Both the position numbers and the translations under genes were made by a program. Of a stretch of DNA of 59,668 bases, positions 1 to 59,668 are shown piece by piece. Numbering within the stretch: the first letter of the stretch is position 1; each line of letters begins with the position of its first letter. The stretch comes from a virus. Location of the stretch: positions 1-59,668 of the IMG/VR virus record IMGVR_UViG_3300031862_000785; one strand, written 5' to 3'. The notes beneath the pieces are model-generated. The model was not told the origin of the DNA and ran no database searches. It worked only from the letters and a program-made list of their open reading frames with translations.

Positions 1-180
1 TGCGACTTGGTGCCTTCCCCTCGAGTGACGCCGTAAGCACGGAAGGACTCCCGCGGCGCTGGTGAATGCTCGGTCGTCGCCGCATGGGCTTATCCGTCGC
101 ACGTTCGTCTGCGGGAAGTTGCTCCGCAAACGGCCTCCTATATGTTCAGCCGTGCTCAGCGAACCCGGCCGCGAACTGGC
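1..180. other. End of window, no supported gene
   Basis: The last gene of the minus-strand operon stops at 181. An open minus-strand frame beginning with TTG near 130 runs off the window edge behind an AGGAGG-like sequence. Its composition is poor, and I could not tell a real truncated gene from chance. Confidence 0.4.
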
Positions 181-594
181 CTATTCTGTTTGTCGCTCAG
201 CCGCCGTCTCGCTCTCTTGCCAACGCCGCAGGCTGGTGCCTGGCTCATAGCCGCCCTCGATGTCGCCCTCGTAGACGAGGAGGGCGTCTTTCAAGAGCTT
301 CGCCAGGCTCATGCCGTGGCTCTCGGAGAGCGCCCGCATCCGCTCCGCAAAGTGGCCGCGGATCGCCACCGTCAGAAGGTCGGGGTGCGCACGAGGGCGC
401 GAACGGCGCGCCACGTGCCCCTGTGTGCGGCTTTCGGCCCCGGCCTGCGGCTGTGCCTCGGCTGCCTGCGCTTCGCGCCGCTGTCGGCGCGTCTGTGCCC
501 CACGTTGCGCCGCTTCCCGTCGGCGCTGCCGCTGCTCCTCCAGCCGGGCTTCCGTTCGCTCTGCTACTGCTTCTCGCTGCCTTCGTCTTGGCAT
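181..594 (-). CDS. Small Arg/Glu-rich protein with ribbon-helix-helix-like C-terminus
   Basis: A 137-residue protein. The ATG at 594 was chosen because AGGAGAAGGAAGA stands directly before it. Residues about 1-65 are low-complexity, charged and alanine-rich, probably helical. The last 60 residues look folded: a short strand (LTVAIRG) followed by two helices (FAERMRALSESHG, LAKLLKDALLV), the order expected for a ribbon-helix-helix DNA-binding domain. It overlaps the preceding gene by 31 nt and ends the last operon in the window. A DNA-binding role is inference; no family was recognised with certainty. Confidence 0.6.
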   Translation of the reverse strand: MPRRRQREAVAERTEARLEEQRQRRREAAQRGAQTRRQRREAQAAEAQPQAGAESRTQGHVARRSRPRAHPDLLTVAIRGHFAERMRALSESHGMSLAKLLKDALLVYEGDIEGGYEPGTSLRRWQESETAAERQTE

Positions 595-797
595 TCTTCC
601 TTCTCCTCTCTTTTCCAGTCGCGTTTCGCTCTCCCGAGGACGTCCTCTATCTTCTCGATGACGTCCGGCGGAGGCGGTTTGAAGACCGCGTTCACGGCCT
701 TGTAGATGGCCTCCCGAATGCGCCGCCACAAGGCGTCATCGGGGTGCCCCTTGTCCTCATCATGGTTGTCCCTGCCCATCGGCTCCACCCACAACAT
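564..797 (-). CDS. Small acidic/basic hypothetical protein
   Basis: A 77-residue protein. The ATG at 797 overlaps the stop of the upstream gene (TGATG) and has an AGGAGG...AGGAG ribosome binding region, so translation is probably coupled. The N-terminal half is acidic (DNHDEDKGHPDD) and the C-terminal half is lysine-rich helix ending in EEKEECQDEGSEKQ. No signal peptide, membrane segment or known motif. Unknown function. Confidence 0.6.
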   Translation of the reverse strand: MLWVEPMGRDNHDEDKGHPDDALWRRIREAIYKAVNAVFKPPPPDVIEKIEDVLGRAKRDWKREEKEECQDEGSEKQ

Positions 798-1021
798 CAC
801 TCTCCTAACCTCCTGGCCACCGCGATGAGCGAGGCCGCTCGACTGACGTTCACCCACCCGTCTTCGAAGCGCTTCTGGCGCTTGACCGTGCGGCTGGTCA
901 GCATATAGCGAGCCGACCCGTTGGGATGGACGAGGTAGGTGTGCTTCTGACCCTCCTTGCGGCTGTAGCCCTTGCTGAGCAGGTGCCGCTCGATGCGTTC
1001 CTTCGCCTCGATAGCGGTCAT
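797..1021 (-). CDS. Hypothetical 74-residue protein
   Basis: Begins at ATG 1021, overlapping the stop of the upstream ART-like gene (ATGA), and ends in a TGATG overlap with the next gene, so it sits in a tightly coupled operon. The protein is basic, with a predicted helix (AIEAKERIERHLLSKG) followed by two strand-like segments (HTYLVHP, ARYMLTSRTV) and a C-terminal helix. The size and alpha-beta order resemble small nucleic-acid-binding folds, but no motif identifies a family. Confidence 0.65.
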   Translation of the reverse strand: MTAIEAKERIERHLLSKGYSRKEGQKHTYLVHPNGSARYMLTSRTVKRQKRFEDGWVNVSRAASLIAVARRLGE

Positions 1022-1698
1022 CGGTTGCTCCTCACTTCAATCCTCTGGCGCTTCAGCGCGGCAGCAATCTGCGACACGTGCTCCTCCCCGAGAAGCGACC
1101 TCAAGCCCGGTTCCACCTCCAGCCACTCATCCAAGGTCACCTCGTTACCCATGTACCAACGTGTGAGGAGCCGATACTTCTCGGCGCACAGCATCCAGTT
1201 GAGCACGGAGATGGTCGGGTCCAGCGCCGCCATCGCCATCTGGGGGTTGTCGGTCGGGTCGTAGAGGGCGACCCGGGTGATGGCCTCGGTCGGAATCACC
1301 CCGGCATGGGCGCAGGTTCCCAGGGCTTGCAGGGACTCCTTCCAAAGCCCGTCCCATCGCCCAAGCGACAATACCAGGCGGTTGAGGTCAGCCCAGGACA
1401 TCTCGCGGCAACCCGGTTCCTGTCGTTTGAGCACCTGTGCGATGAAGTCTTCATCGGGTCGCAGCAGGCGCTCGTCCAGAGCAGCCAGCCTCACCTCCAC
1501 CAGCGCGTGCCGCTCGCCTTCCGCCGCGGCTCCGGCCGCGAAATAGGGTGCGTATCCCTCGGCGAGATATACTCGGTCAGAGGCCGACGGCACGGTGCCC
1601 CATGTGCTTGGCCGCTCGCCGCGGCGCGGCATGATTCCGTCCTGCAGAATCGCCTTCACCGCGCCCTCCGCTGTCCCGTGATACAGAAACTCTCGCAT
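1018..1698 (-). CDS. Possible ADP-ribosyltransferase-fold (KptA/PARP-like) protein
   Basis: A 226-residue protein starting at ATG 1698, which overlaps the amidotransferase stop as TGATG. The N-terminus carries FLYHGT, then PSTWG and SDRVYLAEGYAPYFA. This H...S/T...Y order is what RNA 2'-phosphotransferase and other ART-fold enzymes show around their NAD-binding core. The assignment rests on motif order only, and I did not identify the third catalytic residue. It is the third gene after an amidoligase and an amidotransferase, so it may act on the same substrate. The C-terminal half has no recognisable domain. Confidence 0.5.
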   Translation of the reverse strand: MREFLYHGTAEGAVKAILQDGIMPRRGERPSTWGTVPSASDRVYLAEGYAPYFAAGAAAEGERHALVEVRLAALDERLLRPDEDFIAQVLKRQEPGCREMSWADLNRLVLSLGRWDGLWKESLQALGTCAHAGVIPTEAITRVALYDPTDNPQMAMAALDPTISVLNWMLCAEKYRLLTRWYMGNEVTLDEWLEVEPGLRSLLGEEHVSQIAAALKRQRIEVRSNR

Positions 1699-2405
1699 CA
1701 CAGGCCCTCCCATGCGAGGTCGGCCGTGGCTTCCAGGCGGTAGATCACACCCGGCTCGACCCATGCGAAGCTCGCCAGCAGCCCCGCCTCGCACAGCGCC
1801 TTCTCCGCTATCTCCTCCGTGGACGCCCACCAGACAGCGGGCATATCCTCGACGCGAAAAGCAACCAAGGGCATCTCCCCGTTGGTCCAGGCGAGCATCG
1901 CGTGGGCAGTGCCGTTGATGGCGAGCACCGACTGCTTGCCGCCCAGCGCCAGGCACACGTCCGGCCCCTCGACAACGCCGTATCGGTCGAGAGCCTGCGC
2001 CAGGATTTCCGAGTCGCACTGCGACCTCATCTGCAGGCCGAGGATGGCTGCCTTGCGTTCGTGCTGCGGGATGAACCCGTTGTGTACCAGCGCCCAGTCG
2101 CCCGCCAGGTGGGGATGATTGTTGCCGTTCACGGCGGGCGCTCCGGTCGTGGCGAGCCGGGTGTGGCCGATTGCCATGACCACGCTCTTGCGGCGGAGAG
2201 CAGCAAACTCTCTGCCCAGAAAAAGGTCGCGCGCCGGCCCCGGTTGCCGCTGCCACAGCAACTCGCCGCCAGAGGTGAGCGCGGCGAAGCCAGCCGCGTC
2301 CACTCCGCGCTCCTCGGAGGCAACCGACAGTTCTACCATCAGGCGGTGGGCGAGCGCCCACTCGCGGCGGGTGAGGTTGCCTGCGAATCCGAAGACCCCG
2401 CACAT
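1698..2405 (-). CDS. Class II glutamine amidotransferase (Ntn hydrolase)
   Basis: A 235-residue protein. The ATG at 2405 places Cys directly after Met (MCGVFGFAG), the hallmark of class II amidotransferases, where the processed N-terminal Cys attacks the glutamine amide. Further family motifs are EERGVDAAG, GHTRLATTG and NNHPH...LVHNG, and CDSEILA fits the usual acidic position. There is no synthase domain, so it probably delivers ammonia to a partner or acts as an amidase. The partner is likely the amidoligase two genes upstream, since that pairing is known for amidoligase operons. GGAG lies nine bases before the ATG. Confidence 0.85.
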   Translation of the reverse strand: MCGVFGFAGNLTRREWALAHRLMVELSVASEERGVDAAGFAALTSGGELLWQRQPGPARDLFLGREFAALRRKSVVMAIGHTRLATTGAPAVNGNNHPHLAGDWALVHNGFIPQHERKAAILGLQMRSQCDSEILAQALDRYGVVEGPDVCLALGGKQSVLAINGTAHAMLAWTNGEMPLVAFRVEDMPAVWWASTEEIAEKALCEAGLLASFAWVEPGVIYRLEATADLAWEGL

Positions 2406-2406
2406 C

Positions 2407-2604
2407 TCACGTCTCCAGCATGTCCGCGATAAACTGGACGGCCTCGGCAACCTCCGCCGGCCCGTAGGCGCCTGGCTGAATGCTCAGGGGATATGGGTTG
2501 CTCAAGCTTTCCTCATCGAAGTCAGGGATGATGAGGTCGCATCCACCGACTGCCCGGAGCTGCTCGGCTGCCTCTCGAAGCAGGGTCACAACAGTCTTTG
2601 TCAT
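2407..2604 (-). CDS. Small acidic protein between amidoligase and amidotransferase genes
   Basis: A 65-residue protein with a clear ribosome binding site (AGGAGG nine bases before ATG 2604). It ends one base before the amidotransferase ATG. It has an N-terminal helix (TKTVVTLLREAAEQLRAVG), an acidic middle (IIPDFDEESL) and a C-terminal helix, with no known motif. Its size and its place between two peptide-modifying enzymes make it a candidate substrate or carrier, but that is inference from position only. Confidence 0.65.
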   Translation of the reverse strand: MTKTVVTLLREAAEQLRAVGGCDLIIPDFDEESLSNPYPLSIQPGAYGPAEVAEAVQFIADMLET

Positions 2605-2622
2605 GTTCTTTTCCTCCTCGCA

Positions 2623-3570
2623 TCATCGGGCGTCCGCCCGGTCGTACTTGCGGGCCAGCCTCTTCAGTTCTGCCTTTACTGGCTTGAGGTCAGCCAGGTC
2701 TGCAATCCATCCCGCCATCTCGACCTGCGGCTTGCCGACATCCCGGCGGCCCAGCGTCCATCCCGCCAGGTAGAAGAACCGGTTGAGTTCCCGCAGCCCC
2801 TTGCCCCTCACGTGGTAGGTGCGCTCGCTGGCAAGCGCGTCCCAATCCATCTTCGCGGTCTCGGTGGCTCGCTCGCAGAGGGCGAGTGCCATCTGGATGT
2901 GGGCCACCATCTTCGTCCACTCGACCGTTCCGGCTCCGTGGCGGAACTCCACCGTGGCCTTGCGGGTGAACAGGTTGGTCAGGTTCAGGGTGTGGTAGCG
3001 AGCCAGTCCGTAGACCGCATCCTGGAGTGCTTCCCGCTTGCGAGTATCGGGAGCGCGGCGCACCCTGTCGGCGGCGTTCTTCTGCGCCTTGATGCTGCGG
3101 GCGTAGCCGCCGTTCTCTCTGCGGTGGGTTCCGGTCGAGGCGTAGAGTGCCGTCTCGTGCATCGCCACGTGGTAGAGGAGCTTGGCCACCCACTCGGCGA
3201 CCTTGGTGAAGCTCTCGCCGGCGACGGCCTCCGCTGAGCAGTGCACGTGGAGCCCCGCTGTGGTGTTCACGACTGCCCCTAGGCCCTTGAGCGTCTGCGC
3301 CACCTGCTTGACCTGTTCGATTCCGGCCCGCCCATGCAGTATGGGGCTCACAATCTCGACGGGGACGTAACCGCGCCGGTCGGTGCGCAGGCTGCCGTCC
3401 CGCTCTGCTGTCCACCCTTGGGGGAAGGGCGAGGGGAGCGGGTGGCCGTGGTGGTAGGAGCCGATGCTGATGCCCAGGTCGTTGATCGCCCGGTCAGGAA
3501 AGAAGCACTCGATCTCCACTCCCCATCGGTAGGCTTCCGCCTTGCTGCTCGTTATCTGCGTCTGCGCCAT
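2623..3570 (-). CDS. Putative amidoligase (COOH-NH2 ligase, glutamine-synthetase-like fold)
   Basis: A 315-residue protein with the conserved features of the amidoligase family (PF12224 type): GVEIE near the N-terminus for metal and ATP, RDGSL followed by VEIVSP, AGLHVH, and TVEFRHGAGT. Enzymes of this family are predicted to join a carboxylate to an amine using ATP, modifying peptides or making small metabolites. The ATG at 3570 follows GAGG. It opens a separate cluster with its own likely promoter and a terminator just upstream. The substrate is unknown. Confidence 0.85.
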   Translation of the reverse strand: MAQTQITSSKAEAYRWGVEIECFFPDRAINDLGISIGSYHHGHPLPSPFPQGWTAERDGSLRTDRRGYVPVEIVSPILHGRAGIEQVKQVAQTLKGLGAVVNTTAGLHVHCSAEAVAGESFTKVAEWVAKLLYHVAMHETALYASTGTHRRENGGYARSIKAQKNAADRVRRAPDTRKREALQDAVYGLARYHTLNLTNLFTRKATVEFRHGAGTVEWTKMVAHIQMALALCERATETAKMDWDALASERTYHVRGKGLRELNRFFYLAGWTLGRRDVGKPQVEMAGWIADLADLKPVKAELKRLARKYDRADAR

Positions 3571-3607
3571 TCTGGTGCCTCGCTATCACACACCTGTTTG
3601 CCATGAC

Positions 3608-3636
3608 ATTCATGCCTGCTTTGGCCGGAAAGTCAA
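3608..3636 (-). promoter_or_regulatory. Weak candidate promoter of the amidoligase cluster
   Basis: TTGACT (3636-3631), a 17-nt spacer and ATGAAT (3613-3608) lie about 40 bases before the amidoligase start and directly after a terminator. The -35 is good. The -10 matches only its last three positions. Confidence 0.35.
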
Positions 3637-3670
3637 GGTCCAAATGAGTGGTTTCTTGGCGAGGTGAGGC

Positions 3671-3702
3671 GGAAAGAAAGACCCCGCCGCGGCTGAGCGG
3701 GG
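3671..3702 (-). terminator. Rho-independent terminator after the lysis genes
   Basis: On the minus strand CCCCGC (3702-3697) pairs with GCGGGG (3687-3682) across a nine-base loop, followed by the T-rich tail TCTTTCTTTCC. It lies just past the stop of the small gene at 3732 and separates the tail/lysis transcript from the amidoligase cluster. Confidence 0.7.
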
Positions 3703-3731
3703 CCTGTTCTCCTGATTCCGCCGCGGCTGAC

Positions 3732-3974
3732 CTACTCGGTGAGCGCGTCAAGGCCCCAGACGAACACTGGCAGGCCCTCGGTGAAGCGCGCCTGCTCCTC
3801 GGGCGAGAGCCGCCCCAGCCACCGCTGCACCCCGGGATCATCCAGGATGGCGACCGAGGCCGGCTGGTAGGACTCGCTGGTGACTGCGGGGTCGCTTGCG
3901 TGAACCGACTTCAGGTTCTCGAACAGCGTGCCCAACCTGATCGCCAGATACAGATACTTCATCCATGCCCACAA
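3732..3974 (-). CDS. Small lysis-region protein of unknown function
   Basis: An 80-residue protein. I place the start at TTG 3974 because AAGGAGGTGATC, a full complement to the 16S rRNA tail, ends three bases before it; a GTG at 3983 lies inside that site. The N-terminus is aromatic and hydrophobic (WAWMKYLYLAIRLGTLF), possibly membrane-associated. The rest is soluble with a Pro-Glu-Glu-Gln helix. It follows the NlpC/P60 lysin and precedes a terminator, so a lysis accessory role is possible but not shown. Confidence 0.65.
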   Translation of the reverse strand: MWAWMKYLYLAIRLGTLFENLKSVHASDPAVTSESYQPASVAILDDPGVQRWLGRLSPEEQARFTEGLPVFVWGLDALTE

Positions 3975-4004
3975 CTTGATCACCTCCTTTCTTCTCTGCG
4001 TTCG

Positions 4005-4481
4005 TCACCCCAGCGCTACCGGGGTGTAAAGCTCCTGCACTTTGCAGGCGAGGTTGAACGAAGGGCGCACCGGGCCGATGGTCACTCCGTAACGACTGCC
4101 CCGCGCCTCCAGGAGATAGCCGTTGCCGAGCGAGATCGCTACGTGTCCGATCTGGTGAGGCTTGCTCGCGTAGGCGCTCGCGGATCGGATGAAGAGCAGC
4201 GCGCCAGGCAGTTTGACCCCGGCCTCGAACGGGATGGACACGGAGCGCTCCCACTGGAACCCGGCGCCGTCGAAGACATTGATCGGCGTGACTCGACCCT
4301 TCGAATCGGTGACCTGCTCAATGCCGACCTGGGCGAGCAGATGCTGAACCAGTTCGGAGCAGTCCCAGGTCTTGAGCGACTCTTCAGGCTGCCCTTCGCT
4401 TCCGAGCACGTACGGCTTGCCGACTTCCTTGAGCGCCAGCACCAGCAGGTGGGCGGTCTTCGTTGGCCGCCAGGGCTTCAT
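4005..4481 (-). CDS. NlpC/P60-family peptidoglycan peptidase (endolysin)
   Basis: A 158-residue, single-domain protein. The catalytic Cys is C41 in WDCSELV, the His is H113 in IGHVAISLG, and a polar residue is expected in the strand after it. This arrangement is the NlpC/P60 (CHAP-like) cysteine peptidase core that cuts peptidoglycan stem peptides. No signal peptide is seen, so export probably depends on the membrane protein encoded just upstream, whose stop overlaps this ATG (ATGA). Position after the tail genes fits an endolysin, though a tail-associated muralytic role is possible. Confidence 0.8.
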   Translation of the reverse strand: MKPWRPTKTAHLLVLALKEVGKPYVLGSEGQPEESLKTWDCSELVQHLLAQVGIEQVTDSKGRVTPINVFDGAGFQWERSVSIPFEAGVKLPGALLFIRSASAYASKPHQIGHVAISLGNGYLLEARGSRYGVTIGPVRPSFNLACKVQELYTPVALG

Positions 4482-4741
4482 CCGTTTTCACCATTCAGTC
4501 GGCGGCATACCTGCTCCAGACCATCTTTCACCTGAAGCAGCGCCTCAGTCGTGTGACGGGCGTGGTTGACGACGAACTCGTTGTGCTCGCGACGCATCTC
4601 CTTGCGCTCCTGCCGCTCGGCCTCGCGCTCCAGTCTGCTCGCCCGCATCTCCGCGATGAAGGCGCGCACCATGGGCACGAGCACGGCCAGCATCATGAGC
4701 GCCACCAGGCCGGTTGCGCCGTATTCCAAGAACTGGTTCAT
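4478..4741 (-). CDS. Holin-like membrane protein with coiled coil
   Basis: An 87-residue protein with one strong membrane segment near residues 8-30 (TGLVALMMLAVLVPMV) followed by a highly charged helical region (SRLEREAERQERKEMRR). This one-segment plus coiled-coil layout is common among phage holins or spanin-like partners coded next to the lysin. It overlaps the lysin start by four bases. Holin assignment is from context and topology, not from a family motif. Confidence 0.65.
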   Translation of the reverse strand: MNQFLEYGATGLVALMMLAVLVPMVRAFIAEMRASRLEREAERQERKEMRREHNEFVVNHARHTTEALLQVKDGLEQVCRRLNGENG

Positions 4742-4747
4742 CTGGCT

Positions 4748-5086
4748 CTACCCCACGGCGTCGAGATACACGGTCAGGTTGCAGTTCGCTCCTGCCGCCT
4801 TCGCCTGAACTCGCAGCCAGCGATCAACCTTTGTCATGCGATACGCCGCGCTCGCTCCGGCCGCGAGGGTAGGAATCCCCGTTCCCGTCAGGTCTTCCGC
4901 GAACCAGGGGCCGCTCGCCGTCGGCCCGACTTCAATCTTCGCGTCCGCCAGCGCCGCGCCGCCGGCCGCGTTGCTGAGGGTGACGGTCTTCATCGGGTAC
5001 TCGCCCAGGTCGCGCGGTGGAAGGATGACCTCCAGTGCGGCCTGCGAGACCCCGTTCTTCGTGACGCTCTCGTGATAGGTGGGCAT
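4748..5086 (-). CDS. Tail-end structural or accessory protein
   Basis: A 112-residue protein. The ATG at 5086 follows AGGAGATAACGCAC. The sequence is beta-rich, with segments such as MKTVTLSNAAGG, AKIEVGPTASGPW and LTVYLDAVG that resemble a small all-beta domain of the kind found in phage tail tips or decoration proteins. It lies between the fibronectin tail protein and the holin-like gene in the same operon. No specific family recognised. Confidence 0.65.
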   Translation of the reverse strand: MPTYHESVTKNGVSQAALEVILPPRDLGEYPMKTVTLSNAAGGAALADAKIEVGPTASGPWFAEDLTGTGIPTLAAGASAAYRMTKVDRWLRVQAKAAGANCNLTVYLDAVG

Positions 5087-5091
5087 GTGCG

Positions 5092-6270
5092 TTATCTCCT
5101 TCGTCTGCGAATGACCGTAGTGATGTCCGCCAGGTTGTCGTCCAGAGCCTGGATGGTCGCGCTCGCCTTGTTGCTGTAGGCGCTGTCGCCGTAGTCGTTG
5201 TAGGCCCTGACGCGGTAGTAGTAGGTGCCAGGCGGTACGCCCTCGTCCGCATAGGAAGTAGCGTTCTGCCCGGCCGTGCCTATCTGGGAATAAGAGCCGC
5301 CTTCGGGTTTGCGCTCGACCTTGTAGCCGGTCTCGTCCGTCGCGTTGTCCGTCCACGCCAGGTTGACCGTCGAGGCCGACGGCGTGGCCGAGAGGCCGGT
5401 GGGCGCAGCCTGGATCGCGGTGGTGCTGGCCTCGTTGCTCCAGGCCGAATCGCCGTCGGCGTTGTAGGCGCACACTCGGTAGTAGTAGGTCGCGTTGCCG
5501 ATAACCGCCGTGTCCGCGTAGGTGGTGACGTTCGCCCCCACCGTGTCTATCTGGCTCCAGGTGCCGCCTGCCCCCAACTTGCGTTGTATCTTGAAGCCCG
5601 TCTTATTGTTGGAGTTGTCAGTCCAGGAAAGGTCGATCCGGTTCGCGCCGTTGGGCGCTACCGACAGATTCGAAGGAGCCGCCGGCGCGGCCAGGTAGTC
5701 AACCACCAGGGCAGGTTTGTATTGCTCGCCCTGAGCGGAATCGTCCGACTCGTAGATGCTCCACTTCAGGTCGCTCTCCACCTCGCACTTGAGAATGACC
5801 CCGCAGTTCGGGTAGGTGCCGTTCAGCCAGTCCTTGAGCAGTTGCGTGATGTCGTAGTAATCAGTGCTCCAGTCGCTCGGGTTGTCGGGGCTGGAGATGG
5901 TCACCACCGCGGGCGAAGCGAAGTCGCCGCCAGCCGCGCCCCAAGCTGTGCCGGTCTGCCGGCTGTTCCAGGTGACCTGCGCCTCGACCCAGGCAGCGGT
6001 CAGCCGGTGGCAGGAGATGTTGTAGGCGGCGTCGCTGTGGTTGTTGAGCGCCCCGTTGAAACTCACGCGGACACGCGCCTGGACGATCTGGGATGCCTGC
6101 TGCGGGATGAGCTGCACCAGGTCGAACTCGACCAGAGCACGGTAGTGATAGTTGGCGATGGTGGCGTGCCAGCGCACCGCGATATCGGCATGGCTGCCGT
6201 GGTTGTAGTCCGGCTGGCCCTGCTGGATGTCGGCTGCTTTCGTTGACAGCAGTATCTGCTGGCTTGCCAC
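5092..6270 (-). CDS. Tail protein: DNRLRE-like domain plus two fibronectin type III domains
   Basis: A 392-residue protein starting at GTG 6270. Residues about 1-190 match the DNRLRE/TGF-propeptide-like beta domain seen in extracellular and phage proteins (ALVEFDL, ITQLLKDWLNG, LKWSIYESDD, PALVVDY). Residues about 195-285 and 288-375 are two fibronectin type III repeats, each with a conserved IDLSWTDN or VNLAWTDN strand and a YYYRV.AYN.DGDS.WSN ending. The C-terminus ends in RRRRR. It is probably a tail-tip or adhesin protein exposed to the host surface. Confidence 0.8.
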   Translation of the reverse strand: MASQQILLSTKAADIQQGQPDYNHGSHADIAVRWHATIANYHYRALVEFDLVQLIPQQASQIVQARVRVSFNGALNNHSDAAYNISCHRLTAAWVEAQVTWNSRQTGTAWGAAGGDFASPAVVTISSPDNPSDWSTDYYDITQLLKDWLNGTYPNCGVILKCEVESDLKWSIYESDDSAQGEQYKPALVVDYLAAPAAPSNLSVAPNGANRIDLSWTDNSNNKTGFKIQRKLGAGGTWSQIDTVGANVTTYADTAVIGNATYYYRVCAYNADGDSAWSNEASTTAIQAAPTGLSATPSASTVNLAWTDNATDETGYKVERKPEGGSYSQIGTAGQNATSYADEGVPPGTYYYRVRAYNDYGDSAYSNKASATIQALDDNLADITTVIRRRRR

Positions 6271-6271
6271 T

Positions 6272-6514
6272 CTACACTCCCGTCTGGCGGACCGGGCCGA
6301 GCATGGCGATGGGCTTTCCGGTCTCGCCGCTCACCATGAGAGCCACGCTCTGTCCATCCATCGCCTGCGCGTCTCCGGCCGCAGGCACCTCGTACTCGCT
6401 GCCTGCTATCTGGACCCGATAGCGGCCGCTGCCGAGGTAGCCCGCGACCGTCCCGATCGCTGCCCGGTCACCCTTCTGCGCCAGTCGCTTGATTGCCCAA
6501 TAGAGTCTGCTCAC
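6272..6514 (-). CDS. Small tail protein, OB/beta-barrel-like
   Basis: An 80-residue protein. GTG 6514 overlaps the preceding stop (GTGA) and GGAG lies about ten bases upstream. It begins VSRLYWAIKRL, an amphipathic helix like the start of the preceding gene (VSRLSSIVQRIL). The remainder, with GTVAGYLGSGRYRVQIAG and VALMVSGETGKPIAMLG, is a compact beta domain similar in pattern to spike or OB-type modules of tail hubs. Function inferred from context. Confidence 0.7.
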   Translation of the reverse strand: MSRLYWAIKRLAQKGDRAAIGTVAGYLGSGRYRVQIAGSEYEVPAAGDAQAMDGQSVALMVSGETGKPIAMLGPVRQTGV

Positions 6515-8649
6515 TCGGGTGTCCACTCCACGGTCCCGTGGTAGCCGTCCCAGTCGATGAAGAGGCCCCACAGCTTCGGGCCGGGGACTCGATGTGGCGC
6601 CGTCCACCAGGAGATGTCGGCGCCCGCGGTGGAGAGATCATCGCCGCCGCTCTCCACGTCGCCCTCATCCGCGTTGAAGATGTGGCAGTAGTCGTTGAAG
6701 CCGCCGCCATGCATTACCAGGACTTCCTGGTCTTCGTCCCAGGACAGCCGAGGCGGCTCCTCGCTGTAGGGCCAGCCGTCGCTCGCACGCACAGGGCTAC
6801 CCATGCTGACACCGTCGTCGCTCACGAAGAGAGGTGCGTAATACCACTCGTCAGGCGTGGGGTAGCCGCCCGATTCGAGGTAGCACAGGTGCGGCTCGCC
6901 TTCGTAAAGCAGGATGGTTCCCAGGCGGAAACTGCGGCCGCTCTCTGTGATCAGACTGACCTCGCTGCCCCATACACCGCCGGTCGTGCGCCGCCGCGCA
7001 GAGAGACCCCAGGAAGTGCTCTGGTAGACCGCGGCGGCCAATCCGCCGCCGAGCGCCACAACGCCGCAGCGGTCTCCGAGCCACGACCACGGATACCAGC
7101 CGAAGACCTTCTCCCACGTCACGCCGCTCGCCCAGGAGCGCGGCGCGTTCGAGTGGCCCACCGCCAGACAGCGATAGGACTGGTTCGTGGGACTGTTGGG
7201 CGGAGGCGCGCCGATGCCGTCGCCGGTGTCGTCGATCCACTCTTGGTCGTTCTGGTTGTTGTTGATCGTCCCGACCAGGCCATAGACGCCACCGTCGGCC
7301 TGGGTGCGGTAGATGCGGCGCGCGATGGTGCCTGGTGGCCCCTGGTCGATGTTCCAGACGCGGGTGCGCTTCGCCGGAAGAGTGTTCGTGGTCGGCGGCT
7401 GCGGCCCGCTGGATACCGGGCCGAACACCTCGATGTAGTCCGTGTTCCAGTCGGGCTGGGTATGGATCAGGTAGCATGGGCCTCCTGCGGAAGTCGCATA
7501 GTAGACCTTGCGCCCGCCGTTGCGCAGGGAGCGCGGAATCGCCATGCGGATGGAGCGGTTGTTGGTGGGCAGGTTATAGGCTCCATAGCTGCCTGGCGTG
7601 GTCTCGCCATCCCCTGAGCTGCTATCGCTCTTGTAGAAGGTCACCTTGAAGTAGTGGTAGCCAGCCTGGAATGTGCCCACGTTCGGATTGGAGAACTGAC
7701 TGGGCGCGCCGGAGAGAGCGGCCTGCGCGCGAGTCGTCACCTGCCGGTAGTAGCCGCATCCCAGCTCGCTGCTCGCCGACGGGTAAGCAAGAGCGTAGCG
7801 GTAGTTGCCAACCAGGAGATCATCGCCGTAGAGCAGATCCACCCACGGCATCTGCACAGTCACCTTTGGCGAAGTGACGAGCCAGAGATAGCCATCCGGG
7901 GCGATCTCCAGGCCGTTGTAGTCGGGCGTGTAGCCCGGGCCGAAGCCATCCACGTATGGCAGACCGAGATCAACCGGCGAGTCCAGGCTGAGCGCGCCGG
8001 TATCGGGGTTGATCGTGCCCTTCACGCCTTGGAGGGCGTTCGCGGTCTGCTGCCCCGCTTCCCAGAGAAACTGGCGGTGCCACCAGGCGAACAAACTGTC
8101 CTGATCGTCCACCAGCAGGCAGGGAGTTCTCCAGCCCGGGCCGCTGGTGCGATAGTAGGGATCGCCGATGTAGGGGAAGTCGATGTGCGCCTTGCTTGCC
8201 CAGCCGGACGGCGAGAGCAGGTTATCCTTGTCCCCGCGGTAGAAATGCAGGCGGAAGACATCGCCCAATGCTTCACACACCGCAGTCCACGCGTGCCCCT
8301 TGCTGTCGACGGCGCAGCAGGGAGCGGAGTTGTCATACTGACCGTTGTCGAAGCTGGCGGTGATGACGCGGCCCCACGCGCCTGTCCAAGTCGGCAGAGA
8401 TCTCCCCGACGGAAGAACCAATGGTGGCCGCGGCCGTACGTTGCGAGCAGTCACCAGCGTGCCCCGATCAAGCCGCAGCCAGGGAACGCGCTCGCCAACC
8501 GCGGGCGCGGCATTGCCCGCCACGAGCACCCGCTCCTGGCGATTCTCCAGGCGCACCTCGCTTGGGCCGAGCGCCTGCGCAACCTTGCCCCAGCCGCAGG
8601 TTCGGTGAGCGGAAAGGATGCGCTGCACTATCGAGGACAGGCGGCTCAC
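6511..8649 (-). CDS. Large tail fibre or receptor-binding protein
   Basis: A 712-residue protein. GTG 8649 overlaps the hub-gene stop (GTGA) and is preceded by GGAGGGATTC; upstream starts at 8664 and 8688 lack this support. It begins with an amphipathic helix. It then shows repeated Trp/Tyr-rich segments with DSKGHAWTAV-, DDQDSLFAWW- and EDQEVLVMHGG-type turns, suggestive of a beta-propeller or sialidase-like fold. Two Fn3-like modules lie in the middle (AGYHYFKVTFYKSD, GTIARRIYRTQADGG). The second resembles a module in the 236-residue protein coded at 10526-11236. Probable host-contact protein. Confidence 0.7.
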   Translation of the reverse strand: MSRLSSIVQRILSAHRTCGWGKVAQALGPSEVRLENRQERVLVAGNAAPAVGERVPWLRLDRGTLVTARNVRPRPPLVLPSGRSLPTWTGAWGRVITASFDNGQYDNSAPCCAVDSKGHAWTAVCEALGDVFRLHFYRGDKDNLLSPSGWASKAHIDFPYIGDPYYRTSGPGWRTPCLLVDDQDSLFAWWHRQFLWEAGQQTANALQGVKGTINPDTGALSLDSPVDLGLPYVDGFGPGYTPDYNGLEIAPDGYLWLVTSPKVTVQMPWVDLLYGDDLLVGNYRYALAYPSASSELGCGYYRQVTTRAQAALSGAPSQFSNPNVGTFQAGYHYFKVTFYKSDSSSGDGETTPGSYGAYNLPTNNRSIRMAIPRSLRNGGRKVYYATSAGGPCYLIHTQPDWNTDYIEVFGPVSSGPQPPTTNTLPAKRTRVWNIDQGPPGTIARRIYRTQADGGVYGLVGTINNNQNDQEWIDDTGDGIGAPPPNSPTNQSYRCLAVGHSNAPRSWASGVTWEKVFGWYPWSWLGDRCGVVALGGGLAAAVYQSTSWGLSARRRTTGGVWGSEVSLITESGRSFRLGTILLYEGEPHLCYLESGGYPTPDEWYYAPLFVSDDGVSMGSPVRASDGWPYSEEPPRLSWDEDQEVLVMHGGGFNDYCHIFNADEGDVESGGDDLSTAGADISWWTAPHRVPGPKLWGLFIDWDGYHGTVEWTPE

Positions 8650-10274
8650 GAATCCCTCCAACATTCGAAATCCACGTCGTGCGCCCACACGCCCGCGCCC
8701 TCGTCGTAGTGGGTGCGAATCCCCGTGATGATCGCGTCTGCCAAGTCAGGGCAGTCGCCGGGCAGATTGGTGAGGGCGACCTTCTGGCCTTTGCGGTAAG
8801 AGAACGGCCGGGGCCAGAACAGGCTCACCGTGTAAAGCCACTTACCGCTCTCGGCGGCCAGGTCATCGGCGATAGCCTGGCAGATCGTGCCGCCAACCAG
8901 GTTCTCGTTGCGATAGACCTTCGGGATGCTGCCTCCGCCGTCGGCAGTGCCCTGATACTGCGCGGTGTGCTCGGTCTTCTTCAGGTCGCCCGGCGCGCTC
9001 TTGTCGGGCTTCTCGTCCCACTTGCCCTCGGGGTCAGGAGCCTGGCGCACGCTGGACTGCAGCACGCCCGGCGACTGCTCCCATTTCGGGAAGCCCTTCT
9101 TCACCGTCTCGGTACCGTCGGCGGCGACCTTGAACTCCGTGGTGACGGTGCGCACGTCGGTGGGAGTGATCTGCTCGAAGCGGGTGACCACATGGCTGGT
9201 CTTTTTCAGCGTGCCGTCGTCCTGATACTCACTGGTGCGTTCGTCTCGCAGCACCAGCCGCCACTGGCCGTCATAGCCGAACGAGATCTCCTTGCGGCCC
9301 CGCTTCGGCGTCGCTTTGTGTAGGTCGCGCTCCTCCAGCACCTCGCTCTTCTTCAGCACCCGCCCCAGCCAGTGGCCCTCGGCGTCTGTCACGTCCTCAT
9401 AGGTGAGGTCTTCGGTCTCCCTGGTGATCACGACGAACTCGCCGTTGCCCTGGACAATGCCGGTCTCCACTACTCGGTGAGTAGGCGATTCCTCCGTAAT
9501 GCGAACGCTCGCCTGCGGCTCGCCCTCCCCGGTCTCGCCGGAGCCGGCCTTCGATTCCTTCGTCTCATGCTCGTAGGTGGTGAGATAGACGTAGGTGGCC
9601 CCGTAGACCGTGACCTGGCCCACCGCCGGCTGCCGGGCGCGGCGGATGCTCCTAACCTGGCCCAGGGAGCAGTCAATCGTGCCGGCGTTGGGGCCATTGC
9701 CGCGCCGTCGCACCACGAGGTTCTCTCCGTCAACGTAGGCGTCGGCGTAGTAGCGCTGGTTGGCGCGCAGCGGCTCCAGCAGGCGGCTGATGGCCTGGCT
9801 TGCTGACTCCTCGGGCTGGAGCGTGAATGAGGTGAGCGTGTAGTTCGGCGCGTCCCAGATCAGCCACAGCCCCACCAGCTGGGCGATGGTCTTCGCCAAG
9901 CTGCGCGCTGATGGGTACGCGAACTCCTTCGGCTCATCATCGGGCCAGGTGCCGAAGCCATATCCCTCCTGCGCCCGCTCCTCGATCAGCAGCGCCGCTT
10001 TGTCCCGCCCGTGAATCCGCGCCCGCCAAGAGGATTCGGTTGCCTCCAGCGCGCACTCGTCCACGCGGAAGAGGCCGTAGTCGAGCAGCCCGGAGCCGTT
10101 CAGCCCCAGGCGCACGCGGATCAGGTCGCCCTGGTCGAGGGTGCGCCAGGCCTGCGCGACAGGCGAAGCCGGCGCGGCGGAGTCCTCCTCGACCAGGGAG
10201 AGGTCGAGCGAATCCGCGAGGTTCCCCAGGCGGGAGTCGATCTCACAGGTTATCGGTTTGACAGTGATCGCCAT
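8646..10274 (-). CDS. Tail hub / distal tail protein
   Basis: A 542-residue protein. The N-terminal 150 residues have the strand order of baseplate or tail hub proteins (GDLIRVRLGLNGSGLLDYGLFRVDE, with IHGRDKAALLIEE). The centre contains LEPLRANQRYYADAYVDG, as in hub domains that wrap the tail tube. The C-terminus returns to hub-like beta structure (PFSYRKGQKVALTNL, ADAIITGIRTHYD). It is placed between small tail proteins and the large fibre gene, as expected for the protein that closes the tail tube. Similar to gpD/gp27-like hub proteins by layout, not by close sequence. Confidence 0.65.
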   Translation of the reverse strand: MAITVKPITCEIDSRLGNLADSLDLSLVEEDSAAPASPVAQAWRTLDQGDLIRVRLGLNGSGLLDYGLFRVDECALEATESSWRARIHGRDKAALLIEERAQEGYGFGTWPDDEPKEFAYPSARSLAKTIAQLVGLWLIWDAPNYTLTSFTLQPEESASQAISRLLEPLRANQRYYADAYVDGENLVVRRRGNGPNAGTIDCSLGQVRSIRRARQPAVGQVTVYGATYVYLTTYEHETKESKAGSGETGEGEPQASVRITEESPTHRVVETGIVQGNGEFVVITRETEDLTYEDVTDAEGHWLGRVLKKSEVLEERDLHKATPKRGRKEISFGYDGQWRLVLRDERTSEYQDDGTLKKTSHVVTRFEQITPTDVRTVTTEFKVAADGTETVKKGFPKWEQSPGVLQSSVRQAPDPEGKWDEKPDKSAPGDLKKTEHTAQYQGTADGGGSIPKVYRNENLVGGTICQAIADDLAAESGKWLYTVSLFWPRPFSYRKGQKVALTNLPGDCPDLADAIITGIRTHYDEGAGVWAHDVDFECWRDS

Positions 10275-10283
10275 TCGTGTCGC

Positions 10284-10529
10284 CTATAAGAAGGTCACCT
10301 CGGCGGTCGGCGCGAGCACCTTCGCCTGCGCTTCGGCTTCAAAGTTCTGGTTCACGACGTTCGCCAGCAGCAGGACGCTGTCAGTCAGCAGCGGCATCAC
10401 ATGCGCTTCCAGCGCCACTGAGTCAGTAATCCGGTCGTTGAACACCTCCATATCCAGTCGCACCTGGTCGGTGAGGCGAGGGATGACTGAGGCCACCAGT
10501 TCGAGTTGGTCGGTCAATCCAGGCATCAC
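10284..10529 (-). CDS. Short protein of four LTD repeats
   Basis: An 81-residue protein whose ATG overlaps the stop of the upstream tail gene (ATGA). Residues about 4-60 are four tandem 14-15-residue repeats starting LTDQLEL, LTDQVRLD, ITDSVALE and LTDSVLLL. The repeats have alternating hydrophobic residues, compatible with a beta-helix-like or elongated structure. It sits between two tail genes, so it is likely a minor tail component. No known family recognised. Confidence 0.65.
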   Translation of the reverse strand: MMPGLTDQLELVASVIPRLTDQVRLDMEVFNDRITDSVALEAHVMPLLTDSVLLLANVVNQNFEAEAQAKVLAPTAEVTFL

Positions 10530-11236
10530 GCTTCCTCAAACTGCACATAGGCCCGTCGCGGATTGCCTACCTGGGTCGTCCCGCCAGGCACGTTGTAGCG
10601 CATCCAGCACGGGGCGTAGTCGCCCACCGCCATGTTGCCGATGGTGATGTTGGCGGTTCCCCAAGTGCCCGGCGAGCCAGAGGTGTTGAGCGTCGGAGCA
10701 TTCGCCCCCAGACTCGCATCGGGAATCTGGTCGAGATAAGAGGTCGTGCTGTTGTCGTTGATGGTGGTGACCAGTTTCTTCTGCCCGCCGCCGACCGCGC
10801 TGCGATAGATTTTCCGCGCTGTCGTGCCGCTCGGCCCAATAGGGATGTTGCTGAGCTGCACGCGCTGGTTACCGGAACTGGTCGTGATCTCCGCCTGCGT
10901 CCCTGGCGTCGTCCCGCCGTTGGCGGTTACGAAGGTGATGCCGTACTGGTAGAGGCCGATGCCGAGTTCCGTTCCGGCCGCCAGCGTCAGCGTCGGCGCG
11001 CCGGGAGGACTCAGGGGCGCGTCCTGGGCGATCTGGAGGAAATTCAGGCCGTCATTCGCCCCGCTCTGCACGCGCCGGAAGCGGCAGTTCTGCAGGGCCT
11101 CGGAAGCCGTGGACGTGTTCTTCCACCAGACGCGGCGCGGCGTGGTCTGCGCGCCGTCGAGGACGCTCCCCTCGTCATAGGAGCTCTGGGCGGGGGTTAC
11201 CCCGTCGCTCTCGTACTTCGTGACCTGCTTTGCCAT
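10526..11236 (-). CDS. Tail structural protein with Fn3-like module
   Basis: A 236-residue protein. The N-terminal 60 residues look like a small beta domain. Residues about 85-175 form an Fn3-like module: ELGIGLYQYGITFVTANGGT, then ARKIYRSAVGGG and TTINDNSTTSYLDQ. A related module is found in the large fibre protein (ARRIYRTQADGG, GTINNNQNDQEWIDD). The C-terminal portion (ANITIGNMAVGDYAPCWMRY) is another beta domain. Likely a tail tip component. Confidence 0.65.
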   Translation of the reverse strand: MAKQVTKYESDGVTPAQSSYDEGSVLDGAQTTPRRVWWKNTSTASEALQNCRFRRVQSGANDGLNFLQIAQDAPLSPPGAPTLTLAAGTELGIGLYQYGITFVTANGGTTPGTQAEITTSSGNQRVQLSNIPIGPSGTTARKIYRSAVGGGQKKLVTTINDNSTTSYLDQIPDASLGANAPTLNTSGSPGTWGTANITIGNMAVGDYAPCWMRYNVPGGTTQVGNPRRAYVQFEEA

Positions 11237-11265
11237 CGTCTCCCTCTCTCACATTGCCCGCGTTT

Positions 11266-11291
11266 CGCCGCACGTTGCCCTGTGTGCGGCG
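11266..11291 (-). other. Hairpin between two tail genes
   Basis: Perfect 8-bp arms CGCCGCAC (11266-11273) and GTGCGGCG (11284-11291) with a 10-base loop, in the gap upstream of the gene starting at 11236. No T-tract follows, so it may be an mRNA processing or stability element rather than a terminator. Confidence 0.5.
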
Positions 11292-11300
11292 GTTCGCCCG

Positions 11301-11675
11301 TCAGGCGACCACCTGCACCACATCCAGCAGCATCTCACCCCGGTACGCGTCGTGGCCCCGGATGCGCTCCGGACTCAGCGCGCGGAAGAAGACTCGATAC
11401 TCGTGTCCCTTGTGATCGACCCACTTCCAGACCTGAGCAGTCACTGCGAACTTGGCCTTGAGCGCGTCCAACGTCACTTGCGTCATCCAGTCCGTCCGCA
11501 GCCTGATTTGCCGGTCAACATCCTTGGCCCCGAAGTCCTGCCACACGCGGCTGCCGCCGAAGGTGGCATGCGATGAGGCCCGCCGCTCTGTGGGCCCGTC
11601 GTCATAGGAGACCGGGTCCTCGTCCAGGTAGGTCTTCTCGGTGTCATCAGGCTTGCTCATGTAGCAGGCAGCCAC
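11301..11675 (-). CDS. Tail protein of unknown function
   Basis: A 124-residue protein starting at GTG 11675 (AGGGA seven bases upstream); an ATG at 11660 has no ribosome binding site. It is acidic at the N-terminus (DDTEKTYLDEDPVSYDDG). The rest has alternating strands and a C-terminal YRGEMLLDVVQVV strand. It follows the tape measure gene by three bases, the usual site of a distal tail protein, but it is shorter than typical Dit proteins. No family motif recognised. Confidence 0.65.
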   Translation of the reverse strand: MAACYMSKPDDTEKTYLDEDPVSYDDGPTERRASSHATFGGSRVWQDFGAKDVDRQIRLRTDWMTQVTLDALKAKFAVTAQVWKWVDHKGHEYRVFFRALSPERIRGHDAYRGEMLLDVVQVVA

Positions 11676-11678
11676 TGG

Positions 11679-14600
11679 TCAGTCCCTGGCGTAGGTGTGT
11701 TCGCGTTCCAGCATCTCGGCGAGCTGGTCGGCGATGCGGCTGATGTCCGTCCCCGCAGTGACCTGCCGACCGCCGATGTAGAAGTTGTAGGTGCGCGCCG
11801 CCGCAGGCGTAGGCCCTGCAGCCGCTGCTGCGCCTGCAAGCGCGGGCTGGAGTCTCACGGAGGCGAGCGCCTGCAGCCGCTGCTGGAGGGCGTCGAAGAC
11901 CTGCTGGGCGACCTGCACGATCTGCCCGCCGGTCTGGGAGAGCTGCTCGCGCAGGGTCTTCTGCTCAGTCTCGATCTGCTTGAGGGTCTCCGCGTGCTGG
12001 CGTTGACGCTCCTCGAAGGCGGCTCTGTCCTGCGCCGCCAGTTCCTCCTTCGCGCGCTTCATCTCGGAGAAGGTTGATTCGAGGGCCGCGGTCGCCGCAG
12101 GCTCGGGCATTTCCCCGGCCTGCGCCATCTCCAGGATCAGTTGGCGCTCGCGCTCCAGAGAGTCCAGTCGCTCCTGCGCGCTGAGCTGCTCTTGGGCGCG
12201 TCGCTGCTGCAGCGCGGCAAGCTCGTCGGCCGCGATGCGAGCCATTGTCTCCTGGTCTTCCTCGCCCGTGATGCGCGCGAGATCACGTCGGTGCTGGAAG
12301 CTCAGGTCAATCAGGGAGAGTTCGTATTCGTGCAGGCGGCGGCGCTGCTCCAGTTCCTCCTGCGACCACTGCTTGCGCGCATCGGCGAGCTTCTTTTCGT
12401 CCGCCGTCAACTCGCGCTGGATGCGCTGGCGCTCGGAGAAGATGGTCTGCGCCAGGCGCAGTTCTTCTTGTTGGAAGAGTCGGCTCTGCCCGGCCTCGGC
12501 CCGGGCCGCGTTTACCTGGCGAATGAGTTCGAGAACGCGGGAGAGCTGCGCGAGATACTCACCAGTCTGCAGGCGGTCGGCCTGACGCATCCCCTCAAGC
12601 GCAGCGATCCACGAAGAGACGATCTGGTCGGCGCTCTGCTCGAAGATGCGAGCGCGCTCCTCGGCCTCCTGCTTCGCGAGTTCAGCCGTCTTGGCAGCCA
12701 GGAACTGCCGCCGGGCGATCTCCGCCTTCGCCGCGTCCTCGCCTGCGGCGATCAGTTGGCTCTTGATCGCCTGGGCTTCGGACTCGATTTGCTGAAGGCG
12801 AACGCGGTGGATGCGCTCCCTGGCTCCGGCAATCTGGTCTTCATGGCCGATCAGCGCCTCGACCAGCTTCTGCTCGGCCTGGAGAACGATGTCCTTGCGC
12901 TCTCGCTCGTAAGCGGCAATGGCCGCGAGCCGGTATTGCCTGGCCGCTTCCTCTGCCTCCTCGCCTCGACCCGCGGCCAGGTACTTCTCCTTGACCGCCT
13001 GGGCTTCGAGTTCGATCTGGCGCATCCGCGCCTCGTGGTTGCGGCTCTGGAGTTCCAGCAGCTTGATCTCGGCTTCCTGGATGTCCTTGCTGGCCTCTCG
13101 CTCTGCCGCAGCCCGGGCCGCTGCCGCCCACCGCGCCGCCTGCGCCCTCGCTTCCTCGGGCTTCATCCCGGCCTCGGCCAGGTCTTTCTCCAGCGTCTGC
13201 GCCTCCTCGGCGATCTGCTTCATGCGCGCCGCGTGCGCCTCGCCGCGGAAACGCGCCAGTTCCTGCTCGATCTGCTTGAGCTTGGCGGTGCGGGCTTCCT
13301 GGCTTTGCTGGGCCTTCTCTGCTCCCTCGACCTTCTGCTTGTACTGGTTCATCTGCGCGAGGAAGCGATCCATGTCCTGGGTGCGATAGCCCGCCCACTC
13401 CATCATCCGGCTCCAGAAAGAAGGCGTATTGATCTCCTCCAGCCGCACCTTGACCTTGAAGGCGCGCCTGTCCAGATCGAGCAGCGTCTGGGAGAACTCC
13501 TTGCCCATGCGATCGGCCTCGGAGAACTGGCGGTAGAGCAGAGTCAGGCCGACGGTGATCGCGGCGAATCCCAACGCCCCGCCCCGCAGGCTGGAAAGCA
13601 GGGCCGCGCCTGCAGCCTTCGCGCCGGCTGCCAGCTTGCCCAGCGACAGTCCGGTCAGGTTGATCTGCACGTTGGCGCTGGCCATGCTCGTCATCATCTG
13701 GCGCATCGCGCCGACCAGTCCGCCGGAGAGAACTACGGCCTCTTTCAGGTAGGCGTTGTAGAGGATGAAGGCGGCTGTGAGCGAGGCGAATCCGGCCGCC
13801 AGCAGCGCCACCACCGCGAGGATGGTGCGCAGAGGCGCGGGGATCGCCTCGGCCATCTGCACCACGGTCTTCAGCACCTCCGCCAGCGCCTTGAGCACGG
13901 GCAGGAAGGTCGACCCCACCTGCACCATGAAGGCTCTCATACCAGCCCAGGTCTTTGCCCATTGCACCTGGAAGGACTTGCTCTGCTCGGCGAAGGCGGC
14001 GGCCGACGCCCCGGTCGCCTGCGCCATTGCCTGCACGTCCTCGGAAAACTCCTTTCCTCCCTGCGAAGCAATGGCCAGCGCACCCCTCAGAGCGCGCACG
14101 TTCGGAAAGAGTTGAGCCATGGACTCGGTCGCCATTCCCGAGCGCTGCGCCACCAGGGCCATGACCTCCGCGTCGGAGGCCCCGGCCTTCTGCATCGCGT
14201 CCAGGTCATCCGCACCCAGCTTCAGCGCAGCGGCCATCTCCTGCACTACGCCGCCCAGCCCCTTGGCGGCGAGGTTGGTGGCGGTCAGCTGGATGCCGAG
14301 CTTGGTGGCGGCAGCCTTGGCCTGCTCCGACGGCGAGATGAACGACAACAACACCTGGTTCAAGGAGGTGACCGCCTCTGCTGGCACGACGCCGGCGCGG
14401 GTCATAGTGGCGATAGCCGCACCCACATCCTCAATGGGAACCTTCGCCTGCGCGGCGGTGGAGATCACGTCACCGATGTTCTGAGCGAGTTCCCCGAAAG
14501 TCAGGACACCCCGCTCCACCGTCTTGAAGAGCACGTCCGAGACTCTCCCAGCGTCATCCGCGCTAAGTCCATAAGCGTTGAGCACGGCGGTGATCGCTCG

Positions 14601-15023
14601 GCTGGCAGTGGCGGTGTCAGTGATCCCCGCAGTGGCAGCAATTGCAGAAGCCTCCAGCACCTTCAGGCCCTCCGCGCCGTTGAAACCGGAGGAGGCGATG
14701 TCGTAGAGGCCGCGAGCCAGGACTTCAGGAGCCTGCCCTACCTTGCCGGAGAGCGCGAGCACAGATTCCGACAACGCGCGGAAGGCGGGTTCGCTCTCCT
14801 TCAGGATGGAGTTGACATTGCGCATCTCGGCCTCGAACTCTGCCGAGGCCTTCACTGCCAGCGCCATGCCGCCGGCCACCGCCGCGCCGAAGCCGGCCAG
14901 CATCGCGCTGGCCCTCATGGTTGCGCCGCTGTATTGCTCCAGGAGGGAATTGGCCTTTCCCAGCCCCTCCCGGAAGTTGGTCATGTCCAACCGCAGTTGC
15001 GCGGTGATGGCTCCGACAGTCAT
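11679..15023 (-). CDS. Tape measure protein
   Basis: A 1114-residue protein, the largest in the window. The N-terminal 350 residues match the TP901/PhageMin tail tape measure domain (AMLAGFGAAVAGGMAL, FEAEMRNVNSILKE, LYDIASSGFNGAEG, LTFGELAQNIGDVI). Hydrophobic segments follow around residues 395-440. From about residue 540 to 1040 the protein is almost continuous charged coiled coil (EEINT, EKAQQSQEARTAKL, ARERIHRVRLQQIESEAQ). The length sets tail length; by the usual 1.5 Angstrom per residue rule this predicts a tail of roughly 150 nm or more. It overlaps the chaperone extension by four bases. Confidence 0.92.
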   Translation of the reverse strand: MTVGAITAQLRLDMTNFREGLGKANSLLEQYSGATMRASAMLAGFGAAVAGGMALAVKASAEFEAEMRNVNSILKESEPAFRALSESVLALSGKVGQAPEVLARGLYDIASSGFNGAEGLKVLEASAIAATAGITDTATASRAITAVLNAYGLSADDAGRVSDVLFKTVERGVLTFGELAQNIGDVISTAAQAKVPIEDVGAAIATMTRAGVVPAEAVTSLNQVLLSFISPSEQAKAAATKLGIQLTATNLAAKGLGGVVQEMAAALKLGADDLDAMQKAGASDAEVMALVAQRSGMATESMAQLFPNVRALRGALAIASQGGKEFSEDVQAMAQATGASAAAFAEQSKSFQVQWAKTWAGMRAFMVQVGSTFLPVLKALAEVLKTVVQMAEAIPAPLRTILAVVALLAAGFASLTAAFILYNAYLKEAVVLSGGLVGAMRQMMTSMASANVQINLTGLSLGKLAAGAKAAGAALLSSLRGGALGFAAITVGLTLLYRQFSEADRMGKEFSQTLLDLDRRAFKVKVRLEEINTPSFWSRMMEWAGYRTQDMDRFLAQMNQYKQKVEGAEKAQQSQEARTAKLKQIEQELARFRGEAHAARMKQIAEEAQTLEKDLAEAGMKPEEARAQAARWAAAARAAAEREASKDIQEAEIKLLELQSRNHEARMRQIELEAQAVKEKYLAAGRGEEAEEAARQYRLAAIAAYERERKDIVLQAEQKLVEALIGHEDQIAGARERIHRVRLQQIESEAQAIKSQLIAAGEDAAKAEIARRQFLAAKTAELAKQEAEERARIFEQSADQIVSSWIAALEGMRQADRLQTGEYLAQLSRVLELIRQVNAARAEAGQSRLFQQEELRLAQTIFSERQRIQRELTADEKKLADARKQWSQEELEQRRRLHEYELSLIDLSFQHRRDLARITGEEDQETMARIAADELAALQQRRAQEQLSAQERLDSLERERQLILEMAQAGEMPEPAATAALESTFSEMKRAKEELAAQDRAAFEERQRQHAETLKQIETEQKTLREQLSQTGGQIVQVAQQVFDALQQRLQALASVRLQPALAGAAAAAGPTPAAARTYNFYIGGRQVTAGTDISRIADQLAEMLEREHTYARD

Positions 15024-15786
15024 GCGCGCTTCTCCGCCTCCGCCCGAGCTACGGCGGACGAGTCTCGTCGCCGATCAGTCAGCCCCATTGATCGCGCCAG
15101 TTCTTCGGGCTCCGGTCGTCTCTCCACGCCCGCCTCCCTGCGCAGCCTGCGCACCGCAGAGCGCAGCGCCTGGAAAGCCTTCTTGCCTCCCTGCGAGGCG
15201 GCCGCCGCGATGTACGTCAACTCGGCCTCCTCGGCCAGCCGCAAGGCTCGTCTGCGGCGAATGCAGTCGGCCCACACCAACGCCTGCGCCGGGGTCACGT
15301 GCCAGAGGATGTACTCGTGCGTCCATCCATACTCGCTCTGCAGCAGATCGAACGCGCCCGCCCAGCCCAGACTTACGGAATCGCCGTCGTCTTCGCGAGC
15401 TGGAGGGCGCGCCCCACGTTTTTTCGGATGTCCGGAAGCTGATTGACCTCCAGCGCGGCGGCAATGATCTGGGCCGCCTGCGCCAGGGTCAGGTGCTCGT
15501 CAAGGTAGGACTCCTCGACCCCGAAGAGCCGCTGGAAGAGTCGCCCGACGGCCTCGCCCAGGATCGGGAAGATCGCCTCCAGGTGCTCGTCGGGTTTGGC
15601 GAGATCAATCTCTGGATGCTCTCGCGCCACCCGCTGCGCTATCGCGCCCAGATCGGCGGCAATGCGCTTGAAGTCGCCGATCACCAGGGGACGCACCACG
15701 ATCTCGCGCTCGCCCACCTGGAAGCGGCGCACCTGGGGCATTACGACTTCATCTGGCGTCGGTGGCTTGATGTCTGTGTCTGTCAT
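15020..15786 (-). CDS. Tail assembly chaperone, frameshifted form (gpGT-like)
   Basis: A predicted fusion of about 255 residues made by a -1 ribosomal shift at 15424-15418. After the shift the frame reads RGARPPAREDDGDSVSLGW and continues through FDLLQSEYGWTHEYILW into TPAQALVWADCIRRRR, stopping at 15020. There is no stop in between. This extension resembles the T domain of gpGT chaperones and sits directly before the tape measure gene, which such chaperones coat during tail assembly. Initiation at the GTG at 15298 would yield only a 92-residue fragment lacking the conserved lead-in. Confidence 0.8.
15373..15786 (-). CDS. Tail assembly chaperone, short form (gpG-like)
   Basis: A 137-residue protein from ATG 15786 (GGAGG about ten bases upstream). 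It contains PQVRRFQVGEREIVVRPL and FKRIAADLGAIAQRVA, then an alpha-helical C-terminal half (LTLAQAAQIIAAALEVNQL), typical of phage tail chaperones coded between the tail tube and tape measure genes. A slippery A AAA AAC lies at codons 121-123, giving the longer product. The 0-frame stop is TAA at 15373. Confidence 0.8.
   Translation of the reverse strand: MTDTDIKPPTPDEVVMPQVRRFQVGEREIVVRPLVIGDFKRIAADLGAIAQRVAREHPEIDLAKPDEHLEAIFPILGEAVGRLFQRLFGVEESYLDEHLTLAQAAQIIAAALEVNQLPDIRKNVGRALQLAKTTAIP
15418..15424 (-). promoter_or_regulatory. Programmed -1 frameshift site A AAA AAC
   Basis: Read in the gpG frame the sequence is CGA AAA AAC GTG, so the heptamer A AAA AAC is correctly phased for simultaneous slippage. 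The downstream overlapping frame is exactly -1, stays open across the gpG stop, and codes a gpGT-like extension. A GC-rich region follows, but I did not resolve a stimulatory structure. Confidence 0.85.
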
Positions 15787-15855
15787 GCTCTTCGTTGCCT
15801 CCGCAGGTCTATGACCGGGGACAGCCAGGCGATGCTGCGAGCCGCCTGTCGTAGA

Positions 15856-15881
15856 CACTCCATAGCCTTGGCGACGGAGTG
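15856..15881. repeat. REP-like hairpin, copy 1
   Basis: Arms CACTCC (15856-15861) and GGAGTG (15876-15881) enclose the 14-base loop ATAGCCTTGGCGAC. It lies between the tail tube and chaperone genes. A second copy with the same loop and different but complementary arms is at 20410-20435. No T-tract. Confidence 0.65.
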
Positions 15882-15923
15882 CGAAGCCCGGCTGCCCCCG
15901 GCTCATCTGGTCATGCGTTCACG

Positions 15924-16742
15924 CTACGCCGTGTACTCCTCCCACCGTCCGACCTGGTCGCCGGCGGGCCGGCTGGTATCCGCGAGCACTGTGAGCTGGA
16001 TGGGCAGGTCAACCTGCTCCTCCTTGCTCCAGGAGAGCGTGCCCGAGGCCAGCACCGCGCACCGGTAGAAGGTGAGGGCGAACTTCTTGCCCGAACCGGC
16101 GGGCAGCACCAGCATCACCGACTTCTCGGTGATAGCCGTGTCGCCGCCGAAGGTCAAACGCCGTCGCCCGGTGCCCAGGTCCTCGATGGAGGCCGAGATT
16201 CCCCACACCTCCTTGATATGCTCGAGCGTCACTTCCGCCAGCGGCACCGCGAGCGAGAACGTCTCGCCCGCCTTGATGGTGCGCACCGGCAGCAGCGACT
16301 GATCCACCTCGATGTCCGAGGTCTCGAGGCCGTACTCGACATCGAGGGAGCCGTGGGTGTGGCCCATGAACAGCCCCTCGATATAGAGCTCCTCCACCGC
16401 TCCCTTGATCACGTCATCGGGCGCGAACGCGCCAGCGGCATAGAAGAAGAGCGCCTGGGCGACGGAACCGTCCGGCGTGGTCTCTCCGGAGTCGGAGACG
16501 CCAACGTCGTTGAGGCCGTTGTCCCAGCCGTCGGTGTTGGCCGCGTCGATGGCGATGGTGAGTTCCGTCGCCGAGACGAAGGTCACCCGCGCTGGGTCAA
16601 CGTTCTCCCAGGCGGTCTGGCCGTGCTTACGGTGGTAGACCTTGGTCTCGCTCGGCGCGTCCAGGAAGCCCGTGCCGATGACCTTGATCGCCGAGTCTCC
16701 CGCTTTCGCGTAGCTCGGGTATACGTCGGTGATGGTTGCCAC
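15924..16742 (-). CDS. Major tail tube protein with N-terminal TIG domain
   Basis: A 272-residue protein. Residues about 1-100 are an IPT/TIG immunoglobulin-like domain (ITDVYPSYAKAGDSAIKVIG, then TKVYHRK and TFVSATELTIAI). Residues about 110-265 fit a tail tube protein with repeated long strands (GSLDVEYGLETSDIEVDQSL, RTIKAGETFSLAVPL, SVMLVLPAGSGKKFALTF). Its position directly before the tail chaperones supports tail tube. In most siphophages the Ig-like domain, when present, is at the C-terminus; here it is N-terminal. Confidence 0.82.
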   Translation of the reverse strand: MATITDVYPSYAKAGDSAIKVIGTGFLDAPSETKVYHRKHGQTAWENVDPARVTFVSATELTIAIDAANTDGWDNGLNDVGVSDSGETTPDGSVAQALFFYAAGAFAPDDVIKGAVEELYIEGLFMGHTHGSLDVEYGLETSDIEVDQSLLPVRTIKAGETFSLAVPLAEVTLEHIKEVWGISASIEDLGTGRRRLTFGGDTAITEKSVMLVLPAGSGKKFALTFYRCAVLASGTLSWSKEEQVDLPIQLTVLADTSRPAGDQVGRWEEYTA

Positions 16743-16763
16743 GTCATTTCCTCCTTGCCCCGC

Positions 16764-17165
16764 CTACGAAGACGGCCTCCGCAGGTCGAGGGCGATGTTG
16801 AAAGATGCGAGGTGCGCAGTCTGGTTGGCTGCCTGCTCCGTGCCTGTGTATGCGGGGCTGGCCACCGCCTCGATGGTGAGCGCCCACAGGCCCCCGCCGA
16901 GGTCCAGGTTCTGCTTGCGGTGCAGCCTGCCGTAGAGGCTGTAAGCCTTCCGCAGGGCTGCATCCGGAGTCGCCGCCCGCGCGAAGAGCATTACTGTGGG
17001 ATGTTCGCGCTCCGTGTAGCGGTCGGGCGGATAGCCTCCGGTGGCGTGCAGGCTGACGCAGGCAAGCGGCGAGGAGGGCCGGTGGAGCTTGAACAGATCT
17101 GTCCCAACCGTTCCCTCGCCCTGGCTCTCCAGGTAGACGGCCAGTTGATCAATGAGCAGACTCAT
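16764..17165 (-). CDS. Minor capsid / tail terminator protein
   Basis: A 133-residue protein resembling the phage minor capsid family of PF12691 type: LLIDQLAVYLESQGEGTVGT, then ACVSLHATGGYPPDR and TVMLFARAATPDAAL. It is placed between an HK97 gp10-like gene and the tail tube gene, where the tail terminator is expected. ATG 17165 overlaps the preceding stop by four bases. Confidence 0.7.
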   Translation of the reverse strand: MSLLIDQLAVYLESQGEGTVGTDLFKLHRPSSPLACVSLHATGGYPPDRYTEREHPTVMLFARAATPDAALRKAYSLYGRLHRKQNLDLGGGLWALTIEAVASPAYTGTEQAANQTAHLASFNIALDLRRPSS

Positions 17166-17665
17166 GCGAGCGCCCCTCGCAGATGGTCGTTCAGGTTGCC
17201 CTGGTAGCGGTCGGCCTGCTCCTTGAGGTTGTCCTCCAGGTACTTGGCCTTCCCGCCCTTGGGATGGTTGAAGTCCAGGCGCTCGTGCTGAACGAGCGCA
17301 TATGGTGTGTTGAAACCCACCTCGCCTACCACCGCGTCTCCCATGCCGCCCTCGACCACCTTGCGCTCCACCATCTCCGGAGCCTCGGGCTGTCCGCTAA
17401 CCTCACGGAAGCCGCGTCTCGCGACGGCCCTGCCATTCGCATAGACCGCGGCCGAGCCGCTTGCCCGCAGTGTCCCCTCGTCAACCGGAGCGTCTCGCAT
17501 GGCGCGGCCAAGCAAGTCCTCGGTGTTCTCGATCATGCCTTTGACCGCGGCCTGCTGGACGCGCTGCCACACCTCGCCGTCACGAGCGAGCTGGCGCGAG
17601 AGTTCCTCCAGCCCCTTGAGGGCGACTCCGAACTTGCCGTAGGTTTGGCGGCGGATGGTGGGCAT
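17162..17665 (-). CDS. HK97 gp10-like head-tail joining protein
   Basis: A 167-residue protein. ATG 17665 was chosen because it follows the preceding gene's stop at 17670 with AAGGGAT upstream; an upstream start at 17686 would overlap. The sequence has the family's features: FGVALKGLEELSRQLARDG, RDAPVDEGTLRASGS, VGEVGFNTPYALVQHE, and a C-terminal LEDNLKEQADRYQG helix. It belongs to the connector set between head and tail. Confidence 0.72.
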   Translation of the reverse strand: MPTIRRQTYGKFGVALKGLEELSRQLARDGEVWQRVQQAAVKGMIENTEDLLGRAMRDAPVDEGTLRASGSAAVYANGRAVARRGFREVSGQPEAPEMVERKVVEGGMGDAVVGEVGFNTPYALVQHERLDFNHPKGGKAKYLEDNLKEQADRYQGNLNDHLRGALA

Positions 17666-17669
17666 GGGA

Positions 17670-17855
17670 TTATCCCTTGGGGACAAAACTCCCGAAGCGC
17701 GCCTTGATCAGGTCGCGCACGGCCTCGATAGCCAGCACCGCCGCGCCGGCCCACCAGGCTTGCACCGAGTGGATGTCGGCCGCCCACACGCCGAGAGCGG
17801 CGAGCGCGCCGACAACAAGGCCCTTGCTCAGGGTCAATTTCCAGTTGAGTCCCAT
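17670..17855 (-). CDS. Small membrane protein in the connector region
   Basis: A 61-residue protein with two hydrophobic segments (LVVGALAALGVWAAD and WWAGAAVLAIEAVRDLI) and a basic C-terminus. Such small membrane proteins among head-tail joining genes are seen in several siphophages, with no established role. A holin-like function cannot be excluded, but the better holin candidate is near 4478-4741. Confidence 0.6.
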   Translation of the reverse strand: MGLNWKLTLSKGLVVGALAALGVWAADIHSVQAWWAGAAVLAIEAVRDLIKARFGSFVPKG

Positions 17856-17877
17856 CTTGCGTTTCCTCCCTTTGAGC

Positions 17878-18183
17878 CTACAGGTAGGCCCGCTTCAGAG
17901 CCGCCTCGCCTCCCAGCCCGCGGGAGACAGAGAGCGCAATCACAGTCAGGTAGGTGGAGCCGTCGGCCGAGAGCTGATCTCCGACGGCCAGCACCGCTTC
18001 CGGGTCAAGGGTGACGGTGACTTCGGAGATCACCTGCTCTCCCTCGGCGTTTCGTACCAGGCGGCGCTTTTCCAGCCAGCGGCCAGCCAACTTGGCCGGA
18101 GTGCCGAAGGTGGGCTGGCCGTAGCCGTCCACCCCGGTCCGCGCACAGCACCAGATGTCCTGAGCAAGGTAATCGCCGACCAT
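17878..18183 (-). CDS. Head-closure / head-tail adaptor protein
   Basis: A 101-residue protein of beta-rich pattern (LAQDIWCCARTGVDGYGQ, RWLEKRRLVRNAEGEQVIS, VTVTLDPEAVLAVGDQLS) with a C-terminal EAALKRAYL helix. This layout, with strands and DxxAVLxVGDxL-like turns, is that of head-closure proteins of the gp16/gp10 adaptor type. Gene order supports this: it follows the connector gene at 18214-18750. Confidence 0.65.
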   Translation of the reverse strand: MVGDYLAQDIWCCARTGVDGYGQPTFGTPAKLAGRWLEKRRLVRNAEGEQVISEVTVTLDPEAVLAVGDQLSADGSTYLTVIALSVSRGLGGEAALKRAYL

Positions 18184-18213
18184 AGTCCTACGAAGCCTCC
18201 TGGCGAAGTAGGA

Positions 18214-18750
18214 TCACCTCGCGCTCCCTGGCGACCACTCGCCTTCGGCTCTGTCCGAGGTGGCGATGACGCCACCCTTGCAGATGTAGGGAGCGAGAAG
18301 AGAACGCGCCTCCGCGTTCTCGATCATCTGGCCGGCTGCGCCCGGCGCATACGACTCGCTCAGGCCGTCGACGGAGAACGAGGTGACGCCAGCTGCTTGC
18401 AGGGCGCGTCTGCGCTCCTGCTCCGCTCCCCGCGCCAGTAGCGCGAGTGCTTCCTCGCACTGCGCGTCCTTGACGGGCTGTGGGATCACATAGTTGCCCA
18501 CTTCGTCAGTATCTCGCTTGCGGGGGAAGGTCAGGCGTTGCCGTGGATCGGTAAACGCCGGCCCGCCGCCGTCCCAGAAACGATGGCGCTCCAGGTGCCG
18601 GCAGGCGGTGAGCAGCGCCTTCTCCTTGTCTGCGCTGCTCGCGCCGCTCCACGCATCGACGCGCAAACGGTCGGCGAAGTAGGTTTCCGCCTCCGCGAGG
18701 GTGACGTAGGAGTTGCTGTTCTCGCCGCCAACCGCCGCGTCAATGGCCAC
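18214..18750 (-). CDS. Head-tail connector protein (gp6/gp15-like, DnaT-like)
   Basis: A 178-residue protein opening with AIDAAVGGENSNSYVTLAEA and ETYFADRLRVDAW, which is the signature of phage connector proteins annotated as DnaT-like or gp6-like. The rest is helical (KEKALLTACRHLERHRFWDG, ALALLARGAEQERR) with a C-terminal LAPYICKGG. It is the first joining protein after the capsid and decoration genes. Confidence 0.7.
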   Translation of the reverse strand: MAIDAAVGGENSNSYVTLAEAETYFADRLRVDAWSGASSADKEKALLTACRHLERHRFWDGGGPAFTDPRQRLTFPRKRDTDEVGNYVIPQPVKDAQCEEALALLARGAEQERRRALQAAGVTSFSVDGLSESYAPGAAGQMIENAEARSLLAPYICKGGVIATSDRAEGEWSPGSAR

Positions 18751-18753
18751 CTG

Positions 18754-19116
18754 CTACTCCTCGACTTCCTCCACCAGGCCGGGCGTGCAGAAGAGCAGGT
18801 GGATGGCATGCGCAGCCGCGAAGGGTTTCGGCGTGGGCGGCACGACCAGGATGTGCTCTCCGTAGCGCCATCGCACGTCCTCGCCAGTCTTGCTGCGCAG
18901 GTTCACGGTAAGGCCGGAGTTCGCGGCTTTCTCCAGGGCGTCCGTGCGCGCCGGCTCCTCCAGCGCCATCAAGGCGGTGAGCCTGCCCGGCTTCCCGCTC
19001 GTTGGCACGGGCGTTCGTTCTGCCGTCGCGACCGCCGCCTCGTTCACAGTCGGCTCCTGGACTGCGGCGGGATCGCTCTCGCCGTCCCCAGGCAGGACAC
19101 TCGTTTCCTTTCGCAT
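18754..19116 (-). CDS. Hypothetical head-region protein
   Basis: A 120-residue protein. The first 45 residues are low-complexity and acidic (GDGESDPAAVQEPTVNEA). The remainder contains LTALMALEEPARTDALEK and a C-terminal LEEVEE tail. It is translated from ATG 19116 with GGAGG close by, directly after a strong hairpin at 19137-19162. No known family. Confidence 0.6.
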   Translation of the reverse strand: MRKETSVLPGDGESDPAAVQEPTVNEAAVATAERTPVPTSGKPGRLTALMALEEPARTDALEKAANSGLTVNLRSKTGEDVRWRYGEHILVVPPTPKPFAAAHAIHLLFCTPGLVEEVEE

Positions 19117-19136
19117 GTTGACCTCCCAGAGTTACT

Positions 19137-19162
19137 CCGGGGCCGGGCTGAGCCGGCCCCGG
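19137..19162 (-). other. Strong hairpin between head genes
   Basis: Perfect 10-bp arms CCGGGGCCGG (19137-19146) and CCGGCCCCGG (19153-19162) with a six-base loop, in the gap after the gene at 19167-19469. No T-run follows. It may slow or partly end transcription, or protect the 3' end of the capsid mRNA. Confidence 0.65.
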
Positions 19163-19166
19163 TCGT

Positions 19167-19469
19167 TCACTTGCCGATCGCCAGCCACTCCACGTCCACC
19201 GCGACGGTCGCCGCGATCAGCGTGCAGTCACTGGCCGCCGTGGGCTTCCAGCAGTAGAGGTTGATCTGGCCGGCGGCCGCGCCCAGGCCCCAGGTCGCCA
19301 GGGCGACCTCAAGTCCTGGAGCGGTTGATCGCTTGATCGAGACCAGCACATCCTCCACCTGGGAAAGCCCGGTGGCGATGTTGGTGGCCGACCCGGTGAC
19401 CGATGTCACCCCGCGGGCGATCTTGCGCCCGTCCCGACAGTCAGAGATGATCCGCGCGACGCTACTCAT
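19167..19469 (-). CDS. Possible capsid decoration protein
   Basis: A 100-residue protein of small beta-domain type (IARGVTSVTGSATNIATG, VEDVLVSIKRSTAPGLEV, GQINLYCWKPTAASD, ATVAVDVEWLAIGK). It lies immediately after the capsid gene, separated by ten bases, the common site for head decoration or stabilisation proteins. Function inferred from position and size. Confidence 0.65.
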   Translation of the reverse strand: MSSVARIISDCRDGRKIARGVTSVTGSATNIATGLSQVEDVLVSIKRSTAPGLEVALATWGLGAAAGQINLYCWKPTAASDCTLIAATVAVDVEWLAIGK

Positions 19470-19479
19470 CGGTCACCTC

Positions 19480-20391
19480 CTACTGCGCCAGGTCTTGCAG
19501 GCTCCCCATGCGGTAGGGGTTCCGGCAGACCAGCTGAGCGTAGTGGGTGATCCAGATCACGTCGGAGTCCTTGGTCTTCGCCATGGGCTTGGCCTCGAAG
19601 TCCTTGAGCACCATGTACTCCAGGAGCTCCTCGTTCACGAAGTCCATGCGGGTCTGCGGATAACCGGGCACCTTGATGAGCGGGACGCCCTCGAAGTCCA
19701 GCGCCTGGTAGCCACCGGTCAGGCTGGTCGGATTCTGCTGGCGGCGCTCGGCCCGCAGCAGGTCGCCGTAGCGGTACCACTGGGTCGAGCCAGCGTAGAT
19801 CGCGGTGACCCGACCGCCCCGCGCTTCCACGGTGGACTTGACGGTGCGGATCAGCTCCTCGGTGAGGTTGCGCGGGGTGCCGCCGTTGGCGCTGACGTAG
19901 GCCTTCCACCAGGTGTAAGTCCCGCGGTCAAGACCGGCGTAGGTGCCGGTGTCGGCGATCGCGGCGAACAGCCCCGTGACGTCCTTGCCGGAGTTGCCGG
20001 TGCCGTCTGACATCAACTGGGTGTTGATGTTGCCCCGCATGTCCGACAGACCCAGATCGAGTTCGGTTCGCAGCGCGGGCACGATCATCCCGCCAGCGTC
20101 ACCGACTGCCTGCGCCAGGCCGGAGACCTCCACCTCGACCTTGTTCAGCTTCCAACCGAGGAAGGCTTTCTTGAAGCCCTGGTTGCCGGCGCCGGCCCCG
20201 GAGTCGCCTTCCGCGTACGAGCCAGCCGAGGCGTTGCCAGCATAGCGCACCGGCCAGCGGACTCCCTCTCCTGCCCCCTGCTTCTGCTGGATGCGGGTCA
20301 GGAGGAAGGTGTTGGTGAACAGGGCCTCCACCCACGGCCCCTTGTAGAGCTGGACGATCAGTTCGGCCAGCGTGGTTGTGGTCGCAGCCAT
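19480..20391 (-). CDS. Major capsid protein (HK97 fold)
   Basis: A 303-residue protein with the order of an HK97-type capsid protein lacking a long delta domain: an N-terminal arm (TLAELIVQLYKGPWVEALF), an E-loop-like region (GVRWPVRYAGNAS), a long spine helix region (EELIRTVKSTVEARGGRVTA), the P-domain strand (IYAGSTQWYRYGDLL), and A-domain strands (YQALDFEGVPLIKVPGYPQ, MVLKDFEAKPM). A separate scaffold gene precedes it. AAGGAG lies before ATG 20391. Confidence 0.85.
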   Translation of the reverse strand: MAATTTTLAELIVQLYKGPWVEALFTNTFLLTRIQQKQGAGEGVRWPVRYAGNASAGSYAEGDSGAGAGNQGFKKAFLGWKLNKVEVEVSGLAQAVGDAGGMIVPALRTELDLGLSDMRGNINTQLMSDGTGNSGKDVTGLFAAIADTGTYAGLDRGTYTWWKAYVSANGGTPRNLTEELIRTVKSTVEARGGRVTAIYAGSTQWYRYGDLLRAERRQQNPTSLTGGYQALDFEGVPLIKVPGYPQTRMDFVNEELLEYMVLKDFEAKPMAKTKDSDVIWITHYAQLVCRNPYRMGSLQDLAQ

Positions 20392-20409
20392 TTCTCACTC
20401 CTTCTTTAG

Positions 20410-20435
20410 CCCGCCATAGCCTTAGCGACGGCGGG
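20410..20435. repeat. REP-like hairpin, copy 2
   Basis: Arms CCCGCC (20410-20415) and GGCGGG (20430-20435) enclose ATAGCCTTAGCGAC, one base different from the loop of copy 1 at 15856. It lies in the 53-base gap between the scaffold stop and the capsid start. The arms differ between copies but remain complementary. Confidence 0.65.
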
Positions 20436-20444
20436 TGTGCCGGG

Positions 20445-21284
20445 CTAGGTCACGCCGGTGCGCAATGCCTGCTCCAGGCGATCTCCGGCCTCGGCGAGAT
20501 TCTTGGGGGACGGCGGGCTCTGTGGAGCCGGGTTGCTTGCCGCCCCCACGCTCTGCGGTTTCGGTTGCTGCTGTGGCTGGGAGACCAGGTAGGGCTTCTC
20601 CTTGACCAGCGTCTCGACGACCTCGTCGATCCCCGTGACCTTGCCCTCGTCATCCACCTGCACCGCGCCGAAGGGGGGCAGCGACCTGGCGATGATGAAG
20701 GCGACATCGGGATCGACGACGCCCTTGGACTGGGCGGCGAGCAGGAAGCGAGCGCGGATGGCGTCGTCCTTACGGCCGGATGCCTCTTTCTCCCGCGCCT
20801 GGCGCTCCTTCTCATAGAGCTCCTTGAAGCGCTCCTGCTCTTCCAGGGCCTTGCGCTCGGTCTCTTCCTGCGCGGCGGCGATCTCGGCCAGCCGTCGCTC
20901 GGCGCCCTTCGCGCGGGCAGTCAACTGGGCAATGCGATCCCGCACCGCGCCGGTGAACGTGTCGTCGCTCAACTCCAGGGTGCCGTCCTTGACCAGGCGG
21001 TCAATCTGCTCCTGGGTCAGTTTCACCTGGATGCCCTTCGCCTGTGTCGCCGGCGTTTGCGATTGTCCCTGGGCACCCTCGGCTTGCTGTCCCTGGGCAG
21101 GTTGCTGTCCGCCTGTGCTGGACTGGCCTGTCTGCGCGGCGGCCTGGCCCGCTTGCCCGGCGCTTGCCGACTGAGCGGCGTTAGCGCCCTGGGCGGCCTG
21201 CTCTGAGCCGACCGACTGGGCGTCGGCCTGACCCTGGCTGCCAGTTCCTTGCTGTCCCTGCTGGTTCTCGGTTCCTTCGCTCAT
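20445..21284 (-). CDS. Capsid scaffolding protein
   Basis: A 279-residue protein. Residues about 1-80 are Gln/Ala/Gly-rich and disordered. Residues about 85-175 form a charged coiled coil (IAQLTARAKGAERRLAEIAA, EETERKALEEQERFKELYEK). The C-terminal 60 residues are Pro/Gln-rich with a final helix (LAEAGDRLEQALRTG). This is the classic scaffold layout and position, immediately before the capsid gene. Confidence 0.82.
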   Translation of the reverse strand: MSEGTENQQGQQGTGSQGQADAQSVGSEQAAQGANAAQSASAGQAGQAAAQTGQSSTGGQQPAQGQQAEGAQGQSQTPATQAKGIQVKLTQEQIDRLVKDGTLELSDDTFTGAVRDRIAQLTARAKGAERRLAEIAAAQEETERKALEEQERFKELYEKERQAREKEASGRKDDAIRARFLLAAQSKGVVDPDVAFIIARSLPPFGAVQVDDEGKVTGIDEVVETLVKEKPYLVSQPQQQPKPQSVGAASNPAPQSPPSPKNLAEAGDRLEQALRTGVT

Positions 21285-21318
21285 GGTCTCCCTCCGGTTT
21301 AACGCCCCGCGGCGGGTG

Positions 21319-21338
21319 CGCCGGATATCGCTCCGGCG
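21319..21338 (-). other. Hairpin in the gap before the scaffold gene
   Basis: CGCCGG (21319-21324) and CCGGCG (21333-21338) with an eight-base loop lie between the stop at 21344 and the scaffold start at 21284. No T-tract. Significance unknown. Confidence 0.4.
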
Positions 21339-21343
21339 AGCGG

Positions 21344-21691
21344 TTATCTCATGCCCTCCGGCGGCTCCTCATCCATTGCGCCGTAGTGCTTGCGGACGTG
21401 GGCCAGCGCTGCCACCCGCGCCGAGCGAGGCCACTTCACCCCGCCGCGCGCGCCGGACAGCGCGGCTGCGAGCGCATGCACGCCGTTGCGGTTCACCACC
21501 AGGGTGTCTCCCTGGAGTTCGTGGTGCGGCCCGCCCCACTCGCTGCGGTTCTCCAGGTCAGGCACGTAGGCAAAGGCTTCCCGTATCACGGCGGCGTCGC
21601 CGTTCTCAGCAAGCCGCCGCGCCAGGGCGGCCTTGTCCACGTCGCCCCACGCCTTGTCCGAAACCGTCGAGTTGTCAATCCGGATCGCCAT
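21344..21691 (-). CDS. Phage head-region domain protein (DKAWGDVDK family)
   Basis: A 115-residue protein. ATG 21691 is preceded by AGGAGATGCTGGAG. It consists of a domain I know from many phage head proteins: DKAWGDVDKAALARRLAENG, EAFAYVPDLENRS, WGGPHHEL, HALAAALSGARGG and a final ALAHVRKHY. In other phages this domain is often fused to protease or capsid-associated proteins. Here it stands alone as the first gene after regulatory unit B. Biochemical function unknown. Confidence 0.72.
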   Translation of the reverse strand: MAIRIDNSTVSDKAWGDVDKAALARRLAENGDAAVIREAFAYVPDLENRSEWGGPHHELQGDTLVVNRNGVHALAAALSGARGGVKWPRSARVAALAHVRKHYGAMDEEPPEGMR

Positions 21692-21710
21692 CTCCAGCAT
21701 CTCCTGAAAA

Positions 21711-21777
21711 AGCAAAGAGGCGGGCTTTCTCTGAGCCGCCTGGGGCTACCAGGCACAGCTCTCAGAAAGCCCGCCTC
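21711..21777 (-). terminator. Terminator hairpin of leader unit B
   Basis: Arms GAAAGCCCGCCTC (21777-21765 in plus coordinates) and GAGGCGGGCTTTC (21729-21717) pair perfectly over 13 bp, enclosing an inner CCTGG/CCAGG helix. They are followed on the minus strand by TTTGCTTTTTC. It stands about 30 bases after the predicted transcription start of promoter B and just before the ribosome binding site of the 21691 start, so it would act as an attenuator. Confidence 0.8.
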
Positions 21778-21788
21778 TCGTTATCGAG
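21777..21788 (-). promoter_or_regulatory. Small covarying stem-loop of leader unit B
   Basis: CTCG ATAA CGAG on the minus strand, starting 27 bases downstream of the -10 element and abutting the terminator stem. The equivalent element in unit A (27022-27033) is CCGG ATAA CCGG. The loop is constant while a stem pair changes on both sides. Confidence 0.7.
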
Positions 21789-21815
21789 TCGGCGGTATGC
21801 TATTCAGTTCACCCT

Positions 21816-21843
21816 ATTCTATCGCACCCGGGCCAGGTGTCAA
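21816..21843 (-). promoter_or_regulatory. Sigma-70 promoter B
   Basis: TTGACA (21843-21838), a 16-base spacer, TAGAAT (21821-21816). It directs transcription towards the head genes starting at 21691. The leader contains a small stem-loop and a terminator before the first ribosome binding site. Confidence 0.8.
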
Positions 21844-21935
21844 TACCCTCTTCCCGCGGCCTGTGTCCCGGGCGGGGTGGTCTGCTGCGTGCCAGCGCCT
21901 TGCTGTCCGCCCCTGACCTGATCCGAGGGGGCTTG

Positions 21936-22163
21936 TCAATCCTCGCCGGCGCCCTCCGCCATGACAAGCATCTCCTCCATGCGCATGAGCTGGGCGCGCT
22001 CCAGGCCGCCTCGGGCTCGCCGGAGATAGCGCTGGAGGGTCCGCCGGGCCTCCGGCGTCCCAGCGGCCCGCAGAATCGCGGCGCTCGCCTCTTCCATGAA
22101 GCCGGGCCGGATGCGGTGCCCTTTCCTCCTTCCACGCAGTAGTTCGTCGATGAAATCGGACAT
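21936..22163 (-). CDS. Hypothetical 75-residue basic helical protein
   Basis: The ATG at 22163 follows the MuF stop by three bases. The protein is Arg-rich and helical (RRTLQRYLRRARGGLERAQL) with no known motif. It is the last gene before promoter B. A DNA- or RNA-binding or head-assembly role is possible but unsupported. Confidence 0.6.
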   Translation of the reverse strand: MSDFIDELLRGRRKGHRIRPGFMEEASAAILRAAGTPEARRTLQRYLRRARGGLERAQLMRMEEMLVMAEGAGED

Positions 22164-22165
22164 GC

Positions 22166-25100
22166 TTACGGCCTCGCTTGCTGTAGTGCCAGGGCCTCTT
22201 CAGCGAAATTCACCACCACGTTGTGGTCTGGCGAGTGGCCTACGATGGCTTCTATCTCCACTGCCGTTCTCACCCCATGCTTCGTCTTTCCGTAGTAACT
22301 CTCCATGCGCTGCGATAGCTCCCAGAGCCGCTGGTCGCGAGGGGTGCGGTAGGCCAAGTCCAGGTAGAGCTTCGGGTCAATCCCGCGCATCGGCTCAAAC
22401 ATGGAGCGCCCGGCATAAGGCCCGCCGAGAGCCTTGGCCAGGGCCTGCTGATAATCGCCATAGCTTGCCATCCCGGCAAAGTCGCGCTTGTCCAGGCCGG
22501 AGGGAAACCCCATGATGCGCTCGAAGAGCTTCGGCGCCGTCTCGTCGGCCCCCGCGGCGGTAAGGCCTTCCTCTATCCACCTCTGCGCCGCCGTCGCGTA
22601 CTCGTGGGTCTTGATTGCCCCGTCCATCCCCATAGCATGGGTTGCCTCATGCACCAGGGTGTTGAAGGAAGAGGTCATTTCCATCTTCTGGTTCCGGGAA
22701 AGCTTTGCCCAGGAAGCTGCATCGTGCTTCAACATCGCATCCAGGCGATTCCTCGCCTCCGAGCCGATGCTGATGGCGCAGTCCCAGTCCTTGTGCCCGC
22801 CGAAGGCGCCTCGACCGGTGCGCAAGTCTCCATTCCATCCATGCTTCGCGCCCACCATCTCAGCCAGCTCATCGCAAGTGCGCCCCGTCAGTTCCAGGTC
22901 TGTCTTTGGCTTCGTGAGCTTGGGCGGAGCAGCGATGGGCCGAGCGGCGGCCACGGCCTGTCCCGTGCGCTTGCCGCGCTCCGCCACGCCGAAGAAAGCC
23001 GGCCCGCTGATTGCCCGATAGCCCGTTATTGCCCGGGCCGCCTCGGTGAGGGAGCTATAGACGCGGCCCTCGTAGTAGACCTTGCCTCCTTCGAGGATGT
23101 TCACAACATGTCGTTGGCCCTTGAAGGTGCGCTCCAGGACGGTGCCCGCGGGCAGAGCGCGCAGCTCTGGCTCCGGGATGGACACCCGCGTGGGTCTGAG
23201 GCGCCCTCGCGCCGCGGCAACCCCTGCCCGCCCCGCCCGCACAAGCTGCCGCTTTCCCGCGGCCCGGGCGACGCCGGGGAACTCCTTGCGGAAGCGCCGT
23301 TGGAGTTCGGCAGGGGACTTGTTCAGGAGGTCGGGCGAGATGATGCCCCGCTTCTTCTCGTCGTCGGTTGCGAGGCGTTCCACGAATGGCGTGAGCACGT
23401 GAACGCAGTTGTGCACCACGAGTCCCTCCACGACGTAGCTGTTGTCCTCCAGCACCTCAAGGTTGAAGACCCGACAAGTACGCCACCGCTCCGGTATGTA
23501 AGAAGTAGGCGCCCACTGCGTGTCCCTGGGTGCCGCGGGAGGCGACCCGTGACCATGCACTGCCTGATCTGTGGGAAGGCCATGAGCGTCAACGCCTCGG
23601 CGAAGCAGCGGCGACGCACCTGCGGTTATGCCTGTCGGGCTGAGTTGCAGTTCCGGCGTTCGCTGGCCCGCATGGAGGAACTCGTCGGCGAGCCACTCGA
23701 GCGCTACCTGCGACGCCGCTACGAGAAGGAGTGTTGCTCCATCAACGACCTCGCGCGCGAGCTCACCGGCGGTGACGTCCACACCATCCTCAAAGCCATG
23801 CGCCGACTTGAGGTGCCAGTCCGCCCCAGAGGCCATCAGGTCAAGGGCCTCACCAAAGAGACTTCTGACCTCTATGACCTCCACTCCCTTCGGATGCAGG
23901 TGTGCAATCCCTCGCAGCTCCGCCACACCCAGATCGCGCGAGCGCGCGGCCAGGCGCTGCGGAGCCGCCGCCGGCCTTCCCCCTCGGAGAAGAAACTCGC
24001 AGATCTGCTCGCCGGAAGCCATCTGACGGAGCGATGGCGCTTCCAAATGCCGTGGCGTGGCTACGTGCTCGACTTCGCGTTCCCGGCCGTTCTTCTTGAC
24101 GTGGAGCTCGATGGGAAGAACCACTGGAACTCCGACCGGCGCGCCCGTGACCGAAAGCGAGATGCTTTCCTGGCCGAGGAGGGATGGAAGGTGGTGCGCA
24201 TCAGCACGAAGCGCTTCGAGTCCAACCCACGGAAGGTCTTGGCCGAAATCCTGGCCCTCCTGGCCGACCGCCAGCGGGACATGGTGGCGAGCAACATGCC
24301 CAGCCGCTATCCAGCCCCAGGGGCACAGGAATGGGTGTTCTGGTGTCGCTGACACCTGCGATTCGCCGGCCATGAGCGTGACGACCGGCCCCTCGTAGGG
24401 ACGGGCGAACACTTCGGTGACGGCCCTGTAGCGACCGCGGTGAGTGAGCACCTCGTCGCCAACGCGTACCTTCTCAATCGGCACCAGGCCGTGGCGGGTC
24501 GTGACACGTTGGCCTGGCAACAGGCACCGCGGGTGAAAAGGCGGGCCGCCGTTGATGGCGGTGATCGGCGGATACACGGGGTGCGGCCCGTCGAGAGAGA
24601 CGACGGCATTCTCATAGTAGCGGCAGAAGTCTTCCGCGTTGTGCGCCGATACCTGGGCGAGGGTAACGCCGTGCTCGCGCAGGCGGTTGATGGTGCCCTG
24701 GGTCATCGCCTCGCGCGTGGTCGTGCGCGCCACCATTTCGGCATAGCGGTCGAGGGGCCACTGCCGCCCTAGCGCGTCCACGAACGTCGGCCTGCCCGCA
24801 GCAATCAGCCGCTGCTCCAGTTCGCGGCTGACCTCAATACGAGCGCGGCCGGCGGCAATCCCCCTGGCAACAGCGAGCATCCCCTCCCGTCGGAAGACGT
24901 CGTCCACGCGGCGGCCTATCTGCACGAGTGCCGCGCTTGTGGTCTGCAGCATAGACTCCATGATTGCCCGCGCGGCCTCTCGGTGCACCTGGGAGAAGAC
25001 TTCTCGCTCGCGGCGGCCTACTACCGTTGTTCCGCGTCGGCGCAGGTTGATTCCCGCGCGGCGGATGTTGCGAACTCCTTCGTCGGCGAACTCAAGCCCG

Positions 25101-25351
25101 ATGTCGTAGGCGCGGGGGATGTTGAACTCTATCCAGGCAGCAGCCTCGTCTCCGAGATCGGCGAGGATAGTCTGATACTGGCGCAGCAGGGCGACGGCCC
25201 GGCCTCGCTGCCCGGCGAGCGTCGCCGCGTCCGCGAGCACGTCCATCATGTCTGCCGCCCCGTCCCGATAGAGAGCAGCCAGAGAGTTGATCTCGCCGGT
25301 GAATGCTCGCCGGAACTCCTCAACTCGGCGACGGCCGATGGGTGGAGGCAC
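22166..25351 (-). CDS. MuF head protein with intein, DUF2924-like module and metallopeptidase domain
   Basis: A 1061-codon frame from GTG 25351 (GAGGAG nine bases upstream). Residues 1-275 are the phage MuF head-morphogenesis domain, running to PPFHPR. Codons 276-648 are an intein. Splicing would rejoin PPFHPR to CVHVLTPF, restoring the conserved HPxCxHxxxP motif. Residues about 736-788 form a DUF2924/DUF4357-like module (YYEGRVYSSLTEAARAITG ... FFG). Residues about 820-1000 contain LVHEATHAMG (H901, E902, H905) and WIEEGLTAA, as in zinc gluzincin peptidases. MuF proteins enter the head through the portal, and some carry toxin domains; this one may deliver or use a protease. No separate prohead protease gene was found nearby. 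Confidence 0.85.
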   Translation of the reverse strand: MPPPIGRRRVEEFRRAFTGEINSLAALYRDGAADMMDVLADAATLAGQRGRAVALLRQYQTILADLGDEAAAWIEFNIPRAYDIGLEFADEGVRNIRRAGINLRRRGTTVVGRREREVFSQVHREAARAIMESMLQTTSAALVQIGRRVDDVFRREGMLAVARGIAAGRARIEVSRELEQRLIAAGRPTFVDALGRQWPLDRYAEMVARTTTREAMTQGTINRLREHGVTLAQVSAHNAEDFCRYYENAVVSLDGPHPVYPPITAINGGPPFHPRCLLPGQRVTTRHGLVPIEKVRVGDEVLTHRGRYRAVTEVFARPYEGPVVTLMAGESQVSATPEHPFLCPWGWIAAGHVARHHVPLAVGQEGQDFGQDLPWVGLEALRADAHHLPSLLGQESISLSVTGAPVGVPVVLPIELHVKKNGREREVEHVATPRHLEAPSLRQMASGEQICEFLLRGGRPAAAPQRLAARSRDLGVAELRGIAHLHPKGVEVIEVRSLFGEALDLMASGADWHLKSAHGFEDGVDVTAGELAREVVDGATLLLVAASQVALEWLADEFLHAGQRTPELQLSPTGITAGASPLLRRGVDAHGLPTDQAVHGHGSPPAAPRDTQWAPTSYIPERWRTCRVFNLEVLEDNSYVVEGLVVHNCVHVLTPFVERLATDDEKKRGIISPDLLNKSPAELQRRFRKEFPGVARAAGKRQLVRAGRAGVAAARGRLRPTRVSIPEPELRALPAGTVLERTFKGQRHVVNILEGGKVYYEGRVYSSLTEAARAITGYRAISGPAFFGVAERGKRTGQAVAAARPIAAPPKLTKPKTDLELTGRTCDELAEMVGAKHGWNGDLRTGRGAFGGHKDWDCAISIGSEARNRLDAMLKHDAASWAKLSRNQKMEMTSSFNTLVHEATHAMGMDGAIKTHEYATAAQRWIEEGLTAAGADETAPKLFERIMGFPSGLDKRDFAGMASYGDYQQALAKALGGPYAGRSMFEPMRGIDPKLYLDLAYRTPRDQRLWELSQRMESYYGKTKHGVRTAVEIEAIVGHSPDHNVVVNFAEEALALQQARP
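23408..24526 (-). other. Intein coding segment inside the MuF gene
   Basis: 1119 bp, 373 codons, in frame with MuF. The N-terminal splice block begins at Cys276 (CLLPGQRVTTRHG) and includes VGDEVLTHRG. Block B is VSATPEHPFLC, with the expected T and H. The C-terminal block reads RVFNLEVLEDNSYVVEG and ends LVVHN before Cys+1. Only about 110 codons are recognisable Hint sequence. The remaining roughly 260 codons are the complement of a gene on the other strand and show no endonuclease motif in this frame. Confidence 0.88.
23549..24352 (+). CDS. Antisense homing-endonuclease-like gene nested in the intein
   Basis: Plus-strand gene, the only one besides the XRE repressor-like gene. GTG 23549 is preceded by GGGAGG six bases upstream; ATG 23555 is the alternative start. 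From ATG the protein has 265 residues. A zinc ribbon (C3, C6, C23, C27 in CLICG and CGYAC) comes first, then a helix-turn-helix-like middle (INDLARELTGGDVHTILKAM). The C-terminal DUF559/Vsr-like nuclease has E145 (SPSEKKL), D173 (VLDFAF), E184-D186 (DVELDG), H190 and RDRKRDAFLAEEGWKVVRIS. Such nucleases are known in inteins and free-standing homing elements. It lies wholly within the intein and ends at the Hint block B codons. Its codons are in exact antiparallel register with the MuF codons. Confidence 0.88.
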   Translation: MTMHCLICGKAMSVNASAKQRRRTCGYACRAELQFRRSLARMEELVGEPLERYLRRRYEKECCSINDLARELTGGDVHTILKAMRRLEVPVRPRGHQVKGLTKETSDLYDLHSLRMQVCNPSQLRHTQIARARGQALRSRRRPSPSEKKLADLLAGSHLTERWRFQMPWRGYVLDFAFPAVLLDVELDGKNHWNSDRRARDRKRDAFLAEEGWKVVRISTKRFESNPRKVLAEILALLADRQRDMVASNMPSRYPAPGAQEWVFWCR

Positions 25352-25354
25352 GCT

Positions 25355-25447
25355 TCAACGCTCCTCACGACAGGCACTGACACTGGGTCCACAGCCCCGA
25401 AACCGGACTGCGCGCGGCACATGTCGGATCACACAGATCCACCACAT
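25355..25447 (-). CDS. Possible 30-residue ORF between portal and MuF genes
   Basis: ATG 25447 follows the portal stop by five bases, with GAGGGG about eight bases before it. Its stop lies just past the MuF ribosome binding site, so translation could couple portal to MuF. The peptide (MWWICVIRH start, Arg-rich) resembles nothing I know, and it may be chance. Confidence 0.35.
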   Translation of the reverse strand: MWWICVIRHVPRAVRFRGCGPSVSACREER

Positions 25448-25452
25448 GCAGC

Positions 25453-26952
25453 TCACCCCTCTGCCCCGGCCTCCGGCTGCTCCTCTGTGCGGGCTTCCTG
25501 CCCCTTGCGACCGCCAGCCCCGGTGAGAGCCACGGCCTGCCCGGTTTCCTCGGCGATCCGCGCCACCTCGGCCTCGACCGCGTCCGGGCCGTCCAGGCGG
25601 CGCACTGAGGACTCGACCGAGGTGTTGCCCGAGGCCAGGCGCTGGCTCTCGATCTCCACCATCTCCACCATGTCCTCTGGCAGCCCATCCGCCCACTGGA
25701 TGGTCGGCTCGGCAGGCTCGTATTCGCCGGACCCGTGAGTCACATCAAGAACCTGGGCGGTGAGGAGCGCCGCTTTGAGCGCGGTATCGTAGTAGAGCCG
25801 CTTGCGGTTGATCTTTGCCAGGGTGCGCAGCAGTCGAAGCCGCAATGCCCGGCCGCTTTCGGCGACTCCGAACTTGTCCAGCCCGAAAGCCGACGGCGCG
25901 GTCTCGGAGAGCATGAAGAGCAGGTCGAGCAACTTCTCGAACTGTGTGAAGGCCGCGGTCAGGTGGGCGTCCCAGGTGATGTAGGAAGGAGGCTGATCGC
26001 CCGGCCCCAGCTCGATGGTCTCCATGTGGTCGAACCGAATCTTCCCATCTTCGTCCACGAAGCCGGGCGGCACCACGATCTTCGGAGCCACGTGCTTATC
26101 CAGCACTTCATCGATCTGGGAAACGCGGTTATTCAAGGACTCGAAGAGCGACTCAAGGCCCTCATAGTCGCTGATCCCCCAGAACCGCGAGCCGTACCGG
26201 AAGTTGGGGACGTGGAAGATCGGGATGTGATCCAGGCCGGTCTGTTCCTCTTCGGGCAGGTCCTGATAGGCTTCGAGGGTCTTCAGGGGAATCTGCTGGA
26301 GCGCCTTGCCGCCAATCGTGATCGTCGCGGCCTGGCTTCCCGCGACGGACAGAGTGGAGACGCTGCCCAGATCGAAGAGCTGGTGGCGGATGACGCCTGG
26401 CTCGTGCACCTCGGCTCGCAGGTAGGCGCGCTTGGCATCCTTGGGATCGCGCTTCACCCAGGCAAGGGTGACGCGGATCACCTTGCGCACATCATCGTCA
26501 TCCAGTTCGGGGAAGTAGATGCTGGCGGGGACCTCTTCAATGATCGACTCTGGTTGCTCTGCTTGCGGAGTCCGCTTCCCCCAGCGCACCTTGTAGACTG
26601 CATCCCCCCGGAACGAGTTGGACAGGGCCGATTCGTAGTTGACGGCGTGCAGGTTATTGCGACTGACGACCTGGGCCAGCGCTTCCTGCGCCTTCTCATC
26701 CTCCTGTGTTGCCAGGCCCGCCTTGAGCGAAGCCGAAAGGAAGTCTGGCTGCTCCCCGAAAAGCAGGTCAGCGGAAAGCCGCGAGATCAGCCCGGCGAAG
26801 TTGGCCACGATATAGCGCTTCATCTGGTAGGGCTGCGGCACCACGGCAAAGACCAGCTTGTGCTGCCCCAGGAACAGCCGCTCATACCGCTGGTAAGTGG
26901 CGATGCGCTCCTGGTGCCCCTTGGGCGGGTAAGTGCTCAGGTCAAGTGCCAC
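25453..26952 (-). CDS. Portal protein (SPP1 gp6-like)
   Basis: A 499-residue protein from GTG 26952, preceded by AAAGGAGATATGTA. Features of the SPP1-type portal family: YIVANFAGLISRLSADLLFGE, SFRGDAVYKVRWGKR, HIPIFHVPNFRYGSRFWGIS with DYEGLESLFESLNNRVSQID, and QFEKLLDLLFMLSETAPSAFG. The C-terminal 60 residues are Glu/Ala-rich and probably disordered. It follows terminator unit A and the AbiE cargo operon, so the usual terminase-portal adjacency is broken by about 3 kb. Confidence 0.88.
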   Translation of the reverse strand: MALDLSTYPPKGHQERIATYQRYERLFLGQHKLVFAVVPQPYQMKRYIVANFAGLISRLSADLLFGEQPDFLSASLKAGLATQEDEKAQEALAQVVSRNNLHAVNYESALSNSFRGDAVYKVRWGKRTPQAEQPESIIEEVPASIYFPELDDDDVRKVIRVTLAWVKRDPKDAKRAYLRAEVHEPGVIRHQLFDLGSVSTLSVAGSQAATITIGGKALQQIPLKTLEAYQDLPEEEQTGLDHIPIFHVPNFRYGSRFWGISDYEGLESLFESLNNRVSQIDEVLDKHVAPKIVVPPGFVDEDGKIRFDHMETIELGPGDQPPSYITWDAHLTAAFTQFEKLLDLLFMLSETAPSAFGLDKFGVAESGRALRLRLLRTLAKINRKRLYYDTALKAALLTAQVLDVTHGSGEYEPAEPTIQWADGLPEDMVEMVEIESQRLASGNTSVESSVRRLDGPDAVEAEVARIAEETGQAVALTGAGGRKGQEARTEEQPEAGAEG

Positions 26953-26971
26953 TACATATCTCCTTTCCGCT

Positions 26972-27019
26972 GGGAAAGCAAAAGCGAGCCGAGGTCCTGT
27001 CAGGGAACCTGCGGCTCGC
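26972..27019 (-). terminator. Terminator hairpin of leader unit A
   Basis: On the minus strand GCGAGCCG (27019-27012) pairs with CGGCTCGC (26991-26984), with an AGGT/ACCT inner helix after a one-base bulge, followed by TTTTGCTTTCCC. It lies after promoter A and before the portal ribosome binding site; it also ends the AbiE operon. Confidence 0.8.
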
Positions 27020-27021
27020 CT

Positions 27022-27033
27022 CCGGTTATCCGG
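27022..27033 (-). promoter_or_regulatory. Small covarying stem-loop of leader unit A
   Basis: CCGG ATAA CCGG on the minus strand, starting 27 bases after the -10 element, exactly as in unit B. It stands two bases before the terminator stem. The loop ATAA and the flanking GAATAG and CGAC sequences are shared with unit B. Confidence 0.7.
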
Positions 27034-27060
27034 TCGCCGAGCGTCTATTCGATTGTCAGC

Positions 27061-27089
27061 ATTTTATGCCCGGGGTCTCCCAGCGTCAA
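27061..27089 (-). promoter_or_regulatory. Sigma-70 promoter A
   Basis: TTGACG (27089-27084), a 17-base spacer, TAAAAT (27066-27061). The -35 overlaps the stop codon of the TIM-barrel gene. The predicted leader of about 100 bases carries a small stem-loop and a terminator before the portal start at 26952. Confidence 0.82.
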
Positions 27090-27817
27090 GCAGTGGTTGT
27101 GCCACAGAATCTCTGTTGCAGCAACTGAAAGTCCTCCTCCAGCCGATCATGATAGTCGGGAAGATATTCGAGGATGACGTTCCCTTGCCAGCCATACCCG
27201 ATCAAAGCTTCCACAACCTGCAGGCACTCGTCATCGATTGGCAGGTGATGCGTTCTGTGGCCGCCCTTGCCGGAGAGATGGACGGTGGAGACATGCGGGT
27301 GGTACTCATGCACGATCCGCCACACCACTTCCGTGTCATGAAGGTGGGCGACATCCAGCGTCATCGGGCGTGCAAGTCGCATGATGTCGTCGACGCTGAA
27401 AAGTCGCTTGCCTCCCATGAAGGTTTCCAGACAGAAGCTCACCGAGTAGGCCGCCTCGATTCCCCGGCAGGTTTCCAGTACCCTATGCTGGGTTTCGGGC
27501 ACCGGCCGATCCTTCTGAAACCTGCTGGGATGAACGGTGATCTCGCGGACTCCGAGGAGGCTGGCGAATCGGCCCACCTCCTCCGCCCAGATCCGGAAAC
27601 CTGGGTCGGCGAGCCTGCCCTGTGGAGCATGAACGCTGAGGATCGGCGTCCGCCATTTCAGGAGTAAGCCAGCGAGTTCGGTGAGGTGGGGATGGATCAG
27701 CTCGTAGTCGGTCATCTTGTATGGCAGCGCGAGTTCGATGGGAATCTGACACTCGCGATAGCGCGGGGTGAACTGCTCGAGCGTGTTGAATGATTGCCTG
27801 ATCCCGAATCTGATCAT
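27086..27817 (-). CDS. TIM-barrel protein (xylose isomerase / AP endonuclease 2-like)
   Basis: A 243-residue protein starting at ATG 27817, directly after the AbiEii-like stop. Barrel features of the sugar isomerase/AP endonuclease superfamily are visible: ILSVHAPQG, REITVHPSRFQ, VSFCLETFMG, PMTLDVAHLHDTEVVW, VSTVHLSG and GNVILEYLP. The His, Glu and Asp residues at strand ends could bind metal. It is the third gene of the AbiE-type operon. The substrate is unknown; it could act on DNA, a nucleotide or a small molecule. Confidence 0.72.
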   Translation of the reverse strand: MIRFGIRQSFNTLEQFTPRYRECQIPIELALPYKMTDYELIHPHLTELAGLLLKWRTPILSVHAPQGRLADPGFRIWAEEVGRFASLLGVREITVHPSRFQKDRPVPETQHRVLETCRGIEAAYSVSFCLETFMGGKRLFSVDDIMRLARPMTLDVAHLHDTEVVWRIVHEYHPHVSTVHLSGKGGHRTHHLPIDDECLQVVEALIGYGWQGNVILEYLPDYHDRLEEDFQLLQQRFCGTTTA

Positions 27818-27818
27818 G

Positions 27819-28676
27819 TTACGTCGGGGAATCCTCCCAGAGCCTGACTTCCAGTTGCTCCAGGAGCGCATTCAGGCGCTCATAGGCATCGCGAGTCACG
27901 ATGGCACGCTCCTCCGGATCGGCGATCTCAAGAAACTCAGCGACCGCGACCGGCCCGAAATGCTCAGGTGAGAGGAACTTGCTCCGTATCTTCGACAAGC
28001 CTTCAGCCACCAGCCGCTTGTCGACATGAGGCCGGAAGGCCTCCACCAAGGCAGCAACACCTCCTGGGTAGTTGGCGACGCAGTAGAAGATGTCGTAGCA
28101 ATCCTTCTCCTTGCGCCGGTCATGAAGAGCCATCCCCTTCATCACGAGGAAGGCCACTACGTCTGCGACCTTCACGGTCACCGTGTCAAGCGCACCGTTC
28201 GGCAGCCGTCCCTCGACGCGAACCTGGACGCAGTGGTCGAAGACCAAGTCAGCCCCACGTGCTTTGCGGGCTCGGACATCCTGGACGACCTGCGTGCGGC
28301 GGCCCTTCCCGGTCCCCCCGTACTCTCCGGCCAGGAGATCAACTTCGACCTCGACCGGCGGGCCATCTCCGATGGTGACCACCTTGAAGAATCGGAAGGG
28401 CTGCTCGTGGTCTTGTCGGTAGCCGCGCGCCTCAAGCGCCTTGAGGAACGTGCTGTAGGTATCGTCTGAGATGTGCGCAAAGTCTATGGCCAGATCCACG
28501 TCCAAGGTGCCCGCTGGCTCTGTGTCTGCATCGCGGAGGATCAGGTGCGGCACCCAGCCGCCGATGACCGCGATGTGTTCGCGGAACTCGCCGAGCATGC
28601 CGAACAACTCGATGAGCACCGAAAAGGCCGCGTCTACTGCTCTGGCTGCGTAGTCTGATCTGGTTCTGGGTTCCAT
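27819..28676 (-). CDS. AbiEii-like nucleotidyltransferase
   Basis: A 285-residue protein. The nucleotidyltransferase core shows IAVIGGWVPHLILRD followed by TLDVDLAID, the GG...DxD pattern of polymerase-beta-fold enzymes, and a later VEVDLLAGE strand giving the third acidic residue. DRRKEKDCYDIFYCV is the helix motif seen in AbiEii-type proteins. AbiEii toxins transfer nucleotides to tRNA in the type IV AbiE abortive infection systems studied. It overlaps the AbiEi-like gene by 43 bases, as toxin-antitoxin partners often do. Confidence 0.78.
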   Translation of the reverse strand: MEPRTRSDYAARAVDAAFSVLIELFGMLGEFREHIAVIGGWVPHLILRDADTEPAGTLDVDLAIDFAHISDDTYSTFLKALEARGYRQDHEQPFRFFKVVTIGDGPPVEVEVDLLAGEYGGTGKGRRTQVVQDVRARKARGADLVFDHCVQVRVEGRLPNGALDTVTVKVADVVAFLVMKGMALHDRRKEKDCYDIFYCVANYPGGVAALVEAFRPHVDKRLVAEGLSKIRSKFLSPEHFGPVAVAEFLEIADPEERAIVTRDAYERLNALLEQLEVRLWEDSPT

Positions 28677-29866
28677 CGCGGCCTAATGCGCCTTTCGTAG
28701 AGGAAGTCTGCGGCCTCTTCGCCACGGCCCTTGTAGCTCTTCAAGTCGAGGTAAAGTTGGATGTCCGACACGACCTTCGCTCCCCCGACGTCCTGGAGAC
28801 CATAGAAGACGCCCTCATCGTAGGGGCGGAGCAGGATCACGTTGGCCCCCGTGGGGACCGCCTTCAACTCCAATGCCGCTGCAATCTCATTGAACTTGGA
28901 GAGCCTGCGCAGCAGGTCGAGCTTCAAGTCCTGCTCGATATCCTCTCGGTCGTCCTTGGTGAACCCGGCCCGGCCGACTAACTGCCAGGCCTTGTGTCTG
29001 ATGAGCTGAACGGCATAGTCCTCGAGTCTCTCATCAACGAATGCAAAGGCGCGGTCATAGCGAGCGAAGGGGGCAACCCGGCTTGCACCCGAGAACAGGG
29101 CCAAGCCGTAGCGCATGCCTCTCCGTTCACACTCCGCGGCAAGGCGCTCCTCCACCTCTGGAATGCGGAGCATCGAGTACAGAGACCGCACGTCGTTCAC
29201 TTCGTAGGTGTAGGCCTGCGCCCAATCGCGAAGGAGGTCTTCAGGTTTCGCCAGCCAGAAGCGGCGGCGCTCTTCGCCCAGCAGGTCTTGTTCGAGCAGC
29301 GCCCGCTTCAAGTTGGACGTCTGCGCAAGACTGATCCGCGCTTCGGCCGCCAAGTCGCGGACATACCATCGCCGGGCAGGGTCAGCGAGTAGAACACGTA
29401 AGACCCGCGTGGACCGCGGTGAGAACAACGCCCTCCGAAGTCTCCGCACGGGCGAGGGATTGGGATATCCGGTCTTCTCAATGAACACCTGGTCAAAGGC
29501 GAGCAGAACATTCCCAGCCAGATCGAGACAGCCGACCCCGAACTGCTGGCAGAGAGCCCGGCCCCGGTCGCTTATGTAGGGAGCAGCCACCACCCCGTAG
29601 GCATCTGGCACACTCGCGACATAAGCCTTGAGCTGCTCTCCGGCATCACGCAGGGTCCTCGGAAGACCCTCTGTCTTCACCTCCACCAGGAGCCGGCGCG
29701 CTCCGACGGGCGTCTGAATCTCCACCACCAGGTCGGAGACGCGCCCGGGCGCGATGGGGACCTGCTGCTCGATCCGCAACACATCCACGAATGGCACTTC
29801 CTCCAGCACCTCACGAAGGCGCTGGGCGGTCTCTGCTGTCAGATTTCTCTCTTTGATCGCTGGCAT
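28634..29866 (-). CDS. AbiEi-family antitoxin-like protein with inserted sigma-factor segment
   Basis: A 410-residue protein; ATG 29866 has GGAG seven bases upstream. The N-terminus has a PD-(D/E)XK-like stretch (DLVVEI ... LLVEVKTEG). A winged helix follows (WYVRDLAAEARISLAQTSNL). The C-terminal half is the AbiEi_2 domain (LALFSGASRVAPFARYDR, PTGANVILLRPYDEGVFYG, VVSDIQLYLDLKS, GRGEEAADFL). Between YDRAFAFVDERLEDY and LELKAVPTGANV lies an insert of about 42 residues (GFTKDDREDIEQDLKLDLL, LSKF) that aligns to region 2 of the phage sigma factor coded at 53132-53752. It probably binds the palindrome upstream and represses its operon. Confidence 0.8.
   Translation of the reverse strand: MPAIKERNLTAETAQRLREVLEEVPFVDVLRIEQQVPIAPGRVSDLVVEIQTPVGARRLLVEVKTEGLPRTLRDAGEQLKAYVASVPDAYGVVAAPYISDRGRALCQQFGVGCLDLAGNVLLAFDQVFIEKTGYPNPSPVRRLRRALFSPRSTRVLRVLLADPARRWYVRDLAAEARISLAQTSNLKRALLEQDLLGEERRRFWLAKPEDLLRDWAQAYTYEVNDVRSLYSMLRIPEVEERLAAECERRGMRYGLALFSGASRVAPFARYDRAFAFVDERLEDYAVQLIRHKAWQLVGRAGFTKDDREDIEQDLKLDLLRRLSKFNEIAAALELKAVPTGANVILLRPYDEGVFYGLQDVGGAKVVSDIQLYLDLKSYKGRGEEAADFLYERRIRPRWNPEPDQTTQPEQ
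28892..29010 (-). repeat. Segment homologous to the phage sigma gene (copy in the AbiEi-like gene)
   Basis: 119 bp align without gaps to 53591-53709, with 78 identical bases by hand count. The encoded 41-residue stretches share 22 identical residues, including the DREDIEQDL and LSKF versus GEDIEGDL and LSKF cores. The segment is in the same reading frame in both proteins. Confidence 0.8.
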
Positions 29867-29934
29867 GGTCTGCTCCAACCTGACGGTGAACAAAGTCGCC
29901 CTGGCGAACTGCCAAGGTGTTTCGGCAAGTCGCC

Positions 29935-29957
29935 AGTTTCACCGTCTCGGTGAAACT
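29935..29957. promoter_or_regulatory. Perfect palindrome, candidate operator of the AbiE operon
   Basis: AGTTTCACCG (29935-29944) and CGGTGAAACT (29948-29957) are perfect 10-base inverted repeats separated by TCT. They overlap the -10 element and predicted transcription start of the AbiE promoter. AbiEi-type antitoxins are known to repress their own operons. Confidence 0.75.
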
Positions 29958-29983
29958 ATACCATATACCGAAACAATGGTCAA
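29955..29983 (-). promoter_or_regulatory. Promoter of the AbiE-type operon
   Basis: TTGACC (29983-29978), a 17-base spacer, TATAGT (29960-29955). It transcribes the AbiEi-like, AbiEii-like and TIM-barrel genes. Confidence 0.8.
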
Positions 29984-30046
29984 GATAGCTGGAGCAGGGT
30001 GGGCCAGGAATTCGGGAGCCAGGCATGCAGGCTCGCGTGATTGCCG

Positions 30047-30307
30047 TCACCTGACGAGCTTGATCTTCTTCACCGCCGCCTCCGACAACCGCAGCCGCAC
30101 CAGGTCTGGGTCGCCCGCGTGCACGTCGAGTTCCTCGATGGTGCAGTAGGGATTCTCGGCGAAGAAGTCCAGCAGCGCCGCCTGGGCGGCGGAGACGACT
30201 CGCAGCTCACAACCGGCGGGCAGTTTCACTGGCAACTCGCCGCTGATCTGGAGGAGGGCCTCTCCCAGAGACTTGAGACTCGTGGCTGGTGCTTTCAACG
30301 TTTGCAT
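30047..30307 (-). CDS. Hypothetical protein after terminase
   Basis: An 86-residue protein from ATG 30307, which starts just past the terminase stop at 30318. It has an LKSLGEALLQISGELPVKLPAG strand-helix pattern, LLDFFAENPY and a C-terminal LRLSEAAVKKIKLV helix. No family recognised. Position suggests a packaging or head-assembly accessory. Confidence 0.6.
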   Translation of the reverse strand: MQTLKAPATSLKSLGEALLQISGELPVKLPAGCELRVVSAAQAALLDFFAENPYCTIEELDVHAGDPDLVRLRLSEAAVKKIKLVR

Positions 30308-30317
30308 TGCCTCTTCC

Positions 30318-31940
30318 CTACCATCCCGCCGGTCGTTGAGTCGTGCCGCGAGACACACCCCGCTTGCGCGCTTGCCAGGCGATCCCGGCTGCCATCACCC
30401 GGTCGTCGAACTTGCCCTCCTGCGCCTCCTGCGAACCCGTGTCTGTCGTGACGAAGGTTAAGCACTCGTCGACCAGGTCGGGCGAGTGAACCAAGGGATG
30501 CTCGCCTGCGATTGCCGCCGCCAGGTCATCTACCAGGATGGGCTTGGTGGCCTGGTCGGTGGGCCAGCCGAGCATGGGCTTCCCTTTGCCCGTCTGGTCG
30601 TAGCGCACGTGGTAGTAGAGCCGCGGGTAGCGGCAGACGTTGCGCAGCGTGTTCAGCGTCGAGTGCCCGTGGTTGTTACGCTCGACCGCTACCGTCGCCA
30701 GGTTGTAGAAACGGCCCAGAGCGTCCAGCAGGCAGCCGAAGCGATCCGGCGCAATGCGCCCGTGGAGTTCGGCGACTTGCTCCCCGGTCTCCCGGTCAAC
30801 CACACAGGCACAGGAGGCGTCGCCGCCGGCCAATCCCTCGCCCACGTCCGCACCGACGACGTAGAGCCGCCCCTTCTCGGGTCGCTTCCACACCGACAGC
30901 CGGGCCGGCGCAACCCCGATGTCCTGCCCTCGCGCATCCTTGAGGGCAGCCAGCATCTTTGGCGCGGGCTCGGCGACGATGCGAGCCTGGATTGCCAGCA
31001 GCGACTGGGTGTCGAAGCAGCAGCGCCCGCTGGCGAGGAAGCAAGTCACATCATCCTCAGGGTATTCGGCCTTGAAGCGGTCTCGAAGCTGCCGCTGCTT
31101 ATCGCGCCGCCAACGAATCTGATCGTCGTCGAGGCTCCACGCGCGTTTGAGCCGCGTCTCCTCCTGGCTGAGGTCGGTCAGTGGCTCGCCCGCGATCCGA
31201 TAGGCCGGGTCTTCCCACCAGACATAGAACGCCGTCGCAAAGTCATTGCCGCCGCTTTTGGCCTCGGTCCAAAGGCTGTGAAAGAAGTTGCCCATCCCAT
31301 TTGCGGTGGACTCGATGACGATTCGGCCACCGGTGGGAACCGCTTCCGTCAGCGCAGTCAGGGCTTCTTCAGGCTTCGGCCAGAAGGCGAACTCCGAGCA
31401 GTGCAGGTTGTTGATGGTCTGGCCCCGTCCGAACGTCAGGCTGCCGGCGGTGCCCACGTAGAACTGGCTGTTGATCTTCGGCCACAGGAACTCTCTGCGG
31501 TTGGAGAAACGAGGCGGCCCTACTCGTCGGCGCTCCTCCTCTGGCAGCCGCTCCCAGAACAACTGCACGATGCGGAAGATCTTCTCGCTGGAATCGGTAT
31601 CGTGCGCCACGATCACCGAAGTCGTATTCAGTCGCAGCAAGGTGTCCGCGAAGAACAAGCCGCAGATCAGCGTCGTGAAGCCGAGCTGCCGCGGCTTCAG
31701 AATCATGTCCCGAAGCGTGCGGTGAGCCCAGTAATCTACCTGGGCCGCGTTGAGCAGGAACGGAATCACTCGTCTATCCTTCGTGCGAATCCACAGGTTC
31801 GCTTCGATCCACGGCCTGGGATTCCGCCGCTCCTCCAGCAGGGCCGCCAGCCGGGCCTCCAGCGCCTCTCGCACACGCGCGGAGGAAGGTAAGGGCAGAT
31901 TCGGCCTCGCTGTCGCTGAGTTGTCGCAAATCGAGGTCAC
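30318..31940 (-). CDS. Terminase large subunit
   Basis: A 540-residue protein. GTG 31940 (or TTG 31943) is supported by GGAGGAGGTG just upstream, although this gives a 167-base overlap with the small subunit gene. The ATPase domain shows MILKPRQLGFTT (Walker A variant), NNLHCSEFAFW (Walker B-like) and VIESTANGMGN (coupling motif). The nuclease domain shows YVVGADVGEGLAGGDASCA, TVAVERNNHG, and a late acidic site in GKFDDRVMAAGIAW. These define a headful- or cos-type large terminase. Confidence 0.9.
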   Translation of the reverse strand: MTSICDNSATARPNLPLPSSARVREALEARLAALLEERRNPRPWIEANLWIRTKDRRVIPFLLNAAQVDYWAHRTLRDMILKPRQLGFTTLICGLFFADTLLRLNTTSVIVAHDTDSSEKIFRIVQLFWERLPEEERRRVGPPRFSNRREFLWPKINSQFYVGTAGSLTFGRGQTINNLHCSEFAFWPKPEEALTALTEAVPTGGRIVIESTANGMGNFFHSLWTEAKSGGNDFATAFYVWWEDPAYRIAGEPLTDLSQEETRLKRAWSLDDDQIRWRRDKQRQLRDRFKAEYPEDDVTCFLASGRCCFDTQSLLAIQARIVAEPAPKMLAALKDARGQDIGVAPARLSVWKRPEKGRLYVVGADVGEGLAGGDASCACVVDRETGEQVAELHGRIAPDRFGCLLDALGRFYNLATVAVERNNHGHSTLNTLRNVCRYPRLYYHVRYDQTGKGKPMLGWPTDQATKPILVDDLAAAIAGEHPLVHSPDLVDECLTFVTTDTGSQEAQEGKFDDRVMAAGIAWQARKRGVSRGTTQRPAGW

Positions 31941-32343
31941 CAAGCAACACCTCCTCCGGAACCTTCTTCATCAGTCCAAGGGACTGCAGGATGCGCAGCC
32001 GTTCCCCGATGGATTTGAGAACGAGATTGAGATAGCCCACCCGCGCCAGCGAGCCGTCGGGAGCGGCCATGCAGTCGGTCCAGGCCTGCCGCACGATGGC
32101 GTCCAACTCCGAGACCGCCTGCAGACCGGCGTCCACCACCGCTTTCTCTGAAGCCGCCGAAAGGGCCACCGCGGACTGCCCGCGCGCTCGCATCGCCGCC
32201 AGGTCGCGGGTGATGGTGCGCCGAGAGATGTTCATGAGCTGGCCGACCTCGTGTTCGGTCAGTTTGCGCACCACGCGCAAGTGCCAGACCCGTTCTTGCC
32301 GGCGCGCAATCGCCTCCCGTTCTTCCGGCGTCCCTCGCGGCAT
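31774..32343 (-). CDS. Terminase small subunit-like protein
   Basis: A 189-residue protein. The N-terminal 60 residues contain a helix-turn-helix (HEVGQLMNISRRTITRDLAA) suited to recognising the packaging site. The centre is helical (LQAVSELDAIVRQAWTDC, YLNLVLKSIGERLRILQSLG). The C-terminus is Ala/Gly/Pro low-complexity (GGPAGGPAGG). Directly upstream of and overlapping the large subunit gene. Confidence 0.78.
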   Translation of the reverse strand: MPRGTPEEREAIARRQERVWHLRVVRKLTEHEVGQLMNISRRTITRDLAAMRARGQSAVALSAASEKAVVDAGLQAVSELDAIVRQAWTDCMAAPDGSLARVGYLNLVLKSIGERLRILQSLGLMKKVPEEVLLGDLDLRQLSDSEAESALTFLRACARGAGGPAGGPAGGAAESQAVDRSEPVDSHEG

Positions 32344-32380
32344 CAGCTCATCACCCCCCTGGGCGCGTCATTTTGCGCCA

Positions 32381-33718
32381 TTATCCCGCCTCCGGGCGCC
32401 TGGGAAACCGCGCCCCGTCGCCCGCGCGGATCGCCTCCTTGCCCGTCATCCGTTGCCAGCGCTCGATGGTGACGTCGCAATAGGCCGGCTGCAATTCGAC
32501 CGCGCGGCAGCGTCGTCCCAGCCGTTCGGCCGCGATGAGCGTCGTGCCCGCGCCGCAGAACGGCTCCAGGATGAGACCGCCCGGATCGGAGTGCAACTTC
32601 AGGCACCGCTCCGGCAACTCCACCGGAAACATCGCCGGGTGCACGTCGTTCGCGGGCACCGTGTTAATCTTCCAGACGCCTGCATATCCCCAGGCCTTGC
32701 GCTCCCCCTGGGTCAGCCGTTGCACGAAGCGATGCTGCGCCCGGGCGAAAGCCGTGACGAAGGCGTAGGGTCGCTCCTCGGGCATTTCCAGCGTGGCGGT
32801 CTCATCCGCGAAGGTCGCCACATATTCATACTGCTGTGCCGGTTTGTTGGAGACGAGGTGATAGGGCCCCACCCCGAAGTTCAAGCCCTGCTTCTCCCAG
32901 ATGCGAATCCAGATGGGCCGCATCCCCGCCTGCATGAAGAGTTGAATGGAATAGGCGAGCGTGGGCTCGATGAACTGCGTGCCGGTGGCATATAAGTCCA
33001 CCATCTGCCAGCAGACGATCTCGGCATACCGGCCCAGGTTCTCGATTACCGGCTTGACGGTCTCGAACCAGGGCGCGATGCCCTTCTCTTCATATTCCTT
33101 GCCCACACCATACGGAGGCGAGGTGATAGCCAGTTGGGCTTTGCTGCCTTCCAGAAGTAACTCCAACGTGTCCGGATCGCGGGCATCCCCGCAGATCAGC
33201 CGGTGCTCGCCCAGCTCCCAGATGTCTCCACTCTGGGTGAAGGGCTCGGCTGGCGGCTCACCCGGGCCCGGGTCGATCATCCCGGATTCCTGTCCGGTCT
33301 CCAGACGGGAGAGAAGCTCACGCAGCGAATCTTCATCCCAGCCGGTGGAATCCAGCGTGCCCGCCTGCTGGCGCTCCTGCAGCAGTCGAGCCAGGATCTG
33401 CTCGTCGTCAACTGCGAGACGGACTGTCTCGTTGTCATCGAGCAGGTAGGCTCCCGGATTGCTGCCGGTATAAACCTTGACCGCCACTTCGAGCCAGCCA
33501 GCAGCCTTTGCGGCCACGAGCACCCCATGCCCTGCCAAGATCACACCCTCCGGTGTCACCACGATGGGCTTCTGCTGGCCGTGGCGCAGCAGACTCGCTC
33601 GCAGCACCTGTATCTGCTCCGGCGGATGCGAGCGGTAATTGCGAGGGTTGGCCTGCAGGCGCGCGATAGGCCAGAGTTCCACTTCGTATTCGATGTCGGC
33701 TGCTGCTCGCTCAGTCAT
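32381..33718 (-). CDS. ParB-like domain fused to a DNA methyltransferase
   Basis: A 445-residue protein from ATG 33718. Residues about 10-110 are a ParB/Srx-like domain (PRNYRSHPPEQIQVLRAS, ILAGHGVLVAAKAAG). Residues about 165-435 form an amino-methyltransferase with TSPPYGVG (motif IV) before EPFCGAGTTLIAAERLG (motif I), the beta-class order for N6-adenine or N4-cytosine methylation. This fusion is common in phages. It overlaps the preceding ParB-like gene by eight bases. Likely protects phage DNA or marks a site for packaging or replication. Confidence 0.85.
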   Translation of the reverse strand: MTERAAADIEYEVELWPIARLQANPRNYRSHPPEQIQVLRASLLRHGQQKPIVVTPEGVILAGHGVLVAAKAAGWLEVAVKVYTGSNPGAYLLDDNETVRLAVDDEQILARLLQERQQAGTLDSTGWDEDSLRELLSRLETGQESGMIDPGPGEPPAEPFTQSGDIWELGEHRLICGDARDPDTLELLLEGSKAQLAITSPPYGVGKEYEEKGIAPWFETVKPVIENLGRYAEIVCWQMVDLYATGTQFIEPTLAYSIQLFMQAGMRPIWIRIWEKQGLNFGVGPYHLVSNKPAQQYEYVATFADETATLEMPEERPYAFVTAFARAQHRFVQRLTQGERKAWGYAGVWKINTVPANDVHPAMFPVELPERCLKLHSDPGGLILEPFCGAGTTLIAAERLGRRCRAVELQPAYCDVTIERWQRMTGKEAIRAGDGARFPRRPEAG

Positions 33719-34385
33719 CGCCTGTCTCCGCCTCTGCCCTCTCTTCTGAACAAGCCTGCCCCGATACGAAGTGGCTGCAGATCGCCGCCAGGCATTCCCC
33801 CCGCCGTGCGCCTTTTCCCAGTTGCTGTTTCGCCTGACGCATGGCCGCCTCGAAGTAGTCATGCTCCTTGCCCAACAGCACGACCGTCACCGGAACAGGC
33901 GCTTCTGCCGCCTCCCGCATGGCCTGTTCCTCCAGCTTGCCTTGCAGGTCGGCCGGAAGCTTCAGCAGCTCCAGCGAATCCCGCAGTTGGCTCTCCGACC
34001 AGGGCAGCATGTTCGCCAGGTCATCCACCGAGTAGGTGCGGTTCAGATTATGCACCAGGTTGGCGAGCCGGACCGGGACCGGCTGGCCGCGCAGGTAGTT
34101 GAGTTGCAGTCCTCTGACTTTCGCTTCTTCAGGCGAGATGTGCCAGACCTCACAGGGCAACTCCTCCAGGCCGAGGTCGCCGGCTGCCTTCCACCGGTGG
34201 TAGCCGTCAACCAGCAGGAACTCGCCTTCGCGGTCTGGATCGGGCATGACCTTGAGCGGCTCCATGATGCCCTTCTCCCGAATGCTCTCCACCAGCTTCG
34301 GATAGTTGGCTGGGTCGAACGCGTTGGCGTTCCAGTCATTGGGTCGAATGCGCTCTCGCAAGATCATCTCAGGCACGGTCCACAC
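33711..34385 (-). CDS. ParB-like nuclease domain protein
   Basis: A 224-residue protein with ParB N-terminal features: FDPANYPKLVESIREKGIME, LLVDGYHRWKAAGDLGLEE and LPCEVW. A helix-turn-helix-like central region follows (SVDDLANMLPWSESQLRDSLE), then a helical tail. It is coded immediately before a ParB-methyltransferase fusion, so both may bind the same kind of site. Confidence 0.8.
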   Translation of the reverse strand: MWTVPEMILRERIRPNDWNANAFDPANYPKLVESIREKGIMEPLKVMPDPDREGEFLLVDGYHRWKAAGDLGLEELPCEVWHISPEEAKVRGLQLNYLRGQPVPVRLANLVHNLNRTYSVDDLANMLPWSESQLRDSLELLKLPADLQGKLEEQAMREAAEAPVPVTVVLLGKEHDYFEAAMRQAKQQLGKGARRGECLAAICSHFVSGQACSEERAEAETGDD

Positions 34386-34713
34386 CTCCCGAAAGCAGAC
34401 TCTCCAGGTCGTCCGTGATCAACAGACCCAACGTGACAGCCTCCTCATGCTCTCGCCGCGCTCCCTTGCTCTGCTCCCAGCCGGGCAGCAGTAGGATAGC
34501 GTCACAGGCTGCCAGCCACTCCATGCCCAGCCGCAGGAAGTCGTCGTAACCACACGTCTGCTCCCACCCAGCGGTCATCGTGTGCGGGCAGAACGGCGTG
34601 TGCCCTGCCTTGAGTAGCCGCTGCGCAGCCAGGCTCGCACGTCGAATGTTCTCCAGGCGCGACTCATCGCGTCCGTCTTGTGGGGTGTAGGGGCCTGCCA
34701 CGTAGACCTTCAT
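34369..34713 (-). CDS. DUF4406 protein (nucleoside deoxyribosyltransferase-like)
   Basis: A 114-residue protein starting at ATG 34713, overlapping the methylase stop (ATGA). It begins KVYVAGPYT, has CDAILLLPGWEQSKGARREHE and EAVTLGL. These are hallmarks of the DUF4406 branch of the nucleoside 2-deoxyribosyltransferase fold. Such phage proteins may process modified or excess nucleotides. Activity has not been shown for the family in general. Confidence 0.8.
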   Translation of the reverse strand: MKVYVAGPYTPQDGRDESRLENIRRASLAAQRLLKAGHTPFCPHTMTAGWEQTCGYDDFLRLGMEWLAACDAILLLPGWEQSKGARREHEEAVTLGLLITDDLESLLSGGVDRA

Positions 34714-35747
34714 CTCAGCATCTCTCCAGCGAGTATGATGAACTCGCGGTTCGCCTCCCGCTTTGCCTGGGTGGCCACCGCGTTCATGTGGGAGTAGGCG
34801 ATCTCCACTGCTCGCGTCGGACGGAAGCGCTCGACCGCCCCCCGCACCGCACCGAGGTCGGCCACCGCGTTCCCGTAAGAGATCACCCAGAGCGGGTAGG
34901 CTCCACACTGCTCCAGCAGCGAAGCGAAGTGGTTCAGCCCATTGCGCTCCGAAAACGCGCTCGTCTCATGGCGCTCTCCCAGTATCTCGTCCAGGACGCG
35001 ATATTCCTCCTCGTAGGAAAGCGTGCCGCTATAAGGCGGGTCGAGGTAAAGCACCTCTGCCCCCTCGCCGGCGCGGATGGTCTCCAGCGCATCGCCCTTC
35101 ATCGTCTGGCACGGCTGTGAGCCACGCGCTATCGCCCGGTTGATATCCTTTGCCAGCGCCCGCACTGCCGGCAGCGGGTGGCTCGCGTTGGCGGCGATAG
35201 CGTGCTTGTAGGTCGCCTTGATGTCGTCCCATCGCTCTTCTGCAAAGGGCCGGTTGAAGGCGCCCGGTGACGAAAACTTCGAGTGCGGCCGCAGCCAGTA
35301 GATGTACTTCACCAGCAGCAAGCGCAGCAACGCTTTCTTCATCTCGTCCTCGACCTGCTCGACAACCACAAAGGCATTGTCGAGAAAGCACGCCGCGGCC
35401 AGCGCGAAGCAGTCCGGCACATAGCGCTCCTCGATCAGGTGTCGGTTGCCCTCGGCTGGCACGAACAGCCGCAGCAGGTCTTCCTGGTTCAGCTTCACGC
35501 CGTCATTCTCAATCAGCGCCTTCCCGATAATCACGCTCCGCTCGGCCAGATCGGCACACAGCACGCCGAAGCCCTGCGCCTTCGCGTATAGGCTCACGCT
35601 GCCTCCGCCCAGGAACGGGTCGACCAGCCGCAGCGACGGCCATGTCTCGCGCGGATGCACCCGCGCTATCTCTCGGAAGATGCGCGGGCAAAGCCGCCTC
35701 TTCCCGCCGAAGTATGGTGGCAGCGCCTCAAAACCACGCCAGGGCAT
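34710..35747 (-). CDS. D12-class DNA adenine methyltransferase (Dam-like)
   Basis: A 345-residue protein from ATG 35747 (TGATG overlap upstream). Motifs appear in the alpha-class order: PPYFGGKRRL (motif X), VDPFLGGGSVSLYA (motif I) and YLDPPYSGTLSYEEEY (motif IV). DPPY indicates N6-adenine methylation, as in Dam and T4 Dam-type enzymes. It is one of three methyltransferases in this segment. Confidence 0.88.
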   Translation of the reverse strand: MPWRGFEALPPYFGGKRRLCPRIFREIARVHPRETWPSLRLVDPFLGGGSVSLYAKAQGFGVLCADLAERSVIIGKALIENDGVKLNQEDLLRLFVPAEGNRHLIEERYVPDCFALAAACFLDNAFVVVEQVEDEMKKALLRLLLVKYIYWLRPHSKFSSPGAFNRPFAEERWDDIKATYKHAIAANASHPLPAVRALAKDINRAIARGSQPCQTMKGDALETIRAGEGAEVLYLDPPYSGTLSYEEEYRVLDEILGERHETSAFSERNGLNHFASLLEQCGAYPLWVISYGNAVADLGAVRGAVERFRPTRAVEIAYSHMNAVATQAKREANREFIILAGEMLR

Positions 35748-35959
35748 CAGGCCGCCCTCCGCATCGCAGGTTGGAACAGATCGCAGCGCACTTCCTCGAA
35801 ATCCATCGCATCCAGCCACTCCTGCGGCAGCGCGTGCGGCTCGCCATCCATGCGGTGGCGCAGACAGGTTGCGTAGACTGCTCCGTTCACATGCACCCTC
35901 GGCCCCTGGTACCTGCATCGTGCACATTCGGTTTTCCGGTTGCAGCGTCTATTCATCAT
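35747..35959 (-). CDS. Small Cys-rich zinc-binding protein
   Basis: A 70-residue protein with CNRKTECARCRYQG and a later TCLRHRMDG, giving four or five Cys/His ligands of a probable zinc knuckle. ATG 35959 or 35956 begins it; the upstream extension overlaps the neighbouring gene. Its stop overlaps the methylase start as TGATG. Function unknown. Confidence 0.6.
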   Translation of the reverse strand: MMNRRCNRKTECARCRYQGPRVHVNGAVYATCLRHRMDGEPHALPQEWLDAMDFEEVRCDLFQPAMRRAA

Positions 35960-36257
35960 CGCCGCCCTTGACGCTCGGATCGCTACCATGCGCCAGCCAG
36001 ACCAGCCCGCACAGAGCGTAGCCCGCGATGTCGCTCAGCAGTTCTCGCCACTCTCCTTCCGGTGCCTCGCCGCGCTCCACGAAGGTATCGAATCTGGCCA
36101 GCTTGTCCTCCAGCCGCACCAGCAGGCCGGCGAGCCCGCGCTTCCGCCAGCACTTGAGAGCATCGGCACCGGCGTAGGCCGCATTGCGCTGACTCACCAG
36201 CATCGCTACGGCCTCAGTCTGTGCAGCCAATGCGCGCTTGAACTCCCTCCGACTCAT
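35949..36257 (-). CDS. DUF1599-like protein
   Basis: A 102-residue protein from ATG 36257, GAGG upstream. The sequence CWRKRGLAGLLVRLEDKLAR, ERGEAPEGEWRELLSDIAGY and ALCGLVWL matches the DUF1599 pattern (nucleotide modification-associated domain 1), found in phages near genes for DNA base modification. The family's biochemical role is not established. Confidence 0.7.
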   Translation of the reverse strand: MSRREFKRALAAQTEAVAMLVSQRNAAYAGADALKCWRKRGLAGLLVRLEDKLARFDTFVERGEAPEGEWRELLSDIAGYALCGLVWLAHGSDPSVKGGDDE

Positions 36258-36270
36258 TGCCGGGTTGACC

Positions 36271-37893
36271 TCAGTGCGTCGCATTCTCGAAGGCTCCAGC
36301 CAGCGACCGCTGCGCGGTCCGTCGTTTCATCTGCGCCTGATACTCATCGCAGATATCGATCCCAATCCACCACCGCCCCAGTTCCTCCGCCACCTTGAGC
36401 GTGGTGCCGCTGCCGGCAAAAGGATCGAGCACCAGCGCCGGACGTGTCGGCCAGCGCTCGAGGATCTCCGCCGGCCACCTGTCTGCTTCTATCTCTCCCG
36501 CGCCGGCGCACTCTGGGCACGGTTCGTCCACAGGTTCTCTCTGCAGTCGCACCAGGTGCGGGTTGTTCGCCTGGTAGGGCGACTTGTTCTGCTCGGCGGT
36601 GTTCGGGCCGGCCTCCGGATATTCCAGAGCTTGCCCGGTGCCGCCGCACTGTTCGCAGGTGACCACGACTTCCTCCGGCTGCCCATGACAGGTGCAGGTC
36701 GGCTGCCAGCCGAGCGTTGTGACGCGATACCTCGCAACCTTGCCGAGAGTGCTGGACTCGTCGCGCTCCTGCCCACCCGGCGGCCGACCCTTGGTCGAGT
36801 AGTTTCCGCCCGGCCCGTTCGGATAGCCGGTGTTATCGATCTCCCGTTGAGTCTGCCGCTGCCAGGGCGCGCCGCAGTCTGCACAGACCTTCGGCGGTGA
36901 TCCGGCCAGGATGCAGCGCCGGGGCAATTCGGGAGGGAAGACCGCAAAGTGCGCGCCGGGATAGCCGACGGTCGAGAATCGCCAGACTGAGCGCAGGTTT
37001 GCCCCAAGCGGATTCGGGCCCTTTTCCCGGATGCGACTCTTCGTATCACCAGGAGACTGAGCGAGAGTTCCCGCCGCGTCCTTCTGGTGGCGAGGGACGT
37101 AAGGTTCCCACGTCGTCTGTTCCGAATACGGTTCGCGCACCGCATCTGCGTCGTAGAAGTAGCGCTCGCTCTTCGCGAGCAAGAGCACGTATTCGTGTCC
37201 TTCGGTTGGACGATCCTTCACCGACTCGGGCATGGGGTTCAGCTTGTTCCAGATCACCACGGATCGTATCCACCACCCGTCCGCCTGCGCCGCTAGTGCC
37301 ACCCGAAACGGGATGAGACACATATCTTTCGGTTTGAGTGACGCGTGATTGCCCGTCATCGGCGGCCGATCGGTGAAGCCATCCCACGCCGCCCGGGGAA
37401 TGCGCTCCTGGTGCGAGGACCGCTGTCGCCCGCGTCGGCTGCCGTAGTTGCCCCAACTCCCGAAGAAGGTGTCGCCCAGGTTCCACCAGACCACTCCGTC
37501 GGGGCGCAGCACACGGCGGATCTCGCGCAGGACGTAGACCGTGTGCTCCACGTACATCTCTGGCGTGGGCTGCAGGCCGAACGGCCCGCGCCAGGCGCCG
37601 CACTTCGCGCACGCGGAGTCCTCTCGCCAGCGGGCCGCTTTCAGCCGCGCGGCGTTGCCTTCGCCGGCCTCACTGAAAGCCTCCCTGCTGCCCCTGGCGA
37701 GCGACTGCTCGGCGTAGTAGCGGCGCGAGGCCCACTCGTGCTCGCAGTCGGGATCGCCGCCCCACACCGCCTCCTGCTGGCCGTCATAGCGCCGTAGCCC
37801 CCAGTAGGGCGGGGACGTGACAACACACTGGACGCTCTCTGCCTCCATTTCTTGCAGCACATCCACGCAATGGCCTATTCGGACTTCCCGCAT
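36271..37893 (-). CDS. DNA methyltransferase with zinc-knuckle insertions
   Basis: A 540-residue protein. TSPPYWGLRRYDG (motif IV) near the N-terminus and LDPFAGSGTTLKVAEELGRW (motif I) near the C-terminus give the beta-class order. The intervening region has several CxxC pairs (CAKCG, CADCG, CTCHG, CEQCGGTG, CPECAGAGE), suggesting a zinc-binding target-recognition insert. Similar large phage methyltransferases usually methylate adenine N6 or cytosine N4. Confidence 0.85.
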   Translation of the reverse strand: MREVRIGHCVDVLQEMEAESVQCVVTSPPYWGLRRYDGQQEAVWGGDPDCEHEWASRRYYAEQSLARGSREAFSEAGEGNAARLKAARWREDSACAKCGAWRGPFGLQPTPEMYVEHTVYVLREIRRVLRPDGVVWWNLGDTFFGSWGNYGSRRGRQRSSHQERIPRAAWDGFTDRPPMTGNHASLKPKDMCLIPFRVALAAQADGWWIRSVVIWNKLNPMPESVKDRPTEGHEYVLLLAKSERYFYDADAVREPYSEQTTWEPYVPRHQKDAAGTLAQSPGDTKSRIREKGPNPLGANLRSVWRFSTVGYPGAHFAVFPPELPRRCILAGSPPKVCADCGAPWQRQTQREIDNTGYPNGPGGNYSTKGRPPGGQERDESSTLGKVARYRVTTLGWQPTCTCHGQPEEVVVTCEQCGGTGQALEYPEAGPNTAEQNKSPYQANNPHLVRLQREPVDEPCPECAGAGEIEADRWPAEILERWPTRPALVLDPFAGSGTTLKVAEELGRWWIGIDICDEYQAQMKRRTAQRSLAGAFENATH

Positions 37894-38228
37894 ATGGTCT
37901 CAGCGAGCTTGTTGTGAATCCGACAACGCAGGTGATCTCGCTCTCGGAGCAACTCGACAACCCTGTCTTCGAGCAAGCGGATGGTGGCGTCGCGCTCGCG
38001 GCACCCCAGACACGCCGTGCGCCAGAGCCTGCCACAGAGGAACGCCACTGGCAGCCCGCCGCATACGAGCGCGGTGATCACCCAGGCCGCCGCAGGCGAA
38101 AGGATGAACGCCCAGAAGTGCCAGTAGATATAGCCGAACACGTAGAACAGCATGAGAGCGAGGAAACCGGTTTCGGCGATACGCCCCCACCGCACACGAC
38201 GAACTGTCCTCCGGAATGTGGTCTGCAT
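37875..38228 (-). CDS. Two-segment membrane protein with coiled coil
   Basis: A 117-residue protein from ATG 38228. A basic N-terminus (FRRTVRRVRWGRI) is followed by two membrane segments (GFLALMLFYVFGYIYWHFW and AWVITALVCGGLPVAFLCG) and a charged C-terminal helix (RLLEDRVVELLRERDHLR). It follows a terminator and overlaps the methyltransferase start. A superinfection-exclusion or other membrane role is possible; no family recognised. Confidence 0.6.
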   Translation of the reverse strand: MQTTFRRTVRRVRWGRIAETGFLALMLFYVFGYIYWHFWAFILSPAAAWVITALVCGGLPVAFLCGRLWRTACLGCRERDATIRLLEDRVVELLRERDHLRCRIHNKLAETICGKSE

Positions 38229-38240
38229 AATGTCCTCGTG

Positions 38241-38274
38241 TGAAGAAGAACAGCCCCGGCCCGAAAGCCGGGGC
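38241..38274 (-). terminator. Terminator after the SbcC-like gene
   Basis: GCCCCGGC and GCCGGGGC (38253-38260 and 38267-38274) form an 8-bp stem with a six-base loop, followed on the minus strand by TGTTCTTCTTC. It separates the SbcDC operon from the methyltransferase operon. Confidence 0.75.
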
Positions 38275-38287
38275 GAGTCGCAGCAGT

Positions 38288-40609
38288 TTATGCGGCGACC
38301 AGGTTCACGCGGCTGCCTTCCGCGTTCTTCGTGACGTCGAAGCGGAAGGGGAACAAGTCCTTGAGTTCCTCCACGTGGGTGATGACCAGGATGGTGGCGA
38401 AGCGCTCGGCCACCTTCTGGAGGCACTCGACGAACAGCGCTCGCCCTTGCACGTCGAGGGGAGCTGCTGTCTCGTCCAGAACAAGCAGTTCGCACCGCGC
38501 GCCGGCCCGGCTGGCCAGCAGCACGGACAGCGCGATGCGGAGCGCGAGGTCGACGCGCATCGCCTCGCCGCCGGAGAAGTTCTCGTAGGAACGAGCGCCG
38601 CGCTCGTCGGCGATGATGATGTCCAGCGTCTCCTGGAGCGTCTTCGCCTTGGTCTCCCGCTGAGAGCGCAGCTCCAGGGACATGCGGCCGTCGCTCAGCA
38701 CCGACAGCACGTCGTTGGCGACCGCCTCAAGGTCAGGCACGGCCTTCTCGATAAGGAGAGCCGGGATGCCCTGCTTGCCGAAGGCCTGCGCCAGCACTTT
38801 GAGCACCTGCAGGCGGCGCTCGTTCTCGCGCAGTGCAGCCGCAAGCTCCTCGGCTTCCTTGGCTGCTTGTTCAGCAGCTCGCAGGCGCTCCTCGAGGCTT
38901 CCGCGCTGCTGTCGGAGGGACTGGACGCGAGCCTGGAGATCGCCAATCGCTGCCCGCGTCTCCTTGAGGCTGCGCTCCACCTGGGCGAGCATCGCGTCCC
39001 AGTTGCGCTGGGGTCCGAGTTCCTTCTCCAGGGCCGCCTTGCGCTCCGCGATCTGCTTCGCCTCGGCCTGAATCGCGCCGAGGTTGACCTGCACCTCAGC
39101 CATCTGGGCTTCAGCGCGTTCCACTCCCCGCAGAGACTGCTGGAGTTCCTGGAGCCGGCCAGCCTGCCGCTTGGCCTCGGCATGCTCCTTCGGGTCGTAA
39201 GCGATCTCCACGCGCTGCTCAGCGATCTCTCGCAAGCGCGCCGCCTCTTCGTCTCCGGCCGTGTGCGCCTGGAGTTCTTGGATCCGGCGCTCGTCTTCAG
39301 ACCACGGCTGCTCCGACTGCAAATCTCGCTGGCGGCTTTCAAGCGTAGGCAGCGCCGATCTCGCTTCACGGGCCTGGGCAATCAGCGGGCACTTGTCTCG
39401 GATGGCGAGGAACGACGGGCGCGTTGCTTCGTCCACCGGATTGGCGCAGGGCACCTTGTCCAGCACTTCGCTCTGCTTGGTGAGCAGCGCGACCTGCTGC
39501 TGCAAGCTCTTGCCCTCGCGCTCGTGGGCACTGCGCAAGTGGGCCACGCGCTCTTTGAGCGCCTCGACCTTGCGGGCGTGCTCCGCCACCGCCGACTGTT
39601 GGCGCTGGCGAAGCAGTTCGGTCTCGTGGAGCAGGCGCTCATCCTCCTGGCGCTTTGCCTCGAGTTCCTGCGCGTAGATATGCGCCTCTTCGGCCCGCCG
39701 CAGGCCTTCGAGGATGGCCGGCTTGTCTTTCGCAGTCCGCCGCAGCGACTCCAGCCGGGACGCAGCTTCGCCTATGCCCGCTTGCGCCCGTTGCGCCCGG
39801 GCGGCAAGATCGTCAAGTTCCTTGCGGCGAGCGCGGTCGGCCTCACGATCGGCCAGCAGCGCCTCTTTCGCCTCCTGCGCCTGGGCAAGCTCGCCCTCGA
39901 TGGCCGCCGCTTGGCGCGCCACGTCGCCCTGTGTCGCCTCGTTCTGAGCGATCTGCTCCCGTAAGCCGTCTACCGCAGCACCCGCCGCACGTAGCGCCTC
40001 GTGGCGCGCTTTCTCGCCTTCGATCCGCGCCGCCAGGTCGCGCCCCATCTGCCGCGTCATCTCGGCACGGCGCTCCCAGGCGGCGAGGTCGAGGATATCG
40101 GAGAGCACCTGCTTGCGCTCCGCAGGCTTGGCTTGACTGAAGGCGGCGACATTGCCCTGATTGGCGCAGGCCGTGACGGTGAACAGGTCGTCGGTCAGGC
40201 GCAGCATCTGCTCGATCCGTCCCTGGGTCTCGGCCACGCTCTTGCCGTCCAGCACTGTCCAACCATCGCCGTTCGATCCGCCTTCGCCAAGGCTTTGGCG
40301 GGCAAGCATCTGGAAAGAGAGCAACGTGCTGCCGCTCCCCTTGCGACTGCGCTGGCGAGACACCAGGTAGGTACCCTGGCCCAAGGCAAAGGCGAACTCG
40401 ACCCGGCAAGCCTGCTCGCCTTCCGTGATCACGCCGTCGAGACCGCCGCGGGTGTGGCCGAAGAGGGCAAAGCGCATCGCGTCCACAACGCTCGACTTCC
40501 CCGCGCCGTTCCGGCCGCTCAGCACCGCGAGGGTGACGCCGTCGAACTCGATGGTGTGCTCGCCGCGATAGGACAGGAAGTTGTCGAGGGTCAGCCGGAC
40601 CGGTCTCAT
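38288..40609 (-). CDS. sbcC: SbcC-like ATPase (recombination endonuclease subunit)
   Basis: A 773-residue SMC-type protein. The N-terminal ATPase half has LSGRNGAGKSSVVDAM (Walker A). A long coiled coil occupies about residues 180-620. The ABC signature is ENFSGGEAMRVDLALRI, and Walker B is LLVLDETAAPLD. At the coil apex the usual CxxC zinc hook is replaced by VPC...KCPLI with 18 residues between the cysteines. It is shorter than bacterial SbcC (about 1000 residues) and closer in size to phage gp46 types. The SbcD gene overlaps it, so the two form a double-strand-end nuclease. Confidence 0.88.
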   Translation of the reverse strand: MRPVRLTLDNFLSYRGEHTIEFDGVTLAVLSGRNGAGKSSVVDAMRFALFGHTRGGLDGVITEGEQACRVEFAFALGQGTYLVSRQRSRKGSGSTLLSFQMLARQSLGEGGSNGDGWTVLDGKSVAETQGRIEQMLRLTDDLFTVTACANQGNVAAFSQAKPAERKQVLSDILDLAAWERRAEMTRQMGRDLAARIEGEKARHEALRAAGAAVDGLREQIAQNEATQGDVARQAAAIEGELAQAQEAKEALLADREADRARRKELDDLAARAQRAQAGIGEAASRLESLRRTAKDKPAILEGLRRAEEAHIYAQELEAKRQEDERLLHETELLRQRQQSAVAEHARKVEALKERVAHLRSAHEREGKSLQQQVALLTKQSEVLDKVPCANPVDEATRPSFLAIRDKCPLIAQAREARSALPTLESRQRDLQSEQPWSEDERRIQELQAHTAGDEEAARLREIAEQRVEIAYDPKEHAEAKRQAGRLQELQQSLRGVERAEAQMAEVQVNLGAIQAEAKQIAERKAALEKELGPQRNWDAMLAQVERSLKETRAAIGDLQARVQSLRQQRGSLEERLRAAEQAAKEAEELAAALRENERRLQVLKVLAQAFGKQGIPALLIEKAVPDLEAVANDVLSVLSDGRMSLELRSQRETKAKTLQETLDIIIADERGARSYENFSGGEAMRVDLALRIALSVLLASRAGARCELLVLDETAAPLDVQGRALFVECLQKVAERFATILVITHVEELKDLFPFRFDVTKNAEGSRVNLVAA

Positions 40610-41829
40610 GCGGCACCTCCTTCTTGCAGCGCCTGCTCCACGGTGCGCGCTTCGGCAATGAGAGCCTCCGTCATCGGTTGAAGGTCGGGGCGCTGCTCGA
40701 GCCAGGCCTTGAGCGTATCCTCCAGCGCCATCTCGGACGAAACCTCGACGGCCCTGCGGCGCACAGCCTCAGCACGCTCAGTCTCGACCTGGTATTCGTG
40801 CACGCCGGCTGCTTCGAGTTCGCGGCGCAGCGCGTTGAAGTCCACATCATTGGCCTGAGGGATTCGCACCCGCACGATTGCGCCGGCCAGCTCCTCTGCT
40901 GGAGGCAGGGCCGCGCCGTCGCCGAGTTCCACGGTGATGAATCGGCGGTAGGGCGTGCTGATGCGTTTGACATCCCCGATACCCTGGGGCTCGAGGGACA
41001 CAAGGAGATAGCCTTTCTCCTCTCCCTCTTCCCCGAAGGTGACCGCTTCGGGAGAGCCGCAGTACCAGACGTGCGGCAGCCCGCCGACCATCTGCGGCTT
41101 GTGAATATGGCCGAGGGCGAAGTAGCAGAAGGGGAGAGCGGACAGATCGTGGGCGTTCAGCGTCCATTCCCCTCCGAGCATCATGAGTCGGTTCTGGCCG
41201 CCCGCCTGCGCCAGGTCGACCGAGAAGTGGCCCAGCAGTATCGCGGGAATGCCAGGAGTGAGCTGCGCGGCCAGTCCCCGCAGGCAGTCCATCATCTTCT
41301 CCCGCACCAGCTCGTTGAGCTGGCCCGGGTCGAGTTTGCGGTTCTCTTCACTCGCAAGCAGCAGCTGCTTGTTGGGCCAGGGCAGGCACGCGATCTGAAG
41401 GTCAGCCTGCTTCGCCGTGCACGACCGCAAGAAGTCGCGCTGTTCGGTCTCAAGATGCTGGAAGAACAGCAGCGTTGGCTGGTCGATTACTGCCAGCCCC
41501 TCGGTCTCCCGCAGCAGGTCGAGGGCATGCTGTTCCACCGGAGACCGGGGTGCGTCGTGGTTGCCAAGCAACAGCACCACGGGCACCCCGGCCTCCAGGG
41601 CCGGCCCGACCGCCTCGCGGAAGAGCCGCACTTCCGTGGGCGTGGGCCGACAGCCGTGAAACGCATCGCCGGCGTGAAGGATCGCCTGCGCCCCCCGAGC
41701 GAGACCATCCTCGACGGTGAACCGCGCGCAGCGGTAGAAGTCCATGAGCCTCGCGTTCAGGCCAGTCTCTGAGTCGAGCCTGCTCCGTTGCGAGGAGAGG
41801 TGCCAGTCCGCGGTGTGAACGAGCTTCAT
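40606..41829 (-). CDS. sbcD: SbcD-like nuclease (recombination endonuclease subunit)
   Basis: A 407-residue calcineurin-like phosphoesterase with all core motifs: LVHTADWHLS (D, H), ILHAGDAFHG (D), LLLGNHDAP (N, H), ILLGHFSVD (H) and FALGHIHKPQ (H, H). The N-terminal 280 residues are the metal-dependent nuclease; the rest is the capping domain that binds SbcC. It overlaps the SbcC gene start (ATGA) and its own ATG overlaps the preceding gene. Confidence 0.9.
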   Translation of the reverse strand: MKLVHTADWHLSSQRSRLDSETGLNARLMDFYRCARFTVEDGLARGAQAILHAGDAFHGCRPTPTEVRLFREAVGPALEAGVPVVLLLGNHDAPRSPVEQHALDLLRETEGLAVIDQPTLLFFQHLETEQRDFLRSCTAKQADLQIACLPWPNKQLLLASEENRKLDPGQLNELVREKMMDCLRGLAAQLTPGIPAILLGHFSVDLAQAGGQNRLMMLGGEWTLNAHDLSALPFCYFALGHIHKPQMVGGLPHVWYCGSPEAVTFGEEGEEKGYLLVSLEPQGIGDVKRISTPYRRFITVELGDGAALPPAEELAGAIVRVRIPQANDVDFNALRRELEAAGVHEYQVETERAEAVRRRAVEVSSEMALEDTLKAWLEQRPDLQPMTEALIAEARTVEQALQEGGAA

Positions 41830-43145
41830 CGCGCGTCACCTCTCTCGCCCTTGCCGCGACGCTTGTTCTGGCACTTGAAGCAGTAGTTCGCGCCGTTGAA
41901 AGCCTGTCGGCCTTTGGCGCTCTGGCAGTAGGCGACTACGTTCGCAGGCAAGTTAGCGTTGCAGTCATCACAGTGGACAGCGTCCGGTTCCTCTTGAGGG
42001 GTCTCGACCGAGTCCTCGGCAACAGCGGGTTCCTCAGTTGGCCGGCTATCCGCCACGTGCGTTTGTCCATTGTCGGGGGCCGGCTCGTCATCCACAGCAG
42101 CCGTTGCTTCCTCCGCCCTGACTTCAGCATCTGTGAAGTCCGGCTCGCCGGCCAGTTGCTCCACGACGTGTGCGTCCACAGCAGCAGCGCGCACTGTTGC
42201 CGCGGGTGCCTCCTCGTGCGCCGGGCCGAAGATCTCTGCCCCGCTGGCGAGCGCCTTCTGGGCCAGCGCCTGGCGAACCGCAGGGTCAGCGAAGTCCGGC
42301 GCGAGCTCGGTGCGCACCACCACAAAGGGCCGGGCCATCTCCTCGCGCAGGTAGGCCTGCCGCAGGTGACAGATCGCCCTTACCAGCCGCAGCAGGGACT
42401 TGGTCTCGGCCAGGCCGTAGCGCTCGGTGATGACTTGGTCGAGGCGGTCCTCGACGTAGCCCTCCAGGTCGAGGGACTTGCCCTCCTCCTGTGCCTTGGC
42501 GAGGCGCTTCTTCCCGTCGCGAACGATCTTGCGCCGCTGCGCATCCAGGTTCCACTCGTAGGAAGCCTTGACGATGCGCCAGCCGGTGTCGGTGCGCACC
42601 GCGCCGATTTGCTGGTAGGCGACGTCATAGCGGGAGGGACAGTCTCCGCACCGCACCGCCTGGCCGGTGGCGCGAGCCATGTCGATGCAGCGCTCGCACG
42701 CATCCGGCTTGATGCGGCGGGAGTTGTGGGGGTCAATGACCAACCCGGTTGCTGAGGCAATCTTCAGCAGGCCAGGTTTGGCCGGGGCGACGTGAGTGGG
42801 CAGGAGTTCGCCCGTCCGGCGATCCCTCGTCCACTTCGTTCCCGGCGCGGCGTAGCAGTCGCCCTTGTTGGTGTCCGGGTCGAGCCGCACCTCCACCGCG
42901 CGGAAGCGCAGGTAGGGAGCGGCCGTGTCCAGTCGCAGGACGGGGGAGAGGATGTTGTAGGCCTGCGAGTCATAGCTCGACAGGTCCAGGCTTGCCCGTC
43001 CTTCGGCGTGGCCGTTCTCCCCCAGGGGTTCTTGCCCGCCCGCCGCTTGACCGGGGGCAGGCGCTAGAGTGGTACTCACAGCATGACCTCCTGTTTCTGC
43101 CGGAGGGCAAGCTGGAGATGTGTCTGTGGCGAGCGTTTCTGCCAT
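41826..43145 (-). CDS. Recombination/replication-associated phage protein
   Basis: A 439-residue protein. I place the start at ATG 43145 with AAGGGCG upstream; longer starts run into the oppositely oriented XRE gene. The middle (about residues 60-300) has YLRFRAVEVRLDPDTNKGDC, PAKPGLLKIASATGLV, two Cys pairs (CERC and CGDC), DVAYQQIGA, and ETKSLLRLVRAICHLRQAYL, then PFVVVRTELAPD. I have seen this layout in phage replication regions but cannot name a confirmed family. The C-terminus is acidic and disordered, ending in a second zinc knuckle (CDDCN...CFKCQ). It starts the SbcDC operon. Confidence 0.65.
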   Translation of the reverse strand: MAETLATDTSPACPPAETGGHAVSTTLAPAPGQAAGGQEPLGENGHAEGRASLDLSSYDSQAYNILSPVLRLDTAAPYLRFRAVEVRLDPDTNKGDCYAAPGTKWTRDRRTGELLPTHVAPAKPGLLKIASATGLVIDPHNSRRIKPDACERCIDMARATGQAVRCGDCPSRYDVAYQQIGAVRTDTGWRIVKASYEWNLDAQRRKIVRDGKKRLAKAQEEGKSLDLEGYVEDRLDQVITERYGLAETKSLLRLVRAICHLRQAYLREEMARPFVVVRTELAPDFADPAVRQALAQKALASGAEIFGPAHEEAPAATVRAAAVDAHVVEQLAGEPDFTDAEVRAEEATAAVDDEPAPDNGQTHVADSRPTEEPAVAEDSVETPQEEPDAVHCDDCNANLPANVVAYCQSAKGRQAFNGANYCFKCQNKRRGKGERGDAR

Positions 43146-43206
43146 GCTTGCTAACGCCCTTCCGGCTTTAGAATCGGCTGGAGCGGCGCTCGCAGCCGTT
43201 GCATGA

Positions 43207-43235
43207 ATGTTTCCTTGGAAGGGCGCAACAGTCAA
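43207..43235 (-). promoter_or_regulatory. Candidate leftward promoter of the SbcDC operon
   Basis: TTGACT (43235-43230), a 17-base spacer, AAACAT (43212-43207), about 60 bases before the ATG at 43145 and divergent from the repressor promoter. The -10 is only half-consensus. Confidence 0.45.
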
Positions 43236-43266
43236 GGCCACAGGCGAAGAATCTTCAGGCACTACC

Positions 43267-43295
43267 TTGCCAAATCGGGCATTGTGCGCTAACAT
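43267..43295 (+). promoter_or_regulatory. Promoter of the XRE repressor-like gene
   Basis: TTGCCA (43267-43272), a 17-base spacer, TAACAT (43290-43295), followed by AAAGGA and ATG 43329. An imperfect inverted repeat overlaps the -10. Confidence 0.65.
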
Positions 43296-43307
43296 GGCGA
43301 GCGCAAT
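43281..43307. promoter_or_regulatory. Candidate operator near the XRE gene
   Basis: ATTGTGCGCT and AGCGCAAT form an imperfect inverted repeat centred on the -10 of the repressor promoter. It is a plausible autoregulatory site for the XRE protein. Confidence 0.4.
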
Positions 43308-43328
43308 CGTCTCGAAAGGACGCGAAGC

Positions 43329-43769
43329 ATGGAAACCTACAAGCGGATCGGCGAGCGGATGAAGGCGGCGATGGGCGACGCCAGGCTCACCAGCGACCAG
43401 GTGGCCCACCATTTGGGAGTGACCGGCGGGGCGGTGCGCCAGTGGACGAACGGCCTGGCCCGCATCAACCTGGAGGCGCTCATCTCCTTCGCGCGCTTGG
43501 TGGGCAAGCCCCTGGACTTTTTCGTGTCCGAGGAGGCGCTCTCCGGCCAGGCGGCCGGCTCCGAACGCGCCCGCGCCATCAACCGCGCCTTCCAGTACGC
43601 GGTCAGCCACCCCACCTGGAAGCCGGCCGGCTCCGCATTGCACCCTGCCTTCCCACGCGGCGAGGACGACACCAGGGGCGTCGAGGACCGGCTCAAGGTA
43701 ATCGAGCTCTTCGAGCAGACCATGGGTCTGCGCATCCTGGAGGAGAAGTATCGCTCCCCTGCCCGATAG
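43329..43769 (+). CDS. XRE-family regulator (possible phage repressor)
   Basis: A 146-residue protein on the plus strand, AAAGGA eight bases before the ATG. Residues about 1-60 are an XRE/Cro-type helix-turn-helix (LTSDQVAHHLGVTGGAVRQW, LEALISFARLVGKPLDFFV). The C-terminal half is helical and unassigned; it lacks a LexA-like peptidase. It is transcribed against the surrounding genes and faces a promoter for the SbcDC operon, as expected for a lysogeny regulator. A different regulatory role cannot be excluded. Confidence 0.75.
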   Translation: METYKRIGERMKAAMGDARLTSDQVAHHLGVTGGAVRQWTNGLARINLEALISFARLVGKPLDFFVSEEALSGQAAGSERARAINRAFQYAVSHPTWKPAGSALHPAFPRGEDDTRGVEDRLKVIELFEQTMGLRILEEKYRSPAR

Positions 43770-43802
43770 GTTGTATGTGCTCGCCGCTGTCATGGCTCTC
43801 CA

Positions 43803-44537
43803 CTAACTACCTACGGGAAAGCGCGCGAAAGTGTCGGGATCGCCTTGCGGATTTTCGCTCCGGCTCACCCGGCGGAGCCACGGCTGTTCGACATTGTGGT
43901 TGTGGAGGCGCAATCGGCTGCCCCGTGGGCTGATGATCTCGATAAACTGACTGGTGATCTCGCCCACCCGATCATCGCTGTGGAGAAAGCAGACCAGGCC
44001 GTAATCCTGCCCGCAGGGGAAGCTGTAGCGGCCGCGGTTCTGGTAAAGCTGCATCTCCGACCATCCCGCCGCCAGCGCGCGGTCACGGATGGCGTCAACC
44101 TTGGCAACCGCCTCGGCTGAGGCAGGTTCTGTGAAACGCCAGTCACCATCTGTCGGGTAGACGTGCGGAGGCGGGGGCGTGGGCTCCCCTGGCTCCTTCA
44201 CCATCGGAGGCGAGTAGCGCGTCGGGTCGAGCGACTTCATCGCCTCCAGAAGAGCCTGCTCGCCGAAACGCTCAACTGCCCAGAAGTGAACCGCATTGAA
44301 TCGGTCGCGCAAGTCTTCATACTGCCTGGAGGGAAGCCGGCCCCTTTCGTAGCGCTTCTGTGCCAGCGCCATCCTGGAGCGCAGCCAGGCATAGTACTCG
44401 GGGTCGAGCCGACGGAACCCGCACGGCTCGCAGATCTCGTCCTGGTCGGGCCGAACGGGAGCCTTCGCCTCCCAGGTCTCCAGGTTGGTGGCGACATAGA
44501 GGTGCGCTCCGTCTCGAATCCCGGCCTCGGCGCTCAT
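43803..44537 (-). CDS. Hypothetical protein at the end of the replication operon
   Basis: A 244-residue protein whose ATG overlaps the stop of the small primase-related gene (ATGA). It has CEPCGFRRLDPEYYAWLRSR near residue 36 and a long helix (ALAQKRYERGRLPSRQYEDL). The middle is Pro-rich, and a C-terminal beta-like region (GQDYGLVCFLHSDDRVGEIT) follows. No known family. It ends in a 26-bp sequence repeated near 53129. Confidence 0.6.
   Translation of the reverse strand: MSAEAGIRDGAHLYVATNLETWEAKAPVRPDQDEICEPCGFRRLDPEYYAWLRSRMALAQKRYERGRLPSRQYEDLRDRFNAVHFWAVERFGEQALLEAMKSLDPTRYSPPMVKEPGEPTPPPPHVYPTDGDWRFTEPASAEAVAKVDAIRDRALAAGWSEMQLYQNRGRYSFPCGQDYGLVCFLHSDDRVGEITSQFIEIISPRGSRLRLHNHNVEQPWLRRVSRSENPQGDPDTFARFPVGS
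43808..43833. repeat. 26-bp repeat, downstream end of replication module
   Basis: The sequence TACCTACGGGA...GCGCGAAAGTG matches 53129-53154 at 23 of 26 positions. It overlaps the 3' end of the hypothetical gene here. In the other copy the coding frame is different, so the match is not explained by protein similarity. Confidence 0.7.
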
Positions 44538-44863
44538 CTCAGGCCCGCCTCCTCGAAGTCAGCCAGAACCAGCCGATAGCGAGCGCTCTTGCGATGCAAG
44601 TCTCTCTGCACCAAGACCTGCCATGGTCCGAACCGTTCGCCCCTTTTCGCCGCCAGCGCTCTGCCCAGACGCGTCTGTTGAGAACGGCGCGAGCCATCTC
44701 CGAGCACCTTGCCGAGTCGAGGGCGCTTGACGGCCAGTTCGAGCAAGTCGTGCGCCGCCGTCCAGTTGTCGCGATAGGCATCCCACCAGTCGGCGATGAA
44801 TCTCTGCCACTCATCGCCTTGCGCGCTCAGGAACAGAGGGCATCGAAGACAGTCACCCCTCAT
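44534..44863 (-). CDS. Stand-alone copy of the primase-helicase C-terminal domain
   Basis: A 109-residue protein from ATG 44863 (ATGA overlap with the primase stop). It begins MRGDCLRCPLF, with a CxxC, then reproduces the domain at residues 790-873 of the neighbouring primase: WWDAYRDNW, SQQTRLGRALAA and a final YRL. About 52 of 83 aligned residues are identical by hand count. It is probably a winged-helix-type DNA-binding domain. Origin by duplication of the neighbouring gene's end is likely. Confidence 0.8.
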   Translation of the reverse strand: MRGDCLRCPLFLSAQGDEWQRFIADWWDAYRDNWTAAHDLLELAVKRPRLGKVLGDGSRRSQQTRLGRALAAKRGERFGPWQVLVQRDLHRKSARYRLVLADFEEAGLR

Positions 44864-47800
44864 GGACAATCCTCCTCGTCGTCGGAAAGGTCTGCGAGAT
44901 CGACCGGCTCCTCGACCGCCCGGGCGGTGCTGGCGTCCCCGCGGAACCTCGCGGAACCTGTTGCGGAACTTCGCGCCTCAACATCCGCGTCGAATTTCGC
45001 TTCTGATGCCTCTGGAAGGCTCTCTGACATATTTGCGGAACGTTGCGGAACTTCTACGGGGGTCCGCCCCGCGCACGCATGCGCACACACACACGCGCAT
45101 GCGCATGCGTGAGGGGAGGGTAGGGCAGAACATCCGCAACGTTCCGCGAGTGGCAACAATCCCTCGTCAGCCCTGGCATTTTCCTGCGGAACCAGCGGGT
45201 GTGAAGTTCCGCACAACGTTCCGCAAGTTCCGCAATCGCCTGCCGGATCGAGCCGATAGCAGGCGCCTTTGGTGTGCGCATCGCGGCGCATCAGCACGCG
45301 CCACTCTCCAAACTGCCGGTCGCGAACCGCTGCCAGGGCCCTGCCAAGGCGGGTCTGCTGGGAGCGAAGCGACTTGTCGCCGATGACGCTGCCGAGGAGG
45401 TCCCGCTCCAGGGCGATCTCGAGCAAGTCTTTTGCGGACACCCAGTTGTCGTGGTAATCATCCCACCAGGCGGCCACGAACTCCCGCCATTCGTTCCCCT
45501 CGGCGTCAGCGGTCTCGTAGAGTTCCTCGGTGTTACCCAGGAAGTGGTCAATGCCGACGTTGCCCAGGATACCGCCGACCACGCGAGACCAGCCTTCGAA
45601 GGAGCCGAGCACTCTTTGTCCCTGGGGCTTTCCGGCGGCGATCCAGGTTTGCACCAATACCAGGAGAGCATGCACCAGCCGCGCCCGGTTTGCTCTGATC
45701 CATTCCCGCAGAGGAGCGTGTTTGAAGGCGGTGCGCTCCCAGGGACGGTCAGTTCTGGGGTCAAGGCGAATGCGGGCGCAGCGCCGGGCGATCTCCAACG
45801 AAAGGCGGGGATTGTTGGCCGTCACCAGCCAGGTGGCGCGGTTGGGCAGGTCGATCATCCGCGTCTGCCCAAGAATCCGGTCCGACCAGACCTCGGCTGT
45901 GAGCGCTGCGGCCAGCTGCGCCGACTCAATGCCGGTGCGGATGTTATCGAGAAGAATGACTGGCTGCGCCCGGGCGAGCAGGGAGGTGATCTTCTTACGC
46001 GCCTCCTCTTCGTCCGGCGTGACCGTGGTTGGCTCGCAGCACCGTCCCAGAGCGATCAGTGCCACCACGTCAGCGAGCAGCCCCTTGCCGGAACCAGGAG
46101 TGGGCGCCTCGATCAGGTGAATGGGAGTGCACCCGTCCACCATGCGCCGGATGAAGGGAAGCAACAGGGCGGCCACGGCATGGGCGCGATCCGCCTCGGA
46201 GGCGAAAGGAAAGTCGACGAGCAGGTCAGTGAGCAGCAGATCCCTGGCTGTGCCAACCTGCTCCGGCGTGGGCCGCTCGGGCACTGCTTCTACGGAGAAG
46301 CCGGGAAGGCGGTGATACCAGAGTCGGGCCGCCGCATGATACCCAGATTCACTGATCATTTTGCCTTCCCGGCCAAAGACCGGCGCGCACACCACGGCTT
46401 CCAACTGGGGAACCTGCTCGTCGGGGTAGGCAAGCATGTCCCGCGCGACGTCGCGTACCGGGCTGACGCTGGTCACTCCGGTGTCAGTTATCTTCACCCA
46501 GTCGGCAGAGCGGGCCAGGAACCCGTAGATGGCGGCCTCATCGGTCGCCTCGATGCGGCAGCCATCGTCTGCGTGCTGAAGCCGGACGAGCGCGCCGGAA
46601 CGCACGAAGAGCGTGGGCGGGCGATTGGCCGCATGCACTGCGCGCCAGGCGTCAGCAACAACGTCGCGCAGTTGGCGGTTGTTGACCTGGATCGTCGGGC
46701 GACCGTGCGAACTTACCTGCCTGGGGGAATCTCGCGGCAGAACCGGCAGTGGCACGCCCGACATCTCGGCGACACGGGCACAGGCGGCGCGGAAGTCGGC
46801 GGCCTCACCCCGCTCGACCAGGAAGTCAAACACCGACAATGACCTGCCGGAGATGAAGGAGTGAAACTCGCCGCGCTCGGCTTGCCCTGATCCATCTGCC
46901 ACGCCAGCGGAGGGATCACGATCTCCCGTCGGCGACCACGGATCACGGCACTGCAACCAGCCTTCAGCGCATGTCTTCCCGGTCAGCCACTGCCCGTAGA
47001 CCGCTTCCAGAGGCAACGCCGCGAGCGCTTTCTCTCGCCACTCGCGCCAGGCCTGGTCACTCGTCTCGTCAGACTTGCGCTGTCTCGGGCTCGCACGAGT
47101 CTGCTGGCTGCCGGACTCCTTTATCCGAGCGATAACTGCCTCGACCTGGGACTCGTCAACCGTTTCGAACTCTTCCGGTACGAACGGAACCAGCTCGCCC
47201 TTCTCATTGGGTCGGTGAAACTGGTTCGCGGCTCCGTTTGCTTCCGACCACCAGGGCAGCCAGACCAGGTTTCCGAAGCCATTGCGCCCGATCTTTGGCT
47301 GTTTCGGGAAGACCTCGATCCCTCGACCGGTCTGTGGCAGCGCTCGCTCTCCGTTGGCGAGGGTTACCTCTTCGGGCAGCAGCACCTTCGCCATCGCCCG
47401 CGCCTTGCGCGCAGACACAGGCGGATCGAAGAAGCACCACAGGTGCCAGCCATGTCCACCGCCCGACCGTTCCAGGTAAGGGCGCAGGCCTGCTGACTCG
47501 AAGATCCGATAGACGGTCAGTGCAGTGCCGGTCGAGTCAGCGAGCGCCTCCGCGTGGTCGCCGCCGTCGAAGTCCAGGCAGAGCCAGCGGGTTGTGCCAT
47601 CCGGCGCGGGAGCGTAGGCCCCGATGCGAAAGTGGCCCTTGACCACGCCCTCGCCGCGTGAGTTGCGATAGTGGACGGTTACCTTCGGCGCTTCGCTGCC
47701 TTTGAGATGGGCAAGCAGCAACTCGTCGAGCTGGCCGTCTGCCCTGGCAGGAGAAGGTCGTTCCCACGGAGCAAGAAAGGCGACTGTGTCAGTGCGACAC

Positions 47801-47865
47801 AAGAAGTAGCGGCGCAGCAGTCCAAGGGCCTTTTCCGAAGGGGGCACAGCCCTACTCTCGCTCAT
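44860..47865 (-). CDS. Primase-helicase with TOTE-type archaeo-eukaryotic primase domain
   Basis: A 1001-residue protein. Residues about 20-210 match the TOTE-type primase: FLCRTDTVAFLAPWERP, VHYRNSRGEGVVKGHFRIG, LCLDFDGGDH (catalytic D98, D100), ERSGGGHGWHLWCFF. A middle region (about 290-370) resembles a zinc-binding primase module. The helicase-like ATPase has P-loop EAPTPGSGKGLLADV (588-597) and PVILLDNI (Walker B). Residues 790-873 are a winged-helix-like domain duplicated in the next gene. After it comes a Cys/His/Ala low-complexity stretch (HACACACVCAHACAG) coded by an alternating purine-pyrimidine tract, and an acidic tail. Likely the phage replicative primase and helicase. Confidence 0.82.
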   Translation of the reverse strand: MSESRAVPPSEKALGLLRRYFLCRTDTVAFLAPWERPSPARADGQLDELLLAHLKGSEAPKVTVHYRNSRGEGVVKGHFRIGAYAPAPDGTTRWLCLDFDGGDHAEALADSTGTALTVYRIFESAGLRPYLERSGGGHGWHLWCFFDPPVSARKARAMAKVLLPEEVTLANGERALPQTGRGIEVFPKQPKIGRNGFGNLVWLPWWSEANGAANQFHRPNEKGELVPFVPEEFETVDESQVEAVIARIKESGSQQTRASPRQRKSDETSDQAWREWREKALAALPLEAVYGQWLTGKTCAEGWLQCRDPWSPTGDRDPSAGVADGSGQAERGEFHSFISGRSLSVFDFLVERGEAADFRAACARVAEMSGVPLPVLPRDSPRQVSSHGRPTIQVNNRQLRDVVADAWRAVHAANRPPTLFVRSGALVRLQHADDGCRIEATDEAAIYGFLARSADWVKITDTGVTSVSPVRDVARDMLAYPDEQVPQLEAVVCAPVFGREGKMISESGYHAAARLWYHRLPGFSVEAVPERPTPEQVGTARDLLLTDLLVDFPFASEADRAHAVAALLLPFIRRMVDGCTPIHLIEAPTPGSGKGLLADVVALIALGRCCEPTTVTPDEEEARKKITSLLARAQPVILLDNIRTGIESAQLAAALTAEVWSDRILGQTRMIDLPNRATWLVTANNPRLSLEIARRCARIRLDPRTDRPWERTAFKHAPLREWIRANRARLVHALLVLVQTWIAAGKPQGQRVLGSFEGWSRVVGGILGNVGIDHFLGNTEELYETADAEGNEWREFVAAWWDDYHDNWVSAKDLLEIALERDLLGSVIGDKSLRSQQTRLGRALAAVRDRQFGEWRVLMRRDAHTKGACYRLDPAGDCGTCGTLCGTSHPLVPQENARADEGLLPLAERCGCSALPSPHACACACVCAHACAGRTPVEVPQRSANMSESLPEASEAKFDADVEARSSATGSARFRGDASTARAVEEPVDLADLSDDEEDCP
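45071..45111. repeat. 41-bp strictly alternating purine-pyrimidine tract
   Basis: From 45071 to 45111 every base alternates between purine and pyrimidine, mainly CG, CA and TG steps. Such tracts can adopt Z-DNA under negative supercoiling. It lies within the coding sequence for the low-complexity tail of the primase-helicase. Confidence 0.85.
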
Positions 47866-50063
47866 CGCCTACTCCCGTCACGCTGGCCGAGAAGTGAGAG
47901 GAAAGTCTTGCGCTGTTCGAGGTGTCGCCGCTGGGCGCAGTTGCGCAGGCCCCAGCGGTCGCCGATCACGATAGCCACCTCCTGCGCACGGGTCACCCCG
48001 GTGTAGAAGAGGTTCCGATGGTGCATGAACGAGTGGGCCTTGTGCACCAGCACGATGGCGCAGGGAAACTCGGAGCCTTGGGCCTTGTGGATGGTCAAAG
48101 CGTAGGCAAGCGACAGGTCAGAGAGGTGGCCGGACTCAGGGGTGACGGTCACAGCCTGGCCATTGAAGGAGACTTCCATCGCCCCGTCGCTTTCAATTGC
48201 GGTCACGCGACCGACCGCGCCGTTCATCACGCCCAGGTCGTAGTTGTTCCGAGTCTGGATCACCTTGTCGTGCAGCAGGAAACGCGGGCGGCGCCCGGGC
48301 CTGGGAGCGGAGACATCGACTGCCCACAGCTTCTTCTGGACCAGACGCTGCAACTCGACGTTGAGCGCCTCGACGCCCAGAGGCCCTTTGCGCGTCGGGG
48401 TAAGTACCTGCACATCTTCCACCAGGTCGAAACCCAGCCGCCCAACGAGCACTGATTCAAAGAGGTCGAGCAGGAAGCGCTGCACATCCCAGACATCGGT
48501 GAACTGATCCACCAGGTACCAGGGGCGGCGGCTCCCGCCGTCGTCCGCGGCGGTCGTGCGCACCTCGCCTTGCAGGATAGCGATGGAGTTCTCTTTGAGC
48601 ACGCCCGCCTGGCGCACGATCTCGTCGAGGATGACGGTGGGCACTGCGCGCGTGTCGATCAGGTCGCGCAGGACGTTGCCCGGCCCAACGGGCGGGAGTT
48701 GGTTGTGGTCGCCTACCAGCACGACGGCGGTTCGCTCCAGGTCCAGGGCCTGGAAGAGGTGCCAGGCCAGAGGCACGTCCACCATCGAGACCTCGTCAAT
48801 GATCACTACGTCGGCCGCGATAGGGTCTTCCGCCGTTCGCCTGAATTCCCGGCCGTCATAGCCGAGCAGCCGGTGGATAGTGAATGCCTCCTGGCCGACC
48901 ACCTGCTCCAGCCGCTTCGCCGCCTTGCCGGTTGGCGCACAGAGCACCACTCGAAGGTCGCACTTGCGGCAAAGGCGGGTCATCGCCGCGATGGTGTAGG
49001 TCTTGCCACTGCCCGCGCCGCCGCAGATGAGGGTGATCTGATGGCGCAGCGCGGTCAGCACGGCCTGGCGCTGGCCGGCGTTGAGGTCGGGCGCATTCTC
49101 GTCCACCAGACCTTCCAGGTCGTCTTCGCCCGCCAGGTGGCAGTTCGCTTCGCCCCCGCGCCGAAACACCTCCCCGAGTTGCTCCTCCATCGCGCGCAGG
49201 TCAGGCCTGGCCACCAGAAACCGCCCGCCGTAAGAGGCGCACGAGAGCTGCTTCTCTTCGATCAGGGAATCCAGTGACTGCTCGATCCGGGCGCGGCTGT
49301 CGAGAGTGTCCATCACCAGCAGCGCGTTCGCCTGGTCAATCAGCTCCTCGTACTCGACCCAGCAGTCCCCTTGCTCGACGCGCTCTTGCACGCAGTGCAG
49401 GACGCCAGCGCGAATCCGGGAGGGATGATCCTTCGCCGAACCCATCTTGCGGGCGATCTTATCCACCCGCTTGAAGGCGAAGCCCGGCACCTCGCGGGCG
49501 ATCAGGTAGGGATCAGTCTGGAGCAGGGCCACCACGTTGTTGCCGAACCGCTCGACCAGCGTCTTCACCTGGTGGTGGGTGAGGCCGAAGGCCGCCAGCC
49601 AGGTGAGCGCACCGTTGACGGCCTTGGTGCGCAGCCACTCGTCTCGCAGCGATTGCACAACCTCGAGGGGAACATGAACCGCCTCGGCAATGGCTTCCGG
49701 CTCCTCGGAGAGCACCCGGTCGAAGTCCTTGCCGAAGCGCTCAGCGATCTGGCGCGCCTTGACCGGGCCGATGCCCTTGATGTCGGGATGGTTGGCGAGG
49801 TAGTTGGCCAGCCCCTCGGCATCGAGCCTGGTGTCGTACTCCAACGACTCGACCTTGAGTTGCCGGCCGTACTTCGGATGCTCTTCCCAAACACCGTGCA
49901 GTATGACCGGTTCATACTCGCGGATCATGACCGGTCCTGCGAATGAGATGCTCTGCCCCTCCGTGGTGCGAAGCCGTCCGGCGGAGAAGCGCGGGCTGGA
50001 ATAGAAGACTTCCTCAACGCGGCCCCGTACCGTGGCCGCTGGTTCTCTCAAAGCACTTCGCAT
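47862..50063 (-). CDS. RecD2-like helicase
   Basis: A 733-residue protein; ATG 50063 has AAAGG about ten bases upstream. The N-terminus has an OB-like region, then helix-hairpin-helix modules (IKGIGPVKARQIAERFG). The SF1B helicase core shows CGGAGSGKTYTIAAM (Walker A), VVIIDEVSMVD (Walker B), GDHNQLPPVGPG (motif III), a later SH3-like region, and ALTIHKAQGSEF and FYTGVTRA (motifs V and VI). This is the RecD2 layout: a 5'-3' helicase acting in recombination or replication. Confidence 0.88.
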   Translation of the reverse strand: MRSALREPAATVRGRVEEVFYSSPRFSAGRLRTTEGQSISFAGPVMIREYEPVILHGVWEEHPKYGRQLKVESLEYDTRLDAEGLANYLANHPDIKGIGPVKARQIAERFGKDFDRVLSEEPEAIAEAVHVPLEVVQSLRDEWLRTKAVNGALTWLAAFGLTHHQVKTLVERFGNNVVALLQTDPYLIAREVPGFAFKRVDKIARKMGSAKDHPSRIRAGVLHCVQERVEQGDCWVEYEELIDQANALLVMDTLDSRARIEQSLDSLIEEKQLSCASYGGRFLVARPDLRAMEEQLGEVFRRGGEANCHLAGEDDLEGLVDENAPDLNAGQRQAVLTALRHQITLICGGAGSGKTYTIAAMTRLCRKCDLRVVLCAPTGKAAKRLEQVVGQEAFTIHRLLGYDGREFRRTAEDPIAADVVIIDEVSMVDVPLAWHLFQALDLERTAVVLVGDHNQLPPVGPGNVLRDLIDTRAVPTVILDEIVRQAGVLKENSIAILQGEVRTTAADDGGSRRPWYLVDQFTDVWDVQRFLLDLFESVLVGRLGFDLVEDVQVLTPTRKGPLGVEALNVELQRLVQKKLWAVDVSAPRPGRRPRFLLHDKVIQTRNNYDLGVMNGAVGRVTAIESDGAMEVSFNGQAVTVTPESGHLSDLSLAYALTIHKAQGSEFPCAIVLVHKAHSFMHHRNLFYTGVTRAQEVAIVIGDRWGLRNCAQRRHLEQRKTFLSLLGQRDGSRR

Positions 50064-50494
50064 GCAGTTTGAGCCTTTCGATGGAATCGAAGCAGATAGC
50101 ATTCGGTGAACAGGCGAGCCACTTGCCGGTCGGAGCAGAAGAACACGGGAACGCCGTAGTCAATCACGATGGAGACCACTGCCCCCAGCACCGCGCTCGG
50201 GTGGGCGCCGGAGTGGTAGCAGCTTGCCACGACCTCCGCCAGGTCGGCTTCGACCACGATGCAGGCCGCCTCGTACTCCCTCAGCCGGAGCAACTCGCGG
50301 CGGAATCGGTCTCTGCTCCGGATCACGGTGGTAACGAGATCATCCAGCGTCTTGCGCTCCACCGCGACTCGATCCTCAAGCCCTTCGAGGGAGTAGTCTC
50401 CGGCGGGGAGCGCGCGGCGCACCACCGCCACGCGCTCCGGGTCGAAGGAATAAGCCTCCTGCTCACGGCTGTCGATCACGATCACGGCTGACAT
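50048..50494 (-). CDS. ERCC4-domain nuclease
   Basis: A 148-residue protein with the ERCC4 (XPF/Mus81-type) nuclease core: VIVIDSREQEAYSF, LPAGDYSL, VAVERKTLDDLV (the GDxnERKx3D pattern), and a later IVVEADLAEVV strand. It has no helix-hairpin-helix domain. Phages carry such stand-alone enzymes to cut branched DNA during recombination. It overlaps the helicase start by 16 bases. Confidence 0.85.
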   Translation of the reverse strand: MSAVIVIDSREQEAYSFDPERVAVVRRALPAGDYSLEGLEDRVAVERKTLDDLVTTVIRSRDRFRRELLRLREYEAACIVVEADLAEVVASCYHSGAHPSAVLGAVVSIVIDYGVPVFFCSDRQVARLFTECYLLRFHRKAQTACEVL

Positions 50495-50495
50495 G

Positions 50496-50981
50496 TCAGA
50501 ACGGGTTCAGAGCGTCCTGGGCGGCCGCGTCGTATCCCTGGCCCTCATCCTCGGTCACGATGCGCCGGTTGAAGTAGACGTTCTCGCTCTCGTCCTTCGT
50601 GCGCTTGGTGATCTCGAGGCGGACGTCCAGGAGCCTCTCCAGGTTGGCCGGCAGTTCGGAGAGGCGCGCCAAGTCGAGTCCGCAGGTGTGCAGGTCGGTC
50701 TTCAACCACTTGAGGTTCTCGCGGCTCGCCATCACGCTGTTGCGCCAGAGCAGCCGGCCCTTGTGCTGGGGGCCGAGCACCCGCAGCGTCCACTTCAGCA
50801 TGGGATTGCCGGAGCTCTGAGCGCGGGTCAGTTCGACCTTCTCGACAACGACCTGATACTTGCCATCGGGCAGCGGTTCGAAGTCGCGTTGCTCGATCGG
50901 CGCCTCGGCGAAGTCATCGTCGAACTGCGCCAGGTCGATACCAGGGCCATAGGTTGCGGCATCGGATTCGTAGGTGCTCAT
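50496..50981 (-). CDS. DUF669 protein (phage single-strand-binding-like)
   Basis: A 161-residue protein containing the DUF669 pattern: PLPDGKYQVVVEKVELTRAQ, NPMLKWTLRVLGPQHKGRLL, NLKWLKTDL, and a C-terminal VRLEITKRTKDESENVYFN. An acidic N-terminus (AQFDDDFAEAP) and a C-terminal NPF tail recall single-strand binding proteins. It is coded between the recombinase-like ATPase and the ERCC4 nuclease, as in many phages. Confidence 0.82.
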   Translation of the reverse strand: MSTYESDAATYGPGIDLAQFDDDFAEAPIEQRDFEPLPDGKYQVVVEKVELTRAQSSGNPMLKWTLRVLGPQHKGRLLWRNSVMASRENLKWLKTDLHTCGLDLARLSELPANLERLLDVRLEITKRTKDESENVYFNRRIVTEDEGQGYDAAAQDALNPF

Positions 50982-50984
50982 CGG

Positions 50985-51830
50985 TCACTCTCCTTGTGAG
51001 TGGGTTGTTTGCCCGCCGAGGCGGGCTTTCGGCCGCGAACTGTCCGCGGCCGGTTTGGACGCAGTAGGGGCTTTGCCAAGCTGCTCCGGGCTCGGAGCAC
51101 GATCGCTAGATTGCTGTGCCGGAGCCTGAGCGGGCGCGCCCTGGTTGAACGCCTCGACGAACTTGCTGAAATCCAGGTCAATTACTTCGGGCAGGCGCCC
51201 GGTGCGGTCGCCGGCCTCGTAGTTCACGTGCGGCTTGGTGCGCATCACCCGCCGGCCCGCCACGCTGCCATCGGGGCCTGCGGTCATCTCAAGGTCGCAG
51301 TAGAGAATCAGGTCAACCATCCCCAGCACGACCTTGCGCACCTTGTCGGGAAGGGTGGGGACGATCCGGGTGTGCTTGCCGGTGCGAGTCTCGATCTCCC
51401 GCTCCTGGGAGTGGGAGACCAGGAAGAGACCGTAGGGCAGCAGCGAGACCTTCGTGAGGACGCGGTGAAACTCGTTGTTGATCAGGGCATAGCCCTTGCC
51501 AAATCCCAGGTCGCTCTCATGGTCGATCTTGAACTTGGCGCAGATGTAATCGGCGCACATCCGGTAGGCGTTGTCCACGGTGTCGATGACCACCGTCCTG
51601 AACGGGTGCTTGCCCTCGGCGATCTCGCGGCAGGCCAGCAGAAACTCTTCCCACCTGGTGATCGGCACCTGGAACACCTCCAGGTTGTTGAGGCCGGCCT
51701 CGGTCGCCAGGAAGACCGCTCCCTCGGCCTGCGAACACCAGGTCGACTTCCCGATCTTGCTCGGCCCGTAGACCAGCACAGTCAGGTCGGCCAGGTTCTG
51801 TTTTGGCAGGGTTCTTTCAGTTGGAAGCAT
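50985..51830 (-). CDS. Sak4-like RecA-fold ATPase
   Basis: A 281-residue protein. VLVYGPSKIGKSTWCSQ is the Walker A of the Sak4/AAA_24 family; TVVIDTVDNAYRM is Walker B; LFLVSHSQEREIETRTGK follows. The C-terminal 60 residues are Gln/Pro/Ala-rich and disordered. Such phage proteins are single-strand annealing or RecA-like recombinases working with an SSB, here probably the DUF669 protein. Confidence 0.82.
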   Translation of the reverse strand: MLPTERTLPKQNLADLTVLVYGPSKIGKSTWCSQAEGAVFLATEAGLNNLEVFQVPITRWEEFLLACREIAEGKHPFRTVVIDTVDNAYRMCADYICAKFKIDHESDLGFGKGYALINNEFHRVLTKVSLLPYGLFLVSHSQEREIETRTGKHTRIVPTLPDKVRKVVLGMVDLILYCDLEMTAGPDGSVAGRRVMRTKPHVNYEAGDRTGRLPEVIDLDFSKFVEAFNQGAPAQAPAQQSSDRAPSPEQLGKAPTASKPAADSSRPKARLGGQTTHSQGE

Positions 51831-51846
51831 CTCGGTTCTCCTCTCG

Positions 51847-52782
51847 TCAGAATGCAGGAACCTCGCTCATGGAAGGCCCCCGCTGTTCCCGCAGCTCTTC
51901 GTGCGGGGGAACGCGCTGGTAGAAGTTGTCAATCACGTTCGGGCTGCCGCCGGAGCGACAGAGCGAAAAGTATGGACACGGCCGGTAGTGGTGAAAGCAG
52001 AAGGCGGTGTTCTGGTACCAGGCGTTCCGCCGCCTGGCGTCGAGGAAGGCCTGGGTGAGTTCCCACAACTCGGCGCGCAGCACGGTGAACTGGTCGCGGG
52101 AGAGATAGAGCATCTCCCGGTGAAACATCGCCGGCTGAGCATACTTAGCTGCCAGGCGATCCGCGAACTCGGCCTCGCTCTCCGTGCGGCGCTGCTTCAG
52201 CCGCGCCTTGAGCAGCAGGTTGTAGAACACGCCGGTGATGCGAATGCTGAGCGCCTGCTCCAGGTAGTAGGCGTAGAGCGTGATCTGGAAGTCGGTCCAG
52301 AGGCGCTCCAGGTAACCGCCGTCAAGAGCAGAGGCGGTCTTGTGCTCCAGCACGAAGTGCTCGTCTCCGACGCGGACGAGACCGTCCACCTTGCCGGCGA
52401 GCACGAAACTGCGAGAGCGCGCCCTGGTGGCCGGGTTGATGATCTCGCCTTCGAAGGTGTGCTCGAGAGCGAGAACCTCGAACTCCTCGGCCGGGTAGCG
52501 ATTCGCGTAGCCGGCCATCATCGCTGTGCCCAGACGCCAGTCCCGGCGCTGCTCATCATCCTGGACTCGGGCCGGCAGCCTCTGGTCGACGTGCTCCAGC
52601 ACCGCTGCGAGGTCGCGGTCGCGGTGCCAGATCTCCAGGCACTCGTGGACGAGAGTCCCGAAGCCGAGGCGCGGGTCACGCCTGATCGGCGCAAGCTCGC
52701 GCATGTAGCGCCAGTAGCAGGCCTTCCGGCAGTTGCGAAACAGACTCCACATCGAGTAGGTGGTGGTCATGCGAGGCGTCAT
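51847..52782 (-). CDS. Cas4/RecB-like PD-(D/E)XK nuclease with Fe-S cysteines
   Basis: A 311-residue protein. The nuclease core has FGTLVHECLEIWH, VLAGKVDGLVRVG and FVLEHKTASALDGG (D, ExK). Cysteines at the N-terminus (NCRKACYWRY) and C-terminus (CFHHYRPCPYFSLCRSG) fit the iron-sulphur cluster of Cas4/AddB-type nucleases. It overlaps the preceding gene's stop. Likely the exonuclease feeding the annealing protein. Confidence 0.85.
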   Translation of the reverse strand: MTPRMTTTYSMWSLFRNCRKACYWRYMRELAPIRRDPRLGFGTLVHECLEIWHRDRDLAAVLEHVDQRLPARVQDDEQRRDWRLGTAMMAGYANRYPAEEFEVLALEHTFEGEIINPATRARSRSFVLAGKVDGLVRVGDEHFVLEHKTASALDGGYLERLWTDFQITLYAYYLEQALSIRITGVFYNLLLKARLKQRRTESEAEFADRLAAKYAQPAMFHREMLYLSRDQFTVLRAELWELTQAFLDARRRNAWYQNTAFCFHHYRPCPYFSLCRSGGSPNVIDNFYQRVPPHEELREQRGPSMSEVPAF

Positions 52783-53087
52783 CGGCGAGCCTCCGCCACC
52801 AAGGCGTCCTCGCGCTGGCGTCCGACTCGCTCGATGCGGAAAGCTTCCTCTCCGAACTGCCGGATGAGGAAGTTGGTGAAGATGCGAGCCACCGTGTGGC
52901 CCGCCTCCGTGCGGGCGTCCACCACGAGGGCGCGCTTGTCATCGTCGGCACAGAAGGAAACATCCAGGCGGATACAGGAGCGGCCGTGAAGGCCCTCCGC
53001 CGCGAAGATGGAGAGCAGAAGCGACTCGTGCACCTCCTTCATGCACGCGCCGGGTTCGAAGCGAAAGCGGTAGATCTCCGGTGTCAT
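52779..53087 (-). CDS. Hypothetical 102-residue protein before the nuclease gene
   Basis: From ATG 53087 with GGAGAG just upstream. It has RFRFEPGACMKEVHESLLLS, CIRLDVSFCADDDKRALVVD and ARIFTNFLIRQFGEEAF. No known family. It is the first gene of the replication operon, directly after the 26-bp repeat at 53129. Confidence 0.6.
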   Translation of the reverse strand: MTPEIYRFRFEPGACMKEVHESLLLSIFAAEGLHGRSCIRLDVSFCADDDKRALVVDARTEAGHTVARIFTNFLIRQFGEEAFRIERVGRQREDALVAEARR

Positions 53088-53128
53088 CGGTCTCTCCATC
53101 CTGGTTGGGCTCAACCTCGCCCACTTCA

Positions 53129-53154
53129 TACCTACGGGATCTCGCGCGAAAGTG
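53129..53154. repeat. 26-bp repeat, upstream end of replication module
   Basis: TACCTACGGGA...GCGCGAAAGTG, matching 43808-43833 at 23 of 26 positions. It overlaps the 3' end of the sigma gene. It stands about 40 bases before the first gene of the replication operon, so it could be a promoter or a recombination boundary. Confidence 0.7.
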
Positions 53155-53752
53155 ACGGCGCCGGCTGGAGGTACTCGCGGAGCCCCGCCTCTTCGAAGAT
53201 CGCCCGGAGTCTGGAGCGCGGCCCGTAGAGGGTGGTGCGGGGAACTCCCAGGGCAGCCGCGACCTCCGAGATGGTGGCGCTCATCAGTCGTCGGCAGAGG
53301 TCTTGCTGCCCCGGGGGGATGTGGGCAAGGAGGCGCTCCAGGTCAACCTTCCGCGCGACCTCATCTTCCAGGGACAACTCGCCGACGCTGTGCTGGCTGC
53401 GAACGGCGTCCTCATGGGCGATGTCCTCGATGGACACCTCGTCGCCCTCAGCGGTCTGGACGGTATCTGAGAGCGAGCAGACGTTGAGCCGGAAGTCGCG
53501 GCGAGCAGTGCGGCGGGCATCCAGAATGTCGGCGGCCTTGTGTTCGACGATTCGGGTGACGAACGCCCCGAGTCTCCCGCGCGTGGGGTCGAACTTAGAA
53601 AGCTGCTCCAGGACGTGAAGAGTCAGGTCGCCTTCGATGTCCTCGCCTTCGTCCCTGGTGACACCGGCCTTGCCGATCAGTCGAGATGCTGTGCGCCGGA
53701 TGATCTGAAATGCCTCTGCGTCGAGTTCCTTGCGGCTGGAATCGGAACCCAT
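53132..53752 (-). CDS. Phage sigma-70-like RNA polymerase sigma factor
   Basis: A 206-residue protein. Region 2 is visible at residues about 15-85: RLIGKAGVTRDEGEDIEGDL, QLSKFDPTRGRLGAFVTRIV and HKAADILDARR. A region 4-like helix-turn-helix lies at about 140-195 (ATISEVAAALGVPRTTLYGP). It likely redirects host RNA polymerase to phage promoters. The ATG at 53752 follows AGGAGGAAAGG. A 119-bp part of region 2 is also found in the AbiEi-like gene. Confidence 0.82.
   Translation of the reverse strand: MGSDSSRKELDAEAFQIIRRTASRLIGKAGVTRDEGEDIEGDLTLHVLEQLSKFDPTRGRLGAFVTRIVEHKAADILDARRTARRDFRLNVCSLSDTVQTAEGDEVSIEDIAHEDAVRSQHSVGELSLEDEVARKVDLERLLAHIPPGQQDLCRRLMSATISEVAAALGVPRTTLYGPRSRLRAIFEEAGLREYLQPAPSLSREIP
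53591..53709 (-). repeat. Sigma-gene segment homologous to the AbiEi-like insert
   Basis: 119 bp encoding part of sigma region 2. It aligns without gaps to 28892-29010 with 78 of 119 bases identical, and 22 of 41 encoded residues identical. Confidence 0.8.
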
Positions 53753-53920
53753 CCTTTCCTCCTCGCGGCCGAGGAGGAGCCCGTGGCGGGTGCCGCCCAG
53801 CTCCGGGGAAGCATCGAGAAACGATCAGAGGTCGCTGCGAGTTCGCCGGCTTGGCGACACCCACAACGACCTCCGCTCTGCGGCCAGTACGTTGTCTGGT
53901 GACGGAATATGGCCCCGGTC

Positions 53921-54235
53921 TCAGACCGGAACCGGAACACTCATCTGAAACGGAAGCCCGTGCTTGACAGTCAGCACCTCGATCACGCCGTTGCCCATCT
54001 CGTCGAGCGAAGCGAAGAACTCCACGGCGTGGATCTTCAGGATGAAGTCCCCGGCCTCGCGCTCAGGGCGGGGGCCGTTCTCCTTGCCGAACGCGACATC
54101 GCGCACAGCGCGTGGCAGGGGATCGAAGACCGGCTCGCCGCCGACGATCAGCAGGTTCTCGATCCGGCCGAAGCCGAGTTCCTGGCAGATCTCAAGCAGG
54201 CGCTGCCGGGCAGGGGAGAGATCGCTTTTTCGCAT
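53921..54235 (-). CDS. Hypothetical 104-residue protein
   Basis: From ATG 54235, with GGAGGT five bases upstream. The N-terminal 40 residues are helical (RQRLLEICQELGFGRIENLL) followed by strands (AGDFILKIHAVEFFASLD, GVIEVLTVKHGLPF). No known family. A palindrome and a tandem 11-bp repeat stand upstream, suggesting regulated transcription. Confidence 0.65.
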   Translation of the reverse strand: MRKSDLSPARQRLLEICQELGFGRIENLLIVGGEPVFDPLPRAVRDVAFGKENGPRPEREAGDFILKIHAVEFFASLDEMGNGVIEVLTVKHGLPFQMSVPVPV

Positions 54236-54251
54236 ACGCCACCTCCGTGAC

Positions 54252-54286
54252 TGAGAGTTGTGGAGCCGTCTGGCTCCTGACTCTCA
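54252..54286. promoter_or_regulatory. Palindrome upstream of the 104-residue gene
   Basis: TGAGAGT (54252-54258) and ACTCTCA (54280-54286) form the outer arms; GGAGCC (54262-54267) and GGCTCC (54272-54277) form the inner arms. Candidate operator, or an RNA hairpin in the leader of the gene at 54235. Confidence 0.5.
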
Positions 54287-54324
54287 TGGTCGCAGAGGTG
54301 ACCAGAAAGAGGGGTGGGCGGAAA

Positions 54325-54346
54325 GTGGGTTTACTGCGGGTTTAGT
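54325..54346. repeat. Tandem 11-bp repeat upstream of the 104-residue gene
   Basis: GTGGGTTTACT and GCGGGTTTAGT, 9 of 11 identical, stand side by side. They may be a binding site for a regulator. No convincing promoter hexamers were found nearby. Confidence 0.4.
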
Positions 54347-54369
54347 GTGGGCGCGCCGAAGCGGGAGGC

Positions 54370-54404
54370 AAGACGAGAAAGGGCCGCCTTGCCCGGCGAC
54401 CCTT
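54370..54404 (-). terminator. Terminator after the winged-helix operon
   Basis: AAGGGTCGCC pairs with GGCGGCCCTT (arms 54395-54404 and 54379-54388, one G-U pair) with a six-base loop, followed on the minus strand by TTTCTCGTCTT. It ends the two-gene operon whose last stop is at 54434. Confidence 0.75.
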
Positions 54405-54433
54405 CCAACGATTGTGCGCACCTGGTGGGATGA

Positions 54434-55477
54434 CTACACCAGAGCGAGATCGGGCGGGAACAGCCGGAGCCGATGGCCCACGCGGTGTCGCGTTTCGATC
54501 AGCCGGGTGCCGGCACCGGCCTCCGCAGCATCCAACGCGCGGCGGAGTTCCTTTACCGTGTCGTGTATCTGACGGCGGTAGATCATCATCTTAACGCTTT
54601 CGCCGGGCCAGAACATGGCGTAGATCGTCTCCCGCTTGACCCAGCCTTCATCGCCCCCGGCTGCCTGCCGCGCAAGGAGCACGAGGAGTTGGAAGGCACG
54701 TGGCGGCATGGACAGAGCGACACCACGGAAGTAGGCCTGGTGGCCCGCCACATTCACTAGGAGCACGGCCTCCGCAGCCAGCAGCGGTTTCGGGCGCGAT
54801 AGGGCTTCGGTCCTCCAGTAATCGCAGATCGTCTCGGTGACCGCTTGCGTGTCCAGCTTGAGACCATCGTGGTCGAGGTTCAGCATCCGGCAGAGCGGAA
54901 GCACCTGGGTTCTCTCATTGAACACGCCGTCCGCGGGAGCCTCCGCAAGGGTGAGGACGACAGACACTGCGCTCCCTCGGAACGCCGTTCGCTGGTCGAA
55001 GACTTCCCGCGCATCGCTCCATCCGACTCCGCGGGCAAGGAACATGTCTCCGTCGCCTTCCCTGGCCACTACCTTCCCCAACGACCACAGTCGCCCAGTT
55101 ACGCGCTCCTCGACATTTCCTTTCGCGCCGAGTTCTTCGGCGACGATCTCTGCCAGGGGGCCAAGGTCAACCTTCCACTGCCTTAGCCGCTCCAGGGGGA
55201 TAGCTACCCGTCCGATATCGTCTCGCTCCTCACAAACGACATATGCTCGCGGAGGCTCCCCCTCTCCGGCATCGAGGAGTTCCACCTCTGCCAGGCAACG
55301 CTGCTCGCACCCTGGGCAAGTGGTGGAGGTCGCGTAATCGCCTTGCCTCAGCACGCCTGATGAGCGCAGTGCTGCCAGGTGTTCACGAGGCCAGCGCGCG
55401 ACGTCCTCAGTCTCGAATGATGTACTGGACGCTACGTCGGCGCTTTGCAGAACCGTCCTGAGTGCGTCCTGAGACAT
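54434..55477 (-). CDS. Zinc-ribbon plus C-terminal winged-helix protein
   Basis: A 347-residue protein. A zinc ribbon with CPGCEQRC lies near residue 55. The middle (about 90-235) is an unassigned alpha-beta region. The C-terminal 100 residues resemble OmpR-type winged helices: MPPRAFQLLVLLARQA, MIYRRQIHDTVKELRRAL, and a final TRHRVGHRLRL hairpin. It overlaps its upstream partner by 71 bases and is probably co-translated. It may sense or bind DNA and regulate or target its partner. Family not recognised by name. Confidence 0.65.
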   Translation of the reverse strand: MSQDALRTVLQSADVASSTSFETEDVARWPREHLAALRSSGVLRQGDYATSTTCPGCEQRCLAEVELLDAGEGEPPRAYVVCEERDDIGRVAIPLERLRQWKVDLGPLAEIVAEELGAKGNVEERVTGRLWSLGKVVAREGDGDMFLARGVGWSDAREVFDQRTAFRGSAVSVVLTLAEAPADGVFNERTQVLPLCRMLNLDHDGLKLDTQAVTETICDYWRTEALSRPKPLLAAEAVLLVNVAGHQAYFRGVALSMPPRAFQLLVLLARQAAGGDEGWVKRETIYAMFWPGESVKMMIYRRQIHDTVKELRRALDAAEAGAGTRLIETRHRVGHRLRLFPPDLALV

Positions 55478-56633
55478 CGATGTTCCACCTCCTCAGCAGC
55501 TCTCGGGCGATATCATCTTCTGGGTCATGCTTCAGCGAGCACGAGTTCGGATGGGAGACGCGGATCGTGAGTCGCTTCCGTGAAGCTGCTTCTGGGCGAA
55601 ACACAAGTTGGATGCTGGCACGGTCGGCGACTACCAAGTCGGAGGGGATTCCCTTCGCCTTGAGGACAACCTGCAGCAACTCCCGAACCCCCCCGGGGTC
55701 TTTTCTCGTGTTAGCCTCCAGCGTGATTCGCCGGTTCGCCTCCCCCATGATACGCACCCGAAGTGACTGAAGTAACGCGCAGTCCACCCCGTCTTCCGGC
55801 TGCAGCACGAACTGGAAGTCAGGACGCAGAATGCCGTTGAGTTCGTAGCTGATGCCCTGGTCGTCGAGGCCCGACAAATCGACGCCCAGGATCGCACGGC
55901 CGAAAACCAGCCGCAGCTCTCGCTTCGTGTCGTGGGAACCTCGCGCGTGTAGGTCGAGCCAGCGGTCCTTCTCATCGTAAACAAAGATCACCTCGAACGC
56001 GGGCCGCTGAGTCTGGGGCCTGAGCATATGCTTGATGTCGTACACCAGCCGGCTTTCGGCGTAGTCTTCCGGATGGGCGAACCAGTATAGCCTGCTGTCC
56101 CTTCGGTAGTGGTCCACTTTGCAGTGGTGACCGCGGCCCTCCGCCCTGCTGTAATACTGAGATAGGTCGCTCTCCAGGCGCCGGGTCCCCTCCCGGCTCG
56201 TGTCCGGCTTGCACTCGGGCAGGTCACGTGACCGATCCCAACTGGCCAGTCCAGCGGCGTAGTGGAGCTGCTGGGCGACCCGGAACACCTTGGGATGATG
56301 GAGGAACGTCCAGAAGGCGCGTTCCAGGTGACCCCCCATCTTCGCGAAGTCCTCGGCCAACTCGACGCGATGGTGTCGGTCCCTGCCCTCGTCTATGAGT
56401 GTCTTCGTGCCACCCTCGTCGGCCATCCCGTATACTCGCCGGAAGTCGGTGTCTATCTCCCGCCTGATCTTCTCCGGCGCGCTGTCAATCGCTCGCTGGA
56501 TATGTTCAATCTTCCGCTCGCTGAGATGCTTCCATGGAATATCTTCTCCGATCCCACGCTTCGTCAGATACTGCTTCAGCAGCGTGTTCGGAGCCTGCCG
56601 CAAGAACGACTTCGGAGAGTATTGCCTCGACAT
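55407..56633 (-). CDS. Unrecognised 408-residue protein, partner of the winged-helix protein
   Basis: ATG 56633 has AGGAGGGG close upstream; longer frames have no such support. The sequence has conserved-looking blocks: FWTFLHHPKVFRVAQQL, SRLYWFAHPEDYAESRLVYD, FEVIFVYDEKDRWLDLHARG, and VSHPNSCSLKHDPEDDIARE. These give the impression of a real family, but I cannot name it, and no catalytic motif is obvious. The gene is followed by an overlapping winged-helix gene and is driven by an extended -10 promoter. Confidence 0.6.
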   Translation of the reverse strand: MSRQYSPKSFLRQAPNTLLKQYLTKRGIGEDIPWKHLSERKIEHIQRAIDSAPEKIRREIDTDFRRVYGMADEGGTKTLIDEGRDRHHRVELAEDFAKMGGHLERAFWTFLHHPKVFRVAQQLHYAAGLASWDRSRDLPECKPDTSREGTRRLESDLSQYYSRAEGRGHHCKVDHYRRDSRLYWFAHPEDYAESRLVYDIKHMLRPQTQRPAFEVIFVYDEKDRWLDLHARGSHDTKRELRLVFGRAILGVDLSGLDDQGISYELNGILRPDFQFVLQPEDGVDCALLQSLRVRIMGEANRRITLEANTRKDPGGVRELLQVVLKAKGIPSDLVVADRASIQLVFRPEAASRKRLTIRVSHPNSCSLKHDPEDDIARELLRRWNIDVSGRTQDGSAKRRRSVQYIIRD

Positions 56634-56978
56634 GCTCGCCCCTCCTTGCCAGCAGCAGTATAGCACTCCATCAGGCGAGCAGGAAGCACTAAACCCCGTG
56701 GCGATGGTCTCCCGCGGACTTACCACGCAAGCAGCAGTGTCGCAGAATAGCGCCGCAAGGCTCGTGCAGGCTGGTAGAACAGTGAGGGCGGTATTCCCTG
56801 CCACTCAGGAACAGACAGGCGCCAGGCTGAGTCGGCGCTTGGCGTTGCCCCGGAATCCGCCCCTGAAGCCCCTGTGTGCCGCAAGAAGGGAGAGGTAGGC
56901 GTCCTTTTGCCCCACCGACCGGCTGTCCGCCCGCAACAGGGCCAGTGGGCGCTCACGCGGGCAAGCGCAACGCGGCCG
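56634..56978. other. 345-bp intergenic region with promoter
   Basis: Between the stop of the HTH protein at 56979 and the start at 56633. It holds an extended -10 promoter at its downstream end. No other gene, tRNA or long repeat was seen. It could hold a recombination or att site for the adjacent recombinase, but I have no partner sequence to compare. Confidence 0.5.
56657..56665 (-). promoter_or_regulatory. Extended -10 promoter of the two-gene operon
   Basis: TGC TATACT on the minus strand, 24 bases before the ATG at 56633. No good -35 is present, but the TG dinucleotide fits an extended -10 promoter. The leader is short. Confidence 0.6.
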
Positions 56979-57394
56979 CTATCGGGGCGGGAACCCCCAC
57001 TTCTTCCGCTGCTCGGTCCAGTAGGGTGGGATGTCGAGCAGGCGAGCCAGAGAAAGCCCACTGGGTTCGTCGCCCCGCATGATTGACTCGACGATATCCG
57101 GGGCCAGCAGGGACAGACGAAGAATCCGCGCCACGTAGGAAGCGTCCATTCCCATAGCGGCCGCCATCTCTGCGACGCTCGCGTAGCGCCCACTCTCGAT
57201 CAGTTCCTTCCACCGATGCGCTCGTGCGATGGCCACCACCAGGGGCTTGTTGGTTCGACAGGGTGTGGACGGCTCGGATGCCTGGCAGCCGAGGCTGATG
57301 ATCTCCTTGCGCCCGCCTCGGCGCTTGAAGGTCAGGGGAATCCGAAACACCAGGTGGTCGCCCTCCTCGACAAGCTCTGGACTCTGGATTTCGG

Positions 57395-57398
<4 letters not shown>
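56979..57398 (-). CDS. HTH protein coded after the serine recombinase
   Basis: A 139-residue protein. The C-terminal half carries a ParB/KorB-like helix-turn-helix: ARAHRWKELIESGRYASVAE, MGMDASYVARILRLSLLAPD and a final YWTEQRKKWGF. The N-terminal half is beta-like (GDHLVFRIPLTFKRRGG). This protein commonly accompanies DUF2924 and a serine recombinase, so it may help control or direct recombination. ATG 57398 overlaps the recombinase stop. Confidence 0.75.
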
Positions 57399-58980
<1,582 letters not shown>

Positions 58981-58984
<4 letters not shown>

Positions 58985-59454
58985 CGCGCTCTCTCACCTC
59001 CGTTAGGTGGCCGCAGGCCAAAAAAGGCGCGGCCGTTCCAGTGGGTGCCCGTGATGGCCTTGGTGATGGCTGTCAGCGACCGATAGCGCCGCCCTTCGAA
59101 CTCGAAGCCCTTCACGAGCACCGTCACCTCATAACGCTTGCCGTTCCACTCACGCACCAGGCGAGTGCCGGCTGTCGGGAGGTCGCGGTCGCGCTTCCCC
59201 TGCCGCCCGTTCCCGCCGATGGCACCGTCCTCATTCAGCTTTGCCTCTCGCAGGACGTCGGCCATCTGGCTACGGGTAGTATCAGACAGACCGCCGTGGG
59301 CGAGCTCCTGGAGGCGGTAGGCCAGCCGCTTGGTCAGGAAGGTGCGGTTGTACCCTGGCGGCTCGCTGCCGTACAGTTCCCGCCACCGATCTTGCAGGTC
59401 TCGGGCCGACAGGCGCCTCAGATCGGCAATCTGCTTCAGGATGCTGTTACTCAT
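58981..59454 (-). CDS. DUF2924 protein
   Basis: A 157-residue protein. N-terminal helices (LKQIADLRRLSARDLQDRW, LTKRLAYRLQELAHGGL) precede the signature TRLVREWNGKRYEVTVLV and FEFEGRRYRSLTAITKAITG, then GRAFFGL. This gene family almost always stands before a serine recombinase, as here. A related module is built into the MuF protein of the same phage. Function unknown, perhaps DNA binding. Confidence 0.82.
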
Positions 59455-59668
59455 CTATCTCTGCCTCCGACTCGGGTTCGATACATTCATCCCTCGGAAC
59501 GCCGAACAGCTCAAGACCTTTCTTTCTCGCGTCCACCTTCGCCAAGGCTGCGGCGGATGAATCCGTGCGCCGCAGTCGGAGACGCAGAAAGCCGGTGGCG
59601 AGCAGGCCTGCCACCTCCTCCAGGCGTTGGGCCGGGGTCATTGACTCGGGTTCGAGCGAGTTGCGCAC
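59447..59668 (-). CDS. Small protein at the window edge, possibly complete
   Basis: Up to 73 residues. The window ends at a GTG that could be the start; ATG 59641 is the alternative. TPAQRLEEVAGLLATGFLRL is a helix followed by acidic C-terminal residues. Similar short genes often precede DUF2924. It overlaps the DUF2924 start by eight bases. Completeness cannot be judged. Confidence 0.6.
   Translation of the reverse strand: MRNSLEPESMTPAQRLEEVAGLLATGFLRLRLRRTDSSAAALAKVDARKKGLELFGVPRDECIEPESEAEIDE

Follow-up and report, generated by a model that had tools for sequence, protein, structure and literature searches.

The conserved unit of the phage gene cluster described here consists of only two genes, an amidoligase gene and a class II glutamine amidotransferase gene. 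Such pairs are of wide occurrence among phages. For the cluster as a whole, the best explanation, to which we give about an even chance of being right, is that the two enzymes form an amide on a peptide, most probably the stem of peptidoglycan, and that the neighbouring genes, encoding a protein of predicted ADP-ribosyltransferase fold and a protein of 65 aa, are cargo.

The window, i.e. the whole stretch of DNA that was analysed, corresponds to positions 1 to 59,668 of the IMG/VR virus record IMGVR_UViG_3300031862_000785 (59,668 bases). From its matches to serine-integrase-like, portal, terminase and tape-measure proteins, it looks like a tailed phage that is probably temperate. Among the best matches listed for its terminase, those to named phages are only distant (about 29-32% identity). 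Its principal genes are on the minus strand, where the region of interest successively includes a holin-like gene, an NlpC/P60 endolysin gene, a small gene, a hairpin and then the genes encoding the amidoligase, the 65-aa protein, the amidotransferase, a 226-aa protein and a 74-aa protein (Table 1). The preliminary description had placed four genes there, from the amidoligase gene to that of the 226-aa protein, and all four open reading frames are present on this strand. The genes of the amidotransferase and of the 226-aa protein overlap through TGATG (1700-1696), and the latter overlaps the 74-aa gene through ATGA (1021-1018). According to dN/dS values, purifying selection acts on all four cluster genes. 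A PADLOC search of the four proteins recognised no defence family.

Table 1. Features of the amidoligase-amidotransferase locus and of the adjoining lysis genes in the window.
Feature	Positions	Strand	Basis
Amidoligase_2 (315 aa), ATP-dependent carboxylate-amine ligase of glutamine-synthetase-like type	2623..3570	-	PF12224, PHROG 2443
Acidic 65-aa protein, accessory	2407..2604	-	No family match
Class II glutamine amidotransferase (235 aa), a lone glutaminase domain with N-terminal Cys	1698..2405	-	PF13522, GlmS model
ADP-ribosyltransferase-fold protein (predicted), 226 aa, accessory cargo gene	1018..1698	-	AlphaFold2 model
Conserved gene downstream, 74 aa, with a weak match to HicA	797..1021	-	Sequence comparison
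Intrinsic-terminator-like hairpin, between lysis genes and amidoligase	3679..3705	-	10 pairs and T-rich tail
TTGACT box upstream of amidoligase, possible -35	3631..3636	-	Conserved in relatives; no consensus -10 found
NlpC/P60 endolysin	4005..4481	-	PF00877 E 5.3e-08
Conserved small protein, endolysin-amidoligase interval	3732..3983	-	Similar proteins by eye; no family match
Holin-like small protein, one N-terminal hydrophobic segment	4478..4741	-	Sequence; no credible family match

The amidoligase passes the curated cut-off of PF12224 (E 2.8e-22; 80.2 bits for a cut-off of 22) and also matches PHROG 2443, "amidoligase enzyme" (7.2e-23). Residues E19, E21, D58, E72, H108, H110, N199, E208 and R210 are invariant across eight relatives and could be the metal and ATP ligands of a glutamine-synthetase-like site. 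The dN/dS of the gene is 0.06-0.12 in comparisons with the four closest relatives and about 0.2-0.3 with more distant ones. No solved structure was found to match this protein, and a literature search retrieved no member of Amidoligase_2 whose substrate is known.

The amidotransferase matches GATase_6 (PF13522, E 3.8e-13) and, over the glutaminase part, the NCBIfam model of GlmS (1.2e-17). Alignment with GlmS places its residues C2, R83, N109, G110 and D131 on C1, R73, N98, G99 and D123, respectively; they are invariant in eight relatives, and C2 becomes the N-terminal residue once the methionine is removed. The family match and this complete set of glutaminase residues bear out the Cys2 glutamine amidotransferase initially proposed. 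The gene has dN/dS values of 0.13-0.23 against the four closest relatives and about 0.2-0.3 against more distant ones. Although the protein shares the cysteine nucleophile and the Arg, Asn, Gly and Asp residues of the class II glutaminase domains of GlmS and PurF, it differs from them in being a stand-alone protein devoid of synthase domain, its partner being a separate amidoligase.

In the mechanism that we propose, the N-terminal cysteine of the amidotransferase would hydrolyse glutamine and release ammonia, while the amidoligase would activate a carboxylate with ATP and join to it this ammonia, or another amine, to give an amide. A peptide would be the likeliest substrate, and among peptides most probably the stem of the host peptidoglycan or of its precursor. 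The reaction would occur in the late phase of infection or in the lysogenic state, and could be beneficial, for example by altering lysin sensitivity or by blocking a competing phage. Another division of labour, which we regard as unlikely, would be a cycle of protection and deprotection, or of building and trimming, in which a group such as gamma-glutamyl would be added by the amidoligase and hydrolytically removed by the amidotransferase fold, as by EgtA and EgtC in ergothioneine synthesis. EgtC structures and an EgtC model are among the weak matches of the amidotransferase, and the amidotransferase was placed among degradation genes in PMC5498523; however, the protein matches the glutaminase domains of GlmS and PurF best, and every glutaminase residue is kept.

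The pairing of amidoligase and amidotransferase is the rule, although it is not universal. In all the close loci found with the amidoligase (7/7), the amidotransferase gene adjoins it or, in L007, lies two small genes away. A reverse scan, using the amidotransferase profile alone as query, gave 80 loci; 50 viral records found in this way were then searched for PF12224, which was detected in 45 of them. The same search was negative for 14 control genomes (0/14) and for the viral records found by the ADP-ribosyltransferase profile or as its look-alikes (0/6). Clustering at 70% identity left 36 non-redundant viral clusters; in 31 of them, an amidoligase gene lies on the same strand at 600 bp or less from the amidotransferase gene. 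This agrees with the pairing mentioned in the preliminary description and already known from published phage cassettes. The two genes are also adjacent in a cultured phage, Arthrobacter phage Ottawa.

Other arrangements were encountered. In Porphyromonas phage phage021a_SJD5 (L113), a lone amidoligase gene precedes neck and tape-measure genes, and no class II amidotransferase was found in this record. In L029, L031, L035, L044, L052 and their relatives, the gene of an amidoligase of about 600-680 aa is followed by the amidotransferase gene, a conserved gene of about 100 aa and the gene of a second amidoligase, whose N-terminus is rich in cysteine.

Larger gene sets that include both enzymes have been published. 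A seven-gene peptidoglycan-modification cassette, including amidoligases, an ATP-grasp protein, a gamma-glutamyl cyclotransferase and a glutamine amidotransferase, is conserved in phiEco32, LUZ24, tf and other phages (PMC5498523). A similar gene set is found in UFV-P2 (PMC3890496), and OM43 phages carry an amidoligase-amidotransferase pair for which a link with superinfection was put forward (PMC10580990). As in the phiEco32-, LUZ24/tf-, RIO-1- and CW02-like cassettes, an amidoligase and a class II amidotransferase occur together in the window. In contrast to the phiEco32/LUZ24-like cassette, the window harbours the two-gene core, which closes the late region beside the endolysin gene, in a probably temperate phage. 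Neither the GGACT gamma-glutamylcyclotransferase (PF06094) nor the COOH-NH2 ligase (PF14395) was found in the window, whose record may be a fragment, whereas the same searches find the former in Ottawa and CW02 and the latter in CW02. The R2K_3 model (PF14243) has no match in the window, nor in CW02 despite the annotated ATP-grasp gene of this phage. Judging from gene content, the pair of the window can be considered as a reduced form of the known cassette. The lineage of the window would be a minimal, two-gene version, and the question of the substrate involves there only two proteins, where the full cassette has seven genes.

Genes 65-66 of phage Ottawa, annotated as carboxylate amine ligase and glutamine amidotransferase, are the same two genes, arranged alike. 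However, in Ottawa the pair is immediately preceded by a GGACT match and has a ParB-like gene downstream, and the phage carries no ADP-ribosyltransferase gene of the family found in the window. An analogy, which is functional only, can be drawn with MurT-GatD from Staphylococcus aureus, where an ATP-dependent ligase and a glutamine amidotransferase amidate a peptide carboxylate (PMC3267633); the families are unrelated, MurT-GatD associating a Mur ligase and a class I amidotransferase.

Endolysins of unrelated families are swapped at one fixed position among the phages related to that of the window. The lysin encoded upstream of the pair belongs to NlpC/P60 in the window, L002-L005 and L017, to Amidase_2 in L006, L007 and L015, and to Amidase_3 in L008. 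All three families are known for cleaving peptidoglycan at peptide or amide bonds. Throughout this lineage, the pair remains just downstream of the lysis genes. Proteins similar by eye to that encoded between the endolysin and amidoligase genes occupy the equivalent position in L003, L007, L008 and L017, and proteins similar to the holin-like product are encoded upstream of the lysin gene in L003, L004, L008, L015 and L017. The constant position of the pair beside a changing endolysin fits with a function related to the wall, and the peptide or cell-wall target suggested in the preliminary description is still the best available guess, the pair adjoining lysis genes in this lineage. A more specific proposal, which we hold to be rather less likely than not, is that the pair is a peptidoglycan-amidation module tied to lysis: in late infection or in lysogens, it would amidate carboxylates of stem peptides and thereby make the wall resistant to foreign lysins or superinfecting phages, and the module would be retained through endolysin swaps. 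The lineage provides a natural comparison, with a varying endolysin and a constant pair.

Outside this lineage, the pair is found near packaging (terminase), ParB-like or early genes and not near lysis genes. Because of these other locations, the adjacency to lysis genes may merely be a gene order inherited within the lineage of the window. The same pair, with the same chemistry, could also act on another target, such as a protein of the phage or of its host, a small metabolite or an amino acid linked to DNA; we consider this possible but rather doubtful. In several distant groups, the pair does lie near ParB-like and terminase genes, but in the lineage of the window it stays beside the lysis genes whatever the type of lysin. 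Iyer, in 2009, reportedly predicted diverse peptide modifications for the wider class of amidoligases. Published proposals nevertheless favour the cell wall (PMC10580990, PMC5498523).

The 226-aa protein reaches no gathering-level family in Pfam, and members of its family show weak matches to the PARP, KptA and ART-PolyVal models. A profile built from six sequences of the family matches Tpt1/KptA and DarT in the PDB. A structure run on three near-identical sequences gave no fold (pLDDT 40), whereas restriction to residues 1-162 and addition of three distant relatives gave one; the AlphaFold2 model of residues 1-162, computed with five relatives, has a pLDDT of 75.8 and a pTM of 0.72. Its best structural alignment is with Tpt1/KptA, the NAD lobe of which superposes over 88 residues (rmsd 2.0, Z 10.1), followed by CC0527 (Z 8.0), DarT1 (Z 7.7), then ADP-ribosylating toxins and Scabin. 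Foldseek is in agreement with these matches. The fold also occurs in many phage proteins. The model confirms the ADP-ribosyltransferase fold expected from the ART-like motifs that had been noticed in the sequence; the toxins are matches of fold only and say nothing about toxicity.

Residues H7, T9, Y44, D82 and S122 are invariant in distant relatives. Of the H-Y-E site, H7 and Y44 are kept while the position expected for the glutamate reads G127/T128, as judged from sequence and secondary structure only; the protein probably lacks the catalytic glutamate. It shares with the RNA 2'-phosphotransferase Tpt1/KptA the fold of the NAD lobe and the YHGT motif, but a Tyr replaces the His of the second motif and there is an additional C-terminal region. 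In Tpt1, the Arg-His half of the Arg-His-Arg-Arg tetrad is carried by the N-terminal RNA lobe (PMC6333775), and the phage protein is devoid of this lobe and hence of this half. A true KptA could be ruled out, as there is no RNA lobe and the protein begins at the NAD lobe. A profile scan of bacterial genomes gave KptA-like proteins matching over 22-23 residues only, so that it did not establish any cellular homologue for the phage family. The protein, which keeps H7 and T9 of the NAD lobe, would probably bind NAD and have a target of its own, outside the amidation pathway. This gene reveals a small family in phages, characterised by a Tpt1-like NAD lobe and no RNA lobe, that appears to move independently between them.

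The distribution of this gene differs from that of the pair. It is present in three of the nine informative relatives, the window (counted among them), L002 and L003, and it is absent from L005-L008, L015 and L017 according to a profile search with a positive control; L004 was excluded from the count, its contig stopping after the amidotransferase gene. In L005, the gene is precisely missing and the 74-aa gene directly follows the amidotransferase gene, while in L006 an unrelated ORF of 84 aa occupies its place. Its dS between the window and L002/L003 is 0.146/0.122, compared with 0.352/0.505 for the amidotransferase gene and 0.420/0.308 for the 74-aa gene, and its dN/dS is about 0.30. Because its silent divergence is lower than that of the flanking genes (0.12-0.15 versus 0.31-0.51), it is probably a recent arrival, spread by exchange. 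Distant homologues adjoin recombinase-like genes in L095 and L096 and have a different setting in L094; PF12224 and PF13522 were not detected in the records of these homologues.

These data bear on the suggestion that the three enzymes form one coupled system, the ADP-ribosyltransferase sharing a substrate or a pathway with the pair. Such a system, which we consider very improbable, would agree with the gene overlaps (TGATG and ATGA) and with the order kept in L002 and L003. However, the gene is absent from six of the nine informative relatives, its silent divergence is unlike that of its neighbours, and its distant homologues occur in records where neither amidoligase nor amidotransferase is detectable. 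The gene order of the three-enzyme cluster is thus not conserved, and the claim of a single system does not hold; the comparisons point to an independent passenger beside the pair.

The small acidic protein noted initially is indeed acidic (65 aa, with 11 D/E and 3 K/R). Its gene was found only in the window and L002 (dS 0.066; dN/dS about 0.30), and would be cargo like the ADP-ribosyltransferase gene. The possibility that it encodes a conserved substrate peptide was ruled out, only two loci having the gene. The 74-aa gene shows a weak HicA-like match (PADLOC, E 2.7e-4), no HicB being recognised; further downstream, the product of the ORF 181-729 resembles, by eye, ribbon-helix-helix proteins.

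The cluster had also been described as lying behind its own promoter. A sigma-70 scan of the minus strand gave no promoter, but the hairpin is aligned in L002-L005 and the TTGACT box is kept in L003-L006 and L008 (altered in L002), so that signals conserved in most close relatives do precede the amidoligase gene. They fit with a separate transcription unit, and the cluster may plausibly have a promoter of its own.

Among about 20 further proteins of the window that were annotated, three match methyltransferases. A reading in terms of DNA hypermodification was considered, but in this set of proteins the matches show no visible link to the pair. The DNA methyltransferase encoded at 36271-37893 (540 aa) has a match covering residues 7-535 that spans only about 220 model positions, and separate C-terminal matches near residues 483-528; this protein likely contains an insertion, perhaps an intein. 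In the same way, the minor head protein encoded at 22166-25351 (1061 aa) has a head match over residues 29-276, then matches near residues 274-342 and 726-795, including one to a ribonucleotide reductase family, and these interrupted matches suggest an intein.
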